Position numbers and translations under genes: made by a program. This document shows, in pieces, positions 1 through 64,000 of a stretch of 64,000 bases of DNA (position 1 is the first letter of the stretch; each line of letters begins with the position of its first letter). The notes under the pieces are model-generated. The model was given only the letters and a program-made list of their open reading frames with translations. It searched no databases and had not been told where the DNA came from. This DNA comes from an uncultured Kordiimonas sp. (GTDB lineage Bacteria > Pseudomonadota > Alphaproteobacteria > Sphingomonadales > Kordiimonadaceae): contig CANMRM010000002.1 of assembly GCA_947500295.1 (NCBI GenBank), positions 310,001-374,000 of the forward strand, written 5' to 3'.

Positions 1-123
1 TCACGTCTACACACAAGGACGTTAAAGCCACCAAAAACCGTCAAAATTGAGGCAGTCACTTGATTTCCCTTCAAAAGCGGAGGAACTTGCAACAAACGTG
101 GCCTTCCATCACTGGATCTTGCA

Positions 124-3030
124 TTGCTGACACCCGACATAAAATCAGGTTCGCCTCGTGCGTTTGACGCCGCCAAGGTAACCGAAATTTTGGCAGAGTT
201 GGAATCGGTGGCGAGCGGAAAGAACCTTGCCGCCGACCATCTTGAATTACTTGAGGTGATCCTGGGAAACAGTCCGTATCTGGCGTCACTTATACGGCGC
301 TATCCTGAAGACACACTCAACTTCGTTCAAAACCCGGCCGACGCATGCTTTGGCAACCTTTCCAATGCTCTTTCTCAGCCAAGACCCGCTGAAGAAACCG
401 AAGCTGACTTCATGTCGTTTTTGCGTGAGCAAAAGAACCTTGCAGCACTTTTGATTGCAATGGCTGATTGCTCCGGAACCTGGCCCCTGGAGACAGTAAC
501 CAAGAAACTGAGTGAGTTTGCAAACCTGTGTCTGGAGCTTGCAATCGCAAAAGCCCTTAGGGTTCGGATGAAAGCTGGTGACCTGCCGTGGCCGGATGGT
601 TTGTCGCCGTCATCGCCCATCTCCGTTGAAGCTAACCAGACCTGCGGCTATTTTATCCTCGGCCTTGGCAAACTCGGTGCTGAAGAACTCAACTATTCTT
701 CGGATATTGATTTGATCGCCTTGTATGACCCGGAAAAAGCCGACTATGTCGGGCGAAAATCCCTGTCCGACTGCTTTATCAAGTTGACGCAGGATGTGGT
801 TCGCTACATTGATCAGCGGACCATGCATGGATATGTGTTCCGTGTCGACCTGCGGCTTAGGCCGGACCCCGGAGCAACCCCTGTTGCACTCTCCCTGGAC
901 GCCGCATTGGGCTACTATCACAGCGTTGCTGCCAATTGGGAGCGATCAGCCATGATCAAAGCGTCATTTGCGGCTGGCGATCCAGAACGAGCACAAGCCT
1001 ATCTTGATGAGTTGTCGGCTTGGGTTTGGCGACGCAACATGGATTTTGAGGCTCTCAGGGATATTGCGGCGATCAAGAACCAGATCAATCGGCATTACGA
1101 TATTGAAGATGCAGATTTTGCAGGATTTGACGTCAAACTTGGTATCGGTGGCATCCGCGAAATCGAATTCTACGCGCAGGTAAACCAGCTGCTGCATGGC
1201 GGGCGCAATCCGTCGCTGCGAATGCACAGCACCATGGCAACCCTGTCGCACCTGCACACACTTGATCTCACACCACATCAGGTTTGCGAAGACTTGCTTG
1301 CTGCGTACAGGTACCTGCGAATGCTTGAACACCGCATTCAGATGATCCATGACGAGCAAACCCATTCCATTCCGTCCGGCCCGGAAGACATAGACCGGCT
1401 GACTTGTTTTCTGGGCTACGCCTCACAGGAAGACTTCAGGCAAGACCTGGTGAACCATACCAAATTGGTCAGCCGTCATTATGACAACTTGCTGCCCGAC
1501 AGCGGCGAGCAGTCCACGGCCCTGACGGAAAAACAGCTCAAGAGCCTGCTGGTGCAGTCGACAATCAAAAATGTGGACGCCGCGTACGATCTGGTTGCGG
1601 CGTGGCAGTATGGTCGATACCGGAGCCTGAAAACCAATCGAGCCCGCGCTCTTCTGGCGCAGTGTTTGCCGGAGCTCATGTCAGGTTTTTCACAGTCAAG
1701 CTCTCCGGACGCAGCGCTAATAAGGTTTGATGCATTTCTCTCGCAGCTGCCAGCCGGAGTTCAGTTGTTTTCCTTGCTCCAGTCAAACCCGTCACTACTT
1801 GGCTTGCTAACTCGCATTATTGGCCTCGCTCCAGCCCTTTCAGCGACCCTCGCCAAAACACCCGGCTTGTGGGACACCGTGCTGGACGGACAGTTTTTTG
1901 CTCCCACCGAAAACAAGGAATTGCTGAGCAAGGAGTTGCGCGTACAACTCTCTGCTGCGCGAGACTACCAGGATGTGCTGGATTATGTCCGGCGTTTCGC
2001 TGCCGAAAAGAAATTTCGCAGCGGTGTGCACATGCTTGAAGGCATTTCAGGTGCATCGGAAATTGGCGCTGCCCTGTCAGACGTTGCCGATGTGATTCTT
2101 CAGGAACTGGTTCCAGCCGTCGAGGCCGATTTTGCTGAAAAGCATGGCTTTTTCGAAGGGCAACAAACCGGCATTGGCATCATCGCGCTTGGAAAGTACG
2201 GTGGTCGTGAACTCACCCATACGTCAGATCTGGATATTGTATTTGTATACCCCGGCGTCGGTGACGGCAGCTTTTCCAACGGACAAAAGCCTCTATCAGC
2301 CAATGTATATTACACCCGGTTGGCGCAGCACATTATTACCGCCATAACGGCGCTGACACCGGAAGGCCGACTGTTTGAAGTGGATACCCGCTTGCGCCCG
2401 TCCGGCAACCAGGGCCCGTTGGCTGTTTCGCTGGATAGTTTTGGCGAATATTACAAGGGCGGCGCTTGGACATGGGAATTCCTGGCGTTGACAAGAGCCC
2501 GTCTGGTTTACAGCCAGCCGGAAATGATACAACCAGCAAGTGACGCAATCACCAGCGCCTTCAAAAACCTTCCCGCGCACGACGTTCTGGTCAAAGATGC
2601 GGTGCAGATGCGCCGCAAACTAGCCGACGAGTTTGCAACCGATAATATCTGGGACGTAAAACACATCAGAGGAGGTCTGGTCGACATCGAGTTTATCTGC
2701 CAATTCCTGTCTTTGGCGCATCATGGCAGACTGAACGGCCGCGTCGTCGCCAACACACCGGACTGCCTCAATGAATTGCTGTCGACCGGTGTGCTCAAGG
2801 AAAAAGAGTTCCAGTCACTCCTTCATGGCTACAAGTTGCAGATGACAGTCCAATCATTGCTCAGGCTTTGCCTTGAAACAATACCCGGCTCAGGCAATGA
2901 CATCCCCACCGGCTTGCAGGAAATATTGCTCGAAAACAGCTACTTCGGGAGCATGGACTCGCTTTTGGACGGTATCGGAAGTGCCCAGCAAGACTGTCAT
3001 GCATTGTTCAAATCACTGGTGGGTGACTAA
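124..3030 (+). CDS. glnE: Bifunctional glutamine synthetase adenylyltransferase / adenylyl-removing enzyme
   Basis: This cytoplasmic enzyme adds AMP to, and removes it from, glutamine synthetase according to nitrogen status signalled by PII. The 968-residue length is normal for the family. Two nucleotidyltransferase modules are visible: an N-terminal one with GLGKLGAEELNYSSDIDLI near residue 180 (adenylyl-removing half) and a C-terminal one with ALGKYGGRELTHTSDLDIV near residue 687 (adenylylating half). Both carry the G-x(n)-SDxD metal-binding signature. The frame is closed by a TGA at 61-63. The first plausible start is TTG at 124. A good GGAGGA at 79-84 is not well spaced to it, so the exact start is uncertain. 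No glnB or glnA lies in the window. Family assignment is certain; the start is not. Confidence 0.95.
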   Translation: MLTPDIKSGSPRAFDAAKVTEILAELESVASGKNLAADHLELLEVILGNSPYLASLIRRYPEDTLNFVQNPADACFGNLSNALSQPRPAEETEADFMSFLREQKNLAALLIAMADCSGTWPLETVTKKLSEFANLCLELAIAKALRVRMKAGDLPWPDGLSPSSPISVEANQTCGYFILGLGKLGAEELNYSSDIDLIALYDPEKADYVGRKSLSDCFIKLTQDVVRYIDQRTMHGYVFRVDLRLRPDPGATPVALSLDAALGYYHSVAANWERSAMIKASFAAGDPERAQAYLDELSAWVWRRNMDFEALRDIAAIKNQINRHYDIEDADFAGFDVKLGIGGIREIEFYAQVNQLLHGGRNPSLRMHSTMATLSHLHTLDLTPHQVCEDLLAAYRYLRMLEHRIQMIHDEQTHSIPSGPEDIDRLTCFLGYASQEDFRQDLVNHTKLVSRHYDNLLPDSGEQSTALTEKQLKSLLVQSTIKNVDAAYDLVAAWQYGRYRSLKTNRARALLAQCLPELMSGFSQSSSPDAALIRFDAFLSQLPAGVQLFSLLQSNPSLLGLLTRIIGLAPALSATLAKTPGLWDTVLDGQFFAPTENKELLSKELRVQLSAARDYQDVLDYVRRFAAEKKFRSGVHMLEGISGASEIGAALSDVADVILQELVPAVEADFAEKHGFFEGQQTGIGIIALGKYGGRELTHTSDLDIVFVYPGVGDGSFSNGQKPLSANVYYTRLAQHIITAITALTPEGRLFEVDTRLRPSGNQGPLAVSLDSFGEYYKGGAWTWEFLALTRARLVYSQPEMIQPASDAITSAFKNLPAHDVLVKDAVQMRRKLADEFATDNIWDVKHIRGGLVDIEFICQFLSLAHHGRLNGRVVANTPDCLNELLSTGVLKEKEFQSLLHGYKLQMTVQSLLRLCLETIPGSGNDIPTGLQEILLENSYFGSMDSLLDGIGSAQQDCHALFKSLVGD

Positions 3031-3158
3031 ATTACCATTTGAGTGGCTGCCCGCAGCGGGTACCAACAAGTGGGACAGCACCCGATAATTCTTGCATCTC
3101 GCAATGGTGGCGATAGTGTCGCTATCAACTTCGCAACAGACATGACAAAGGCTTTCAG

Positions 3159-3623
<465 letters not shown>

Positions 3624-3646
3624 TTGGGCGGCCTAACAGAAAATCC

Positions 3647-4456
3647 ATGGAACAAAACTGGCAAAATATCAGCGAGGCCGCCTGTGCGGTTTTGAACACC
3701 GGGAAGGCGACCGACAAGGCAACAGTGGCGCGTCAGGTCGCTGCTCGCTGGCGTGAAGGTGAGCTGTTGTTTGCCTTCAGCGCAAAACCGCCTGACCGGC
3801 CTGCGCGGCCAAACGCACCGCAACTGCTGCCCCCGGCGGAGATGCCGCGCCGCAGGAAAGGCGGCAACGAGGCCAACAAGCGAGCCCTTTTGCACGCTGT
3901 CGCGCATATTGAGCTGAACGCCATTGATCTTGCATTCGACATCATCGTGCGCTTTGGAAACATCATGCCACGCGGCTTCACCGACGACTGGATCGGCGTG
4001 GGTGACGATGAAGCCCGGCACTTCACCCTGTTGAACAGTCGACTAAAAGCCAGCGAAAGCTTCTACGGCGACCTGCCCGCTCATGACGGACTGTGGCAAT
4101 CCTCGATGGATACCGCCAGTAACCTTGCGGCAAGGCTGGCCGTTGTCCCCATGGTGCTTGAAGCACGCGGGCTTGATGTATCTCCTGCGATGATTGAACA
4201 ATTCAAGAATACGGGCGACACTGTCTCTGCCGACGTTCTGCAGACAATATACGATGATGAGATCGGGCATGTCGCCGTGGGCTCCCGCTGGTTCAAGTTT
4301 TTAGCAGGCAAGGTCAACCGGGATCCCGAGCAATGGTTCCAGGAATTGGTGGCTAAATATTTTCATGGTCACCTGAAACCGCCGTTCAATACAACAGCGC
4401 GCAACAGAGCCGGCCTGCCCGAGAGCTTTTACCAGCCTTTGGCAACGGGCTCCTAA
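3647..4456 (+). CDS. DUF455 ferritin-like protein
   Basis: A 269-residue protein of the DUF455 family, a ferritin-like four-helix group. The central helix HIELNAIDLAFDII (about residues 87-100) supplies the Glu/His pattern typical of di-iron carboxylate helices. Further candidate ligands lie in DDEARHFTLL (about 124-133) and DDEIGHVAVGS (about 203-213), giving the repeated E-x2-H arrangement of ferritin-like diiron centres. Substrate and reaction are unknown. Similarity to the tRNA hydroxylase MiaE fold is a family-level inference only. It follows bcp closely, which could hint at iron or oxygen-linked chemistry. Confidence 0.85.
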   Translation: MEQNWQNISEAACAVLNTGKATDKATVARQVAARWREGELLFAFSAKPPDRPARPNAPQLLPPAEMPRRRKGGNEANKRALLHAVAHIELNAIDLAFDIIVRFGNIMPRGFTDDWIGVGDDEARHFTLLNSRLKASESFYGDLPAHDGLWQSSMDTASNLAARLAVVPMVLEARGLDVSPAMIEQFKNTGDTVSADVLQTIYDDEIGHVAVGSRWFKFLAGKVNRDPEQWFQELVAKYFHGHLKPPFNTTARNRAGLPESFYQPLATGS

Positions 4457-4622
4457 TCTCGAAATTGCCCCAATTGCGAGCTTGACCTGACGCATAAAAA
4501 TGGGTGGAATGCGCCAAATTTAATCGATTGTTTGTAATATATTGCTATATTATCTTCGAAAGCCCGAAAAAACGGGCAAAAACAATCAGTTGAGTGAAAC
4601 GCATAGCGGTTGAGATAGTAGT

Positions 4623-5891
4623 TTGACGGACTCCCCGACAAAGATAACCATGTATCTTGCCCGGTTTCAGGCATGGCGCGCCGCCTATTTTCCTGAACGG
4701 CAGCTGTTTCTGCGCAGCCAGGGTCGTGTGCGTTTTCTGACCATCCACAGCTATACGCAGATGGCAATATCAGCCGCTCTCTTGGGGGCTGTTAGCTGGG
4801 GCGCTGTCACCAGCTACGCTTACCTGACTCGCGACAAAGTCCTTGAAAACAAGAACAAAACAATTTCGACCATGTCCTCACAGTACAAGACATTGTCGAA
4901 CGATTTTTCTGCCCTTGAAGCAGAAGTTGAACGCCGGGCAATTCTGCTGGAAGAAAGACAGCGTTTTCTCGAAGAAATGCTGGAGGTTGATCAGCCGGTG
5001 GTGGAAACCGTGGCGGACGAACAGGAAGCAACCCCAAGCTCTGAAGCCGAGCCTTCTGCGACAACAACCGCTGCACCTGAACAGCAGTCTTCACTGTTTA
5101 ACCGGCTGTTCGCGGAATCATCTGCAAATGCTGCCGCGCCTTCTCACTCTGACAGACGCGGCCACCTTCTGGAACGGCTGCGCCTACTGGAAGCTCGCCA
5201 GCGCGATGTTGCGGACACTTTGTTGCAGGACGCAACACGCCGCATTGAGTTTGTTGACCAGACCCTCGCGGTGACGGACTTGTCGAGCGCCGATCTTTTG
5301 AGCAAGAGTTCTCCTGCAGCAGCTGCGGTGGGTGGCCCCTATGTGCCTGACATTACGTTTGACGGCGTGTTTGACGTTGAAGATGGGCAGACTTTTTCCT
5401 CGCTGAAGGAAACTGAAAATCGCCTTAAGATGGTCACAAATGCGCTGGATAGTTATCCGGTCGGCAAACCAGCTGAAAAATATTATATTTCAAGTCGTTT
5501 TGGACGACGCCAGGACCCTTTCAAGAAGACCTGGGCCCGCCATTACGGGCTTGATATGGCCGGATGGCCGGGCACCGCAATCACAGCGACTGCTCCGGGC
5601 ACGGTAATATACGCCGGCTGGTATGGTCCATATGGCAACATGGTCGAAATTGATCATGGAAACGGCTTCCGCACCCGCTACGGGCATATGCGAAAGCTGC
5701 GTGTGAAAAAAAATGAGCAAGTTGATTTGGGGCAACAAGTTGGTGACATGGGAAAAACAGGTCGGGCAACCGATACCCATGTACACTATGAAGTTTGGTT
5801 CGACGACAAAGTCCGCGACCCAATGCCCTTCATAAAGGCAGCAGAGAATGTTCTCAAAATCCAGGGAAGACATGAAGAAACCAATGAATAA
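4623..5891 (+). CDS. M23-family peptidoglycan endopeptidase, membrane anchored
   Basis: This 422-residue protein has a short cytoplasmic N-terminus, one membrane span near residues 47-65, a coiled-coil segment (about 75-125), a Gln/Ala/Glu-rich linker and a C-terminal LytM/M23 domain (about 280-405). The zinc and catalytic motifs are intact: HYGLDMAG (HxxxD) and the later HVHYEVWF (HxH), so it should be an active periplasmic endopeptidase cutting peptide cross-links. The start used is TTG at 4623; ATG at 4650 is an alternative. Its 3' end overlaps the bactofilin start. In stalked and budding alphaproteobacteria such M23 peptidases work with bactofilins in local wall synthesis, so a role in shape is inferred. 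Confidence 0.9.
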   Translation: MTDSPTKITMYLARFQAWRAAYFPERQLFLRSQGRVRFLTIHSYTQMAISAALLGAVSWGAVTSYAYLTRDKVLENKNKTISTMSSQYKTLSNDFSALEAEVERRAILLEERQRFLEEMLEVDQPVVETVADEQEATPSSEAEPSATTTAAPEQQSSLFNRLFAESSANAAAPSHSDRRGHLLERLRLLEARQRDVADTLLQDATRRIEFVDQTLAVTDLSSADLLSKSSPAAAAVGGPYVPDITFDGVFDVEDGQTFSSLKETENRLKMVTNALDSYPVGKPAEKYYISSRFGRRQDPFKKTWARHYGLDMAGWPGTAITATAPGTVIYAGWYGPYGNMVEIDHGNGFRTRYGHMRKLRVKKNEQVDLGQQVGDMGKTGRATDTHVHYEVWFDDKVRDPMPFIKAAENVLKIQGRHEETNE

Positions 5892-6306
5892 TCCGAACCC
5901 AACCCCGCGCCCGGGTTCTGCACCCACTCCGTCCATCGTTGGCCCGGATGTGCAAATCGAAGGCAACGTAAAAACCGTTGGTGAGTTACAGCTTGATGGC
6001 TCGATTACAGGCGATCTTGCCTGCGGCAGCCTTGTCATGGGTGAAACCGGTACTGTTAATGGCACAATTGCTGCTGAAACCGTGACTATTCGTGGCACCG
6101 TGAAAGGTGAAATACGCTCGAAGTCAGTCCGCCTGGAAAAAAGTGCGGTGGTGGAAGGCGATGTTTACCATGAGAGCCTGTCGGTGGAAGCTGGCGCCAA
6201 GCTGACGGGCCGTTTTGCCCACACGTCAGGTGTCAGGGAAAAAGCGCAAAAGCCGCAAACCGAAACACCATCGTTTGTGGAGGCCAAAAAGCCTGCAGCC
6301 GAGTAA
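5872..6306 (+). CDS. Bactofilin (polymer-forming cytoskeletal protein)
   Basis: Bactofilins form nucleotide-independent beta-helical filaments that scaffold cell-wall enzymes at the membrane. This 144-residue protein has the usual short Pro/Asn-rich N-terminus, then the repeated short beta strands of the family (VQIEGNVKTVGELQLDGSI onward), with glycine/valine periodicity through about residue 115 and a charged tail. ATG 5872 was chosen because AGGGA at 5863-5867 lies just upstream; ATG 5884 is also possible. An in-frame ATG at 5848 is less likely. The gene overlaps the upstream M23 peptidase by about 20 bp, which indicates translational coupling and a shared morphogenetic job. A strong terminator follows. 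Confidence 0.92.
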   Translation: MKKPMNNPNPTPRPGSAPTPSIVGPDVQIEGNVKTVGELQLDGSITGDLACGSLVMGETGTVNGTIAAETVTIRGTVKGEIRSKSVRLEKSAVVEGDVYHESLSVEAGAKLTGRFAHTSGVREKAQKPQTETPSFVEAKKPAAE

Positions 6307-6324
6307 ACAATTCAGAACAAAATT

Positions 6325-6356
6325 AAAAAAGGGGCATCACAGGACGCCCCTTTTTT
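6325..6356 (+). terminator. Rho-independent terminator after bactofilin
   Basis: AAAAAAGGGGC pairs with GCCCCTTTTTT around a 10-nt loop, giving a G/C-rich stem followed by a T-run. The flanking A-run makes it usable in both directions, which suits its place between convergent bactofilin (+) and the ClpP-like gene (-). Confidence 0.9.
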
Positions 6357-6395
6357 GTGTTCAGTCACCGTGATGGTAATTACGGCGATGGCAAT

Positions 6396-6992
6396 TTAAG
6401 CCATTTCACTTTCGCTGGTGATTATTTTGCCGACAATCCCATACTCCTGTGCATCCTTGCATTCCAGCCAGAAATCCCGGTCGACATCAGCTTCAATTTT
6501 CTTGAGAGGCGTACCGGTGGCTTCGGCAAAAATCTTGTTCAGGCGCACCCGCATCTTGACGATCTCCTGCGCTGCAATATGGATATTCGTGGCGTCTCCA
6601 CGAACACCGCCGCTCGGTTGGTGCAACAGAAAACGGGTATTTGGCAGCGCGTAGCGGTTTTCTTTTTTTGCCGCAACGTAAATCAGGGCCCCGGCGCTTG
6701 CGACCCAACCTGTACCCAGCACCCGCACCTCGGGTTTGATGAACTTGATGGTATCATGGATCATGTCACCTGACTCTACATGCCCGCCCGGTGAAGATAT
6801 AATCACCGTGATGGGGTCATCAGAAAGGTGCGCAAGTGCCATCAGACGCGCGCAGGTATCACGCGCTATATCCTGATTGATCTCTCCCGTGACAAATATC
6901 TTGCGGGCTTCAAACAGAAGCTTCTGAAGCTGCTCACCGCCCTTGTCCGTTTTGTTTTCTGCGTCGTCTTCTTTCATAAAACTATCCTTCAC
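6396..6992 (-). CDS. ClpP-family serine protease (short paralogue)
   Basis: A 198-residue member of the S14/ClpP family. The catalytic triad can be placed: Ser99 in GWVASAGA, His124 in LLHQPSGG, Asp173 in the DRDFW segment; the H-D spacing of 49 matches canonical ClpP. Differences from housekeeping ClpP include an acidic/lysine-rich N-terminus ([12 protein letters not shown]) instead of the usual axial-loop sequence, and GWVASAG for the common GMASSMA. It sits 10 bp downstream of prfB, not beside clpX or tig, so it is probably an accessory paralogue that may form mixed or separate rings. Whether it uses ClpX or ClpA, and its substrates, cannot be told from the sequence. Confidence 0.85.
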
Positions 6993-7002
6993 ATCTAAAC
7001 CT

Positions 7003-8131
7003 TTATTCTATGTCGCTGACCTCAGCGGACTCACCATGCACACGCGCTGCAAGAGCAGCAGCCATAAATGCATCGAGGTCGCCGTCAAGCACCTTGTCAG
7101 GCTGGCCAGACTCCTCGCCTGTCCGCAGGTCTTTAACCATCTGGTAGGGCTGCATTACATAAGACCTGATCTGATGGCCCCAGCCAATCTCCGTCTTTTG
7201 CGCATTCACGGCATTGGCTTCTTCTTCGCGCCTGCGCAGCTCCTCTTCATAGAGCCTTGCTTTCAACATGCTCATCGCCGCAGCCCGGTTCTTGTGTTGT
7301 GATCGCTCCGCCTGGCACTGAACAACGATACCGGAAGGCTCGTGCGTAATCCTGACGGCACTGTCGGTCGTGTTCACGTGCTGACCACCAGCCCCTGAAG
7401 CCCGATATGTATCCACTTTCAGATCACTGTCATTGATCTCGATATCTATTGAGTCGTCAATTACAGGGTAAACCCAGACTGACGCAAAGCTGGTGTGCCT
7501 GCGTGCGTTGCTGTCATATGGCGAGATACGGACCAACCTGTGAACGCCGGACTCGGTTTTAAGCCATCCGTAGGCATCCTCACCTTTCACCTGAAGAGTG
7601 GCTGACTTGATGCCCGCCTCTTCACCTGGCATGTATTGTACTGTGTCAACTTTATAGCCGCGACGCTCCGCCCAACGTGCATACATACGCAGCAGCATAT
7701 TGGCCCAGTCTTGGCTTTCGGTACCGCCCGCGCCGGAATGGATTTCAACATACGTGTCGTTTCCATCAGCTTCGCCGGAAAGCAGCGCCTGAAGCTCGGC
7801 TTTTTTGGCAGATTCGGCGAGCCCTGCCAATTGCTCGACAGCTTCATTTTCCATGTCCGTGTCGCCGTCAATCTCAGCAAGTTCTATGATCTCGAGCGTG
7901 TCGGCAAGATCAACCTCAATCTCGCGCACGGCTTTAATGGCGTCATCTAGCTTGGTGCGCTCGCGCATCAGTTTCTGTGCGTCGGTGGGATTGTTCCAAA
8001 GGTCCGGGTCTTCGGCCAGCGCATTCAGCTCTTCAAGCCGCAATAATGCCTGATCCCAGTCAAAGATGCCTCCTCAGCAGTGCCATTGACTGCTGGAGTT
8101 GGTCTACGGTTGCCTGAGCTTCCGCACGCAT
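7003..8131 (-). CDS. prfB: Peptide chain release factor 2, expressed by programmed +1 frameshift
   Basis: RF2 recognises UGA and UAA stop codons and triggers peptide release. The gene is in two frames. A 23-codon leader opens at ATG 8131 ([19 protein letters not shown]...) and stops at TGA 8062-8060. The main frame continues after a +1 shift as [15 protein letters not shown]. The shifted product is 375 residues. The GGQ hydrolysis motif is present (GAGGQHVN), and the stop-recognition tripeptide appears as SPY within [12 protein letters not shown], where E. coli has SPF. Calling only the ungapped frame from 8043 would lose 29 residues. The mrcA gene ends 47 bp upstream on the same strand and the ClpP-like gene follows. 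Confidence 0.96.
8059..8074 (-). promoter_or_regulatory. prfB recoding site: internal Shine-Dalgarno plus CTT TGA C slippery stop
   Basis: On the minus strand an AGGAGG (8074-8069) is followed by a 3-nt spacer and then CTT TGA C (8065-8059). This is the classical bacterial RF2 frameshift element: the internal SD lies at the short distance that promotes +1 slippage of the CUU-decoding tRNA when UGA decoding is slow, so RF2 controls its own synthesis. Confidence 0.97.
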
Positions 8132-8178
8132 AAGCTATATCCTTTGTCATTGAGGCCCAACAGAGCCTACTGACAATG

Positions 8179-10698
8179 TCAATAGATGCCGCCGGTGCCT
8201 TTTCGAATTGAACTTTTGGTTTTACCGATTGGGAGCGAACCGTCAAGCACTGCGAGCTGTCCGGCGCGTGGTTCTGTGCCTGGCTTGAACGCTTCGAGGA
8301 TGACACGCGCGTCTCCCGGGCCTGCAGGTTCGCCGGTTTCAGCATTGACCCGCACCAAACGAATGCCTGTCGGCGTCCTGAAAGGCACGCCGGGTTGACC
8401 CTTCATTGCCTCACGCATGAAATCGCGGAACACCGGGACCGCAACACTTGAGCCCTCTTCTCCACGTCCAAGCGATCTCGGTCTGTCAAAGCCGGTAAAT
8501 ACACCAACAACAAGGTCCGGAGAAAAGCCCACAAACCAGGCGTCATGTTCATCGTTGGTAGTGCCGGTTTTACCGGCCAAAGGTTTTCCAATGGCGCGAA
8601 TTTTTCTGCCCGTGCCACTTTCAACAACCCCTTGCATCATAGAGACCAGCTGATAAGCCGTCAGCGGATCAAGGATTTGTTCGCGGTCATCCGGGATCGG
8701 CGGCTCGCCGCTATTTACATCCCAGGTTAATTCGCAGGCGCCGCAAGTGCGCTCATCATGCCGATAAATTGTGCGGCCTCGCCTATCCTGAATTCTGTCA
8801 ATAAGTGCGGGTTTGATGCGCCTTCCACCGTTTACGATCATGCCGTATGCGGCAGTCAGCTTAAGTAGGGACACCTCGCCTGCCCCGAGGCTGGCCGCCA
8901 GCGTCGGCTCCATATTTTCATGAAGGTCGAATCGTTTCGCATAATCCATAACTGTGCCGACACCCAGGTGCTGTGCCAAGCGAACCGTCATCAGATTGCG
9001 TGATTTTTCGATGCCAAGCCGAAGAGTGCTCGGGCCATAAAATTTATCTGAACTGTTCTTGGGCTTCCATTTGCCCAAGCCTTCACCCTGGTCAATGACA
9101 AACGGCGCATCAAGCACCAGGCTTGAGGGTGTAAAATCACGATCAAGGCCCGCGGCATACACAAACGGCTTGAAAGCAGAACCTGGCTGTCGCTGCGCCT
9201 GTGTGGCGCGATTGTATTCACTGGCTTCATAATCATACCCGCCAGCCATCGCCAGTGTTCGACCTGTATGCGGGTCCATGGCGACCAAAGCGCCCTGTAT
9301 CTCGGGGATTTGTCTCAAACCATACTGTTGAAACAGCGTTAGTTCCTGCCCGTCAATGTCGTAAAAATCAGAGACCGCGACCAGGTCGGTGCCCGAGAGC
9401 GCCTCAACAGCAATTACGTCACCCATTGAAAGGACTTCGCCAATATCTTTGACTTTTGGCCCAAGCCGCTCGCCTGAGCGCCAGGCTCGCGCCCATTCAA
9501 CCTCTGCAAAAGGAATGAAACCATAGTCGCCTGTTTTCAGACCAACTATTGCACCCTCCGCACGAACTTCGTGAACCACAGCATGCGCCCAGCTTGGAAC
9601 GCCGAGTGGTGTCTTAACCGCCGCTAAACGCTGTAGCCAGACATCATCGACATCCAGACGGCTCAATGGGCCACGCCATCCGTGGCGACGGTCATAGGCA
9701 ATCAGACCTTCTCTCAGCGTTTTTTCGGCAAATGCCTGCAATCTCGGTTCCAGCGACGTGCGCACCGAGAGACCGCCTTCATAGAGCACTTTGGTGCCAT
9801 ACATGCGGCCAACCCTGCGCCGGACCTCTTCGGCAAAATATCCAGCTTCAAAACGGGCGTCCCCGCCACGCTGGCGCATGACTATTTCTTTGGACGCCGC
9901 CTCTTTGTATGTTTCGCCGTCGATGAAACCCAGTATCAACATTCGGGACAAAACCCAGTTTCTGCGCCCCATTGCCCGCTCGCGTCGACGAACCGGGTGA
10001 TAGTTGTTGGGTGCTTTAGGCAAAGCAGCCAGAAACGCCATTTCGTCGATAGTCAGTTCGTTGAGTGACTTGTTGAAATAATTGAGTGCGGCGGCGGCTA
10101 CGCCATATGAGCGATTGCCAAAATAGATTTCGTTTAGATAGAGCTCGAGAATTCGGTCCTTCGAAAAGGCTCTTTCGATCCGAAGCGTCAGGATCATTTC
10201 TTTGATTTTACGATCAAGGCGTTGATCCAGCGTCAGCAAGAAGTTACGCGCGGTCTGCTGCGTAATGGTGGAGCCGCCCTGCAGCGGGCGCCCCTGGATA
10301 ACATTCAAGACATTCCGGATATTGCCCCGGATCATCCCCATATAGTCGAGGCCTGAGTGCTCGTAAAAATTCTTGTCTTCGGCCGCAAGGAACGCCTGAA
10401 TAAGCTGTTCCGGCACAGCTTCAATCGGGACAAAGAGGCGCTGCTCTCTCGCAAACTCGGTCAGCAGGCTGCCGTCCCCTGCGTGAATACGGGTCACGAC
10501 AGAAGGTTCATAGTTTGCGAGTTGCCGGTAATCAGGCAGATCCCTGCCATAGTGGATGATAGCCCACAGAACCAAAATACCAGCAGAAACAACACCGACC
10601 GCACCAGTGATCAGGCCAAACTTGACCAAACGCCGCCAGAGAGCCTTCTTGGCCTTGACGGGTTTTACGTGCTTCTCAATGTCCGGTTCGCTGGTCAT
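8179..10698 (-). CDS. mrcA: Penicillin-binding protein 1A (class A, bifunctional)
   Basis: This 839-residue inner-membrane enzyme polymerises and cross-links peptidoglycan. It has a basic cytoplasmic tail, one membrane span (about residues 26-48), a GT51 glycosyltransferase domain with EDKNFYEHSGLD and GGSTITQQTARN, and a transpeptidase domain with all three motifs: SAFK (nucleophile Ser507, Lys510), SRN, and KTGTTND. An OB-like insertion between the domains, as in PBP1A proteins, is consistent with the length. The ribosome binding site is weak. It lies between amiC upstream and prfB downstream on the same strand; the amiC-mrcA pairing places a hydrolase and a synthase of the wall together. 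Confidence 0.95.
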   Translation of the reverse strand: MTSEPDIEKHVKPVKAKKALWRRLVKFGLITGAVGVVSAGILVLWAIIHYGRDLPDYRQLANYEPSVVTRIHAGDGSLLTEFAREQRLFVPIEAVPEQLIQAFLAAEDKNFYEHSGLDYMGMIRGNIRNVLNVIQGRPLQGGSTITQQTARNFLLTLDQRLDRKIKEMILTLRIERAFSKDRILELYLNEIYFGNRSYGVAAAALNYFNKSLNELTIDEMAFLAALPKAPNNYHPVRRRERAMGRRNWVLSRMLILGFIDGETYKEAASKEIVMRQRGGDARFEAGYFAEEVRRRVGRMYGTKVLYEGGLSVRTSLEPRLQAFAEKTLREGLIAYDRRHGWRGPLSRLDVDDVWLQRLAAVKTPLGVPSWAHAVVHEVRAEGAIVGLKTGDYGFIPFAEVEWARAWRSGERLGPKVKDIGEVLSMGDVIAVEALSGTDLVAVSDFYDIDGQELTLFQQYGLRQIPEIQGALVAMDPHTGRTLAMAGGYDYEASEYNRATQAQRQPGSAFKPFVYAAGLDRDFTPSSLVLDAPFVIDQGEGLGKWKPKNSSDKFYGPSTLRLGIEKSRNLMTVRLAQHLGVGTVMDYAKRFDLHENMEPTLAASLGAGEVSLLKLTAAYGMIVNGGRRIKPALIDRIQDRRGRTIYRHDERTCGACELTWDVNSGEPPIPDDREQILDPLTAYQLVSMMQGVVESGTGRKIRAIGKPLAGKTGTTNDEHDAWFVGFSPDLVVGVFTGFDRPRSLGRGEEGSSVAVPVFRDFMREAMKGQPGVPFRTPTGIRLVRVNAETGEPAGPGDARVILEAFKPGTEPRAGQLAVLDGSLPIGKTKSSIRKGTGGIY

Positions 10699-10785
10699 TA
10701 TTCATTCGTTGCTGCGTTTAAATTCAATCAGGCGCACATATGCCTTGGTTTCACATGACAATCAATTGTGACATGGGTAAGGCAA

Positions 10786-12003
10786 TCAGCGGCTCTGCAT
10801 CACCACAGAAGCGAAATACTTGTCAATCGCCCTTCGGGCGGACACAGCGATCAACTTCTGGCCGCGCTTGCTGTTGAGAAACTGCGCATTGGAACGGTTG
10901 GTCAGATACCCTGCTTCAAGCAACACAGACGGCACATCCGGCGCCTTCAACACCCCAAGGTTTGCAAACCTGTGAGCGCGCTCCAGCGTTGGGACCTCAC
11001 CGCGCATTTCATCCACCAGCAACTTGGCAAACTGAGCGGAATAATTCATCGTTTCTCGTTGCGCCAATTCAATCAGAATGCCTGACACATCATCTTCAAC
11101 CACATCGAGGTTTACACCGGCGATAAGATCCGCTTTGTTCTCGCGAGCGGCCAGGCGCTCGGCTTCACGGTCGGAGGCCTTTTCTGACAGATTGTAAACG
11201 CTTCCGCCACGTACCCGGGGATTTTTGATCGAGTCCGCATGAATGCTGATGAAAAGGTCTGCGTTATACCGGCGTGCAATCTGGAACCGCTCACGCACTT
11301 TATAAAAGATGTCCCGGTCACGTGTCAGATGCACTTCATAGCGCCCTGTACGGTTGAGTTCATCACGGATCGCTCGCGCCAGATTGAGGGTGATAACCTT
11401 TTCATGCACCCCGATAACACCAAGGTTGCCCGGATCAACTCCGCCGTGCCCTGGGTCGAGCACGATGATATGCTTTCCATCCCGGCGCCGGCTGTTCGAG
11501 ACGGCTGGTGCGTCGGTCACCCGCGAGGTGTACTGTGACCGTTGCGATTTTGACGCCGCAACCGCAGCCATAAACTCAGGACGACCTGACGGCTTGATAT
11601 CCACCACATAGCGCCTGTTGCGGCCATTGCTTGCCGGTAGGGTGAAAGCATTGGAAACGACGGCTGGTTGCTTGAGGTCGAGAACAATCCGGTAAATGCC
11701 GTCGGTGAATAAGCCATGCCGGTATCCATCGACCAGCCCCAACGATTGAACACTGTCACCGCCAGACCAGGCCACATCGGGCAAATCAATAACAATTCGG
11801 TATGGGTCAGCGAGCAAAAAGATCGCCGGTTTTGTATCCCCTGATAAATCGAGAACGAAACGTGTTGTGTCGCCATTTTGCCCAAAACGGACACCCGACA
11901 CGTCAACAGCCGACACTGCGGAACCGTGAAAACCGTACAGGAACGCACCACCCATCAATCCCGCCATCAGCAGGACTCTGACTAAAAACGATTTTTGCAA
12001 CAT
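10786..12003 (-). CDS. amiC: N-acetylmuramoyl-L-alanine amidase, AmiC type with AMIN domain
   Basis: This periplasmic zinc amidase cleaves the bond between MurNAc and the stem peptide during cell separation. The 405-residue protein has a signal peptide (hydrophobic through about residue 30), an AMIN domain (about 33-135) for septal targeting, a short linker and an Amidase_3 domain (about 175-395). Zinc and catalytic motifs are present: LDPGHGG, the Glu in GVHEKVI, SIHAD, and LLEAGYLTN. An internal insertion around DVVEDDVSGILIELAQ resembles the autoinhibitory helix of AmiC enzymes that need an EnvC/NlpD-type activator. The gene is co-directional with mrcA. Confidence 0.94.
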   Translation of the reverse strand: MLQKSFLVRVLLMAGLMGGAFLYGFHGSAVSAVDVSGVRFGQNGDTTRFVLDLSGDTKPAIFLLADPYRIVIDLPDVAWSGGDSVQSLGLVDGYRHGLFTDGIYRIVLDLKQPAVVSNAFTLPASNGRNRRYVVDIKPSGRPEFMAAVAASKSQRSQYTSRVTDAPAVSNSRRRDGKHIIVLDPGHGGVDPGNLGVIGVHEKVITLNLARAIRDELNRTGRYEVHLTRDRDIFYKVRERFQIARRYNADLFISIHADSIKNPRVRGGSVYNLSEKASDREAERLAARENKADLIAGVNLDVVEDDVSGILIELAQRETMNYSAQFAKLLVDEMRGEVPTLERAHRFANLGVLKAPDVPSVLLEAGYLTNRSNAQFLNSKRGQKLIAVSARRAIDKYFASVVMQSR

Positions 12004-12549
12004 CTAAAAATCTTCATGTTTTCGAGGTGGCTAAACTGCTTTGCCTGCATCTTGTAACAACAATATGCAGAAATACTAAATACAGGATGAACCCTTCTCA
12101 AGCAAAACTGTTATTTAGTTTCAAAACAACAGTGGTGTTCGTGCAAGCGATCAGTTTGAAGGCCATACGTGCAAGTGGGAATTATTCGTTTGTAATCGGG
12201 TTGATAGTTCTCTATCTTGGCGCCTGCGAGTTTATCGACTTGCCGCCTATCAAGCGGCGGGTCGCGGCTTCCCGAAACATAGAGGGCTTGCGATAGACAA
12301 GATCATCGCGCCTGCAGGGAAAGCCCAAAAAGGACAAGAACAGGCAATGGCCAACTGGCTTTGCGTTATTATAATCACATCATTCACCCGGCTGACAGAG
12401 TTTGGACGGGGCCTTTTTGATGTGCTTTTTCGCTGTTCTGGACTTGCCCACTCCACCCAGAAATCATCATTTATAATTCCGGCCTTTGCCAGCGCCCCCC
12501 TGAAATACGGGAGTGAGACCGCGCGGCAAGCCGTTTGGAGTAACTTTTT
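12004..12549 (+). promoter_or_regulatory. 546-bp divergent amiC/rne intergenic region, probable long rne leader
   Basis: No convincing gene is visible. A GTG-initiated frame at 12027-12296 has poor coding character and no ribosome binding site. A possible promoter towards rne is TTGTAA near 12054 with TACTAA about 16 nt later. A short CCGCC/GGCGG hairpin lies around 12242-12260. The rne start is preceded by GGAG at about 12537. In enterobacteria a long rne 5' UTR mediates autoregulation; the same role here is inference from length and position only. Confidence 0.4.
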
Positions 12550-15378
12550 ATGTCGACAAGAATGCTTATCGACGCGCGTCATCCTGAGGAGACGCGGGTC
12601 ACCGTTGTTAAGGGAAGCCGTGTAGAGGAATTTGACTACGAATCAGCGTCAAAGCGCCCCTTAAAAGGCAATATCTATCTTGCGCGCGTTACGCGTGTAG
12701 AACCATCGCTGCAGGCTGCTTTCGTGGAATATGGCGGTAACCGCCACGGCTTCCTGGCCTTCAGCGAAATCCATCCTGATTATTACCAGATCCCGGTTGA
12801 AGATCGGCAAGAGCTGATTGAAGCAGAAACCAAAGCCGCTCTTGAGCGAGCTGAAGAACTTGATGCCAAGCTTGAAAAAGAAGCTGAAGAGGCGGAAAAA
12901 AAGAAAAAATCACGCCGGGGTCGCAGGTCCAAAAAAAGCGATAAGAGCGAAAAATCCGAAGCGGATACTTCTGCTGAAGATCCAGTCGAAGCATCTGACG
13001 TCAAGTCCGAAGAGAGTGCAGTCACTGACGCCAAAGAGGGTGACACGCCGGATGAGGTGGTTGATACCGCTGCACCTGAAGAAGACAATGGCAGCAGCGA
13101 CGATGCTGACGCCCAGGAAAGCGATGAAGCCGATAAAGACGCGGAAATTGCAGAGGCAGCCGCACGCCGCCACGCACTGCGTGCGCTGAAGCGTCGCTAC
13201 AGCATTCAGGAAGTTATCAAACGTCGGCAGGTACTGCTTGTACAGGTCGTTAAGGAAGAGCGTGGCAACAAGGGTGCTGCTCTCACGACATACCTCTCTC
13301 TGGCCGGACGCTACTGTGTTTTGATGCCAAACAGCACTCATTCCGGTGGCATCAGCCGCAAGATTTCGAACGCCTCGGACCGTCGCAGCCTGAAGAAGAT
13401 TATTTCTTCGCTCGAGGTTCCGGAAGAAATGGGACTTATTGTTCGCACTGCCGGGATGGAGCGAACAAAAACCGAAATCAAACGAGACTATGATTATCTT
13501 CTTCGTCTCTGGAACGGAATTCGCGACCTGACGCTGCGCTCGGTTGCCCCTACCCTCATTTATGAGGAAGGCAACCTGATCAAACGAACCATCCGGGACC
13601 TCTATACCCGCGATATCGACGAAATCCAGGTGGAGGGTGAGGCCGGATACCGCGCAGCAAAAGACTTTATGAAGCTTCTGATGCCAAGCCACGCCAAGAA
13701 GGTGCAGCACTATCAGGACCCCATACCGCTGTTTCACCGCTATCAGGTGGAAAGCCACCTTGAAGCCATGTATCAACCGGTCGTGCAGCTGAAATCCGGT
13801 GGATACATCGTTATCAACCCGACTGAAGCCCTGATCTCGATCGACGTCAACTCTGGCCGCGCCACCAAAGAACACAATATCGAGGAAACCGCTCTAAAAA
13901 CCAACCTCGAGTCGGCGGAAGAAGTGGCACGCCAGCTGCGGCTGCGCGATATGGCCGGGTTGGTAGTCATTGATTTCATCGACATGGAAGAACGTTCCAA
14001 CAACCGGGCGGTCGAGCGCCGGATGAAAGAGGTGCTGAAGTCAGACAGGGCCCGCATTCAAGTCGGACGTATCTCAAGTTTCGGGCTGATGGAAATGTCG
14101 CGGCAGCGTCTGCGCTCCAACCTACTCGAAGTATCCATGGAAACGTGTCCCACGTGTGCAGGTTCAGGCATTGTACGCTCAACCGAATCCGCTACGTTGA
14201 TGGCGCTCCGCATGTTGGAGGAAGAAGGCATTCGGGGCCGCAGCTCCCTCGTTCGCATCGCCGTTTGTCCGGATGTTGCGGTCTATCTACTGAACAAGAA
14301 ACGCAAAATTCTGACAGGCTTTGAAACTCAATACGATTTTGAAATCGAAGTCCTTGCGCAACCCTCTATGGGCCCGTCTGATATCGAAATCACACGGGAA
14401 GCACATGGTGACACGTCGAGCGGACCCAAAAGCCAGGCTGTGAAACCGGACACCGATGCGGCGGACATGCCGAAAGCAGAAGTGACTGAGAAAGCTGATA
14501 GCGACGACGACGGCGAAAACCAGCCACGTAAGCGCAGACGGCGGCGGCGCAGAAGACGCAGTGGCGATCGCGCTGAACAGTCTCCTGCAGCCAATGAAAA
14601 CGAAACGGGTGAAGTCAAAGTATCAGACGAGCATTCTGAAACCGAGCAAAACGACGGCGAAGAGGAACGTAAGCCACGTCGCCGAAGAGGCAGCCGTGGT
14701 GGCCGAAGGCGCACTGAAAAATCCAAACAGGCCGACTCCGATGAAGCTGGAGTAGAGCAACAGGAAACTGCTGGCGATACTGGAGCTGCTGAGACTGCAG
14801 CCCCTGCTCCAACAAGTGACGAAGCGGACGAAAAACCACGTCGTCGCAGGCGCCGCACGCGGAAAACAGAGGCTGCAGAACCTGCGAGCCAGGAAGACGC
14901 GGCAAAGACACAAGAGCCTACAGAGGTGGAAGAAAAGCCAAAACCGCGCCGCACGCGCCGTCGGAAGTCCGAAGATGTTGCGGATGATGCCAACAGCTCT
15001 GAGAAATCGGACACAAAAGTGGAAAGCGCTGCGGAGGAAGAAAAACCCAAGCCACGCAGGCGAAGCAAAAAGGCCGAGCCGGACGACAAGTCCGCGACTG
15101 AAGGTGCGCAAGTGAAAAAGCCGCGTACCCGGCGGAAAAAAGCCGAAACACCCGAAGCCAAGGAAGAAGCCGCATCGGAAAGCGGACCTTCAAAAAAGAC
15201 TACGGGGTCTAGAGCCAGTAAAACGGCGGCAAAAACGCCAAAGCCAGAAAGTGCCTCGACACCCAAAGCTGATGCACCTGCTGGCAGAGCCACAGAAAAC
15301 AAACCGCCCGCCGAAGGGGGCGGTGGCGACGACGACCGCCCGAAACGACAAGGCTGGTGGCAACGCACTTTTGGATAG
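12550..15378 (+). CDS. rne: Ribonuclease E
   Basis: This essential endoribonuclease initiates mRNA decay and processes rRNA; it is also the degradosome scaffold. The 942-residue protein has an N-terminal S1 domain split by an acidic/lysine-rich insertion (about residues 95-215), as known in other alphaproteobacteria. Catalytic aspartates are Asp432 (ISIDVNSG) and Asp475 (VVIDFIDME), and the zinc-link motif is CPTC at 533-536. The C-terminal third is disordered, alternating acidic stretches with arginine blocks (for example KRRRRRRRRRSGDR, about residue 660), which should bind RNA. It ends RQGWWQRTFG; a GWW tail is the PNPase-docking element described for Caulobacter RNase E. A strong terminator follows at once. 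Confidence 0.97.
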   Translation: MSTRMLIDARHPEETRVTVVKGSRVEEFDYESASKRPLKGNIYLARVTRVEPSLQAAFVEYGGNRHGFLAFSEIHPDYYQIPVEDRQELIEAETKAALERAEELDAKLEKEAEEAEKKKKSRRGRRSKKSDKSEKSEADTSAEDPVEASDVKSEESAVTDAKEGDTPDEVVDTAAPEEDNGSSDDADAQESDEADKDAEIAEAAARRHALRALKRRYSIQEVIKRRQVLLVQVVKEERGNKGAALTTYLSLAGRYCVLMPNSTHSGGISRKISNASDRRSLKKIISSLEVPEEMGLIVRTAGMERTKTEIKRDYDYLLRLWNGIRDLTLRSVAPTLIYEEGNLIKRTIRDLYTRDIDEIQVEGEAGYRAAKDFMKLLMPSHAKKVQHYQDPIPLFHRYQVESHLEAMYQPVVQLKSGGYIVINPTEALISIDVNSGRATKEHNIEETALKTNLESAEEVARQLRLRDMAGLVVIDFIDMEERSNNRAVERRMKEVLKSDRARIQVGRISSFGLMEMSRQRLRSNLLEVSMETCPTCAGSGIVRSTESATLMALRMLEEEGIRGRSSLVRIAVCPDVAVYLLNKKRKILTGFETQYDFEIEVLAQPSMGPSDIEITREAHGDTSSGPKSQAVKPDTDAADMPKAEVTEKADSDDDGENQPRKRRRRRRRRRSGDRAEQSPAANENETGEVKVSDEHSETEQNDGEEERKPRRRRGSRGGRRRTEKSKQADSDEAGVEQQETAGDTGAAETAAPAPTSDEADEKPRRRRRRTRKTEAAEPASQEDAAKTQEPTEVEEKPKPRRTRRRKSEDVADDANSSEKSDTKVESAAEEEKPKPRRRSKKAEPDDKSATEGAQVKKPRTRRKKAETPEAKEEAASESGPSKKTTGSRASKTAAKTPKPESASTPKADAPAGRATENKPPAEGGGGDDDRPKRQGWWQRTFG

Positions 15379-15381
15379 AGT

Positions 15382-15412
15382 AAAAAGCGGCGGATTTTCT
15401 GCCGCTTTTTTT
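15382..15412 (+). terminator. Rho-independent terminator after rne
   Basis: AAAAAGCGGC pairs with GCCGCTTTTTTT around a 9-nt loop, beginning four bases after the rne stop codon. Confidence 0.93.
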
Positions 15413-15514
15413 ATGGCCGGCTGAGGCACAGTATGGGCTTGACCAGCATACTGCAGAAGGCCAGCAACCATATAAATACCGCATTTTGATCACATGCTTG
15501 TTAAACGATATTCA

Positions 15515-15543
15515 TTGACGGTTCAGGGCCATACGCCTAGCTT
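15515..15543 (+). promoter_or_regulatory. Candidate sigma70-type promoter for the M48-DsbA operon
   Basis: TTGACG (15515-15520) and TAGCTT (15538-15543) are separated by 17 bp, 22 bp upstream of the M48 start codon. The rne terminator upstream makes a separate promoter necessary. Confidence 0.5.
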
Positions 15544-15564
15544 GCCCCCAATCTGGAGCTCAAA

Positions 15565-16965
15565 GTGATCAACTTGGTTAAAAAGTTAATTTCCGCGACG
15601 GCAATCGCCGTGCTGTTTTCTTTTCAAGCCTTCGCGCAGTCCATTCTGCGTGATGCTGAAACGGAAGCTTTCTTCAGACAGGTTGGTTACCCGGTGTTTG
15701 AAGCTGCGGGGCTGACACCTCAGTCAGTGCATATTTATCTATTGAATGAAAAATCCATCAATGCCTTTGTCACAGGCGGTCAGAATATCTTTTTTCACTC
15801 TGGCCTGATTTTGGCAGCGGACGATGTTGACGAATTTATGGGCGTCCTTGCCCACGAAACTTGCCATATATCGTGCGGACACCGTGTCCGTCGCGGTGAT
15901 GCTGCTGCGCAAGCCGGTACCTTCTCTATCCTGTCGCTGGTGCTGGGTGCCGCCGCAATTGCTCTGGGCGGAGGCGACGCGGGCATCGGAATTTTGTCTG
16001 CTGGTCAAACGGTGGCACAGCGTCACTTCCTGTCTTACACTCGCGGCGAAGAAGCGGAAGCAGACCTGGCTGGCGCCCGATACCTTGATGAAGTTGGTGT
16101 ATCCGCTTCAGGCATGATCCGCTTTTTTGACAAGCTGCGGGACCAGGAAATTCTGGCGCAGATTCGACAAGATCCCTATGTGCGCAGTCACCCTCTCAAT
16201 CGAACGCGTATCCTGAACTTGCAGGAAGATACCGCAGACGCACGGCATATCAACACGCCGCCAAACGAATTCATCAACGAACGGTTTAAACGTTTACAGG
16301 CAAAGCTTGCAGGCTATCTTGACGACCCGCGCCAGACGCTGCGCAAGTACCCGGCGAGCGATACAAGCATCGCTGCACGGTATGCCCGGGTGTATGCCTA
16401 CCACAAGGCGCTCGAGTGGGATCTTGCCCTCCAGGAGGCTGATGCATTAATTGCTCTCGAACCGAACAATCCATTTTTTTATGAAATCAAAGGCCAAATC
16501 CTGTTCGAGAATGGCCGCATTGACGACAGCGTTCCTGTCCTTGAACGTGCCTTGGAGCTGGCGCCCCGGGAGCCATTGATTGCCACGGCGCTTGGTCAGG
16601 CACTGGTTTCTTTTGAAGACCCTGCAAAGATGGAACGAGCGATCCCTATCCTGAAAGCAGCCACCCGGCAAGACCGCAACAATACGTTCGCCTGGTTTAA
16701 CCTTGCAAAAGCATATAGTTGGCTGGAAATGCAGCCGGAAGCGAGCCTTGCGACAGCTGAACGGTTTTATTCGGGCGGAGCCGCCGCTCAGGCCCTCAAC
16801 CATGCTCGCCGCGCAATGGATGGTTTTGACACAGGCACACCGGAATGGCTCCGGGCACAAGACATCATGATTGCCGCAGAAGCTGCGTCGCGCAACGACA
16901 GACGTCGCGGCGGACGCCGAAGATTGCAAACCAGTTTTTCTGTAGAGACCAACCGTAACGAGTAA
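15565..16965 (+). CDS. BepA-like periplasmic M48 metalloprotease with TPR repeats
   Basis: This 466-residue protein begins with a signal peptide ending AFAQ (about residue 25). It carries an M48 peptidase domain with the zinc motif H97-E98-T-C-H101 and a third ligand region EEAEADLAGARYL near residue 162. The C-terminal half consists of TPR-like helices (ALEWDLALQEADALIALEPNNPFFYEIKGQ). This M48-TPR layout matches BepA/YfgC, a quality-control protease for outer membrane proteins such as LptD. The GTG start at 15565 is supported by GGAG 8 bp upstream. It lies 4 bp before the DsbA-family gene, so both probably act on envelope protein folding from one transcript. Confidence 0.92.
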   Translation: MINLVKKLISATAIAVLFSFQAFAQSILRDAETEAFFRQVGYPVFEAAGLTPQSVHIYLLNEKSINAFVTGGQNIFFHSGLILAADDVDEFMGVLAHETCHISCGHRVRRGDAAAQAGTFSILSLVLGAAAIALGGGDAGIGILSAGQTVAQRHFLSYTRGEEAEADLAGARYLDEVGVSASGMIRFFDKLRDQEILAQIRQDPYVRSHPLNRTRILNLQEDTADARHINTPPNEFINERFKRLQAKLAGYLDDPRQTLRKYPASDTSIAARYARVYAYHKALEWDLALQEADALIALEPNNPFFYEIKGQILFENGRIDDSVPVLERALELAPREPLIATALGQALVSFEDPAKMERAIPILKAATRQDRNNTFAWFNLAKAYSWLEMQPEASLATAERFYSGGAAAQALNHARRAMDGFDTGTPEWLRAQDIMIAAEAASRNDRRRGGRRRLQTSFSVETNRNE

Positions 16966-16969
16966 TAAT

Positions 16970-17752
16970 ATGAAGCCAATAGCAACAATACTCATCGCGT
17001 TTTTTACGCTGGCAACAGGCCTGCTACCGGCTGCTACCGCCCAGGACACGCAGATTGACGCTGCCGAACGCGAAAAAATTGAACAAGTTGTTCAGGAATA
17101 CCTGATCGAGAACCCCGAAATCATTGCAATTGCCATTCGCGAGCTTCAGCGACGTCAAACGCTTGCCAGCATGGGACCCGCGATTGAGATGTATCGTGAC
17201 TATCTGGAAAAGGACCCGAACGCGGCAGTGATAGGCAACCCCGATGGAGATGTCACGATTGTTGAATTTTTCGACTATCGGTGTGGATTTTGCCGTCGTC
17301 ACTTCCCGGAAGTCATGAAACTGGTTCGTGAAGATGGCAACATTCGCTTCATTCCACGCCAGTTCCCAATTCTGGATCGCCCAGGTGAGACGCCGGTGTC
17401 GTACCTCGCCTCACGGGCCGCTCTCGCTGCCCAAAAACAAGGAATGTTTGAACAGTTCCATGTCGCAGCCATGACAGTTGACGGGTCGTTAACGGAAGAA
17501 CGTATTTACGACATCTCGCGCCGTATCGGACTGAATGTTGCACAGCTGAAAGCAGACATGAACGATCGCCTGATTATTAAAAGCGTTCAGAATACGTTGG
17601 CGATTGGTAAAGACATCGGATTTGAAGGTACACCGGGTTACATCATCGGCGACGACGTTGTCACAGGAGCCGAAGGCTACGGACGACTATTGCAGGCAGT
17701 TAACAGGGCCCGCAGCCTGAGAGCCACAGCTTCTAATGCCAGCGCAGATTGA
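16970..17752 (+). CDS. DsbA-family thiol:disulfide oxidoreductase (Com1/ScsC-like)
   Basis: A 260-residue periplasmic protein with a signal peptide ending near ATAQ. An N-terminal helical region (IEQVVQEYLIENPEIIAIAIRE) resembles the oligomerisation segment of ScsC/Com1-like proteins. The thioredoxin-fold domain carries the redox motif CGFC at 105-108 and the cis-proline loop EGTPGYIIGD near residue 222. It probably oxidises or isomerises disulfides in envelope proteins. The trimerising helix argues more for isomerase/ScsC-like behaviour than for a monomeric DsbA, but this is inference. It is the last gene of the M48-DsbA pair and is followed by a bidirectional terminator. Confidence 0.9.
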   Translation: MKPIATILIAFFTLATGLLPAATAQDTQIDAAEREKIEQVVQEYLIENPEIIAIAIRELQRRQTLASMGPAIEMYRDYLEKDPNAAVIGNPDGDVTIVEFFDYRCGFCRRHFPEVMKLVREDGNIRFIPRQFPILDRPGETPVSYLASRAALAAQKQGMFEQFHVAAMTVDGSLTEERIYDISRRIGLNVAQLKADMNDRLIIKSVQNTLAIGKDIGFEGTPGYIIGDDVVTGAEGYGRLLQAVNRARSLRATASNASAD

Positions 17753-17765
17753 TCCGGAATTGGGG

Positions 17766-17792
17766 TGAGGCCCAGAAGATGGGCCTCATTTT
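17766..17792. terminator. Bidirectional terminator between dsbA-like gene and thiG
   Basis: TGAGGCCCA and TGGGCCTCA form a perfect 9-bp stem around a 5-nt loop GAAGA, followed by TTTTAT on the plus strand. It abuts the thiG stop codon, so it serves the convergent pair. Confidence 0.88.
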
Positions 17793-18600
17793 ATATCAAC
17801 CCTGACAAGGGTGAACTGGGGTCCGCGTATTTTTTCTTTGGCATACGCCCAGCCTGATACGCCAAGCGACCACTTTCCACGGCAAGCTTCATGGCGCGGG
17901 CCATTTTTACGGGATCTTTCGCTTCGGCAATCGCAGTATTCATCAGCACGCCATCGCACCCAAGCTCCATCGCAACCGCGGCATCCGACGCTGTGCCAAC
18001 ACCTGCGTCAACCAGCACCGGCACGCTCGCCTGCTCAATCATCAGGCGAATCTGCACCGGATTCTGAATACCGAGCCCTGACCCGATAGGGGCACCAAGC
18101 GGCATGATCGCTACGCAGCCCATGTCCTCCAGCTTTTTCGCTGCGATCGGGTCATCACTGCAATATACCATCACTTTAAAACCGTCTTTGATCAGGGTCT
18201 CCGCCGCTTCGAAGGTTTCAAGCATATTTGGATAGAGGGTCTTTTGGTCCCCGAGCACTTCAAGCTTCACCAAATCCCATCCGCCCGCCTCACGCGCCAA
18301 ACGCAAGGTGCGTACGGCTGATTCTGCATCAAAACAACCGGCTGTATTGGGCAGGTAAGTGATTTTCTTTGGATCCAGATAGTCAACCAGCATGGGCTGA
18401 TTTGGGTCTGACACATTCACCCTGCGTACAGCGACCGTAACAATTTCTGCACCTGAAGCTTCGACGGCCAGTGCCGTTTCCTCAAAGTCCCGGTATTTTC
18501 CAGTCCCGACAATCAAACGGGACTGGTAGTCTTTGCCAGCCAGTGTCCATGTGTCTTGTAAACTGTGGGTGTTGACGTCCAACGGGGCCATACCACTCAT
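17791..18600 (-). CDS. thiG: Thiazole synthase
   Basis: ThiG condenses deoxyxylulose 5-phosphate, dehydroglycine and the ThiS thiocarboxylate into the thiazole phosphate of thiamin. The 269-residue TIM-barrel protein shows the Schiff-base lysine Lys112 in [17 protein letters not shown] and the phosphate-binding [15 protein letters not shown] segment near the C-terminus. The start ATG overlaps the thiS stop (ATGA arrangement), so the two are translationally coupled and made in similar amounts, as their complex requires. No thiO, thiE or thiC is present in the window. Confidence 0.96.
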
Positions 18601-18803
18601 CCTCCGCCGATAAAATGCACGATCTCAAGTTTGTCGCCATCCACCAGCTCAGTGTCCTGAAACAGAGATTTTGAAACAATCTCCAGGTTGCGCTCAACAG
18701 CCACTTTTTTGGGATCCAGTTCCAGAGATTGCAAGAATCCCCAGACGCTTAATCCGTGATCAATGGTTCTGGGCTCTCCGTTGACAATGATGGAAACGCT
18801 CAC
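18597..18803 (-). CDS. thiS: Sulfur carrier protein ThiS
   Basis: A 68-residue ubiquitin-like sulfur carrier. The C-terminus ends in IGGG, giving the required terminal Gly-Gly that is adenylated and converted to a thiocarboxylate. The beta-grasp core ([13 protein letters not shown] ... [14 protein letters not shown]) is intact. It overlaps thiG by 4 bp. The 135-bp space up to aroQ must contain divergent promoters; I do not see the CTGAGA core of a TPP riboswitch in it. Confidence 0.95.
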
Positions 18804-18938
18804 ACTGTATCTCGCTTGCTTTCAAGTGCCGAATGGCGGCAGAAATCGCAGTATAAATATGCGGTTCCTGCTTTGCACGCCTTCATTATGGCATTATACA
18901 GGTTGCTTCAAGCGATCTGTCAAAAAGGTGGTCCACCA

Positions 18939-19382
18939 ATGACAAAAAAAATTGCGGTTTTTAACGGCCCGAACCTGAATCTGTTGGGCACACGGGAGCC
19001 GGACACCTATGGCACCACCAGCCTTGAGGAAATCAATGCACTTGTTGTCGAGCGCGCCAAGCCACTGGGATTCGAAATAGAGTTTCGCCAGTCGAATATT
19101 GAAGGTGAACTGGTGGATTGGGTGCAGTCAGCAGACAAAGACTGTGTTGGCATTATTTTAAATGCCGCCGCCTACACACATACATCCATCGCTCTTCATG
19201 ATGCGGTGGCGGCGATAGACACCCCTGTTATCGAGGTGCATCTGTCAAATGTCTTCGCCCGCGAAGAGTACCGCCACCATTCATACATTTCTGATGTCGC
19301 GGCCGGGGTGATATGCGGCTTTGGGGCAACCGGATATATGCTTGCGGTTGACGCAATTGCCAGTATGCTGCGCGGCAACTGA
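18939..19382 (+). CDS. aroQ: 3-dehydroquinate dehydratase, type II
   Basis: This shikimate-pathway enzyme dehydrates 3-dehydroquinate. The ATG at 18939 gives 147 residues, the usual length of the dodecameric type II enzyme, and has AGGTGGT about 7 bp upstream; the frame is open further upstream but the longer version lacks homology to the family. Motifs include FNGPNLNLLGTREPDTYG with the catalytic Arg/Tyr loop, the FRQSNIEGELVDW segment, NAAAYTHTSIALHDA, and VHLSNVFAREEYRHHS with the catalytic His. It heads the aroQ-accB-accC-aat run, an order common in alphaproteobacteria. Confidence 0.96.
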   Translation: MTKKIAVFNGPNLNLLGTREPDTYGTTSLEEINALVVERAKPLGFEIEFRQSNIEGELVDWVQSADKDCVGIILNAAAYTHTSIALHDAVAAIDTPVIEVHLSNVFAREEYRHHSYISDVAAGVICGFGATGYMLAVDAIASMLRGN

Positions 19383-19432
19383 ACCTATAGAGACCATCAC
19401 ATTCGTCCGTGATACGAGAAGGGGAAGACTGA

Positions 19433-19909
19433 ATGTCTAAGATTAAAGAGTATAAGGAACTGATCCGGGAGTTAGCGGAACTGTTGGATAAGTCCAGTCT
19501 CTCAGAAATTGAAGTCGCAGAAGACGATTTCAGCATTCGTGTGGCACGGGAGGTTCCGTCCGCAGTAAATTATTCCGCGCCTGCAGCACCGGCAGCCCCT
19601 GCCCCAGCAGCTCCGGCGCCCGTTGCGGCACCTGCTGCTGCAGAACCAGCAGCAAGCAGCGCACCAGCCGACCACCCGGGCATGGTTCCTTCGCCAATGG
19701 TTGGCACAGCCTATGCTGCTTCCGGTCCAGAAGCCGAGCCATTCATCAAGGTTGGCGACAAAATCAAGGAAGGTGACACGCTTCTCATCATCGAAGCGAT
19801 GAAAGTTATGAACCAAATTGCCTCACCAAAATCGGGCACAGTGAAAGAGATTTTGTTCGCGGATTCGCAGCCGGTTGAGTTCGGCGAACCGCTGTGCGTC
19901 ATTGAGTAG
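19433..19909 (+). CDS. accB: Biotin carboxyl carrier protein of acetyl-CoA carboxylase
   Basis: This 158-residue protein carries the biotin prosthetic group that shuttles CO2 between AccC and the carboxyltransferase. An N-terminal helical domain is followed by a flexible Ala/Pro-rich linker (about residues 48-80) and a lipoyl/biotinyl domain with the biotinylation motif EAMKVM, placing biotin on Lys124. It has an excellent upstream GAAGGGGAAG. The accC start lies 11 bp downstream, giving co-expression of a carrier and carboxylase that act as one complex in fatty acid synthesis. Confidence 0.97.
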
Positions 19910-19920
19910 GAACACTGCCA

Positions 19921-21267
19921 GTGATTAAAAAGGTTCTCATTGCCAACCGCGGCGAGATTGCCCTGCGCATTCATCGTGCATGCCACGAGATGGGCATTAA
20001 AACCGTAGCCGTTCATTCCACCGCAGACGAAGACGCCATGCATGTCCGGCTTGCGGACGAAAGCGTGTGTATTGGCCCGCCTGCCTCCGTTGACAGCTAT
20101 CTGAATATGCCCGCGATCCTGACCGCGGCCGAGATCACCGGAGCGGATGCCATCCATCCGGGTTACGGCTTTCTGTCAGAAAACGCGCGTTTTTCTGAAA
20201 TCGTCGAAGATCACGGCATTGTCTTTATCGGTCCGTCTGCCGACCATATCCGCATGATGGGCGACAAGATCACGGCCAAGGAAACCGTCAAAAAGCTCGG
20301 TATTCCCGTAGTTCCTGGCTCAGAAGGCGGCATTACGGAAGATGAAGAAGCTTTTCGTGTCGCGAAGGAAATTGGTCTGCCCGTCATCATCAAGGCTTCG
20401 GCAGGTGGTGGGGGCCGCGGGATGAAAATCGTTCGCGAAGAAAGTGAACTTTCTGACGCGTTGAATGCCTGTCGTACGGAGGCAAAAGCGGCATTCGGCG
20501 ATGATGCGGTTTATATCGAAAAATTCCTGACAAAACCACGGCATATCGAATTTCAGCTGATTGGTGACAAGCACGGAAATTGTATTCATCTTGGCGAGCG
20601 CGATTGCTCCCTGCAGCGCCGCCACCAGAAAGTTCTCGAGGAAGCCCCTTCGCCGGTAATCGATAGCGAAACTCGTGAACGCATGGGTATGGTCGTGGCC
20701 AGCGCGATGGCAGAATTCGGCTATTGCGGTGCAGGCACGGTGGAATTCTTGTACGAAGACGGCGAGTTTTATTTCATTGAAATGAATACACGAGTGCAAG
20801 TCGAGCACCCGGTGACAGAAATGATAACTGGCATTGACATTGTGCGGGAGCAAATCCGTGTCGCGTCTGGCGAACAGCTATCCTACACGCAGGATATGGT
20901 GCGGTTCTTTGGCCACGCCATTGAGTGCCGCATCAATGCCGAAGACCCTTTTACCTTTGTGCCCAACCCCGGGATGGTTTCGCAGTATCACCCGCCCGGC
21001 GGTTTGAACGTGCGTTGCGACAGTGCGGTATACTCCGGTTACAAAATTCCGCCTTATTACGACAGCATGATCGCAAAACTGATCGTGTCAGGTTATACGC
21101 GCGAAGGCTGCCTATTGCGTCTCAAGCGGTCGCTGGAAGAATATGTGATCGACGGTGTTATAACAACGATACCGCTGCATCAGGCACTGATGGCGAATGA
21201 AGATTTCCTCGCAGGAGATTATGATATTCACTGGCTGGAAAAGTTTCTGGAAGAACGCGAAGACTAG
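19921..21267 (+). CDS. accC: Acetyl-CoA carboxylase, biotin carboxylase subunit
   Basis: AccC uses ATP and bicarbonate to carboxylate AccB-bound biotin, the first step of malonyl-CoA synthesis. The 448-residue protein has the full ATP-grasp architecture: N-terminal [17 protein letters not shown], the glycine-rich ATP loop [29 protein letters not shown] with catalytic residues, and [14 protein letters not shown] with metal ligands. It starts with GTG 11 bp after accB. aat follows 39 bp downstream. Confidence 0.97.
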
Positions 21268-21306
21268 GGCTTCGGCAAGTTGCAGCTCCGGAGTGAAGGG
21301 ACGGTC

Positions 21307-21966
21307 ATGAGCGATCGGAAAATCACTCCGGAACTTCTTTTAAACGCCTACGCCTCCGGCGTTTTTCCGATGGCCGACAGCCGTGAAGATGATGAGCTGT
21401 TCTGGGTAGACCCGCCAGAACGAGGTGTTCTGCCGCTCGACGGATTCCATATTCCCCGCTCGCTTCGAAAACTTGTTCGCCAGGACAGGTTTTCCGTTAC
21501 CGCAAACAAGTGCTTTAAAGATGTAGTCCGTGCCTGCGCCGCACCAGCATACGGGCGCCAGAATACCTGGATCAGCGAACAGATCGAAACCCTCTACGCG
21601 GATCTCCACGCGCACGGATTTGCCCACTCGGTTGAATGCTGGGCGAACGGGCGTCTGGTCGGCGGATTGTACGGTGTCTCGCTTGCTGGCGCTTTCTTTG
21701 GCGAAAGCATGTTCCATCTTGAGACCGGCGCAAGCAAGGTAGCACTGGTGCACCTGGTGGCACGCCTGATACAGGGCAACTACCAGTTGCTCGATACTCA
21801 GTTTGGTACCGAACATTTGGCCCAGTTTGGTGTTATTGAGATAACACGACAGGAATATCACAAGCGGCTTGACGCAGCGCTGAGAGTTACCAACGCCGAC
21901 TTTCACCGGCTCTCGTCTGAGCTCTCCGGCGACGCGATCCTGCAACTCACAACCCAGACATCATAG
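21307..21966 (+). CDS. aat: Leucyl/phenylalanyl-tRNA-protein transferase
   Basis: Aat transfers Leu or Phe from charged tRNA to N-terminal Arg/Lys, creating N-degrons recognised by ClpS/ClpAP. ATG 21307 gives 219 residues and has GGAGTGAAGGG just upstream; a TTG at 21280 would add nine residues without support. Conserved segments include ELLLNAYASGVFPMAD, FWVDPPERGVLP, GRLVGGLYGVSLAGAFFGESMF and LLDTQFGTEHLAQFG. Its last 64 bp overlap the convergent DUF2155 gene. Confidence 0.96.
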   Translation: MSDRKITPELLLNAYASGVFPMADSREDDELFWVDPPERGVLPLDGFHIPRSLRKLVRQDRFSVTANKCFKDVVRACAAPAYGRQNTWISEQIETLYADLHAHGFAHSVECWANGRLVGGLYGVSLAGAFFGESMFHLETGASKVALVHLVARLIQGNYQLLDTQFGTEHLAQFGVIEITRQEYHKRLDAALRVTNADFHRLSSELSGDAILQLTTQTS

Positions 21967-22355
21967 ACGGCGTGTTCCAGCGCATTGAGGGCTGGGCTTG
22001 AAGCAACCATCCATCCCTCAAAAACACGCGACCTATCACCAGACCTTTTCAGGTCATCAATTTCCAGATAGGCGAAAGTCTCTGGTGTCTCGATTGGCGG
22101 GCGTGTACGGCAATATTGGGCACCGATTGCCAGTGTTCCAAACCGTACTTCCTGTCCAATCGGCAAAGCAATTTCGGTTATGCGGGCTGTGATCTTGTCG
22201 AGAGCTCGCAAGATAACTGTGTCATTCTCTTCCGTTGCCAGTGCGTCGGGAACAGTGGGGTCTTGAGCATGAACGGACGTCAAGGTCACGAACAGGCTGG
22301 CGCCCAAGGCGACCAAAGCACTGAAGTGCCAAGCCTTAATTCGAGCTGCTGCCAT
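21903..22355 (-). CDS. DUF2155 exported protein
   Basis: A 150-residue exported protein with a signal peptide ending at SVHAQ and a DUF2155 domain covering the rest (ILRALDKITARITEIALPIGQ ... FEGWMVASSPALNALEHAVYDVWVVSC). Two conserved cysteines (in YCRTRPP and VSCRI) may form a disulfide. Biochemical function is not known. ATG 22355 lies inside mlaD, and a GTG at 22361 is an alternative start. It overlaps mlaD at one end and convergent aat at the other. The NDUFA12-mlaD-DUF2155-aat neighbourhood recurs in alphaproteobacteria. Confidence 0.88.
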   Translation of the reverse strand: MAAARIKAWHFSALVALGASLFVTLTSVHAQDPTVPDALATEENDTVILRALDKITARITEIALPIGQEVRFGTLAIGAQYCRTRPPIETPETFAYLEIDDLKRSGDRSRVFEGWMVASSPALNALEHAVYDVWVVSCRIASPESSDESR

Positions 22356-22791
22356 CGTCACTGTATATGAATTTGCCGATCAACCCCAAGAGGTCAACAG
22401 CATCTTGAGTTTCGCTGATTTCGTCGCCGTCCAGAAGAACTTCTTCCATGCCACCGGGCAACAAATTCATATAGGTGCCCCCCAACAAGCCTTCTGCGGT
22501 AATCGCAATCGCTGTATCGGTCGGCAATTCCACACCCTCTTCCAGGGACAGCGTCACGACAGCCTGAAAACTCTGCCGATCAAGCACGCTGTCAACGACA
22601 GTACCGACCTTGATCCCGGCAAGCCGCACATCACTGCCAACACCGATTCCGTCAATACGGTCAAATCGGGCGGTCAGCGTGTAGCCATTGCCCGCGCCCA
22701 TATCCGTACGATCATAGGCAAACACCAGAAACCATCCGGCTACGACCAGAACAAGCGCACCAATCAAAGACTCAACTAGGTTGCTGGACAT
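22336..22791 (-). CDS. mlaD: MlaD-like MCE-domain lipid transport protein
   Basis: MlaD is the periplasmic, membrane-anchored MCE-domain subunit of the Mla complex, which moves phospholipids to keep outer membrane asymmetry. This 151-residue protein has one N-terminal membrane span (ESLIGALVLVVAGWFLVFAY) and an MCE domain (about residues 35-118) with FDRIDGIGVGSDVRLAGIKVGTV and the LLGGTYMNLLPG hydrophobic pore-loop motif. The mlaE, mlaF, mlaB and mlaC partners are not in the window. The 3' end overlaps DUF2155. Confidence 0.92.
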   Translation of the reverse strand: MSSNLVESLIGALVLVVAGWFLVFAYDRTDMGAGNGYTLTARFDRIDGIGVGSDVRLAGIKVGTVVDSVLDRQSFQAVVTLSLEEGVELPTDTAIAITAEGLLGGTYMNLLPGGMEEVLLDGDEISETQDAVDLLGLIGKFIYSDDGSSSN

Positions 22792-22837
22792 AAATTATTC
22801 CACCGTTTCCTGAATTGCCGAACAGAAGGCACCTGTG

Positions 22838-23236
22838 TTACGGACGCCACGCTTCATAATCTGAGGCCGTTGTTGCCCGGGCACCACCTGCCTGCTCAGC
22901 TCCGCTCGGGAAGTAAGCCTCAGCCGTGCCTGTCAGATTAGGCAGGTGCTCTTTTTCCCACTCTTTCGTGGGCAGTGGTTTTTCGCTGGGGATATCGTCG
23001 ATCGTGTAGTGAAGCCATCCATGCCAGTCGGCAGGAACCCGCGATGCCTCAACAGGGCCATTCTTGTAGATCACCCATCGGCGTTTGCCGTTCTTTTCCT
23101 GATAATAAATGTTGCCTTGATCGTCTTCCCCAACCTTCACGCCCTTGCGGCTTGTGAACAGCAACGTGCCGAATGTTGCGCTGTTCCACCAGGTAAAAAT
23201 TGGAGAGGCAAAAAGTTTAGAAATCAAGCCAGCCAT
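22838..23236 (-). CDS. NADH:ubiquinone oxidoreductase subunit NDUFA12
   Basis: An accessory subunit of respiratory complex I shared by alphaproteobacteria and mitochondria. The 132-residue protein shows the family signatures: WWNSATFGTLLFTSRKGVKVGEDDQGNIYYQ, RRWVIYKNGPVEASRVPADWHGWLHY and an extended C-terminus ending DYEAWRP. It stands alone from the nuo operon, as usual for this gene. mlaD follows 46 bp downstream. Confidence 0.95.
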   Translation of the reverse strand: MAGLISKLFASPIFTWWNSATFGTLLFTSRKGVKVGEDDQGNIYYQEKNGKRRWVIYKNGPVEASRVPADWHGWLHYTIDDIPSEKPLPTKEWEKEHLPNLTGTAEAYFPSGAEQAGGARATTASDYEAWRP

Positions 23237-23764
23237 AAATTTTATCCATTACTCACGTGCCACTGCGGTACCAGTTGCACCATAACTCTATCATCATCTG
23301 CGCCGGAGTCCCGACATTTTTCGCCCATGTATCACGTTTATCCTGTGAGGGAAAGATGAGGCTGCAGTTCGTAACCGATTCTTAAGTTTATGCCCTCTTT
23401 CAGCCAATATGACGACTTTAAGTCATCATGTATGCAATCTCATCGATACTTTGCCATTATGGGCAGAATAAGGCGCTATTTTTTGCGACTCATTGCAGCC
23501 CAACGATTCGTACTGCTCCCACTTGTGCCCTTCGCACTGTCAACCACAAGATATTGAAAAAAGCGCTTGAAAGCCGCAGATTTTCGCCCTTATTCTTGTG
23601 CCCGTTCAGCGCATGACCCCAACATATAGTGGCAAAGTCTGGCGCGAAAACGGGGAATTCTCCGCGGCGGGTATTAGGGCTGACCTGCAGGAACAGAAGC
23701 AGGTTGGCACCACTAAAAAACCAAAACCGCCTGCGTTTTTAGTTTGGCTTTCAAGGGGGAAAGT
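23237..23764. promoter_or_regulatory. 528-bp divergent NDUFA12/nrdJ control region
   Basis: No recognised gene. It contains the divergent promoters of NDUFA12 (-) and nrdJ (+) and the NrdR-like boxes listed separately. On the minus strand a frame of about 42 codons without an obvious start ends at TGA around 23254-23256 and reads ...DTWAKNVGTPAQMMIELWCNWYRSGT. Its last 14 codons begin with ATG ATG, but no ribosome binding site is convincing. I looked for a cobalamin riboswitch because nrdJ is B12 dependent; isolated resemblances (GCCACTG, GCCGGAG) exist but the rest of the aptamer is absent. Confidence 0.5.
23544..23632 (+). promoter_or_regulatory. Candidate NrdR boxes upstream of nrdJ
   Basis: Compared with the NrdR core C-w-A-t-A-T-a-T-w-G, CAAGATATTG (16-mer at 23544-23559) and CAACATATAG (16-mer at 23617-23632) each match 9 of 10 positions. 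A degenerate copy, CTTATTCTTG (23586-23601), lies exactly 31 bp before the last one. The usual spacing of paired NrdR boxes is about 31-32 bp. NrdR represses ribonucleotide reductase genes, so the target fits; binding is inferred. Confidence 0.5.
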
Positions 23765-26700
23765 ATGCGTATTGAGCGCCGGTTTACAACAGACCATCCA
23801 TGTCCATACAGCGCCATCGACTGGCACACAGCAGTCAGTGAAATTCGAAATCCTGACGGATCGATTGTATTCCATATGGACAGCGTCGAAGTACCGGAAA
23901 GCTGGAGCCAGGTTGCCACAGATATCATAGCGCAGAAATACTTCCGTAAAGCCGGTGTGCCGCAAGCACTCAAGCCGGTTAAGGAAAAAGACGTACCAAG
24001 CTGGCTCTGGCGCAAAGAGCCAGACAAAAAAGCTCTGGCATCCATGCCTGAAGACAAACAGTTCGGCAGTGAAACCTCTAGCAAACAGGTATTCGATCGT
24101 TTGGCGGGCACCTGGACCTACTGGGGCTGGAAAGGCGGCTACTTCGATAGCGAAGATGACGCACGCACTTTCTTTGATGAAATGCGCTTTATGCTGGCCA
24201 GCCAAATGGCGGCGCCCAACAGTCCGCAGTGGTTTAACACCGGTCTTCACTGGGCATACGGTATCGATGGTCCGGCGCAGGGGCACTATTATGTCGATTT
24301 TGAATCCGGCAAGCTGACGCGCTCAAAAAGCAGCTACGAACATCCGCAGCCACATGCCTGTTTCATCCAGTCCGTCTCTGATGATCTGGTGAATGAAGGC
24401 GGCATCATGGATTTGTGGACACGCGAAGCGCGCTTGTTCAAGTACGGGTCCGGAACGGGTTCCAACTTCTCAAACGTACGCGGTGACGGCGAACCCCTTT
24501 CAGGGGGCGGCAAATCATCCGGTCTCATGAGCTTTCTGAAAATCGGCGATCGGGCGGCAGGTGCGATCAAATCCGGCGGCACGACGCGCCGGGCCGCGAA
24601 AATGGTCGTTGTGGACATCGACCATCCGGATATCGAGGAATTCATCAACTGGAAAGTTGTTGAGGAGCAAAAGGTCTCCGCTTTGGTTTCGGGTTCAAAG
24701 CTGAATGAAATCCACCTGAACCGGATCATCAAAGCTTGTCATGACGCGAAAAATGACCTTGGCGATGCGGCTTTTGAGCCCAAGGTTAATAAAGAGCTGA
24801 AAAAACAGATTATCGCAGCCCGAAAAGTGATGATCCCTGAAAACTATGTGCAACGTGTCATCCAGTTTGCAAAGCAAGGCTACACATCCATAGATTTCAA
24901 GACATATAATACCGACTGGGACTCCGACGCCTACCTCACGGTGTCTGGCCAGAACTCAAATAACTCTATCCGTGTCTCTGACGACTTCATGAAAGCAATC
25001 GAAGCAGATGACGTATGGACCCTGAAGCACAGGACAGACAATTCCGTCGGTCGGGAAATTAACGCCAAAGACCTGTGGCGGGATGTTGGACAGGCGGCCT
25101 GGGCCAGCGCGGACCCCGGGATCCAGTTTCACACAACCATCAATGATTGGCATACGTGCCCAGCATCGGGCGATATCAGGGCGTCAAACCCCTGCTCTGA
25201 ATACATGTTCCTTGATGATACGGCCTGTAATCTTGCATCGTTGAACCTGATGACATTCCGCAATGAAGATGGCACGTTTGCTGTTGAAAACTTCAAGCAC
25301 GCTGTCCGCCTGTGGACCATGGTACTCGAAATTTCAGTCTTAATGGCACAGTTTCCTTCGAAGGAAATCGCCAAACTCTCTTTCGAATACCGCACACTCG
25401 GCATCGGTTTTGCCAACATTGGCGGGCTGCTGATGAGTAACGGTCTTGGATACGACAGTGATGAAGGTCGTGCATTGTGCGGAGCAATCTCGGCCCTGAT
25501 GACCGGTGAGAGCTATGCAACCAGCGCTGAAGTGGCCTCTGAACTGGGCTCTTTTCCAGGATATCAGAAAAACGCAGATCACATGCTGCGGGTCATCCGC
25601 AATCACCGTCGGGCCGCCTATGGCCAGAAGGATGGCTATGAGAAGCTCAACACCAACCCTGTGGCGCTTGATATCACCAATTGCCCCGATCAATTGATCA
25701 CTGTCGCAGCTGCAGACGCGTGGGACCGGGCACTTGAAATCGGCGAGAAACATGGCTTCCGCAACGCTCAGTCATCCGTAATTGCGCCGACCGGCACCAT
25801 CGGCCTTGTGATGGACTGCGACACGACGGGCATTGAGCCGGATTTTGCGCTTGTAAAGTTCAAGAAACTTGCAGGAGGCGGCTACTTCAAAATCATCAAT
25901 CGGATCGTACCTCAGGCCCTTAAGGTCCTCGGTTACAAAGAAAACCAGATCCATGACATCGAGAAATATGCTGTTGGACATTCAACCCTGGTAGATGCGC
26001 CTGGGGTTAATCATGCAACACTTCGCGAAAAAGGCTTCACGGAGCGCGAGATTGACCTGGTTGAGAGCCAATTGGCGAACGCATTTGACATCAAGTTCGT
26101 GTTCAATCATTTCACGCTCGGTTCCGATTTCTGCAAAGAGACCCTTGGACTGACCGAAGACCAGTTGAACGACTATTCCTTCAATCTCCTTGACGCCATT
26201 GGCTTCACAAAACGTGAGATTGACGCCGCCAACCTGTTTTGTTGCGGCGCCATGACGCTGGAGCGGGCACCCCATCTGAGTGAAGAACACTATCACGTGT
26301 TTGATTGTGCCAACCCGTGCGGAAAAATCGGCAAACGATCTCTGTCGTGGGAGAGCCACATCAGGATGATGGCTGCTGCACAGCCCTTTATCTCGGGCGC
26401 GATTTCCAAAACGATCAACATGCCCAATGATGCTGAAGTTGACGATTGCATGGCAGCATATGAATTGAGTTGGTCCCTCGCCCTTAAAGCCAATGCGCTT
26501 TACAGGGATGGTTCCAAGCTTAGTCAGCCGTTGAACGCGTCCCTGCTGGATGATGAAGATCTCGCTGAGGACCTTGAAGACAAGTCAATGGTCGAGAAGA
26601 CTGAAGTTGTGGCAGAGCGGATCGTTGAACGCATTGTGGAAGTGGAACGCGATGCCGCAACATCCAGACGCCGACTTCCGGAACGCCGCAAGGGGTATAC

Positions 26701-27433
26701 GCAGAAAGCAATCGTTGGTGGCCACAAAGTCTATTTGCGGACTGGCGAATATGACGATGGTTCGGTTGGCGAGATATTCATCGACATGCACAAGGAAGGT
26801 GCGGCTTTCCGCTCGCTGATGAACAACTTTGCCATCGCCATTTCAATTGGGCTGCAATACGGGGTTCCCCTAGAGGAATTCGTTGACGCCTTCACCTTCA
26901 CACGTTTCGAGCCATTCGGCCGTGTGGAAGGCAATGACACCATCAAAATGGCCACTTCCCTGCTCGACTATATCTTCCGCGAGCTCGCGATTTCGTATCT
27001 GGGACGCGAGGACCTGGCGCACGCGACACCAGCAGACTTGCTGCATGACACTACAGGGCGCGGCGACCGGGATGACGGCTTGCCCGAATTGGATGACAAT
27101 GTCTCGCAAGCTCTAGAGCATGTTCAGAAATTTGCCTCATCTGGTTATGTACGGGGTAGTAACCTCGTCGTCCTGAATACGAACAAGACCCGCGGTAAAG
27201 ATGGCGAACTGGAAACCGTTGCTGTCGCGGCCGGTGCATCCGCGAGCGCAAGTGTCTCGATCGGCTCGGCAATGACGAACGGCGGCACGGACGCCACCGC
27301 TGATGCTCGGATGGCGGCCAAAATGAAGGGATACGAAGGTGACGCCTGCGGCGAATGCGGAAACTTCACTCTGGTGCGAAATGGCACCTGCATGAAGTGC
27401 GACACCTGCGGGTCGACAAGCGGCTGTAGCTGA
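23765..27433 (+). CDS. nrdJ: Adenosylcobalamin-dependent ribonucleoside-diphosphate reductase (class II)
   Basis: NrdJ makes deoxyribonucleotides using a thiyl radical generated from adenosylcobalamin, independent of oxygen. ATG 23765 with AAGGGGGA 5 bp upstream gives 1222 residues, the long alphaproteobacterial form. Recognisable elements are [13 protein letters not shown] (allosteric/substrate region), [20 protein letters not shown] (active-site Cys and finger loop), [22 protein letters not shown], a charged linker ([15 protein letters not shown]), and a C-terminal zinc-ribbon-like tail [18 protein letters not shown]...CGSTSGCS whose last cysteines should pass electrons from thioredoxin. 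No class I nrdAB is in the window. Two hairpins follow the stop. Confidence 0.97.
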
Positions 27434-27455
27434 CAGCCCGGTCACAAAGGAATTC

Positions 27456-27520
27456 ACCACCCACTAACCCGTCCCTGTGGGTGGTCATCTCGGGGAAGGC
27501 TTGCCTTCCCCAATTTTTTT
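27456..27520 (+). terminator. Tandem terminator hairpins after nrdJ
   Basis: First hairpin: ACCACCCAC (27456-27464) with GTGGGTGGT (27477-27485). Second: GGGGAAGGC (27492-27500), a TT loop, GCCTTCCCC (27503-27511), then AATTTTTTT. The second is a textbook intrinsic terminator. Confidence 0.92.
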
Positions 27521-27649
27521 CCAACCACTTGTGTTCACTGTACAAACACGAACTTTCTTAACAATTTTTGGTCGGTTTTTACCAAATATTTACCTGATCA
27601 GACGACACTTTTCAGGCTTGCCAGAATCGCTTGCGTGTAGGTTGAGGAT

Positions 27650-29437
27650 TTGGATTTGTTCGTGGGACAAAAAGTTGCAGACTCCGCGGTCGACAGAACG
27701 CCCACGGCTCCAGTTTCAGATGTCACACACCTGACAGGGACGGTGGCTGTCAGCGCCAACTCAATATTGGATGCCCTGCCATACGGCGTAGTGTGCTTTG
27801 ATGTCCTGGAAAATGGTGATGTTGTTATTGCTGGTGCTAACCCGCAGGCAAAATCCCTGTTTGATATCCAGAGCACTCAACTTTTGCCGGTCTCGCTGGC
27901 TCGTGTCTGGAGCGAGGGTGACCTTGAAAAACTATCAGAAGTGATTCGATTGGCCCACTCACGTCGGCAACCACAGTCGCTTGAGTGGATCAAAACACGG
28001 GACAGCCATGAACATTATCTGACCAGCCATTTGAAACCCGTTTTCAAAGATGCGGGCGATGGCTACCAGGTTTTGTGTACCATTGAAGACCACACCGCAG
28101 AAAAACTGGCTGAAAAAAATATCATGCATCATGCTTTTCATGATGCGCTGACGGGGCAGCCCAACCGAGTGCTGTTCCGCAACAAACTGGAAGAAACAGT
28201 TATAAACGGCCAAAGGAGCGATGAACCTTTTGGCTGTGCTGTTTTGGTGGTCAACATTGATCGTTTCCAGCAGATAAATGAAAGCTTTGGGCATAGTGCA
28301 GGAGACCGATTCCTGATTTCCATGGCCTCCACGCTGCGCCGGTGCATTGGCAGCAGCGACATATTGGCCCGCCTTTCGGGAGACGAGTTCGCAATCCTCG
28401 TGCCTGACATGCACGAGATAGATTCTGTCATCGAAACCAGTGACCGCATCCATGAAGCGATGAGACAACCGTACGATCTGGACGGCAATGAAGTGTTCAC
28501 CTCGGTTTCAATTGGTGTTGCCAGTACAATCTCCAGTGCAACGCATCCTGAGGACCTTATTCGGGACGCGGACTTTGCCATGCATCGCGCCAAATTGGCA
28601 GGCAAGGCCAGAACCGAGGTATATCGCAGAGATTCACATCAGGTCGCCCGGTCCCAGTTTCATCTGGAAACAGAGCTGCGCCGGGCAGTTGAACGAGAAG
28701 AATTGCAATTATTCTACCAACCAATCATTGATGTGAGAACATCGGAACTTCGTGGCTTTGAAGCACTGACGCGCTGGCGGCATAAAGATCATGGTATGGT
28801 GTCCCCGGTTGAATTCATTCAACTGGCCGAGGAGACCGGCATCATTGTCCCCTTGGGGCGCTGGGCCTTTGAAGCTGCATGCACATGCCTGAAACACTGG
28901 GAAATGGAAGTCGGGAAAGACAAACTCGTTCCTGTAAACGTGAATGTGTCTGGTGTTCAGTTTGCCCGTGACAATGTGGCAGACATCGTGGAAGCAGCTT
29001 TGGAAAAATACAATTTACCGGGCCATTTGCTGCGCGTCGAACTCACAGAAAGTTCGATCATGGCCAACCCGGAACGTATTTCGGAATCGCTCAATAAAAT
29101 CAGAGCTCTGGGCGTGAAAGTTGCCCTGGATGACTTCGGCACGGGGTACTCTTCCCTCAACTATCTCCACCAGTTTCCAATCGACATCATCAAAATTGAT
29201 CGCGTCTTTATCAACCAGCTCGAACGGGGAAACACCCAGCACAAGATCCTCGACATGATTGGCATGCTTGCGCGCAGTCTGGGCCATGAGGTGGTCGCTG
29301 AAGGCCTGGAAGATACAGACCACATCGCAATGGTGACGGAGATGGGCTTCGCGTTTGCGCAGGGTTTCTATTATTCCGCGCCGGTTTCCAGCTTCGAGGC
29401 ATCAGACATGGTCCGCGGAAACCTGCCCTGGTCTTAA
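27650..29437 (+). CDS. PAS-GGDEF-EAL cyclic di-GMP regulator
   Basis: This 595-residue protein has an N-terminal PAS-like sensor (about residues 30-150), a GGDEF domain and a C-terminal EAL domain. The diguanylate cyclase signature reads SGDEF (RLSGDEFAILV, about 242-246) instead of GGDEF, so cyclase activity is possible but uncertain. The phosphodiesterase half looks intact: EALTRW near residue 371, VNVNVSGVQFA, ELTES and DDFGTGYSSLNYLHQF with its metal ligands. No membrane span is seen, so it is cytoplasmic. A net role in lowering c-di-GMP is the most likely reading. Start codon choice is uncertain (TTG 27650, TTG 27656 or GTG 27662). Confidence 0.92.
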   Translation: MDLFVGQKVADSAVDRTPTAPVSDVTHLTGTVAVSANSILDALPYGVVCFDVLENGDVVIAGANPQAKSLFDIQSTQLLPVSLARVWSEGDLEKLSEVIRLAHSRRQPQSLEWIKTRDSHEHYLTSHLKPVFKDAGDGYQVLCTIEDHTAEKLAEKNIMHHAFHDALTGQPNRVLFRNKLEETVINGQRSDEPFGCAVLVVNIDRFQQINESFGHSAGDRFLISMASTLRRCIGSSDILARLSGDEFAILVPDMHEIDSVIETSDRIHEAMRQPYDLDGNEVFTSVSIGVASTISSATHPEDLIRDADFAMHRAKLAGKARTEVYRRDSHQVARSQFHLETELRRAVEREELQLFYQPIIDVRTSELRGFEALTRWRHKDHGMVSPVEFIQLAEETGIIVPLGRWAFEAACTCLKHWEMEVGKDKLVPVNVNVSGVQFARDNVADIVEAALEKYNLPGHLLRVELTESSIMANPERISESLNKIRALGVKVALDDFGTGYSSLNYLHQFPIDIIKIDRVFINQLERGNTQHKILDMIGMLARSLGHEVVAEGLEDTDHIAMVTEMGFAFAQGFYYSAPVSSFEASDMVRGNLPWS

Positions 29438-29516
29438 CGCAACCGCGGCCCTTGAAGCTTTCGCTTCGCCTCACCAAATAAGCATTAGAATAAACCGCTT
29501 CTCCAAGAGGAAGATT

Positions 29517-30134
29517 ATGAGCGAGGATACCGCCAAAGCCGAATCGGCAGACCAATCCCCTGCCAAGAAAACAACCAAGCCACGTGCGTCTACAAAAAAG
29601 GCGTCGGCAGGCTCGGCAAAACCAGCGGCCAAAAAACCCGCAGCCCGGAGAAAGCCAGCAGCGGAAAAAAAGGTGGCCGGCACTTCAACACCAAAAAAGA
29701 CTGAGAAAGCAATCAGTCCTGAAGTGGACGAGGCGAAAACCTCGGACGAGACGTCAAAAAAAGAAGCGCCGCAGCAAACGACAGAAGATTTAACAGGAGG
29801 CACCACCATGAGCAGTGAGCATCAAGCATCACAGTCCCAAACGAATTCGTCCCAGTTGATGGAAGACCTGAAAGGCAGAGACTGGCCCCAAATTGTCAAG
29901 CGTGCCTTTTTCATGTTTTTCTTTGGCGTATTGGGGTGGGTGAGCCTTTCGCTGGCATTTTTCCTGGCGGCAGCACAGGTGCTCTTCACCATCTTCGCCG
30001 GGGAGGCCAACAGCAACCTCACACGCGTCATAAAGCAATTTGCGAACTATATTCACGACGTGTTGAATTATCTGAGCTTCGCAACCGACGAAACACCCTT
30101 CCCGTTTGATCGGAAATGGCCAGACGCCGATTAG
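29517..30134 (+). CDS. DUF4389 membrane protein with histone-H1-like Lys/Ala-rich N-terminus
   Basis: The C-terminal half (about residues 115-200) is a DUF4389 domain: a hydrophobic hairpin AFFMFFFGVLGWVSLSLAFFLAAAQVLFTI followed by the signature FANYIHDVLNYLSFATDETPFPF. The first 97 residues are low-complexity Lys/Ala/Pro (AKKPAARRKPAAEKK), like histone H1 tails. A second in-frame ATG at 29808 has a perfect AGGAGG 7 bp upstream and would yield a 108-residue DUF4389-only protein. ATG 29517 also has AAGAGGAAG upstream. Either both forms are made or only the short one is translated. Function is unknown. Confidence 0.8.
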   Translation: MSEDTAKAESADQSPAKKTTKPRASTKKASAGSAKPAAKKPAARRKPAAEKKVAGTSTPKKTEKAISPEVDEAKTSDETSKKEAPQQTTEDLTGGTTMSSEHQASQSQTNSSQLMEDLKGRDWPQIVKRAFFMFFFGVLGWVSLSLAFFLAAAQVLFTIFAGEANSNLTRVIKQFANYIHDVLNYLSFATDETPFPFDRKWPDAD

Positions 30135-30152
30135 CAATCGACGACCAAGGGG

Positions 30153-30248
30153 TCACATATTTGATGCCGAAAACAGCATTTGTGATCCCAGGTAAATAAC
30201 GATCATTGCAGCCAGTGCGGTGATCATGGCTTTTACTAGGTCAAACAT
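30153..30248 (-). CDS. 31-residue small membrane protein downstream of glycerophosphodiesterase
   Basis: A short frame whose sequence begins MFDLVKAMITALAAMIVIYLG and ends QMLFSASNM. Residues 8-27 form one hydrophobic span. ATG 30248 is 17 nt after the stop of the glycerophosphodiesterase gene, with CAGGAA about 6 nt upstream, so translation coupled to that gene is plausible. I do not recognise a family. It is well below usual gene-calling cut-offs. Confidence 0.55.
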   Translation of the reverse strand: MFDLVKAMITALAAMIVIYLGSQMLFSASNM

Positions 30249-30265
30249 GGCGTTCCTGCGGTAAT

Positions 30266-31231
30266 TTACTGAAGCATCTCTCGCCGAACATCAACAGCTG
30301 TTGTTGGGAAATCCGTAAACAATCCATCAATGCCGGCGCCGAACAACAGTTTAAGCTCCTGCTCGGCTGATTCAAAGCCTTTTGGCAACGCATCATTACG
30401 CGCTGTCCAGACATGAACCACTTTTTCTGCAGAATGCAGTCTCTCCACCAGGCCGTTGGACTTAAAATTCTGGTCAAAAAGCAGGGCCTTATTCAATCCA
30501 TAGCCGTCAACAACATCATAATAGTCTGCAAGATTTACATCCAAAACGAACCACTGCGATTGCTCGTCAAAAGCACCGGCAACAAGCAACACCAGGGGCG
30601 CGTTGGTTTTCCCGGCGATTTCCCGCACAAATTCTCCATCAAAGCATTGAAAAAACACAGGAATACCGCTGTCCGTCAAGGGTGCAAACGCCGACGCAAG
30701 CGTGTCTGAGAGATCCGGATCAACCTCTGATTTGAAAAGATCGGGCCGCTTCATTTCGATGTGAAGACCCACTGTTTTGCCTTGTGCGCCAGCGTCTCTT
30801 ACAACCTCGATGATTTCATCAAAAGTCGGAATCTCATACTGATCGTTGAACGACGTATCACGGCCCGGAAAAGGCTGCCGTGCCCTCAACGTTTTCAATT
30901 CAGCGAGGGTAAAATCCATGACGAACCAATCCGTCTTGTCACCGACTGTACGCTTTCGATCCGCGAATTCCGGCTTGCTCGCAACGTTGGTCGTGGATGA
31001 AAGATAGATATCATGCCTGGCAACAAGCACACCGTCTTTTGTCATCACCAGATCCGGCTCAATGAAATCAGCCCCCTGCTCTATGCCAAGCCGGTAAGCC
31101 TCAAGGGTGTGTTCGGGAAGATAACCGCTTGCGCCGCGGTGGGCGATAATGATGGGCTCTTCCGCTGAGGCTGCCACACCAGGCCAAAACCAAACAGTCA
31201 CCAGAACCAATAGATTCAATATAGCGCGCAC
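30266..31231 (-). CDS. Secreted glycerophosphodiester phosphodiesterase (GlpQ-like)
   Basis: This enzyme hydrolyses glycerophosphodiesters to glycerol 3-phosphate and an alcohol. GTG 31231 has AAGGAGA 7 nt upstream and gives 321 residues beginning with a clear signal peptide (RAILNLLVLVTVWFWPGVAASA). An upstream TTG-type extension is less likely. The GDPD TIM barrel carries IIAHRGASGYLPEHTLEAY (catalytic His, Arg, Glu), FIEPDLVMTKDGVLVARHD and HIEMKRPDLF, all typical of periplasmic GlpQ rather than UgpQ. It probably scavenges phospholipid head groups. A 31-residue frame follows. Confidence 0.93.
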   Translation of the reverse strand: MRAILNLLVLVTVWFWPGVAASAEEPIIIAHRGASGYLPEHTLEAYRLGIEQGADFIEPDLVMTKDGVLVARHDIYLSSTTNVASKPEFADRKRTVGDKTDWFVMDFTLAELKTLRARQPFPGRDTSFNDQYEIPTFDEIIEVVRDAGAQGKTVGLHIEMKRPDLFKSEVDPDLSDTLASAFAPLTDSGIPVFFQCFDGEFVREIAGKTNAPLVLLVAGAFDEQSQWFVLDVNLADYYDVVDGYGLNKALLFDQNFKSNGLVERLHSAEKVVHVWTARNDALPKGFESAEQELKLLFGAGIDGLFTDFPTTAVDVRREMLQ

Positions 31232-31363
31232 AAGCTGCTCTCCTTCACTGCATCTGGGGACCCTAGACCAGTTCATTCAATGAGCCAAGTCGGCACAGCA
31301 AGGCAGCAACTCGGCACTTGACCCCAAGCAAATCATGCTATCTTTAGATGTCAGGAGAGTGAC

Positions 31364-31804
31364 ATGGATTTAGTCCAGATAGGCGGTTCGCTGATCGCAA
31401 TCATAGTATTGGCCGTGATTGCCGCGCGCTTGTTCCCGGTGAAGGGCGGGCTGACCCGCGAACGTGTCCTCCGTAATGTCAGGCGATTTTGCCCTGACAT
31501 TGAGTTTGAAGTCGTCTCTGCCAAGGTGTTTATCGGTACAAAGGGCGAGGCCGCGGTGCTTCTTTTTCCTGATCCGCACGATGGTGTTGCAGTGGCAACT
31601 GCTCTGGGTGACCGGGTGGTCGTACGGCACATAGAGGATCTGTCCACAATTACCGCATCCAGAAACAAAAGTGGTCTGACAGTAGACACGCATGACTTTA
31701 CACAACCCACTGTCGCCCTTGATCTGCCTGAGGAACAGGTGTCCGACTTGATGGCATTGCTAACCACCGAACAAAGCATTTCGGGAGGCCCCTTGCATGC
31801 TTGA
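31364..31804 (+). CDS. Hypothetical membrane-anchored protein
   Basis: I do not recognise a family. The 146-residue protein has one N-terminal span (about residues 5-24, VQIGGSLIAIIVLAVIAARLF) and a soluble cytoplasmic or periplasmic domain with alternating beta-type segments (DIEFEVVSAKVFIGTKGEAAVLLF). AGGAGAG lies just upstream of ATG 31364. Its last 8 bp overlap the fatty acid hydroxylase gene in ATGCTTGA form, so the two are translationally coupled and may work together at the membrane. Confidence 0.75.
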   Translation: MDLVQIGGSLIAIIVLAVIAARLFPVKGGLTRERVLRNVRRFCPDIEFEVVSAKVFIGTKGEAAVLLFPDPHDGVAVATALGDRVVVRHIEDLSTITASRNKSGLTVDTHDFTQPTVALDLPEEQVSDLMALLTTEQSISGGPLHA

Positions 31805-32717
31805 TCTGCCCGACCCCACACAGCTCGCGGTGCCTGCATTTGTCCTGCTGGTTCTGGCGGAGATATTTTACGGATGGAAAACCGGTCGCGCCCGCTTTGA
31901 GGGCAAAGATACAATGACATCTTTGATCATGGGGCTCGGCAGCACCGTCTCAGGCGCCTTGACGGCTGCGCTTGCCATCGGATTCTCATACTGGGTTTGG
32001 GCCAACTTCGCATTGTTTGATCTGGGAGCGGCCTGGTGGGTTTTTGTACTTGCCTTTGTACTGGATGACCTCGCTTACTATTGGATACACCGGATGGGAC
32101 ACCGCATGCGCTGGATGTGGGCCGCGCATGTCATTCACCATTCCAGTCAACACTATAATCTCTCAACAGCGCTTAGACAGACCTGGACCGGGCAATTCAC
32201 ACCGGGCATCCTGTTTAAAATGCCGATCTTCCTGCTTGGTGTGGAGCCCGCAATCGTCTTTTTCTGCGCCGGCATTAACTTGATTTACCAGTTCTGGATT
32301 CACACCGAAGCGATCGACAAAATGCCGCGCTGGTTTGAGTATCTGTTCAACACCCCAAGCCATCACAGGGTACATCACGCCAACAACCCGCGGTATCTTG
32401 ATGCAAATTATGCCGGTGTTTTCATGGTTTGGGACCGCATGTTCGGTTCGTTCATTCCGGAAGAAAAAACGGAACCCTGTCGGTATGGCCTCGTGACCGA
32501 CCTGGGAACCTTCAATCCGCTAAGAGTAGCGCTCCATGAATGGGTCGGTATTTTCAAGGACATCTGGCATGCCGCCACATGGCGTGACCGCATGCTTTTT
32601 CTTCTCGCGCCTCCGGGCTGGACACCTGACGGCAGCCGCATGACCAGTGATATGATCCGCAGTGCGTGGTTAGAAAGAAACAAAGCGAAGTCTAAAGACC
32701 CTACCCCAGCGGACTGA
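31797..32717 (+). CDS. Sterol desaturase / fatty acid hydroxylase family protein
   Basis: A 306-residue integral membrane di-iron oxygenase. The eight-histidine signature is complete: HRMGHR (about residue 99), HVIHHSSQHYN (about 110) and HHRVHHANN (about 188), with four hydrophobic segments around it (for example FVLLVLAEIFYGW and WWVFVLAFVLDDLAYYWIH). Members hydroxylate or desaturate sterols, carotenoids or alkyl glycerols; the substrate here is not predictable. It overlaps the preceding hypothetical gene by 8 bp. Confidence 0.92.
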   Translation: MLDLPDPTQLAVPAFVLLVLAEIFYGWKTGRARFEGKDTMTSLIMGLGSTVSGALTAALAIGFSYWVWANFALFDLGAAWWVFVLAFVLDDLAYYWIHRMGHRMRWMWAAHVIHHSSQHYNLSTALRQTWTGQFTPGILFKMPIFLLGVEPAIVFFCAGINLIYQFWIHTEAIDKMPRWFEYLFNTPSHHRVHHANNPRYLDANYAGVFMVWDRMFGSFIPEEKTEPCRYGLVTDLGTFNPLRVALHEWVGIFKDIWHAATWRDRMLFLLAPPGWTPDGSRMTSDMIRSAWLERNKAKSKDPTPAD

Positions 32718-32827
32718 CTTGGCCAATCAACCTGTCGCCTCACCCCCCGAACGAAACCGTTTGCCGCCTGAAAGCTGCGAGGTCAAGCTAACTTGTATAT
32801 TTTCTCTAAAACAATGAGGGGAAGACG

Positions 32828-33754
32828 GTGTTTTGTTCGGCTTATTCGTTTGGACCAAAACTCAAAACATTCTGGCTAATTATCGCGACCATTATGCTGA
32901 ATGGCATATACGGAACGGCGTTGGCAGGCGAGCACCGGCCTGTATTTTCGCCAAGTGGCAACGAGTTGATCTTCATGGCCCAGTCCTCTGAAACAGCGGG
33001 CGACTGGGAGCTATATCTAATGACAATAGATGGCAGGAATTTACGCCGATTAACCAACCACGCTGGCTGGGATGGCTATGCCGTGTGGAGCCCGGACGGC
33101 AACTCCATTGTCTTTGACCAAGCAGACGCGGGAGAAGGCCAAAGGAAAGCCCCGATGCTCTTGGACATCAAAACCGGCCTTTCCCGCTCCCTCGGGAATT
33201 TCGAGGGCTGGCTATCAGTAAACGACTGGCATGACGAGAAGCTACTCGCCTTCTGGGAAAATGAAGGCCAGCGTGATTTGTTCCTGATAGATAAAGCCGG
33301 AGTTGTCATACAGCGCCTTACCGAAACACCAGACCAGTCCGAACATGATGCTCATTTTTCCCCCGACGGCTCAAAGGTAGTCTTTGCGTCCGGCCCCAGT
33401 GAGGGAAATGGCGATACGACACTTGAAATGATCAACCTAATGAATGGCGAACGCTCTGTCCTCAAAAGCTCCTCAGGTCGAATCTATGGGCTGGATTGGG
33501 CGCCTGATGGTCAGTCTGTTGCCTACACAGACTCTCCAGACGGTGAGGATGACGATGCGGACGTTTTTGTTTTCAGGCTAAATACCCGTGAAACCCTTCA
33601 ATGCACAGATAACGACGCCTGGGATCACATGCCAGTGTGGTCAGCAGACGGCACATCTATCCTCTTCACTTCTTATCGCACAGGAACAGAACATATGTAC
33701 CTCGCCAAATGCGGCCAGAAACCTATGCGTCTTTGGTCAGGTCACCCGGACTAG
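32828..33754 (+). CDS. Exported TolB-like beta-propeller protein
   Basis: A 308-residue protein with an N-terminal hydrophobic segment (LKTFWLIIATIMLNGIYGTALA) that looks like a signal peptide or anchor, followed by PD40/WD40-like TolB repeats with the recurring FSPSGNELIFM, WSPDGNSIVFD, FSPDGSKVVFA, WAPDGQSVAYT and WSADGTSILFT blades. It is likely a periplasmic propeller. It is not next to tol-pal genes, so it is not TolB itself; ligand and role are unknown. GTG 32828 has GAGGGGAAG upstream. Confidence 0.85.
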   Translation: MFCSAYSFGPKLKTFWLIIATIMLNGIYGTALAGEHRPVFSPSGNELIFMAQSSETAGDWELYLMTIDGRNLRRLTNHAGWDGYAVWSPDGNSIVFDQADAGEGQRKAPMLLDIKTGLSRSLGNFEGWLSVNDWHDEKLLAFWENEGQRDLFLIDKAGVVIQRLTETPDQSEHDAHFSPDGSKVVFASGPSEGNGDTTLEMINLMNGERSVLKSSSGRIYGLDWAPDGQSVAYTDSPDGEDDDADVFVFRLNTRETLQCTDNDAWDHMPVWSADGTSILFTSYRTGTEHMYLAKCGQKPMRLWSGHPD

Positions 33755-33757
33755 GGG

Positions 33758-33937
33758 CTAGGTAACGTCGGTCCGTGTAGCGGAAAACTTGTCGATCAGA
33801 AAACCGACCACACCCCCCAGAATTCCGCCGCCAAGCGCCTCCAGGCTGGGAATGTAGGGCAACCACAAGCCAACAATAACACCAGCCAGCAAGCCAGCAA
33901 AAACCATGATCCCGGTTACGGTGGGTTTCTTTTCCAT
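33758..33937 (-). CDS. 59-residue small membrane protein
   Basis: The frame starts MEKKPTVTGIMVFAGLLAG and ends DKFSATRTDVT. It has two hydrophobic segments (residues 9-27 and 34-47), the second glycine-rich (LGGGILGGVVGFL), separated by a short loop LPYIP. AAAGGA lies about 9 nt upstream of ATG 33937. It converges on the TolB-like gene with a 3-bp gap. No family is recognised; a two-helix membrane hairpin is the structural prediction. Confidence 0.6.
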   Translation of the reverse strand: MEKKPTVTGIMVFAGLLAGVIVGLWLPYIPSLEALGGGILGGVVGFLIDKFSATRTDVT

Positions 33938-34104
33938 ATGGCAGGGTCCTTTCGCCGCCCTGTTATAGAGTTCCTTACCTCTGCGTCAAACATTTAACGC
34001 TTGCGAAACCGCGGCATTTTAGCCATTGTCCCGGCAAAATACGAAGTGCCTTCGTGGGTCCAGAATGGCGTCATCCCCAGCGCCATTAGTTTAAGGAGAA
34101 ACGT

Positions 34105-35286
34105 ATGTCTCAGGAAAAAATTGCAATCGTTGGTATGGCCAGAACCCCAATGGGTGGCCTGCTCGGCGATATCTCATCTGTTGCCGCATCAGACCTCGGT
34201 GCAACCGCTATAACAGCGGCGCTGGAAAATGCGGGCATAGAAGGTGATGCGATTGACGAAACAATTATGGGTTGCGTGCTGCCTGCTGGTCAGGGACAAG
34301 CACCTGCCCGTCAAGCAAGCATCAAGGCGGGCATCCCGACATCCGCGGGCGCTGTGACGGTGAACAAGGTTTGCGGGTCAGGTATGAAGTCCATGATGCT
34401 GGCGCACGACAGCCTGCTGGTTGGCAGCAATGATGTCGTGGTTGCCGGTGGCATGGAAAGCATGTCCCAGGCCCCTCACCTCATGCCATCAGCACGCACC
34501 GGTACAAAATTTGGCAACACCCAGCTTGTTGACCATATGGCTTTTGACGGCCTCACTGACGCCTATGAAGGCGGTCCTATGGGCAATTTTGCTGAACTGT
34601 GCGCAGAGCACTATCAGTTCACACGGGAATCACAGGACGCCTACGCAATCGAATCTCTGAAGCGTGCACAGCGTGCGATCGAAAACGGTAGTTTTGAAGG
34701 TGAAGTTGTTCCGGTTACGGTGAAGACGCGCAAGGGTGATGTCGAAGTCAGTCAAGACGAACAGCCTATGAAAGCCCGGCTTGATAAAATTCCGACCCTG
34801 CGGCCCGCCTTCAAAAAAGACGGCACCGTTACGGCTGCCAATGCCAGCTCCATCTCGGACGGAGCGGCAGCGGTCGTCATGATGTCAGGGTCCGAAGCGG
34901 AAAAACGTGGCCTGAAACCTCTCGCCCATGTCGTTGCTCATGCCAGCCATGCGCATGAGCCAGAGTGGTTTACGACAGCGCCAGTTAATGCGGTCAAGAA
35001 AGTCATGGAAAAAGCAGGCTGGACTGTGGACGATGTGGACCTGTTTGAGATCAATGAAGCTTTTGCAGTTGTGCCAATGGCAGCCATGCAAGAGCTTGGT
35101 ATCGACCATGAGAAAGTGAACGTGAATGGCGGCGCGTGCGCGCTTGGTCACCCGATCGGCGCATCGGGAACACGCATTTGCGTTACACTCGTGAACGCGC
35201 TTCGCAAACGCGGCCTGAAAAAAGGCATTGCCAGCCTTTGCATTGGCGGCGGCGAAGCCACCGCGATGGCTATCGAGCTCGCTTAA
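34105..35286 (+). CDS. Acetyl-CoA C-acetyltransferase (thiolase)
   Basis: A 393-residue type II thiolase that condenses two acetyl-CoA or cleaves beta-ketoacyl-CoA. Catalytic residues are in place: Cys90 in NKVCGSGMKS, His349 in CALGHPIGASG and Cys379 in CIGGGEA. AAGGAGAAACG precedes ATG 34105. An acyl-CoA dehydrogenase gene begins 29 bp downstream, so the pair probably serves beta-oxidation or amino acid degradation; thiolase size and context do not separate biosynthetic from degradative use. Confidence 0.95.
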   Translation: MSQEKIAIVGMARTPMGGLLGDISSVAASDLGATAITAALENAGIEGDAIDETIMGCVLPAGQGQAPARQASIKAGIPTSAGAVTVNKVCGSGMKSMMLAHDSLLVGSNDVVVAGGMESMSQAPHLMPSARTGTKFGNTQLVDHMAFDGLTDAYEGGPMGNFAELCAEHYQFTRESQDAYAIESLKRAQRAIENGSFEGEVVPVTVKTRKGDVEVSQDEQPMKARLDKIPTLRPAFKKDGTVTAANASSISDGAAAVVMMSGSEAEKRGLKPLAHVVAHASHAHEPEWFTTAPVNAVKKVMEKAGWTVDDVDLFEINEAFAVVPMAAMQELGIDHEKVNVNGGACALGHPIGASGTRICVTLVNALRKRGLKKGIASLCIGGGEATAMAIELA

Positions 35287-35315
35287 GCCTAACAACATGC
35301 CTGGAGGCGACAAGA

Positions 35316-36449
35316 ATGCTGACAGAAGAACAACGCATGGTGCAGGACATGGCCCGTGCATTTGCGCGGGACGAGATTGTACCCCGTGCAGGCGACTGGG
35401 AAAAAGCGGGCGAAATCCCGATGGAGTTCCTGCGCGAAATGGGGGCGTTGGGCCTTATGGGCATGACTGTTCCGGAGGAATGGGACGGGGCAGCCACCGA
35501 CTACACGTCTTATGCGTTGGCGCTTGTTGAAATTGCAGGCGGCGATGGTGGCCTGTCCACGCTGATGAGCGTCAATAACGCACCTGTATGTGCCGCCATT
35601 CTGGCGAATGGTACTGACGCCCAGAAAGAACAGTTTCTTAAGCCTCTCGCGCGCGGCGACATGATCGGAGCGTTTTGTCTTACCGAACCTCAAGCCGGAT
35701 CAGATGCTTCGCAGCTGAAAACCAAAGCTGCGCGCACCAACAGTGGCTGGAAACTCAACGGCACCAAACAATTTATTACATCCGGCAAAATTGCAGGGGT
35801 GGCAATTGTCTTCGCCGTGACGGACCCCGAAGCAGGTAAGAAAGGCCTGTCCGCTTTTCTGGTGCCAACCGATACACCGGGCTATTCAGTCGCCAGCGTC
35901 GAGCACAAACTCGGTCAAAAGTCTTCAGACACGTGCCAGATTGTGTTTGAGGACATGGAGGTGCCAACGGACTGCCTGTTGGGCGCTGAAGGGGACGGCT
36001 ACAAGATCGCTCTCTCGAACCTTGAAACAGGGCGTATCGGCATTGCCGCCCAGTCCGTGGGTATGGCCAAGGCGGCATACGAGTATGCACTGTCGTACGC
36101 AAAGGAGCGTGAAACATTCGGTCAGGCGATCATTGACCATCAGGCTGTCGGGTTCCGGCTGGCAGATATGGCAACCGAGCTACGGGCGGCAGAACTGATG
36201 GTTCTGGATGCGGCGGCCAAGAAGGACGCGGGCGAGCCCTGCCTGAAAGAAGCCTGCATGGCAAAACTGTTTGCCAGTGAAACCGCCGAAAAAATCTGCT
36301 CCGCTGCCATTCAGGTACTGGGTGGGTATGGGTATCTCTCTGAATACCCTGTAGAGCGCATCTACCGCGACGTGAAAGTATGCCAGATATACGAAGGCAC
36401 ATCCGACATCCAGCGTATTGTGATCCAGCGTCAGCTTAAGGCAAGCTAA
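35316..36449 (+). CDS. Acyl-CoA dehydrogenase
   Basis: An FAD-dependent alpha,beta-dehydrogenase of 377 residues from ATG 35316 (CTGGAGGCG upstream). Domain order is N-terminal helices (LTEEQRMVQDMARAFARDE), the beta domain with the FAD signature GAFCLTEPQAGSDASQL, and the C-terminal helical domain with LGGYGYLSEYPVERIYRD. The catalytic base is Glu360 in YEGTSDIQR, the position used by short- and medium-chain acyl-CoA dehydrogenases. It follows the thiolase in one operon. Chain-length preference cannot be read from the sequence. Confidence 0.95.
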   Translation: MLTEEQRMVQDMARAFARDEIVPRAGDWEKAGEIPMEFLREMGALGLMGMTVPEEWDGAATDYTSYALALVEIAGGDGGLSTLMSVNNAPVCAAILANGTDAQKEQFLKPLARGDMIGAFCLTEPQAGSDASQLKTKAARTNSGWKLNGTKQFITSGKIAGVAIVFAVTDPEAGKKGLSAFLVPTDTPGYSVASVEHKLGQKSSDTCQIVFEDMEVPTDCLLGAEGDGYKIALSNLETGRIGIAAQSVGMAKAAYEYALSYAKERETFGQAIIDHQAVGFRLADMATELRAAELMVLDAAAKKDAGEPCLKEACMAKLFASETAEKICSAAIQVLGGYGYLSEYPVERIYRDVKVCQIYEGTSDIQRIVIQRQLKAS

Positions 36450-36464
36450 CGCTGGCAATGCGCC

Positions 36465-37007
36465 CTAAAAGCTGAACAGAAGCCCGGCTCCGACGCTGGT
36501 GATGTCAGCCTCTGATCCTACGGCGTGATACTGACCGCGCAATCGAAGCCCAAACCAGCTTGTGGGCATATATTCAAGACCCGCTTCAAACATCACACCG
36601 CCTGAAGAGCCATCGTTTTCGATTTCATTGGCAACATCCAGCGACGTGTATCCGGCACCACCGTACCACATCACCTTGTTATTTGGCGTGTAACCAACCT
36701 TGCCGATGATACTGCCGTAGCCATCGAACAAATCCAGGAACCCTTCGCGGGAGTCTGAATCGACAAAGCCGCCTGCCGCTTCAATGCCATAAACGAGACC
36801 GGACTCCCGCTGAATGCGACCGCCCAGGAAAAAGTCGACATACTCTCCATCCCCGCCGGAACTGAAATCTCCATACCCGGCAGTTATACCGCCATAAACG
36901 CCCTGAAATCGCGGCTCTTCGACACCGCTGCTGGTTTGTTGCTGCGCAGTTGCGCCCGAACTTGCCAGCAGGGCGATGCCAGCGAACACCACTAAAACTC
37001 GTCTCAT
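36465..37007 (-). CDS. Small outer membrane beta-barrel protein
   Basis: A 180-residue protein from ATG 37007 with a signal peptide ending near GATAQ. The mature part shows alternating amphipathic strands with many Gly/Tyr (VYGGITAGYGDF, YVDFFLGGRIQRES, GIIGKVGYTP-like segments) and ends in VGAGLLFSF, the C-terminal aromatic signature recognised by BAM. It is an OmpA/OmpW-sized eight-strand barrel; no known function. It is convergent with the acyl-CoA dehydrogenase, 15 bp away. Confidence 0.82.
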   Translation of the reverse strand: MRRVLVVFAGIALLASSGATAQQQTSSGVEEPRFQGVYGGITAGYGDFSSGGDGEYVDFFLGGRIQRESGLVYGIEAAGGFVDSDSREGFLDLFDGYGSIIGKVGYTPNNKVMWYGGAGYTSLDVANEIENDGSSGGVMFEAGLEYMPTSWFGLRLRGQYHAVGSEADITSVGAGLLFSF

Positions 37008-37093
37008 AAATTGTCCCCAATCGTCCAAAATTTGCCGCCTGGATCGCGACAATAAAGGTTATATGTGTAAATAAGACGAGATTAAGGCTGGGT

Positions 37094-37909
37094 TCAGTTG
37101 CGAGCGAGCATGAACTCGATTTCAGTCATCATGTCATAAGCAGCTTTTTTGCCCAGAGCGATGAGTTCATCGGCCTGCGTAAAATCCGCCATGTCGATAT
37201 GGCCAATCCTCGGTGTAATCAAAACATCTGGCCGGTCTCGCTCCAGATTGGCCTGACTCAGCGTTTTGAGGGCCAGTGACCACCCTGCTCTCGCCGTTTT
37301 CATGGCAGCCAGTTTTGGTTTGCCCGCTGCAGGGTCAAATCCAAGGCGCCTCGATCGTCCGCAAAAGTCGCCCTGCAGGTCAACGGCCACAATTTTTTCT
37401 GCACCAAGGTCACGTGCAGCAACCACCGGCACAGGATCCACGATCCCACCGTCGACCAATAGCATCCTACCGGTCTCAACCGGGGGCAACATGCCCGGGA
37501 TAGCCGATGACGCCCTGAGAGCTGTTACAACATCACCGCTGTCCAACACCACGCCTTCACCCGAGTACAGGTCCGCGGCGACCGCCGCGAACGGTTTGCT
37601 CAGCTGCTCGATAGTCTTGATGCCAAAATGCTCACGCAGTCGTTTTTCAATCTTGCCGGACCCGATGAGGCTGCCCTGGGCAAACCCCAATTCTCCCATT
37701 GATAGCATTTCCTTCAGCGTGACCTCGCGCGCGATGTCTTCAAGCTCGTCAACGATATCTGCTGCTATACACGCGCCAACAATCGCGCCGATGCTGGTAC
37801 CAGAAACCACGTCGATCGGCAGTCCTTCGTCCTCCAAAACCCGAACCACGCCAATATGTGCCCAGCCAAGCCCTGCGCCGCCGCCAAGTGCCAGTCCTAT
37901 TGTCATCAT
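37094..37909 (-). CDS. Patatin-like phospholipase (RssA type)
   Basis: A 271-residue serine lipid hydrolase of the patatin family. The oxyanion loop GGGAGLG (residues 9-15), nucleophile Ser39 in GTSIG and catalytic Asp153 in DGG form the Ser-Asp dyad. No signal peptide is present, so it should act in the cytoplasm, probably on phospholipids or lysolipids. The compact size resembles RssA/YchK rather than secreted ExoU-like enzymes. It is monocistronic in appearance. Confidence 0.9.
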   Translation of the reverse strand: MMTIGLALGGGAGLGWAHIGVVRVLEDEGLPIDVVSGTSIGAIVGACIAADIVDELEDIAREVTLKEMLSMGELGFAQGSLIGSGKIEKRLREHFGIKTIEQLSKPFAAVAADLYSGEGVVLDSGDVVTALRASSAIPGMLPPVETGRMLLVDGGIVDPVPVVAARDLGAEKIVAVDLQGDFCGRSRRLGFDPAAGKPKLAAMKTARAGWSLALKTLSQANLERDRPDVLITPRIGHIDMADFTQADELIALGKKAAYDMMTEIEFMLARN

Positions 37910-38070
37910 ATGTCCTCGCTTTTCTTTTTGAGGTAAGAACTTGAAGCATATCTACAAGTGTTTAGTCCCATTAGTCTGACAGTTCGCACATCTGGTCGCC
38001 TCATCCATTGACCCGCTTAACCGGCGCTTCCAATAGTGCACACCAATCCAGTCAATTTCCGGAGACAACC

Positions 38071-38631
38071 ATGAAAAATATCGGCATCACGATACTTCTG
38101 ACAATGTTCCTGCAGGTTTCGGTCCGGGCGCAAGAGGGTGTTCCTGAAGTCTCCAAGCCTCCTCTAAAAGCAATGCAGGCACTTGCCTCCTGGACAGGAA
38201 AATGGAGTGTTCAGATGCGCTACTCTCCCGATAATGGGGCGTCATGGCAAACCCTGCCACCTGCCGAACATGAATTCAGCTTCCGGGAAAAGGGCCTTGT
38301 TCTGAGCGAGCATCCGCTCGAGGTAAACCCCAATGCCTTCCAGTCTTCCACATACTATTCTTACGACCAGTACCGGGAAACCTACCGTGTTGCTGTCATG
38401 GATGACACATGGGGCATCATGGATATTTATGAGGGCAACATTGAAGGCGATAAACTGGTGCTTACCAACCTCAAATCCGGAACCTTTTTCCCGATTGGCG
38501 ACGGCGTGTGGCGCGGCTTCAAGTTGATGATAGACCTGACCGGCGAAACCGAACGCACCTTCATCGTTCACAAAACGGACGACGGCGGCCAATCCTGGCA
38601 ACCGAATTTTGAAGTAATCTATACAAAATAA
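38071..38631 (+). CDS. Exported DUF1579-like protein
   Basis: A 186-residue protein from ATG 38071 (GGAGA 6 nt upstream) with a signal peptide ending at SVRAQ. The mature domain (LASWTGKWSVQMRYSPDNG ... WQPNFEVIYTK) resembles DUF1579-type lipocalin-like barrels often annotated as hypothetical. Function is unknown. A gene of the same broad type occurs at 43789. Confidence 0.7.
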   Translation: MKNIGITILLTMFLQVSVRAQEGVPEVSKPPLKAMQALASWTGKWSVQMRYSPDNGASWQTLPPAEHEFSFREKGLVLSEHPLEVNPNAFQSSTYYSYDQYRETYRVAVMDDTWGIMDIYEGNIEGDKLVLTNLKSGTFFPIGDGVWRGFKLMIDLTGETERTFIVHKTDDGGQSWQPNFEVIYTK

Positions 38632-38658
38632 TACATTATTGGTTTTTACTAATGTATT
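38630..38658. repeat. AT-rich 9-bp inverted repeat after the DUF1579-like gene
   Basis: AATACATTA and TAATGTATT are perfect inverted copies separated by 11 nt; the left arm begins in the stop codon. It may act as a weak transcript end between two convergent genes, although it has no G/C-rich stem. Confidence 0.5.
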
Positions 38659-38695
38659 CAATCAATAGCATTTGACTATTTTTTGGCACGGCCAA

Positions 38696-39682
38696 TCAAT
38701 GGCCCGCATACCAAAACGGATGTGTATCCATGCCATCAAAAGCCGTCAAACGGGCCAAGGTTTGTCCCCCAACTGAAATCAGATATATGTCGACGTTTCC
38801 CGGCTCGGCATAGTCAGCGACAAACGCGACCCAGTCACCGTCCGGCGACCAGTGCGTCCCATATTGCCAATGCGGAATCCGGTCTGTAATGGCAGGAAGG
38901 TCGTTTGATCTGCTCCTGGTCAGGTTGCGTGCGTCCGATCCATCAGGCCGCATGAGCCAGACGTCCGTATAGCCCTCATTGTCCTGCCGCATATGGGCGA
39001 CCCACTGACCGTCCGGTGACCAGCTTGGTGCAAAGGCATGCATGCCCCCTGCAGGCAGCCGAAGTTTTTGCCGGCCATCCGCATCAATACGGACCACATG
39101 CAGATCCTCCCCGACAAACGCGTCGTAGATTACGCGCGCGCCGTCGGGTGAAAAAGACGGGTTCCTCGCGTGTTCGGTGTCATCAGCAGTAAGGTTACGG
39201 TTACCTGTCCCGTCTGTGTTGATCACAAATATATCACCGTTTCCGCGAAAATAAGCGCCACCGCGATTGACGATGCGGCGATAGACCAGCTTTTTGCCAT
39301 CAGGTGACCAGCTGGCGTCATAGACATACTGCGGGTCCATGGTTACGCGTCGGGCAGAACCGCCATCCAGATCAGATATGGCGATTTTCCAGCCACCATA
39401 GCGGTAGGTCGTGAAGGCAATCGATTTTCCGTCCGGTGAAACACTGGGTTCATAGTCGCCTCGCCGGGCAACAGAAGCAGGTATATGCTGCCTCAAGTCA
39501 GAGCCTTTTGCGTCCGTACTGACAATGGAGAGCGTGTCCCGCTGACGCTCTGACGCAAACAGAATGCGCCCTGCAGACCCCGCGCCCAGCTGGCTTGCCA
39601 ACGGTATTTCTGCCGCTGATACAGCGAACGATAAATCAACTGCAGCCAGCAGACACAACACCTTCGACCATTCCATTTTCAT
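38696..39682 (-). CDS. Exported TolB-like beta-propeller protein
   Basis: A 328-residue protein; ATG 39682 has AAGGAGG 7 nt upstream and immediately precedes a signal peptide (MEWSKVLCLLAAVDLSFAVSA). At least six PD40 blades are seen (SVSPDGKSIAF, WSPDGKKLVY, FSPDGARVIY, WSPDGQWVAH, WSPDGDWVAF). The unusually regular SPDG repeats suggest a complete six-bladed propeller. It is distinct from the one at 32828 and also not next to tol genes. Role unknown. Confidence 0.86.
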   Translation of the reverse strand: MKMEWSKVLCLLAAVDLSFAVSAAEIPLASQLGAGSAGRILFASERQRDTLSIVSTDAKGSDLRQHIPASVARRGDYEPSVSPDGKSIAFTTYRYGGWKIAISDLDGGSARRVTMDPQYVYDASWSPDGKKLVYRRIVNRGGAYFRGNGDIFVINTDGTGNRNLTADDTEHARNPSFSPDGARVIYDAFVGEDLHVVRIDADGRQKLRLPAGGMHAFAPSWSPDGQWVAHMRQDNEGYTDVWLMRPDGSDARNLTRSRSNDLPAITDRIPHWQYGTHWSPDGDWVAFVADYAEPGNVDIYLISVGGQTLARLTAFDGMDTHPFWYAGH

Positions 39683-39840
39683 ACTGCCGCCTCCTTCCCC
39701 TATGCTCTGGCATGCTTGCACAAGACCACCGCCATGTCTGGCAAGTCTGTACCGGTTGGCACCTTCACCGGCTGAGTCTCGCGCATCGATGATTAAGTCC
39801 ACCATATCTCACTCTTGTGTGAATTGAGGAAACACTGCTC

Positions 39841-40446
39841 TTGTGTCAGTTTCCCGTCATGACTGAAGAGAAATCACTCGAAGGGCTTCTTGCCGATATC
39901 CGCGGCTGCACACTGTGTGCGCCAGCGTTATCCCACGGTGTAAGACCTGTTTTGCAGGCCAGTAATGCAGCCAGAATTGCGGTTGTTGGCCAAGCACCTG
40001 GCAGGCGCGTGCACGAAAGCGGTGTTCCCTTTGATGATCCGAGCGGCGACCGCCTCCGGGACTGGATGGGTATCGATCGTGAAACTTTCTATGACGCCAG
40101 CCGTTTGGCAATCATCCCGATGGGATTTTGTTATCCGGGCACGGGCAAATCCGGCGACCTGCCCCCACGGCCAGAATGCGCCAAAACTTGGCGAGAGCCG
40201 CTCCTCTCACACCTCCCCGGCATTGAGCTCACAATCGTAATCGGCCAGTACGCCATCGACTGGCATTTGGGAAACAGGAAGTCGAAAACCCTGACCGAAA
40301 CCGTGCGCAACTGGCAATCCTATGCGCCAGACAAGATAGTGCTTCCGCATCCCAGCCCCCGAAACAACATCTGGCTCAAGAAGAACCCGTGGTTCGACGA
40401 CGAGCTTTTACCGCCACTGAAAAAGCGAGTGCAGGAGCTTTTATAA
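39841..40446 (+). CDS. Iron-sulfur uracil-DNA glycosylase family protein
   Basis: A 201-residue member of the UDG superfamily. The catalytic/phosphate motifs are GQAPGRRVHESGVPF (motif A) and HPSPRN (motif B). Four cysteines, Cys23-x2-Cys26 and Cys97-x15-Cys113, match the [4Fe-4S] pattern of family 4/5-type UDGs. It should remove uracil or related lesions, but motif A differs from classical family 1 so specificity is open. Start is TTG 39841 (GAGGAA about 9 nt upstream) or ATG 39859. The neighbouring genes do not suggest a repair operon. Confidence 0.83.
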   Translation: MCQFPVMTEEKSLEGLLADIRGCTLCAPALSHGVRPVLQASNAARIAVVGQAPGRRVHESGVPFDDPSGDRLRDWMGIDRETFYDASRLAIIPMGFCYPGTGKSGDLPPRPECAKTWREPLLSHLPGIELTIVIGQYAIDWHLGNRKSKTLTETVRNWQSYAPDKIVLPHPSPRNNIWLKKNPWFDDELLPPLKKRVQELL

Positions 40447-40469
40447 AGCTCCCGCTTTTTTTGTCAGGC

Positions 40470-41516
40470 TCAGGCCCTTGGCCTTTGGTCCAATTGGGTC
40501 CTGATCTCACCCTTGCCCATATCCAGAATGTGCTCGCTGGCCAAAAAGTCATGAGGAAACCCAAGATCAATACGGGTTTTTGCGTCCAGACGGCTTAGAT
40601 GGCCGGGCGACAGCTCAACCTTCGCCGCCCCGATCACGTCCCTGATCTGCTCCGGCTTGCGGGCACCAACAATGGGAATAAACCGATATCCCTGCGCCAT
40701 GATCCAGGCCGTCGCCACCTGAGCAGACGTTGCGCCGATTTCGTCAGCGATGGCATCAACTTCGCGCGCGATGGCCAGATTGTTGTCAGAAGTTCGGTTC
40801 TTTTCGCTATTGCCATTCTTACGCAGGCTGTCGTTGTCGCCTCCGCGGGTGTATTTGCCGGACAAAACCCCACCTGCCAGCGGCGCCCAGGCGGTTACGC
40901 TCATGCCAAAATGCTCCGCCATCGGCAGGAGGTCACGTTCCGGTGTACGCTCGAGCAAGCTATACTCCGCCTGCATGCCGACAAACTGGCTCCAGCCACG
41001 CAGTTCAGCTAGCTGGTTGGCGGCGCTGGCAATCCAGGCCGGCGTATCGCTGATGCCGATATAATGCACCTTGCCCATACGCACCAGGTCGTCCAGTGCA
41101 CGCATGGTCTCCTCATAGGGCGTGTCATCGTCATACGCGTGAACCCACAACAGATCGATATAGTCGGTCTTCATCCGCTTCAGGCTGCCTTCGACCGACT
41201 GCATCAGGTTTTTACGCTGGTTACCGGCAGCATTCGGGTCCGTATGATCCATTGTCAGTGAATATTTGGTGGCAACAACCATGCGGTCGCGGCGACCGTC
41301 TTGCATCCAGCGCCCCAGATACTCCTCTGTTTCGCCGTTATGGTATTTGTTGGCAGTATCCAGAAAGTTGCCACCTGCGTCGGCAAACTCGTCCAGAACC
41401 TTGTGGCTGGTGGCTTCATCAGCACCAAAAGGCCAGTCCTGACCAAAACTCATGGTGCCAAGGCAAATTTCTGAAACTCTCAAACCCGATTTTCCGAGCA
41501 ACTTGTAACGAAGCAT
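40470..41516 (-). CDS. Aldo/keto reductase
   Basis: A 348-residue NADPH-dependent oxidoreductase with the AKR tetrad Asp53, Tyr58, Lys84, His126 (FLDTANKYHNG, ATKYS, LLWVHAYD). The C-terminal phosphate-binding part FIPIVGARKPEQIRD binds the cofactor. It is divergent from a LysR-type regulator, and its ribosome binding site is embedded in a perfect inverted repeat, so it is very likely the regulated target of that locus. Physiological substrate unknown; such pairs often answer electrophile or aldehyde stress. Confidence 0.93.
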   Translation of the reverse strand: MLRYKLLGKSGLRVSEICLGTMSFGQDWPFGADEATSHKVLDEFADAGGNFLDTANKYHNGETEEYLGRWMQDGRRDRMVVATKYSLTMDHTDPNAAGNQRKNLMQSVEGSLKRMKTDYIDLLWVHAYDDDTPYEETMRALDDLVRMGKVHYIGISDTPAWIASAANQLAELRGWSQFVGMQAEYSLLERTPERDLLPMAEHFGMSVTAWAPLAGGVLSGKYTRGGDNDSLRKNGNSEKNRTSDNNLAIAREVDAIADEIGATSAQVATAWIMAQGYRFIPIVGARKPEQIRDVIGAAKVELSPGHLSRLDAKTRIDLGFPHDFLASEHILDMGKGEIRTQLDQRPRA

Positions 41517-41520
41517 TTTT

Positions 41521-41543
41521 GTCTCCTGTGAATTGCAGGAGAC
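41521..41543 (-). promoter_or_regulatory. Perfect inverted repeat covering the aldo/keto reductase ribosome binding site
   Basis: GTCTCCTG and CAGGAGAC form an 8-bp perfect palindrome with a 7-nt loop. The second arm on the minus strand contains AGGAG 6 nt before ATG 41516, so in the mRNA the Shine-Dalgarno would be paired in a stable hairpin. It could be an RNA translational control element or a DNA operator. Confidence 0.65.
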
Positions 41544-41581
41544 ATGTCTAATGTGTTACTTATTTTTCGATAATAATGTGA

Positions 41582-41604
41582 ATTGGTAATTTACTATTAC
41601 CAAT
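41582..41604. promoter_or_regulatory. Probable LysR-type operator (perfect 9-bp palindrome)
   Basis: ATTGGTAAT and ATTACCAAT flank TTACT. The palindrome contains a T-N11-A LysR box (T41587 to A41599). It lies 8 bp before the LysR start and would overlap the upstream promoter elements of the divergent aldo/keto reductase, so one site can serve both autoregulation and target control. Confidence 0.75.
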
Positions 41605-41612
41605 GAGTAACA

Positions 41613-42494
41613 ATGAATATATTTGAAGGCATAACCGAATTTGTCGCGGTCGCGGAAGCACAGGGCTTTTCAGCTGCGGCTCGAAGGCTGGGTGTGTCCA
41701 CGGCCCATGTCAGTCGTCGTGTATCCGCTCTTGAAGCTTCACTGGGTGTGCAGTTGCTGGCAAGAACCACGCGGCAGGTTCGGTTAACAGATATCGGGCA
41801 AAGCTATTATCGGCGTTGCCTTGAGCTTGTCCACGGCCTTGAAGAAGCAAATGAGCTTGTTTCCGACGAAAAAGTCAGCCTGAGTGGCACACTACGCATA
41901 TCTGCGGCCGGTCAGTTCACATCCCGGTATGTCGCCCCTGCCCTCGCTGAATTTGCTCTTCTTCACCCAAACCTGTCGATTGACCTGGATTTCAGCGCCC
42001 GGTTGGTGAATTTTGTGGAAGAAGGCATCGATTTGGCAATCCGCTATGGGCGCATGAAAGATAGCGGACTGATTGCCCGAAAACTGGTGGACAGGAAAAT
42101 TGTGGCCGCCGCCAGCCCGGCTTACCTCGAAAAGCATGGCGTGCCGCAGCATCCTGCAGAATTGCGCCAGCATTCCTGCCTGGTCACCAATAACGATCTG
42201 TGGCTGTTCGACACGCCTGAAGGGCCACTGGATGTGCGGGTTCGGGGTCAATGGCGCTCCAATGAAGCCGATGCCCTCACTCACGCCTGCGTCGCAGGGC
42301 TGGGCATCGCTTACATGCCACGCATCAGTTACCGCGATACTCTGAAGAATGGCACACTGGTGCCAGTGCTGGAACCCTACTGGACCCAAGGTATCGGCAC
42401 TTGGCTTTTGTATGCCAACCGTCGCCACATGCCCCCCCGTGTTCGGCTGGCTGTTCAGTTTCTGGTCAACCGGTTCCAGGGCTGGACTGAATGA
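41613..42494 (+). CDS. LysR-family transcriptional regulator
   Basis: A 293-residue regulator with an N-terminal winged helix (FEGITEFVAVAEAQGFSAAARRLGVSTAHVSRRVSALE, residues 4-41) and a C-terminal substrate-binding domain (about 90-290). Sequence style (SLSGTLRISAAGQFTSRYVAPALAEF) is that of the CrgA/DhcR-like LysR subgroup that controls adjacent oxidoreductases. It diverges from the aldo/keto reductase with a 96-bp shared promoter region. Inducer unknown. Confidence 0.94.
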   Translation: MNIFEGITEFVAVAEAQGFSAAARRLGVSTAHVSRRVSALEASLGVQLLARTTRQVRLTDIGQSYYRRCLELVHGLEEANELVSDEKVSLSGTLRISAAGQFTSRYVAPALAEFALLHPNLSIDLDFSARLVNFVEEGIDLAIRYGRMKDSGLIARKLVDRKIVAAASPAYLEKHGVPQHPAELRQHSCLVTNNDLWLFDTPEGPLDVRVRGQWRSNEADALTHACVAGLGIAYMPRISYRDTLKNGTLVPVLEPYWTQGIGTWLLYANRRHMPPRVRLAVQFLVNRFQGWTE

Positions 42495-42568
42495 ACGAAA
42501 GAAGGGATTGACCAGCGTACTCCGTAAAAGCACTGAAAAGCGAAACCAGAAAGCTCAGGAGTTCCCCC

Positions 42569-42952
42569 ATGCAGTATCCTTTCACCAAACAGATAATCCT
42601 GATTGCAGCGGCAAGCATGCTCGCCGCCTGCACAACCGGACCTGCCGAAGCCCGTCACGGGTTACATCCTGCTGGTGTCACGGTCAAAATCCTGCCTTCT
42701 GCCCACAGAACCGTTGTTGTGGGAAAAGTCCGCTACTATAGCTACGGCGGCGTTTTCTACCGGCCACACAATGGTGGCTACCGCGTTGTTGCCGCCCCTG
42801 TTGGATTGCAGGTCTCTACCCTGCCGGCGGGCTTTGTAACGGTCAAACTGAGATCGGGACGCTACTTCCGACATGGCAACACCTATTATCGTGCAGGCAA
42901 AAGCGGTTTTGTTGTGGTTGCTCGTCCCAGAGATGTTCGGGCCGTCGGATAA
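42569..42952 (+). CDS. Small lipoprotein, DUF6515-like
   Basis: A 127-residue protein with a lipoprotein signal peptide (hydrophobic stretch IILIAAASMLAAC; lipobox LAAC, Cys20). The mature part has repeated Tyr-rich motifs (VRYYSYGGVFYRPHNGGYRVV and GRYFRHGNTYYRAGKSGFVVV), characteristic of DUF6515-type proteins. The lipidated Cys should anchor it in the outer membrane. Function unknown. AGGAG precedes ATG 42569 and a terminator follows. Confidence 0.75.
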   Translation: MQYPFTKQIILIAAASMLAACTTGPAEARHGLHPAGVTVKILPSAHRTVVVGKVRYYSYGGVFYRPHNGGYRVVAAPVGLQVSTLPAGFVTVKLRSGRYFRHGNTYYRAGKSGFVVVARPRDVRAVG

Positions 42953-42960
42953 TTACCATA

Positions 42961-42993
42961 AAAAAAGCAGCTCCGTTGGGGAGCTGCTTTTTT
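42961..42993. terminator. Bidirectional terminator between DUF6515-like gene and ssb
   Basis: AAAAAAGCAGCTCC pairs with GGAGCTGCTTTTTT around a GTTGG loop. A- and T-runs on both sides let it end transcripts from either direction. Confidence 0.94.
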
Positions 42994-43016
42994 AACGATT
43001 CTTTATTTTGGGCAGA

Positions 43017-43514
43017 TCAAAACGGGATTTCATCGTCCAGGTCAGCTGCACCGCCGGCTGGGGCTGCAGACCCACCGCCAAAGCCGCCGCCTGAAGCGCC
43101 GGCGCCCTGCTGGCCACCGTAACCCGACTGATTGTCACTGAATCCGCCGCCAGCGCCTTCACTGCGACCATCAAGCATGGTCAGTTCACCACGGAACCGC
43201 TGCAGCACAACTTCGGTGGAATATTTTTCAACGCCGGACTGATCTGTCCATTTGCGCGTTTGCAGTTGACCTTCAACGTAGACTTTTGAGCCTTTCTTCA
43301 GGTAATTCTGTGCAACCTTCGCCAGATTTTCATTGAAAATAACGACCCGGTGCCATTCGGTTTTTTCCCGACGTTCACCGGTGTTGCGATCCCGCCAGTT
43401 TTCCGACGTCGCGACAGACAGGTTCACGACCGGATTGCCATCCTGCATGGTTCGCACTTCAGGATCTCGCCCCAGATTACCAACCAAAATTACTTTGTTT
43501 ACACTTCCAGCCAT
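43017..43514 (-). CDS. ssb: Single-stranded DNA-binding protein
   Basis: SSB coats single-stranded DNA in replication, repair and recombination. The 165-residue protein has an N-terminal OB fold ([21 protein letters not shown] to about residue 110), a Gly-rich flexible linker (about 118-155) and the acidic tip DLDDEIPF that docks partner proteins. A LexA box at 43648-43662 lies about 134 bp upstream. In many alphaproteobacteria ssb sits next to and divergent from uvrA; here two genes intervene. Confidence 0.97.
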
Positions 43515-43647
43515 GCCGGTCCCCTTACTCTCAGAATTCCTGAATTGCCTTCGATTTCCGCCTCTCCGGCTTTCCCGATTGCAACTTTATTGCCGCGCAC
43601 CTTAGACCATCGGCCCTCCCCCATGCAAAGTCTTATTGGAGAATTTT

Positions 43648-43662
43648 GTTCGTTTTTTGTTC
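43648..43662. promoter_or_regulatory. LexA (SOS) box upstream of ssb
   Basis: GTTC (43648-43651), seven bases, GTTC (43659-43662): an exact match to the alphaproteobacterial LexA operator GTTC-N7-GTTC. It lies in the divergent region between ssb (-) and the DUF1579-like gene (+), and ssb is a known SOS target in this class. Confidence 0.85.
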
Positions 43663-43788
43663 TTATCATCAATACCACCCCCTCTTTCGGCTCACCGTGT
43701 GCATATAGCAACTCGTCGCGCATGGCTGGTGTGGGCTTTTTGTCGGGATAGGCTAAAACTGGGAAACCAGATTTCTGGAGGGGATAAA

Positions 43789-44343
43789 ATGAACAAGTCC
43801 ACATATTTTGCTGCTGCACTTATCGTGGGTAGCGTCACCGCTGAAGCGTCTTCCGCACAACAGCAAAGTCAAACACCACCACCGCCGCCTTGCACGCTTG
43901 ATGAAAAATTCCGGGATTTTGATTTCTGGATTGGCACTTGGGAAGTGACGCCATGGGCCGGTGGTGCTGTTGCCGGCCACAACGTAATTGCGCCGGCGGA
44001 AGGTGGCTGCCTGTTAACCGAAAACTGGACCAATGTGCAGGGAGGCACCGGACGGTCAATCAACTTTTACAATCCGAATACCGGAAACTGGCGCCAGGTA
44101 TGGATTGCGGGCGGATACTCGATAGATATCGAGGGCGGCTTGAAGGATGGTGCCATGGCGCTCGAGGGCAGTATCTTTTATTATGGCCAGAAAAACACAG
44201 TGCCTTTTAAAGGGACCTGGACACCCCAGGAAGACGGCAGCGTGCGCCAGCACTTTGAACAGTTCAATCCTGAAACAAAGGAATGGGCGACCTGGTTTGA
44301 TGGCCGCTATGTAAAAACTCAAAATGTTGCATCGAACGACTGA
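43789..44343 (+). CDS. Exported DUF1579-like protein
   Basis: A 184-residue protein from ATG 43789 (GGAGGGG 5 nt upstream) with a signal peptide ending near ASSAQ, a Gln/Pro linker (QTPPPPP) and a DUF1579-like domain: FRDFDFWIGTWEVTPWAGG, GGCLLTENW, SINFYNPNTGNWRQVWI. Function unknown. It separates ssb from uvrA together with the GFA gene, an arrangement that suggests later insertion into a DNA repair locus. Confidence 0.78.
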   Translation: MNKSTYFAAALIVGSVTAEASSAQQQSQTPPPPPCTLDEKFRDFDFWIGTWEVTPWAGGAVAGHNVIAPAEGGCLLTENWTNVQGGTGRSINFYNPNTGNWRQVWIAGGYSIDIEGGLKDGAMALEGSIFYYGQKNTVPFKGTWTPQEDGSVRQHFEQFNPETKEWATWFDGRYVKTQNVASND

Positions 44344-44428
44344 TGCAACTCCAAGCTGACCGCCAGGACACCAGCAGCTGGAAACCAAAGCGACATAACA
44401 GGCGGATACACGAGCAATTCACTTGCAA

Positions 44429-44839
44429 CTATTCGCCTGTGCCATAAGCAGCTTCAAATTGTTGCGCGCCGGGGACCGGTAGAACACCGTCCATACGACT
44501 GCGTGTATAGATTTCGTAGCTGATTGCAATGCCGGAAGGGTCGTCCAGCGTGGACGTACTGACATCCACCAGATCCCTATTCTCCATTCCATCCCATTGA
44601 AGTGGTGTTCCACATTCTATACAAAATCGCCGAATGGCAGCGGAGCTTGCCGAGTATTCGCCCTTCGGTTTGCTGATCCACTTGAATTGGCCGGTAGGAA
44701 CCAGTGTGTTGGTCACAAACGGCGCGCCGGAGTTTTTCTGGCAGTCCCGACAGTGGCAGTTGCCGGTTTCATGGTCGGTTAAATCGATTTCGTAACGGGC
44801 CTTGCCACACAGGCAGCCACCTTGTCTGATGTCTGTCAT
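44429..44839 (-). CDS. GFA-family zinc protein
   Basis: A 136-residue protein of the glutathione-dependent formaldehyde-activating (Gfa/CENP-V) fold. The cysteine ligands of the two zinc sites are present: [17 protein letters not shown] and [14 protein letters not shown] 44839 has TTGGAGG 5 nt upstream; a longer start adds only four residues. The family name overstates what is known: most members have no proven enzyme activity. A LexA box lies 36 bp upstream, shared with uvrA, so SOS control of this gene is possible. Confidence 0.88.
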
Positions 44840-44874
44840 GTCAACCTCCAACTTTTGTCAGGAGTAAATACATT

Positions 44875-44889
44875 GTTCTTTATTTGTTC
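44875..44889. promoter_or_regulatory. LexA (SOS) box upstream of uvrA
   Basis: GTTC (44875-44878), seven bases, GTTC (44886-44889): exact GTTC-N7-GTTC. uvrA is a core SOS gene in alphaproteobacteria. The box is nearer the divergent GFA gene (36 bp) than uvrA (115 bp), so it could act on both. Confidence 0.87.
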
Positions 44890-44906
44890 TTTTTTTTTGA
44901 GCTTAT

Positions 44907-44923
44907 TGTCAAGTTGCTTGACA
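44907..44923. repeat. 7-bp perfect inverted repeat in the GFA/uvrA promoter region
   Basis: TGTCAAG, TTG, CTTGACA. Each arm contains a TTGACA -35-like hexamer, one for each direction, so the palindrome may simply be back-to-back promoter elements next to the LexA box. Confidence 0.5.
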
Positions 44924-45004
44924 CGAGGGGTATTTCGGGCCCACTTCAGTTGTAATATCCGGCTCAATTTTGAAGCTGGCGGCAGACTTTGACGAGACAT
45001 ATGT

Positions 45005-47854
45005 ATGCTTACTGAAATTTCCGTGCGCGGCGCGCGCGAACATAACCTCAAATCAGTGAATGTGGACATTCCGCGCGACAAGCTTGTGGTCATTACCGGC
45101 CTGTCAGGCTCAGGTAAGTCTTCGCTGGCGTTTGATACTATTTATGCCGAGGGCCAAAGGCGGTATGTGGAAAGCCTGTCCGCCTATGCCCGCCAGTTTC
45201 TGGAAATGATGCAGAAGCCGGATGTCGACCATATCGAAGGGCTGTCGCCTGCGATTTCGATCGAGCAGAAAACCACCAGCAAAAACCCTCGTTCCACCGT
45301 CGGTACTGTCACCGAAATATACGACTATATGCGGCTTTTGTGGGCGCGTGTGGGTGTGCCCTACTCGCCGGCAACCGGCCTGCCGATCGAAAGCCAGACC
45401 GTGAGCCAGATGGTTGATCGTATTCTGATGATGGAGGAAGGCACCCGCATCTATCTGCTGGCCCCCATCGTGCGCGGTCGCAAGGGTGAATACCGCAAGG
45501 AGTTCGCTGACCTGCAGAAACGCGGCTTCCAGCGCGTCAAGGTGGACGGCGAGTTTTACCTCATTGAGGACGTGCCTGCGCTCGACAAGAAATACAAGCA
45601 CGACATCGATGTTGTGGTTGACCGGCTGGTGTTGAAACATGGACTTGAGCAACGGCTTGCCGACAGTGTGGAAACAGCGCTTGAGTTGACGGACGGGCTT
45701 GTTGCCTATGAAACGGCTGCGGACGAAGCGGAGCGCCACCTGATGTCCGCCAAGTTTGCCTGCCCGGTATCCGGATTCACAATCGAGGAAATCGAGCCGC
45801 GCCTCTTTTCTTTCAACAACCCCTTTGGGGCGTGTCCGGAATGCGACGGCCTTGGCAGCAAGCTTTATTTTGATCCCGATCTGGCGGTGCCGGACAAATC
45901 GAAGACGATTAGGGGTGGTGCGCTCGCGCCTTGGGCCAATAAGGCAAACAACCCGTCGCCCTTTTATTTTCAGGCGCTTGAAGCAGTTGCCAGCCATTTC
46001 GACGTGTCTATCGAAACACCTTGGTCCGAGTTGCCGGAAAAAGCCCAAAAGGCCTTTTTATTCGGCACAGGCAGCACCTCTGTCACCATTGTATATGCGG
46101 ACGGCAAACGCCGTTTTGAGGTCAACAAGCCCTTTGAAGGCGTCCTCAATAACATCGAGCGGCGCTGGCGCGAAACCGACAGCAACTGGATGCGGGACGA
46201 GCTGTCCAAATACCAGTCATCCACCACCTGCACGGGCTGCAAGGGCGCGCGATTGAAGCCGGAAGCCCTTGCGGTAAAAATTGACGGCACGCATGTTAGC
46301 GAGGTAACCGCGCTTTCAGTATCCGCGGCGCACGACTGGTTCCAGAACCTGCCTGAAAAACTCAGCGAGAAACACCAGCAAATTGCAGAAAAGGTCCTGA
46401 AGGAAATTCAGGACCGGCTCGGTTTTCTGAACAATGTGGGCCTGCAGTATCTGACCCTCAGCCGCTCATCCGGCACGCTTTCCGGCGGTGAAAGCCAGCG
46501 CATTCGGCTTGCCTCCCAGATTGGCTCCGGGTTGACTGGCGTTTTGTACGTGTTGGACGAGCCCTCTATCGGACTGCATCAGCGGGACAACGACCGTCTG
46601 CTTGAGACACTGAAAAACCTCAGGGATATTGGTAACACGGTACTGGTTGTCGAGCATGATGAGGACGCCATCCGCACCGCTGATTACGTGATCGACATGG
46701 GACCCGGGGCCGGAGAACACGGCGGTACCATCGTCGCCGAAGGCAAGCCTGAAACCGTTATGGCAAATAGCAAGAGCCTGACGGGTCAGTATCTCACCGG
46801 TGTCCGTTCTGTCCCGGTTCCCGCCGACAGGCGCGCCGGTAAGGGCACGTTCCTGACCGTCAAGGGAGCAACCGCCAACAATCTCAAGTCTGTTGACGGC
46901 AGCATTCCGCTTGGCACCCTGACGTGCATCACCGGTGTCTCGGGCTCCGGCAAATCCACCTTTACCGTCGAGACACTATACAAGGCGGTTGCCCGGCATC
47001 TGAACAAAAGCCGGGTCATTCCGGGTGCACACGAGGCTGTTGAAGGTCTGGAACATCTGGACAAGATTGTCGACATCGACCAAAGCCCGATCGGGCGCAC
47101 ACCGCGCTCCAACCCGGCAACCTACACGGACGCTTTCACACCGATCCGTGACTGGTTCTCCGGCCTGCCCGAAGCACAGGCACGCGGTTACAAGCCCGGC
47201 CGTTTTTCCTTCAACGTAAAAGGTGGTCGATGTGAAGCGTGCCGCGGTGATGGCATGATCAAGATCGAGATGCATTTCCTGCCGGACGTCTATGTTCAGT
47301 GTGATCAATGCAAAGGTAAGCGTTACAATCGAGAAACATTGGAAATTCGCTTTAAAGACAAATCGATATCAGATGTTCTTGATATGACAGTTGAAGACGG
47401 TGTGCAGTTTTTCAAGGCGGTTCCTGCCATCCGCAACAAGCTGGAAATGCTCGAGAAAGTCGGCCTTGGTTATATTCGCGTTGGGCAGCAGGCAACCACG
47501 CTGTCGGGCGGTGAAGCACAGCGCGTGAAGCTCGCCAAAGAGCTGTCCAAACGCTCCACCGGCAAGACATTATACATTCTGGACGAGCCGACAACCGGCC
47601 TGCATTTCGAAGACGTCCGGAAACTGATGGAAGTCCTGCAGGCGCTGGTGGATCAGGGCAATACGGTGGTTGTCATCGAACATAACCTTGAAGTCATTAA
47701 AACTGCGGACTGGATCATCGACCTTGGCCCCGAAGGTGGAGACGGCGGCGGCGAGATTGTCGCTGTTGGCACGCCTGAGGATGTTGCCGGTGCCAAACGA
47801 AGTTACACCGGCCGCTATCTGGAACCCGTCCTTGCCCGCCAGGCAGCAGAATAG
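45005..47854 (+). CDS. uvrA: UvrABC excinuclease subunit A
   Basis: UvrA is the damage-sensing ATPase of nucleotide excision repair. The 949-residue protein has two ABC modules: Walker [10 protein letters not shown] (residues 32-40) and GVSGSGKST, signatures [12 protein letters not shown] and [12 protein letters not shown], with Walker B segments [13 protein letters not shown] and [13 protein letters not shown]. The DNA-binding zinc finger CEACRGDG...CDQCKGK is in module II and a second CPECDG...CTGCKG pair in module I. Downstream of a LexA box. Ribosome binding site weak. Confidence 0.98.
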
Positions 47855-47880
47855 TCAGGCTTTGGAATAGTCAGGCTGCT
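47849..47880. repeat. 16-bp tandem duplication across the uvrA stop codon
   Basis: GAATAGTCAGGCT occurs at 47849-47861 and again at 47865-47877 (16-bp period). The first copy contains the TAG stop of uvrA. Probably a small replication slippage event just after the gene. Confidence 0.8.
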
Positions 47881-48052
47881 GGGCACTCACGCGCCAGAGT
47901 GGTCAGGCAGCACAAGAATCCATCGACAGTGTGATAACGCCCCGCTTTATGTTTCGTTCAGCCGTCTTTAATGTTGGTTGCTGCACCCTGGCTGTCACAA
48001 TCATGCCACTTGGGGGCGCAACTATGCCGAAGTGCATTATAGGAGACATGTT

Positions 48053-49672
48053 GTGAAGAAACAGATGACCGCAGGTATTTCGGCAATGATATGGCTTGCT
48101 GCAGGCCAGTCCCCAGCAGGCGCGGACGAGTTTTCTCTGCAGGCGCCCATCAATGCAGTCAAGGTTCATCTGGGATACGGCGCAATCGTCACCCGTCAAA
48201 CCACCATAGACCTGCCTCGCGGCGAACACCAGCTGACCATCGAGAACCTGACCCGGCAGCTCAACGAAGGCTATGGTTTGAGGGCGACTGTTTCAGATGG
48301 TGAAGGCTCCGTGACCCAGGTTCGGCTCAAGGAACAATTCACAACAGATACCGTCAGGCAAGCGCAGCAGGCCTTGCTGGACCGGATCAATGCACTCGAA
48401 GCCGCGCAGAAATCCGATCAAACAGCGCTGGCCGCATTAGAAATGCAACTGCGGTTTATCGAAAATATTGCGCGCGCCAACGCCGGTGCGAGCGGCAGCC
48501 CGGCTGGCAATGCCCAGTCCCTGCAGCAGTCTTTTGACTTTATGAAAACCAACAGCTCGACCGTTCTGGCCGAAAAAAGTGCGCTCGAGACAACGCTTGC
48601 GGAGCGAAAAAAGCAAATCGATACCTTGCGGCGCGAACTTCAACAGGGCGGTGGTGCAAAAAACAGCGTCATGGCTGGTGAAATTTCAATCAGCACGGCG
48701 GGTGGCCCTACCACTGTTGCCGTGACATATCTAGTCGACGATGTGAGCTGGAACATCAGCACCCAAGCAAACCTGGACACCGCAGGCGAACAAACGTCTT
48801 TGAAACTGTTCGCGAATGTCAGCCAGGCATCAGGCGAGGACTGGACCAACATCCCGCTTGTGCTGTCCACCACTCGTCCGTCCTATAACGTGAGCCATAC
48901 GCAGCCACGACCGGTTTACTATAACCTACAGGACAATAACCGCCTGGCAGAGCTTTCCAAATCCCGGCGCCCAGCCGCACAATTCGCCGCTGACAGCGTT
49001 GAAGAAGTCATTGTGACAGGCTCTCGCCGCAACAGCTATTTCAGCACGGATTATGATGGTGAATTCATCATTGCCGGCCAGGTCACCGTTCCGTCGGACA
49101 ACACGGCGCAGACTTTCCTGATGGCTGAAGCATCGGCACCGGCATCAATTGTGGCGCGTGTAAGCCCGAACTGGGAAAAACAGGCGTATGTGTATGCAGA
49201 CAGCCGCTTTGCCGATATCCCTACGCTCGAGCAAGCCAACGCCTCCCTGACCCGTGACGGCACCTACATCGGCACCGGCACGTGGCCTGCCCTGCGCGCC
49301 GATGAGACCCTGAAATTGCCGTTCGGCCAGGACAAGCAAATTGACGTTAAGGTCATCCGCATTCCGTCAGAAGATGGCGACACGGGCATTTTCAATCGCC
49401 GTCAGGTGACAGAGACCAAGCAACAGTTCCAGGTGACCAATCGCCACGCGCAGCCGGCCGTGGTCGAAGTCTACGACGTTCGGCCAAATTCAATGAATGA
49501 AGACCTGGAAATTGAAGCCCTGCGTGGTTCCACCCGACCCACTGCAACCGACATAGACGGGCAGCCCGGTGTGGTCTTGTGGCGCAAGGAGCTGGCGCCA
49601 GGCGAGACATGGGAAATCAATCATTGGTATCGCATGTCTCATCCGGCCGACAAACGCCTCACAAGGCAGTAG
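48053..49672 (+). CDS. Exported DUF4139/DUF4140 protein
   Basis: A 539-residue protein from GTG 48053 (AGGAGA 6 nt upstream), with a signal peptide ending near AGADE. Order: DUF4140-like N-terminal beta domain (about 25-90), a coiled coil (about 95-205, ALEAAQKSDQTALAALEMQL ... LAERKKQIDTLRREL), then DUF4139 (about 215-535) starting VAVTYLVDDVSWN. Within it is EEVIVTGSRRN (about 323-333), a motif normally seen at the mature start of TonB-dependent receptors. Function unknown; family members are periplasmic or secreted and linked to mucin-binding-like folds. Confidence 0.85.
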   Translation: MKKQMTAGISAMIWLAAGQSPAGADEFSLQAPINAVKVHLGYGAIVTRQTTIDLPRGEHQLTIENLTRQLNEGYGLRATVSDGEGSVTQVRLKEQFTTDTVRQAQQALLDRINALEAAQKSDQTALAALEMQLRFIENIARANAGASGSPAGNAQSLQQSFDFMKTNSSTVLAEKSALETTLAERKKQIDTLRRELQQGGGAKNSVMAGEISISTAGGPTTVAVTYLVDDVSWNISTQANLDTAGEQTSLKLFANVSQASGEDWTNIPLVLSTTRPSYNVSHTQPRPVYYNLQDNNRLAELSKSRRPAAQFAADSVEEVIVTGSRRNSYFSTDYDGEFIIAGQVTVPSDNTAQTFLMAEASAPASIVARVSPNWEKQAYVYADSRFADIPTLEQANASLTRDGTYIGTGTWPALRADETLKLPFGQDKQIDVKVIRIPSEDGDTGIFNRRQVTETKQQFQVTNRHAQPAVVEVYDVRPNSMNEDLEIEALRGSTRPTATDIDGQPGVVLWRKELAPGETWEINHWYRMSHPADKRLTRQ

Positions 49673-49799
49673 AGTTTGCCTGCAAAGTGCCGGTGAATAG
49701 ATGCCATTCAGGAATAGGATTACATTAACCAAATTCGACTAGTGTATGTGAAACTACAGACGTCAAGCAGTTGCAAAACTGACCACAGGCACGAACCGA

Positions 49800-50687
49800 A
49801 TGCACATGAACAAAAGGCTCAGCACAACATACAGGACCCTATCCCTTTTGCTGAGCTTCACGCTCTCGACCAGTGTGGCGTTTTCGTCTCCCGTGCCCCA
49901 CGACACTCACCCGGCTGGATATAGTTCCGCCGAAGCGGACACAAAAAGGCAACTCACCATCGCCATTCGGCCAGATGTGGAGCCTTATGTGTCAGGTGAA
50001 GGCACTGCCGGCCTCGAAATCGAGATTGTCAAAGCTGTCTTCGACAAGACAAACTACAAACCTGACTTTGTGCAACTGCCGCGCATGAGGATGATCCAGA
50101 CCTTCAACGCCAACAGCGTTGAAGGAGTGCTCACGTCCAATGTCGCTTTGGATGGCGCCGGCTGCATCACGGACTGGTACATTCAGCACCAGAATGTCGG
50201 CATTACGCTTTCAGAACGCAGCTTTACGATAAGCAATCTGGACGATGTCGCGAACCTGTCCATCATCACCTTTGATGGGGCGACACGTTATTTAGGTCCG
50301 GACTTCGCCAATCAGGCAAAAAAAAGTCCTCGCTATATCGAATCGTCAGACCAGAATATTCACGTCTCACTGCTGTATCAGGGATACTTTGATGCAGCGA
50401 TCGGTGATGAATGGATCCTGAAACTCGCGCAGGTCAATCAAAAGCAGAACTCCGGCACCTTCCAGCCCCTCACCATACATCGCATTCTACCCACAACCTA
50501 TTATGCAGCCCGCTTTCACGACACCGCCGTTTGCAGGGCCTTCAATGATGGTCTCGGCTCCATCCGGCAGGATGGCACCTACGAGCAGATCGTTCGGCAC
50601 CACACAGACCGCATTTCGGCTAAAATCATGCAGTATGAAAACGAGTTTGCCTCGGCATCACCGACCGCCAAACAGGAAAGAGACTGA
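49800..50687 (+). CDS. Periplasmic solute-binding-like protein (SBP family 3 fold)
   Basis: A 295-residue exported protein with signal peptide (TYRTLSLLLSFTLSTSVAFS). The mature part follows the type II periplasmic binding fold (QLTIAIRPDVEPYVSGEG, GLEIEIVKAVFDKTNYKPDFVQLPRMRMIQTF, ending VCRAFNDGLGSIRQDGTYEQIV). No transporter permease or ATPase adjoins it, so it may feed a distant transporter or act as a sensor-type domain. Start ATG 49800 or 49806. Confidence 0.82.
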   Translation: MHMNKRLSTTYRTLSLLLSFTLSTSVAFSSPVPHDTHPAGYSSAEADTKRQLTIAIRPDVEPYVSGEGTAGLEIEIVKAVFDKTNYKPDFVQLPRMRMIQTFNANSVEGVLTSNVALDGAGCITDWYIQHQNVGITLSERSFTISNLDDVANLSIITFDGATRYLGPDFANQAKKSPRYIESSDQNIHVSLLYQGYFDAAIGDEWILKLAQVNQKQNSGTFQPLTIHRILPTTYYAARFHDTAVCRAFNDGLGSIRQDGTYEQIVRHHTDRISAKIMQYENEFASASPTAKQERD

Positions 50688-50706
50688 GCAAAAAACTGTA
50701 CCAGCC

Positions 50707-51249
50707 CTAAAAGCTGCTGCCCGGTTCTTTCAAAAACTCTAGTTCCTCAGACGTACTGTGGCGGCCCAGGATCGCATTCCGGTGAGGGTAACGTCCAAAA
50801 CGGTCAATAATTTTCTTGTGGGCAAACTCAAACTTCAAATTGTCTTCCAGCCCCTCTTCACTAAACAGGGCAACTGCCTGCTCGTGCATGAATACGCTCT
50901 CGCTGTGCATGAAAGGCATATACAGGAATGTTCGCCAGTCTGGATGCCAGTTTCTTTGCACCCCCAGTGCTATGGCCTCCTGGGCCAACACCAGTGCCAA
51001 ATCATCAGAAGCGAAGGCTCGCGGCTTGTCCCGATACATGTTGCGCGAGAACTGATCGAGCACAATAACTTCCGCCAGCCGTCCCCTGCCCCGTTTTCGC
51101 CAGTTAAACAACTCACCGGCGCACGCAGCAGCATGAACCGCTCCAAATTTCCTGAAGACCAATGCGTCAAAGTCTGCAGATTTTTGCCACCAGGCCGCGG
51201 GCCCGGCCTCTACAAACCAGAAATACAGAATGTCATCCGCTGTTATCAT
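50707..51249 (-). CDS. DUF924 family protein
   Basis: A 180-residue alpha-helical protein. DUF924 signatures include ILYFWFVEAGPAAWWQKSADFDALV at the start, VIVLDQFSRNMYRDKPRAFASDDLAL in the middle and FLYMPFMHSESVFMHEQAVALF later. The fold is TPR-like; no reaction is established. ATG 51249, with AGGA 6 nt upstream, overlaps the end of the M28 peptidase gene by 17 bp, so the pair is coupled. Confidence 0.88.
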   Translation of the reverse strand: MITADDILYFWFVEAGPAAWWQKSADFDALVFRKFGAVHAAACAGELFNWRKRGRGRLAEVIVLDQFSRNMYRDKPRAFASDDLALVLAQEAIALGVQRNWHPDWRTFLYMPFMHSESVFMHEQAVALFSEEGLEDNLKFEFAHKKIIDRFGRYPHRNAILGRHSTSEELEFLKEPGSSF

Positions 51250-52408
51250 TGTCTGTCTGTCCTTGTCCTGGTGTAACCCGCACCAGAGCTTCTGCAAATT
51301 TGGCAGCTTTTGCAACCATCCCCATATCCACCTTCTCCATCGTATCGTCCATCGTGTGGATGGATGGCATCAAACCGCGATTGTCATAGGATGCAAGGGT
51401 TACGGAGGTTATGCCGTCACGGTTAAACCAGATACTGTCAAAATCGCCGACCTGGTGGTGTGCTGCCGCGATTCCGCCAAACCTCTCGTTCGATCGGGCC
51501 AGCAAGGCTGCCGCGCTGGTCAGCGCGTTTTCATACCTTACCTCTGTAATGCCACCGCTGCGGGTTATGTAACTGAGCTGGTCGCAGCCAACTGTATCAA
51601 CGTTGACAAGATAGGTGTCCCTCTCCCGCAGCTCGTCACGGTGGACGTGCCAATAGTGCTGAGCCCCCAGCATACCCGCTTCTTCTGCACTGGTGATCAC
51701 CAGCCGCACCTCTGCATCTGAAGGCATATGCCGCCACAGGTGGCTCGCTGCAGATGTCGCTGCAGCGACGCCCGACAGATTGTCGTTGGAGCCCGGTGTA
51801 TAGCCAAACCGCCAGAAATCAACAGATGCCAGCGCCGCTTGTGCAAGCAGTACACCCGCAATAACCATACGGGATTGCAAGTCAACCGGAGCACCCAAAC
51901 CATCAATCAGGGGCACAAGCACCCCAAGTGACATAATCCCGAGCGATACATAGACAGAAAGCCGGAAATTCTGCACTTGCCCTGGACGATAGGCGAACGA
52001 TGCAGGTGCGCTGTCTATATGCGCCATCAGAATATACAAGCGCCTGCCCTCGCCTTTGCTGGCCACCAGGTTGGCCGTCGGCGTCTGCGCACCCCACCAT
52101 ACCAGCGGGCTGACACGCCAGTCCATGAACAGGAAATAGCTGCCAAACCCCAGCAGACCCAAAAGCACCATGACAGCCGGCATCATACTGGCGCCAAGGA
52201 CAGCGACGGCGCAAATGAGAGCTGTGATCCAGAAAAAGCGAATGTAGGTTGGCGGTGTGTCGAAACCTTCCTCGGTAATATCGACTTCAAATTCACCGGT
52301 CAGGATGGTGATCAGCTTTTCGCGCGCCTCCATCTCTTCTTCACTGCCAGCGCCACGATGCGGCCACTGGCTCAATTGCTCGAAAATTTCTTTCGCCTGT
52401 AGTGGCAC
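51233..52408 (-). CDS. Membrane-bound M28-family zinc peptidase
   Basis: A 391-residue peptidase. Unlike secreted M28 enzymes it has no signal peptide but carries hydrophobic segments at about 58-98 (two spans) and about 150-195 (two spans) that interrupt the fold. The metal site is recognisable: AHIDSAP, GSNDNLSG, SAEEAGMLGA with the catalytic Glu, NVDTVG and IHTMDDT. It probably cleaves peptides at the membrane. The DUF924 gene overlaps its 3' end. Confidence 0.88.
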   Translation of the reverse strand: MPLQAKEIFEQLSQWPHRGAGSEEEMEAREKLITILTGEFEVDITEEGFDTPPTYIRFFWITALICAVAVLGASMMPAVMVLLGLLGFGSYFLFMDWRVSPLVWWGAQTPTANLVASKGEGRRLYILMAHIDSAPASFAYRPGQVQNFRLSVYVSLGIMSLGVLVPLIDGLGAPVDLQSRMVIAGVLLAQAALASVDFWRFGYTPGSNDNLSGVAAATSAASHLWRHMPSDAEVRLVITSAEEAGMLGAQHYWHVHRDELRERDTYLVNVDTVGCDQLSYITRSGGITEVRYENALTSAAALLARSNERFGGIAAAHHQVGDFDSIWFNRDGITSVTLASYDNRGLMPSIHTMDDTMEKVDMGMVAKAAKFAEALVRVTPGQGQTDNDNSG

Positions 52409-52510
52409 CCTGTTTCCCCATCCTAACCGCCCGGCATGTGTTGTTTTTTTCTTACATTATCAGACCGGCTTCGGTAAACAGACGCCATCAAAGGATTGGA
52501 GCATTTGGTC

Positions 52511-53845
52511 ATGAGTAAAGCAGTTCACATTGTAGGCGGCGGCCTTGCAGGGTCTGAAGCAGCCTGGCAGGTGGCATCGCGTGGTGTGCCGGTCATTCTT
52601 CATGAAATGAGGCCAACACGAAAAACTGATGCTCATCACACCGATGGTCTTGCAGAGCTTGTTTGCTCCAACTCGTTCCGCTCTGACGACGCTGAGAACA
52701 ATGCGGTCGGCCTCCTGCATGAAGAAATGCGCCGCATGAATTCCCTGATCATGCGTGCTGCAGACAAACACAAAGTACCCGCCGGGTCTGCGCTTGCTGT
52801 TGACCGCGACGAATTTTCCCGTGAAGTGACTGAAACGCTGGAAGCCCATCCGCTCATCACCATAGAGCGCGGTGAAGTTGTCGGCCTGCCGCCCCAAGAT
52901 TGGAAGAGTGTCATCATCGCAACGGGGCCACTGACCTCACCGTCGTTGTCGGAGGCAATTCTCGACCTGTGCGGTGAAGACAGTCTTGCTTTCTTTGACG
53001 CCATTGCACCCATTATCTACAAGGACAGCATCAATTTCGACATCGCATGGTTCCAGAGCCGGTACGACAAAGGTGAAGGTGCCGACTATATAAACCTGCC
53101 CATGAACAAAGAACAGTATGAGACTTTCATCGATGCTTTGAACACAGGCGAAAAGGCAGACTTCAAGGAATGGGAAAAGGACACACCATACTTCGAAGGG
53201 TGCATGCCGATTGAAGTCATGGCAGAACGCGGCCCCGAAACATTGCGCTTTGGTCCCATGAAGCCCGTTGGATTGCAAAGTCCTCACATCGAGGGGCCTT
53301 GTCATGCCGTGGTGCAGCTGCGACAGGACAATAAACTTGGCACACTCTACAATATGGTCGGATTTCAGACCAAGTTGAAGTATGGGGCGCAAACTGAGAT
53401 TTTCCGGACAATTCCAGGGCTTGAAGACGCTCAGTTCGCGCGTCTGGGCGGTTTGCACCGAAATACCTTCATTAACAGCCCGCTCGTGCTGGACAGCATC
53501 ATGCGCATGAAAGCAGATCCGCGCCTGCGGTTTGCCGGCCAGATTACCGGCGTTGAAGGCTATGTCGAAAGCGCTGCAATGGGATTGATCACCGGGATAT
53601 TTGCGGCAACCGAGCAAATGGGTGGAACACCTGTACCACCGCCCGAAACAACCGCTTTTGGTGCTCTTGTCAGCCATATTACCGGTGGTGCCGATGCCAA
53701 AACCTTCCAGCCAATGAATGTGAATTTTGGTCTGTTTCCACCGCTTGAAGGGCGATTCAAGCGCAAGGACCGTAAACCGGCAAAAGCAAAGCGGGCACTG
53801 GATAATCTCACCGGCTGGATGGACATGCTTGACGTGCCCGCATAG
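52511..53845 (+). CDS. trmFO: Folate-dependent tRNA(m5U54) methyltransferase TrmFO
   Basis: TrmFO methylates U54 of tRNA with methylene-THF and FAD. The 444-residue protein begins with the dinucleotide fold [19 protein letters not shown] and carries the family segments [31 protein letters not shown], and [14 protein letters not shown] near the end. ATG 52511 is used; a TTG 15 nt upstream is the only longer option. TrmFO replaces SAM-dependent TrmA in many alphaproteobacteria. Confidence 0.96.
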
Positions 53846-53886
53846 CTCCGCCAATTTGTTCCCCGTCACAGTAATCGGGGAAAATC

Positions 53887-55278
53887 ATGCTATTCAAGAA
53901 TTCGATTATGGCGGCACTTTCTGCTGCCATATTAACGGGCACCGTGGTTGCCCAGGAGCCGCCACTATCAGACGCTGCTGTCGAAACAGCGACCATGCTA
54001 AGAGACAAGGCGCTGGAAAGTGATCTGGCGTACGACCTTTTGGAATCTCTGACAACCGAAGTGGGGCCAAGGCTCGCAGGAAGTGCAAAAGAACAAGAGG
54101 CGATTGACTGGGCTGTTGCCAAATTCAGATCGCTTGGATTTGACAAGGTCTATACCGAGACAGTCCAGGTTCCCAAATGGGAACGCATTTCTGAAACTGC
54201 CTTTGTCACTGCGCCCTATTCCCAGCCCTTGCACATCACGGCACTGGGCAAGTCCGCAGCGACACCGGAAGGTGGCGTCACTGCTGAAATTGTCCAGTTT
54301 GCAACTTTCGAGGACCTGCAGGCCGCTGATGCCGATGCGGTGGCAGGCAAAATAGTTTTCATCTCCAATCGCATGCAGCGCCACAAGACAGGGGCCGGGT
54401 ACGGACCAGCCGTACAGGCGCGCGGCCGCGGCGCCAGCGAAGCTGCACGCAAGGGGGCGCTGGCAATTGTCATCCGGTCAATAGGGACGGACACCCACCG
54501 GCTGCCACACACAGGCGGCGTAAACTATGAAGAAGGTGCGCCGCGCATTGCCGCCGCAGCTCTTTCAAACCCTGATGCCGACCAGCTTGAGCGCATCCTG
54601 AAACGCGGCGGGCCGGTTTCAATCCATCTTGATATCCAGACCAAAGACCATGGCATTGTGGAAATGAGCAATGTGATTGGCGAAATCACCGGGCGCGAAG
54701 CCCCGGATGAGTTTGTCATTCTTGGCAGCCACCTGGACAGCTGGGACCTGGGCACCGGCGCTGTGGACGACGGCGCTGGCGTCGCCATTACAATGGCAAC
54801 AGCCGACCTTGTACGCCGGTTAGCACCAAACAGGCCACACCGGACAATTCGCGTTGTCCTGTTTGCCGCAGAAGAAATCGGCCTTGTCGGTGCTCGCCAA
54901 TATGCTGCTGCACACAAAGATGAACTGTCCTCGCTCATTATCGGCGCAGAATCGGACTTTGGGGCCGGGCCGGTTTGGGCACTGGCGTCGCGGGTTCGCC
55001 CGGAGGCCCTGTTTGTTGTCGACAAGATGGCACAGCTTATGGGCCCACTTGGTGTGGTGCGTGCGGACAGGCCAGCCTTTGGCGGGCCGGATGTTGGCCA
55101 ACTCAGGCAAATCGGCATGCCGGTGATGGACCTCATGCAGGACGGCACCGATTATTTTGATCTGCATCACACGGCAGACGACACGCTTGATAAAGTGGAT
55201 CCTGCAGCTCTGCGTCAAAATATGGCTGCCTGGGCTGTGTTCAGCTATCTGGCGGCAGAGTGGCCGGGCCGGTTCTGA
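53887..55278 (+). CDS. Secreted M28-family zinc peptidase with PA domain
   Basis: A 463-residue exported peptidase with signal peptide (MAALSAAILTGTVVA). A PA-type insertion (about 115-225; GGVTAEIVQFATFEDLQ ... GALAIVIRS) precedes the M28 catalytic domain. Zinc ligands and catalytic residues: GSHLDSWDLGTGAVDDGAG, FAAEEIGLVGARQYA, GAESDFGA and HHTADDT. It is of the plasma glutamate carboxypeptidase/aminopeptidase type and should act in the periplasm or outside. Not in the same operon as trmFO's known partners. Confidence 0.92.
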   Translation: MLFKNSIMAALSAAILTGTVVAQEPPLSDAAVETATMLRDKALESDLAYDLLESLTTEVGPRLAGSAKEQEAIDWAVAKFRSLGFDKVYTETVQVPKWERISETAFVTAPYSQPLHITALGKSAATPEGGVTAEIVQFATFEDLQAADADAVAGKIVFISNRMQRHKTGAGYGPAVQARGRGASEAARKGALAIVIRSIGTDTHRLPHTGGVNYEEGAPRIAAAALSNPDADQLERILKRGGPVSIHLDIQTKDHGIVEMSNVIGEITGREAPDEFVILGSHLDSWDLGTGAVDDGAGVAITMATADLVRRLAPNRPHRTIRVVLFAAEEIGLVGARQYAAAHKDELSSLIIGAESDFGAGPVWALASRVRPEALFVVDKMAQLMGPLGVVRADRPAFGGPDVGQLRQIGMPVMDLMQDGTDYFDLHHTADDTLDKVDPAALRQNMAAWAVFSYLAAEWPGRF

Positions 55279-55308
55279 CGGCCACTATAAAACTGTCACC
55301 AAAAACAC

Positions 55309-55335
55309 AAAAGGAGCCGGGCTGGCTCCTTTTTT
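55309..55335 (+). terminator. Rho-independent terminator after M28 peptidase
   Basis: AAAAGGAGCC and GGCTCCTTTTTT pair around a GGGCT loop, 31 bp after the stop codon and before the convergent TPR gene. Confidence 0.92.
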
Positions 55336-55370
55336 CTTATTGCTCTTGTTTGCTGCAGCAGCCTTGAAGC

Positions 55371-55865
55371 TTAGTCGCGACCGTTGCTTGCCTCAGCCAG
55401 ATCAGCTGATTTTTCCGTCCGGTAGCCTTCAAGCGCTGTTTCGACGCTGTCGAGCTCTCGGCAACCGGTCGAACAAAGTTTGGCAAGCTTGTCACGGTTT
55501 GCTTGCGCCCTGTCCACCATATCGCGCTTCAGAAAGGCAACAGCCTGGGCCTCTAACGCCGGATGCGCATTCGGGTCAATCGCCAGGGCCTGCCGATAGT
55601 ATTTTAACCCGCGCCCAACCCGACCCTGAGCTTCATGGGTTTTACCAAGGCCGATCAGCGCTTCAAGATTGGCAGGGTTCGCGACAAGCGCACGCTCAAA
55701 CAAGATTTGCGCCTGTGCGGTGTCGTCAGCGCTGAGGGCGGCGGCGGCTTCACTCACCAGCAATCGGGAAGCGTCCTTGTATTTGTCATTGGCAGAAGTT
55801 GGGCCGGACAACAAAAGGGCGCCACCAATCAGCAGCGGTGTGACAAATTTGATCTTGTGAAGCAT
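55371..55865 (-). CDS. Exported TPR-repeat protein
   Basis: A 164-residue periplasmic protein with a signal peptide (FVTPLLIGGALLLSGPTSA). Two to three TPR helices pairs follow: ASRLLVSEAAAALSADDTAQAQILFERALVANPANLEALIGLGKTHEAQGRVGRGLKYYRQALAIDPN. Two cysteines (LCSTGCREL) near residue 131 could form a disulfide or bind metal. Partner unknown; the repeats suggest protein-protein contacts. Confidence 0.85.
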   Translation of the reverse strand: MLHKIKFVTPLLIGGALLLSGPTSANDKYKDASRLLVSEAAAALSADDTAQAQILFERALVANPANLEALIGLGKTHEAQGRVGRGLKYYRQALAIDPNAHPALEAQAVAFLKRDMVDRAQANRDKLAKLCSTGCRELDSVETALEGYRTEKSADLAEASNGRD

Positions 55866-55915
55866 GTTTCTCTACTCGCGTTGATACATTTTCCGGCCAG
55901 TATAGCCACATTTTG

Positions 55916-56368
55916 TTAATTGTCCGTATTTTTTCTGGCCGAAAACAGCCGTTTTTTGGTGGTCTCGGGCACATGTGAAACCGCAACCAGCAGCAGACTG
56001 GCAATCAACAGCACACTATATTCCATACCGTTCCTGCCCAGACCAACAACAAACCAGCCGTCCGGCGCGTGAACCAGAACGATGCCGGTGGCATAAATTC
56101 CAATGAAAACAAGGCACAGGTAGGGAATGAAACGTGACCCCACCATAATGAGTATGGTACCGACAATCTCGAGAAGCGTGATGCCCCAGGCAATCAGCAA
56201 CCCGAACGGAAACCCCACACTATCAAGATACCCACCAAAAGGCACCACTGCATCCGCCAACATCCGCGCCCACCCATGCGCCGCCAACAGACCTGCCACC
56301 ACAATTCTGAACATAATCATGGCAAAGGGTACATTTACACTGCTTGTTTTCTCTACTTGCTCTGACAT
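55916..56368 (-). CDS. DoxX-family membrane protein
   Basis: A 150-residue protein from ATG 56368 with four membrane spans (AMIMFRIVVAGLLAAHGWARM, GFPFGLLIAWGITLLEIVGTILIMVG, PYLCLVFIGIYATGIVLVHA, YSVLLIASLLLVAVS). DoxX proteins are small quinone- or redox-linked membrane subunits; the reaction is not established here. It follows rsmB by 33 bp and may be co-transcribed. Confidence 0.83.
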   Translation of the reverse strand: MSEQVEKTSSVNVPFAMIMFRIVVAGLLAAHGWARMLADAVVPFGGYLDSVGFPFGLLIAWGITLLEIVGTILIMVGSRFIPYLCLVFIGIYATGIVLVHAPDGWFVVGLGRNGMEYSVLLIASLLLVAVSHVPETTKKRLFSARKNTDN

Positions 56369-56401
56369 GCCTGCCATCCTGCGATAAAGCCCACCCACGC
56401 T

Positions 56402-57727
56402 TCATGAAAGCGGTGCTTTTTCCAAGATCGCAACAAAAAAACCGTCAGTCCGGTGCTTATGCGGGACGAGTTGCAGGCAGGCGGGGTTTGAAGACATGGA
56501 AACGGGCGGTGAACCCGGCAAAACTTCTCTCCAAGTCGTTGAGAAGTCCAACAGCTTCCAGGCGTCACCGGTGACCTTCAGGAATTGCGTGATCACTTCT
56601 TCATTTTCGCACGGCAGCAGCGAGCAGGTCATATAAACAAGCCTGCCACCAGTGCGCACCATTCGGGCACCCTCTTGCAACAATGCGGCCTGTGTGTCTG
56701 AAAACTGCCGGACGGATTGTTCTGTCAGTCGCCAACGCTGATCCGGGTTGCGTCGCCATGTACCAGTGCCCGAACAGGGTGCGTCAATGATCACCCGATC
56801 AGCCTTTCCCGCAAAGCCTGACAGTACCCTCGTACGTTCCTCAGCGTCTGCTGGCAATACGCTTGTCTGGATATTTCTAACACCAGCACGCTGAAACCTC
56901 GGCTTGGCGTTCGTAAGTCTTTTGCCGGAAACGTCGAACGCATACAGCTGCCCCCGGTTTTGCATCTGGGCCGAAACCAGAAGCGACTTGCCGCCGGCCC
57001 CTGCGCACAAATCCACAACGCTCATGCCAGGTGAGGCCATCACCAAGTAGCAGGCGAGCTGGGCGGCTTCGTCCTGAATTTCAATATGACCTTGCCTGAA
57101 AAGATCGCTTCCAGAAATATTTACTTTATTTTTAATGTGGTATCCAACTGGTGAATATGCAGATTTTTCAATATCTTGATAGACCTCTTTCAAGTTATCA
57201 TTGAGGCTGGATATTGGCTTCAGCGGATTGCTGCGAATATCAAGCGTCGCGGGCTCGTTTAACGCTTGCATCGCCGCTTCCAGATCCGCGCCGAACCGGG
57301 CTTTCAACCCTGCCTCGAGACAGCGCGGCAGTTCCATTTTGGCTGACATGGGGGCGTCATTCATATCGAAAGGCATACGCTTAACCGCATCGCTTTCCAT
57401 GGCACTCAAAGCGGAAGGTGCATGCTCGGCCTGCCCACCAAAAAGCGACAGATTGCCCGCATCATTAAGGGCAAGGTGGCTGACAAGCAGGCTGCGACCA
57501 GTCGGCGCCAGTTCGGCCGTTTGCAATCGCCAAACATGCTGGCCACGACGTCGCAACACCGAGTACACCAGTTCACTGATGGCTCGTCTGTCTTTAGACC
57601 CCATATAGCGCCGGGCGCGGCAATAACTGTTGAGAACAACATCGGCCGGGGCACCCGCTGTACGAATACCCTCCTCAATCTGATCAAGGATTTCTATTGC
57701 GGCCTGAAGCCTTGCTGCCGGTTGCAC
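56402..57727 (-). CDS. rsmB: 16S rRNA (cytosine-967-C5)-methyltransferase (RsmB family)
   Basis: A 441-residue RNA m5C methyltransferase. N-terminal NusB-like helical domain (about 1-150), then the Rossmann SAM domain with VVDLCAGAGGKSLL (motif I), DAPCSGTGTWRRNPDQRW (motif IV, with Cys) and YMTCSLLPCENEEV (motif VI, catalytic Cys). The first domain identifies it as RsmB rather than RsmF. GTG start at 57727 overlaps the GNAT stop by one base (TAGTG), so the two are translated together. Confidence 0.93.
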   Translation of the reverse strand: MQPAARLQAAIEILDQIEEGIRTAGAPADVVLNSYCRARRYMGSKDRRAISELVYSVLRRRGQHVWRLQTAELAPTGRSLLVSHLALNDAGNLSLFGGQAEHAPSALSAMESDAVKRMPFDMNDAPMSAKMELPRCLEAGLKARFGADLEAAMQALNEPATLDIRSNPLKPISSLNDNLKEVYQDIEKSAYSPVGYHIKNKVNISGSDLFRQGHIEIQDEAAQLACYLVMASPGMSVVDLCAGAGGKSLLVSAQMQNRGQLYAFDVSGKRLTNAKPRFQRAGVRNIQTSVLPADAEERTRVLSGFAGKADRVIIDAPCSGTGTWRRNPDQRWRLTEQSVRQFSDTQAALLQEGARMVRTGGRLVYMTCSLLPCENEEVITQFLKVTGDAWKLLDFSTTWREVLPGSPPVSMSSNPACLQLVPHKHRTDGFFVAILEKAPLS

Positions 57728-58245
57728 TATTTTCCCCCTACCGCGGTCTGACGGTCATTATCCAGCTTGAAAAGAACCTCCTCAACCATCCGGTCAGCCG
57801 CCACGGAAAGGCTGTTTTCCCGCCCAACTTCAATGAATCCATTGCGCAGCAACAGTGAAATACAGGCGGTGTTGTGGGCCGCTACACGCGCAAATAACGG
57901 TCGAACCTTGATCAACAACAGGAATTGCCTAAGGGCATCGGTTGCGACACCCCGCCCCCAGAATGCCCGGTCAATCCAGCAGCCAACCGCAGGCCGCCCC
58001 AATTGTTCAAAATGAGCGATGTATCCAAGCACTTGCTGGCCGAAGCAAATTGTTCGAATCACAAATACCTCGTTTGTCAGCATTTGCTCCCATCGGCTGA
58101 AGAAGCGCACCCGGTCACCCGGGTTTTTGGCGCCAAACGCTGCCAGTTCATTTGCTTCAGGGTCATTCTGGTGCTCAAAAAAAGCTTCGATGTCTTTTTT
58201 GGCAACCGGTCGTAAAATCAAATGTTCAAGATTTCCCGTGGACAA
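57727..58245 (-). CDS. GNAT-family N-acetyltransferase (RimJ/RimL-like)
   Basis: A 172-residue acetyltransferase with the RimJ/RimL-type fold: LRPVAKKDIEAFFEHQND at the N-terminus and the acetyl-CoA loop region CWIDRAFWGRGVATDALRQF. It probably acetylates a protein N-terminus or a small amine; the target is unknown. It is placed 10 bp after guaB and overlaps rsmB, forming a guaB-GNAT-rsmB unit. Confidence 0.88.
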   Translation of the reverse strand: MSTGNLEHLILRPVAKKDIEAFFEHQNDPEANELAAFGAKNPGDRVRFFSRWEQMLTNEVFVIRTICFGQQVLGYIAHFEQLGRPAVGCWIDRAFWGRGVATDALRQFLLLIKVRPLFARVAAHNTACISLLLRNGFIEVGRENSLSVAADRMVEEVLFKLDNDRQTAVGGK

Positions 58246-58254
58246 TTCAGCGCA

Positions 58255-59907
<1,653 letters not shown>

Positions 59908-59915
59908 TCAGATAC

Positions 59916-60620
59916 TTAGTTGGAAGGCTTACCTTTAAAGCCCTGAGCAACCACAAACCACTCCTTGGAATCAGCACGGCTGGCCGGTGGCTTGGTGTGT
60001 TTAACAGACTTAAAATGCTGCTGCATTCGTGTCATCAACGTGTTGTCACTGCCACCCTGCAGAACCTTGGCAACAAAAGTGCCGCCTTCTCCCAGTACTT
60101 TGATCGCAAAATCCAGTGCGGCCTCACACAACGCCATCGTGCGGATTTGATCGGTTTGGCGATGGCCAGTGGCGGAATTGGCCATATCGGACAAAACAAC
60201 ATCCGCCGGTCCACTCAAAGCCTCCATCAGCCGCTCTTCAGCGTCTTCGGCCAGAAAATCCATAACCCATATATCCGCTCCGGGAACTGGCTCGACCTCC
60301 TGCAGGTCAATTCCAATAATCTGGGTAGTTTCCGGCAACTTTTGTGTCATGACCTGAAGCCATCCGCCCGGGGCGCAGCCCAGGTCGACAATGCATTTTG
60401 CACCTTTCAGAAACTGATAACGATCATCCAGTTCAGCCAGCTTGAAGGCTGCCCTGGATCTGTAGCCAAGCCGGTTGGCTTCAGCAACATATGGGTCGTT
60501 CAGCTGTCGTTGCAGCCAACGCGTGGATGATGGCTTGCGACCGCGTGCAGTTTTCACACGCACCTTGGCTCCGCGTGCTCTGCTTCTCGTCTGTGATTGG
60601 CGGTTCCAGCCCTTAGACAT
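59916..60620 (-). CDS. rlmE: 23S rRNA (uridine-2552-2'-O)-methyltransferase
   Basis: RlmE (RrmJ/FtsJ) methylates U2552 in the A-loop late in 50S assembly. The 234-residue protein has a basic N-terminal extension (RSRARGAKVRVKTARGRKP) and a FtsJ domain with the K-D-K-E tetrad Lys60, Asp145, Lys185, Glu220; motif I is VDLGCAPGGWLQV. It overlaps the 3' end of ppx by 8 bp. Confidence 0.95.
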   Translation of the reverse strand: MSKGWNRQSQTRSRARGAKVRVKTARGRKPSSTRWLQRQLNDPYVAEANRLGYRSRAAFKLAELDDRYQFLKGAKCIVDLGCAPGGWLQVMTQKLPETTQIIGIDLQEVEPVPGADIWVMDFLAEDAEERLMEALSGPADVVLSDMANSATGHRQTDQIRTMALCEAALDFAIKVLGEGGTFVAKVLQGGSDNTLMTRMQQHFKSVKHTKPPASRADSKEWFVVAQGFKGKPSN

Positions 60621-62058
60621 TTGAATTCTCTTTGTGTTTCTTGTGTTTTTCCGAGGCTTTCGCCTTTTTCGCTTTTCCCTTGGCCGATATGGAATCGCGA
60701 GCTTTTTCAGGGCGCGACATCGGTACCAGCCGAGGTGGGAGATCCAACTCCATCAAGCCCCTCAATATACCTTCGCGAATACCCCGGTCAGCAACACGAA
60801 GACTGGGGACTGGCCACATGCTCAGTATGGCTTCCAGAATCGCGCAACCAGCAACGACCAAATCAGCCCGTTCACTGCCAATGCAGGGTTCGGCGGCCCG
60901 TTCATCCGGAGTCATTTCAGCGACCCGCCGTGAAAGCACTTTGATGTCCTTGGATTTCATCCAGGCACCATCCACTTTTTCCCTAACATACCTTGGCAGG
61001 CCGAGATGCAGGCTGGCAAGCGTTGTCACAGTACCTGATGTACCGAGAAACTGAGTATGCCGGCCTTTCAGGACTTTGCTAAGCTCATGGGCTTCTTCAA
61101 AGGCATGCAAATGGTCTCTCATGACCTCGATCATCTTTGTGTACTTTTTCGGCTTGGGTGTTTTACCCGGCTTGGCAAATTTTTCTGTCAGGTTGACCAC
61201 ACCCCACGGAACCGACATCCAGCCTCTGATTTCGTTTGCCCTGCCGGGACGGACACGCACCCAAATAAGCTCCGTGCTGCCGCCACCAATGTCAAAAACA
61301 AGAACATTCTTTTTGTCGGGCGCAATGAGGGACTGACAGCCAAGAACGGCCAACCGAGCTTCCTCTCGCGCAGAAATAACATCAAGGTTAATACCGGTTT
61401 CGCGCTTTACACGCTCAACAAACTCGTCCGAGTTATCCGCAATTCTGCAGGCTTCGGTCGCCACATGGCGCATAAAAGTGACATTTCTCCGGGCCAGCTT
61501 CTCCGCGCACACCTTCAAGGCATCAACCGTCCGGTCCATAGCTTCGTCAGACAATCTATTGTCTTTGGCCACCCCTTCTCCCAAACGTACAATTCGGGAA
61601 AAGGCATCAATGACCCGGAAGCCATTTCTCGTTTGTTTTGCGATCAGGAGCCTGCAATTGTTGGTACCAAGGTCAATTGCGCTGTAGGTAATGCTCTTTC
61701 GGGGCTTGGAAACATGCGCTTTATGTTTGTGATGCTTTCCGGCATGGGGCTTTTTGTCGGTTTTTTTCCGGCTGCCCGACCCAGGTGCAGAATTGTGCTG
61801 GCCCTGGCTTTTCCTGCCGCCTGACTTCTCAGGTTTGCTCGGGTCAGAGTCCGCCTGCCGGCGCTTGTGTTTTACGCCCTTACGTTCGGCGGCTATATCG
61901 CTCGCCTTTTTGCCCGTACGGTCGGCTCCCTCTTTACTCTTGGCATTAACCGTTTTGCCGTCTTCGGCTTTTTTACCTTTGGTATCCAGAGCGCGATCTT
62001 TTTTTGATCGCTGGGGCCGAACATCCGCGCGTTTTTCAGCACTGATGTCCAATGACAT
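60613..62058 (-). CDS. ppx: Exopolyphosphatase / pppGpp phosphohydrolase with long basic N-terminus
   Basis: A 481-residue Ppx/GppA-family phosphatase that hydrolyses polyphosphate and pppGpp. The ASKHA domain starts at about residue 122: ITYSAIDLGTNNCRLLIAKQ, then LVFDIGGGSTELIWV. The first 122 residues are a Lys/Arg/Gly-rich disordered region (for example KKDRALDTKGKK, AERKGVKHKRRQ, KHHKHKAHVSKPRK), and the C-terminus is also Lys-rich (GKAKKAKASEKHKKHKE). Basic tails on both ends could bind polyphosphate or RNA. ATG 62058 is preferred; a GTG at 62079 would add seven residues. Overlaps rlmE by 8 bp. Confidence 0.9.
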   Translation of the reverse strand: MSLDISAEKRADVRPQRSKKDRALDTKGKKAEDGKTVNAKSKEGADRTGKKASDIAAERKGVKHKRRQADSDPSKPEKSGGRKSQGQHNSAPGSGSRKKTDKKPHAGKHHKHKAHVSKPRKSITYSAIDLGTNNCRLLIAKQTRNGFRVIDAFSRIVRLGEGVAKDNRLSDEAMDRTVDALKVCAEKLARRNVTFMRHVATEACRIADNSDEFVERVKRETGINLDVISAREEARLAVLGCQSLIAPDKKNVLVFDIGGGSTELIWVRVRPGRANEIRGWMSVPWGVVNLTEKFAKPGKTPKPKKYTKMIEVMRDHLHAFEEAHELSKVLKGRHTQFLGTSGTVTTLASLHLGLPRYVREKVDGAWMKSKDIKVLSRRVAEMTPDERAAEPCIGSERADLVVAGCAILEAILSMWPVPSLRVADRGIREGILRGLMELDLPPRLVPMSRPEKARDSISAKGKAKKAKASEKHKKHKENSNV

Positions 62059-62168
62059 TTTATTCTCTTTTCTTTTCACTGCGCACCCACGCAGTTCACT
62101 TGCCTTTCTATTAGCATTGATCTGCGGTCATGCCAATCGCCCAGTTTTTCATGTGCATTTCGTCTTTT

Positions 62169-62183
62169 GTTCTTTTTTTGTTC
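62169..62183. promoter_or_regulatory. LexA box 1 upstream of the small membrane protein gene
   Basis: GTTC (62169-62172), TTTTTTT, GTTC (62180-62183): exact GTTC-N7-GTTC. A -35 hexamer TTGACT begins at 62184. Confidence 0.88.
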
Positions 62184-62212
62184 TTGACTGCCGCCGTTAA
62201 TACAAATAAGAA
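62184..62212 (+). promoter_or_regulatory. Candidate sigma70 promoter bracketed by LexA boxes
   Basis: TTGACT at 62184-62189 and TAAGAA at 62207-62212 with a 17-bp spacer. LexA box 1 abuts the -35 side and LexA box 2 overlaps the -10 side, so LexA should occlude the promoter. Confidence 0.5.
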
Positions 62213-62224
62213 CAATACAAGAAC
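62210..62224. promoter_or_regulatory. LexA box 2 upstream of the small membrane protein gene
   Basis: GAAC (62210-62213), AATACAA, GAAC (62221-62224): the reverse complement of GTTC-N7-GTTC. A third GAAC follows at 62231 with a 6-bp gap. Box centres 1 and 2 are 41 bp apart, about four helical turns. Confidence 0.88.
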
Positions 62225-62237
62225 AAGGGGGAACGCG

Positions 62238-62435
62238 ATGACCGCAGCTCACATTACGATTATTTGTCTATTCTTTCTGATGGGCGGCTTTGGCATGGCT
62301 GCAATACAGGGTGCCCTTGCAACCATTTTTCGAGGTTATGTTCGCACTGTTGCCAACAAACGACAGTATGGAAATTCGGGTTTTGCGCTCAAATTGAATT
62401 CGCTTGAGCCTGCGATAAAAAAACTGTCCAGCTGA
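62238..62435 (+). CDS. 65-residue single-span membrane protein under double LexA control
   Basis: ATG 62238 has AAGGGGGAA 5 nt upstream. The sequence begins MTAAHITIICLFFLMGGFGM: one hydrophobic span at residues 5-28, then a short basic cytoplasmic or periplasmic tail (FRGYVRTVANKRQYGNSGFALKL, ending KKLSS). A longer frame from ATG 62130 would run across both LexA boxes and has no ribosome binding site. I recognise no family. By analogy with SidA of Caulobacter (a small SOS-induced membrane protein that blocks division), an SOS checkpoint role is a hypothesis, resting on position and size, not homology. Confidence 0.75.
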   Translation: MTAAHITIICLFFLMGGFGMAAIQGALATIFRGYVRTVANKRQYGNSGFALKLNSLEPAIKKLSS

Positions 62436-62514
62436 TAGACGGCCCTGTTTTTTTAGCGGTCTTTAAAGCTTCGAATAGAAATGCCATTTCGGCTTTTTTC
62501 AAGTATGCAGATAG

Positions 62515-62690
62515 ACAAAGTAAAGGCGCGGGTCACACCATATATGGCATAGACACCGCGCCTATTCCGAGCGAAACCCCCAGGTGAAGCCCGGTACCAG
62601 ATTTTCGTAGGCGGCAGCAATTTCTCGCGCCTGCTAGCTGGTGTCACCTCCCCAAGTTAACCAGCCAAAGTCCTACTTCATCTGATGGAG
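62515..62690 (-). ncRNA. Candidate small structured RNA of about 175 nt
   Basis: On the minus strand TTGACA (62723-62718) and TTCGAT (62700-62695), 17 bp apart, are followed by sequence with nested pairing: AGGTGA (about 62650) with TCACCT (about 62583), ACCAG with CTGGT, AGGCG with CGCCT. It ends in a G/C stem, GGCGCGG with CCGCGCC (62562-62525), then a T-rich stretch. Length is in the range of 6S RNA, but I cannot confirm any family. A GTG-initiated frame of 64 codons occupies the same segment and is an alternative explanation. Confidence 0.32.
62525..62562 (-). terminator. Stable hairpin ending the candidate small RNA
   Basis: GGCGCGG and CCGCGCC form a perfect 7-bp G/C stem extended by GTC/GAC, with CCATATATGG in the loop. 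On the minus strand it is followed by a T-rich stretch (TTTACTTT), a weak intrinsic terminator. Confidence 0.5.
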
Positions 62691-62858
62691 TGCCATCGAA
62701 CTGGATTCGCCCGCTCATGTCAAGTTTCGTTCATAAAAAATTAACAAAACGACAATGTTGAAGATCAAACTGTGACTTTTTTGCGTCGGACGCGCTGCTG
62801 GAATGCATCACCGGGTGATGACGCACTCCATGACAGTTTGTGGCGAGGACGAAATTGG

Positions 62859-63668
62859 TCAGCCAACAGGCTCGCCCTGATACTCCGAAACCCGGCAATA
62901 TTGATCAGGGCTAATACGCTTGATGCGGCTGCATAGTGCGTCGGCTTCCTGTTCATTGATAAGTGGCCCGGCTACCAGACGCATAAACGTCCCTATTCCC
63001 TCCTGACTTTGCACATACAGGAGAGGTGTAAGGCCCTGCAGGTCGCCGGCAAAAGTTTGGGCCAGGTTGCTCCATCCACTGCTGACCTGATCACGGCTGC
63101 GGAATGACGCCAGATGCACACCAAAGAATGCTTCTTCGGTCGGCTCGACATTCCCGACGGGCGTCGAGTCCGCTTCAACTGCCGGATTTGCGTCTGCCGC
63201 AGTTTCGGCCCTGCCCGTTGGCGCAGCTTCTGCGACAAAAGCGGGCTCGCTGGCGTCCGCCATTTCCACCGAAAACAGTCTGTTTTCAAGTTTCTTCAGC
63301 TGATCCCTAATGACCGAAACGTCATTGCGAACGCGATTGACGGAGGCTTCAACCTGCGGATCCTTTTCAACTGTTGCCACCTTAGAGCCCATAGCTGCAA
63401 GTTGCGCTTCCTGGGCACGAACATGCTGAACAAGTTCAACATAAAGCCGCTCAAGGGCGTTGAACCGGTCTCTCAGTTCCCTGTGGTCTTCAGACACAAC
63501 GCCGACATCCTGCGCAAGGGCCTGCTGGCGTGCCTCAACAAAGACCTCTTCGCCTTGCCACATGCTTTGGCTGGCGCAGGCTGACAGGCTTACCATTAAA
63601 CCGGCGAGCAAACATGTCCGGATTGCTTTGCCTGGTAACATGACATTTTTGTGGGGCATATGAACCAT
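62859..63668 (-). CDS. SPOR-domain lipoprotein
   Basis: A 269-residue lipoprotein: signal segment CLLAGLMVSLSAC with lipobox LSAC, a predicted coiled coil (about 55-145; LRDRFNALERLYVELVQHV ... LKKLENRLFSVEM), an Ala/Glu/Pro linker and a C-terminal SPOR domain (about 185-265, FFGVHLASFRSRDQVSSGWSNLAQTF). SPOR domains bind denuded glycan strands at the septum, so a division or envelope role is likely. Start may be 63668 or internal ATG codons nearby. The gene probably follows pssA on the same strand. Confidence 0.85.
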   Translation of the reverse strand: MVHMPHKNVMLPGKAIRTCLLAGLMVSLSACASQSMWQGEEVFVEARQQALAQDVGVVSEDHRELRDRFNALERLYVELVQHVRAQEAQLAAMGSKVATVEKDPQVEASVNRVRNDVSVIRDQLKKLENRLFSVEMADASEPAFVAEAAPTGRAETAADANPAVEADSTPVGNVEPTEEAFFGVHLASFRSRDQVSSGWSNLAQTFAGDLQGLTPLLYVQSQEGIGTFMRLVAGPLINEQEADALCSRIKRISPDQYCRVSEYQGEPVG

Positions 63669-63795
63669 CTTGCCGACCTTTCTTGGCTTTTAACCCTTTG
63701 TTTTTGCAGCATTGCCGGTCCGCAGCACTGCCAGAAACAAATTTCATGAGTTTTATAAGCAAGAGAAGTGCCAAGAAGCCACCGAGCGGGAAAGC

Positions 63796-64000
63796 TTACT
63801 TGCGACGCTCATCCCGGATAGCGAGACGACGGCGGAAGCCGAAGTATGTGAAGGGCAGGCTTACCAAATAGAATAAGCCAATACCGAACATTACGGCCCA
63901 TGTGCGCACAAACAAGCCCGCGAGTACAACACCGATGACCAGCATTACGGGCACAAAGTAGGTGCGGCGAACACGCAGTGCCTTGACCGAGATCGTTGGG
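63796..64000 (-). CDS. pssA: CDP-diacylglycerol-serine O-phosphatidyltransferase, C-terminal part (cut by window end)
   Basis: Only the last 67 residues are present. They read PTISVKALRVRRTYFVPVML, two membrane spans (FVPVMLVIGVVLAGLFV and WAVMFGIGLFYLVSLPFTYF) and a basic end (FGFRRRLAIRDERRK). This matches the C-terminal end of alphaproteobacterial PssA, which makes phosphatidylserine for phosphatidylethanolamine synthesis. The catalytic CDP-alcohol motif lies outside the window, so the call rests on the tail alone. Confidence 0.72.
   Translation of the reverse strand, partial: PTISVKALRVRRTYFVPVMLVIGVVLAGLFVRTWAVMFGIGLFYLVSLPFTYFGFRRRLAIRDERRK

Follow-up and report, generated by a model that had tools for sequence, protein, structure and literature searches.

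What is controlled by two closely spaced LexA operators lying beside a ppx gene in an uncultured Kordiimonas sp., and what could the product do once the SOS response is induced? The stretch of 64,000 nucleotides analysed here (the window) carries these operators around a promoter-like sequence, immediately upstream of a short open reading frame (ORF) which the original prediction took for an SOS-induced inhibitor of division or envelope checkpoint. As described below, the gene is real, conserved and unannotated, probably under SOS control, and of a known functional kind.

Two operators enclose the putative promoter of a 65-residue ORF

Operator 1, GTTCTTTTTTTGTTC (62169..62183, plus strand), abuts the upstream side of the -35 element and is retained in relatives, while the inverted operator 2, GTTCTTGTATTGTTC (62210..62224, minus strand), lies 41 bp from it. 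Both match GTTC-N7-GTTC exactly and stand where they had first been read. The promoter proposed between them, TTGACT and TAAGAA separated by 17 nt (62184..62212, plus strand), holds in part: the -35 element TTGACT (62184-62189) and the -10-like TAAGAA (62207-62212), which overlaps operator 2, are both present between the boxes, but a strict sigma-70 scan did not call a promoter at this position, the -10-like hexamer having no final T. A Shine-Dalgarno-like sequence, AAGGGGGAA (62225..62233, plus strand), ends 4 nt before the ATG, not 5 nt as originally given, and comparable sites precede the start in relatives. From this ATG to the stop codon, the ORF (62238..62435, plus strand) encodes the 65-amino-acid membrane protein, confirmed in the sequence.

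The feature had initially been drawn from position 62130, where a 101-amino-acid frame begins that traverses the operators. This longer start was rejected: of 20 family loci, 17 have this frame shut before box 1, the window being among the three left open, and therefore 62238 is the likely start. A Pfam match of the 101-residue translation to BPD_transp_1 (E 0.0028) fell below the cut-off and was read as chance.

The arrangement recurs in 31 loci with a box-to-box distance of 40-43 bp (45 bp in one). A hexamer starting with TA lies 17 nt from the -35 element in 26 of these 31, a count in which the search pattern had already fixed the -35 of 25 loci and row L147 had been oriented wrongly. The pattern likewise imposed NTNAC, and the A before box 2, on 25 of the 31; the six loci that it did not find have TTGAC (four) or TTGAT (two) after box 1. 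Since the box spacing varies while the spacing of the -35 and -10 elements is largely constant, operator 2 shifts relative to the -10 element and the promoter spacing is kept. The predicted leader measures 16-31 nt in 20 loci.

Paired boxes stand out from chance

Six GTTC-N7-GTTC matches occur in the 64-kb window, against a mean of 2.06 after shuffling, with 3 of 100 shuffles reaching six. Over the whole host genome the bare motif is not enriched (67 + 62 = 129 matches, versus 62 + 64 = 126 for the reversed control), so that a lone box proves nothing, and we dropped the bare count as evidence. The T-rich form GTTCN5TTGTTC, on the other hand, is enriched in the host genome (28 versus 6). An exact box lies immediately upstream of the lexA start in this genome, and boxes of the same type precede two genes of the window, identified by Pfam: ssb on the minus strand (box at 43648-43662) and uvrA on the plus strand (box at 44875-44889). 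Boxes at these three genes are what would be expected of a LexA site, in agreement with the identity first assigned to the motif.

The paired arrangement is far more discriminating. We searched for two boxes with a -35-like NTNAC between them, using the reversed pattern as a control. This twin-box promoter was found as a single copy per genome in 25 of 296 genomes of the order, and the reversed control gave 0. All 25 loci carry an ORF of 34-74 amino acids with one span, starting 10-26 nt after box 2; loss of the ORF with retention of the boxes, which would have spoken against the original prediction, was seen at none of them. Across the class, the strict pattern was matched in 1 of 385 genomes, the window's own, a count that is an undercount because the pattern misses most of the Rhodobacteraceae loci described below, whose box 2 usually has one mismatch.

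Boxes and ORF are kept together in five families

Sought beside ppx in related genomes, the ORF and its paired boxes are present in 26 of 29 genomes of the window's family, Kordiimonadaceae: 20 by the strict twin pattern and six reached via ppx, the boxes of the latter having at most one mismatch. The same 26 were recovered with a protein profile built from alignment A1. This alignment has 33 rows, formed by 30 of 34 collected ORFs and three further ones, after removal of one 363-amino-acid misread and three duplicates or near-duplicates. The remaining family genomes (G002, G005 and G009) gave no ORF with the A1 profile and no ppx match at E <= 1e-40. Two of them are incomplete; G005 is rated 100% complete, and its absence stands as either a real exception or an assembly gap.

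Applied to the 296 order genomes at E <= 0.01, the profile gave 43 matches, of which 26 fall in the window's family. Of the 17 outside it, three (G029, G041 and G062) had been found before with the twin pattern. Nine of the 14 loci found by profile only, which lie in the families denoted f2, f4, f6 and f8, are preceded by one or more exact boxes: G054, G035 and G045 have both boxes exact, G037 has one exact box and a one-mismatch partner, and G077, G112, G104, G063 and G047 have one exact box. Among the last group, the f2 genomes G063 and G047 keep the box over the -10 region as their sole exact one, and G077 (f2) keeps the first. The other five (G161, G162, G194 and G256 in f5; G085 in f8) have no exact box upstream; their frames range from 97 to 1181 amino acids and they were read as chance, a judgement made after inspection and not blind. 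The family f5, which fills most of the order sample, yielded no credible homologue with the A1 profile. The same search misses two true members, G071 and G098 (f8; twin boxes and ORF), both of which are rows of A1. In a class sample of 376 genomes reaching beyond the order, only the window's own genome gave a credible match; five others, all outside the order, were read as chance, with frames of 493-520 amino acids in four and 117 in one.

Taken globally, boxes and ORF stay associated in five families of the order, including loci with different flanking genes. Since sites and protein are kept together in relatives, the gene is very likely genuine and induced by DNA damage. With the box also present at lexA, uvrA and ssb, we hold with high confidence that the ORF encodes a small membrane protein under predicted LexA/SOS control.

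A conserved helix face in a protein without a named family

Hydropathy analysis of the protein gave a single hydrophobic span near the N-terminus (approximately residues 5-23) and a tail of net charge +6, as expected from the initial description of a single-span protein with a basic tail. That description also saw no recognised family, and none was found: Pfam gave nothing for the window's protein (P0001) at E <= 1, and 33 family members searched against Pfam and NCBIfam matched no family consistently (best E 0.0049, scattered families). Used alone, P0001 recovered no relative from the genome contigs, a tblastn search against phage also found none, and a profile search of the PDB yielded nothing beyond SecY chains with E values of 0.14 or higher.

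The alignment describes a protein under constraint. Phe12 and Gly16 are invariant in the 26 closest rows, and Gly19 (23 of 26), Gln24 (22 of 26) and His5 (21 of 25) are nearly so; position 25 is glycine in the window's protein and most commonly Asp or Glu in the family. Entropy averages 1.9 bits over residues 1-30 versus 3.0 over the tail. The basic tail is variable, whereas in the span one helix face is conserved, with a periodicity at the helix angle (permutation p 0.0046-0.0069 for three choices of rows and range, and 0.0046-0.0079 over the repeat on one angle grid). Two close pairs indicate purifying selection, with pN/pS of about 0.10 and 0.25: 6 synonymous versus 2 nonsynonymous changes in one and 7.5 versus 5.5 in the other (Fisher p 0.003, and 0.004 or 0.02 depending on rounding). 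The conserved face fits any membrane partner.

Genomic neighbourhood and alternative explanations

The ORF is flanked by a divergent Ppx/GppA phosphatase gene (60613..62058, minus strand; PF02541, 3e-52) and a convergent gene for a SPOR-domain protein with a lipoprotein-like start (62859..63668, minus strand; PF05036, 1.6e-06), both outside the unit itself. The order guaB-rlmE-ppx, ORF, SPOR gene is kept in the window's family: ppx is present in all 26 family genomes, and a SPOR-gene match lies on the opposite side in 25 of them, the contig ending in G004. It is also found in G029 (f2), G045 and G054 (f6). G063 retains ppx without a SPOR match, and G047 retains guaB and rlmE, with neither ppx nor the SPOR gene within the stretch read. 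Nine f8/f4 loci have a different setting, with no ppx match within the 6-8 kb read around the unit and with a gene for a TPR protein nearby (in G098 another ORF lies in between). Pfam places a C-terminal SPOR domain in five of the six TPR proteins scanned (the exception being G035), and tblastn with the C-terminus of the first one matched the SPOR region in all nine loci, itself included. A SPOR-domain gene thus recurs near the ORF in two chromosomal settings, as the lipoprotein-like gene and as the TPR-SPOR gene. SPOR domains bind septal wall, and their proximity offers a faint, circumstantial hint of a role in division.

This neighbourhood bears on whether the boxes act for ppx, or another neighbour, with the small ORF as an incidental passenger. 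The ppx start is divergent and only ~90-110 bp from box 1, and this arrangement persists in the family and in G029, as such a reading would predict. The nine f8/f4 loci argue otherwise: they keep boxes and ORF together without a nearby ppx, and hence the boxes belong to the ORF. Moreover, the promoter between the boxes points to the ORF, the SPOR gene runs in the opposite direction, and the ORF evolves as a protein, which makes control of a neighbour very improbable. Mere coincidence of boxes and ORF in T-rich intergenic DNA would suit the near-equality of the bare pattern with its reversed control in the host genome; it is refuted by conservation, the twin pattern occurring in 25 of 296 genomes against 0 in the control with an ORF at each, and we regard its probability as negligible.

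Two further alternatives accept the gene and its control and concern the function. Many small membrane proteins act as regulatory subunits of other membrane proteins, and the product could be an SOS-induced subunit of this kind (of a protease, a transporter or an envelope sensor), tuning envelope physiology without directly blocking division. The combination of conserved span and variable tail would suit any partner, but no conserved co-oriented operon partner appears in the stretches read, and the recurring neighbour is a convergent SPOR-domain gene, pointing if anything to the septum; we therefore consider this reading unlikely. Slightly less likely still is an SOS peptide that acts on the membrane in the manner of TisB/DinQ, which would lower the membrane potential and slow growth with no specific effect on division. 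TisB/DinQ-type genes depend on regulated leaders and antisense RNA, whereas the leader predicted in the 20 loci is short and the region 61900-62900 has no Rfam family match; in addition, one conserved helix face favours a specific partner. In favour of such a peptide, size and hydrophobicity are compatible, and E. coli has small SOS-induced peptides which share the single span of the window's protein, according to the available parts of two reports (PMC3567139, PMC11575346).

Comparison with known division inhibitors and proposed mechanism

By analogy with known systems, a role as a division checkpoint is the reading towards which we lean, if only somewhat. The closest counterpart in description is SidA of Caulobacter crescentus: it is tiny and alphaproteobacterial like the window's protein, and it is LexA-controlled and located in the inner membrane, as is predicted here. 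The consulted part of PMC4211646 presents SidA as an SOS-induced division inhibitor linked to FtsW; it has 29 residues, compared with 65 here. The same part describes DidA from this organism, a 71-residue protein with one span, linked to FtsN. DidA resembles the window's protein in size and in its one predicted span, but is SOS-independent and induced by DriD, whereas our gene lies behind LexA boxes. In contrast to the two boxes conserved here, some 97% of Caulobacter SOS promoters have just one LexA box, and the sidA promoter is stronger than that of uvrA, as stated in the accessible portion of PMC12700426, which does not give the number of boxes at sidA itself.

Outside this group, YneA (Bacillus), ChiZ (Mycobacterium) and SosA (Staphylococcus) are DNA-damage-induced small membrane division inhibitors, as is proposed here for the window's protein. 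YneA and ChiZ have a LysM domain, whereas Pfam and NCBIfam searches found none in our protein. In the portion of PMC13396833 at hand, YneA contacts TM7 of FtsW, and ChiZ, SosA and SidA are low-confidence predicted FtsW binders. Likeness to SidA, DidA, YneA, ChiZ and SosA makes a division-inhibitor role plausible.

Mechanistically, two LexA dimers separated by about four turns of the helix, the first bordering the -35 element and the second covering the -10 region, would keep the promoter shut; the presence of two operators suggests tight repression of a harmful product, as had been proposed. Cleavage of LexA driven by RecA would free the promoter, giving an mRNA with a predicted leader of ~19 nt that would be translated from what appears to be a good ribosome site. 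The N-terminal span would then insert in the inner membrane, leaving the basic tail in the cytoplasm by the positive-inside rule, and the conserved helix face (His5, Phe12, Gly16, Gly19) would dock on a membrane partner. By likeness to SidA, DidA and YneA, this partner may belong to the late divisome (FtsW or FtsN, for example), and septal wall synthesis would be held back until repair is complete. We favour a new family of small proteins of the inner membrane, repressed by LexA, which probably act as late-divisome checkpoint inhibitors and work like SidA.

A second small membrane protein behind the same operator design

Scanning named genomes for twin boxes gave 81 matches. Among the 80 listed (L038-L117), 25 are of the window's type, 42 belong to a Rhodobacterales type and 13 have no small membrane ORF. 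These 13 were taken as chance or as another repeat: nine are from Bacteroidales (eight of them from one MAG), and the others from Ruminococcus, Chloroflexi, Geminicoccaceae and Filomicrobium. The eight stretches of the Bacteroidales MAG (L039, L040, L053, L074, L088, L102, L109 and L114) share a similar core with TTTAC and probably represent an unrelated repeated element.

The Rhodobacterales-type ORF encodes 31-47 amino acids with one span at the C-terminus. Asp19 and Gly22 are invariant in alignment A2, which holds 27 of the 42 rows of this type. Upstream of the ORF lies recG, in eight loci examined by eye, with RecG domains found by Pfam in the two scanned. The profile of this family matches 129 of 149 genomes of one family, which we infer to be Rhodobacteraceae. 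The 30 best-scoring loci and two more (L224-L255), not a random draw, were examined: in all 32 the first box is exact and the second deviates at no more than one position, both boxes being exact in three, and the boxes are 38 bp apart (39 bp in one); in L243, cut by a contig end, they were read by eye.

The recG-linked protein of 40 residues has several features in common with the window's protein, namely twin LexA operators around the promoter, one span and no family name, Pfam and NCBIfam searches of this second family having returned none. It differs in the operator distance (38 bp versus 41 bp), in the position of the span (C-terminal versus N-terminal) and in its invariant Asp19 and Gly22. 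Profile comparison gave no support for homology of the two families (hhalign probability 0.8%). With twin operators in both and no profile similarity, these are two unrelated small membrane proteins behind one operator design.

A tentative generalisation, to which we give somewhat less than an even chance, is that Alphaproteobacteria keep a dedicated twin-LexA-operator promoter for a tiny membrane checkpoint product, and that this product has been replaced, or invented independently, in different orders. Kordiimonadaceae and relatives would use a protein of about 60 residues near SPOR-domain genes and Rhodobacteraceae the recG-linked protein of 40 residues, each acting against the late divisome. 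On this view, the form of the control module would be better conserved than its effector.

Beyond a few model species, the arrest of division after DNA damage is poorly understood, because the inhibitors are tiny, evolve fast and lack annotation. The operator pair provides a search handle that finds the gene where similarity to a single protein barely does, and it points to specific candidates in Kordiimonadaceae and relatives, as well as in the 129 of 149 presumed Rhodobacteraceae genomes. If these proteins are division inhibitors, they would be new natural probes of FtsW and FtsN and would show how SOS checkpoints are rewired. In the consulted portion of the open-licence literature on LexA/SOS and small division inhibitors of alphaproteobacteria we met neither family, and an open-licence search for Kordiimonas together with LexA returned nothing. 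The main text of a paper on LexA sites in Dinoroseobacter (PMC6473078) contains neither 'sidA' nor 'division inhibitor'; general background came from the available parts of PMC13384398 and PMC7987155.

Further LexA-type boxes in the host genome

Other regions of the host genome also carry T-rich boxes. Five lie within ~20 kb at C3:280798-301411 (L167-L171), four of them preceding ORFs of ~40-255 amino acids with membrane or export-like starts, one a 40-residue membrane-like ORF; this region is possibly an SOS-controlled island with a second small SOS membrane protein. At L160 and L177, similar ORFs of ~85 residues each follow a T-rich LexA-type box at a distance of ~65 nt and are possibly SOS-controlled paralogues. 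Finally, a second LexA-type DNA-binding domain, in a 79-amino-acid open frame apart from lexA, is encoded at C6:266612-266794 (L180).
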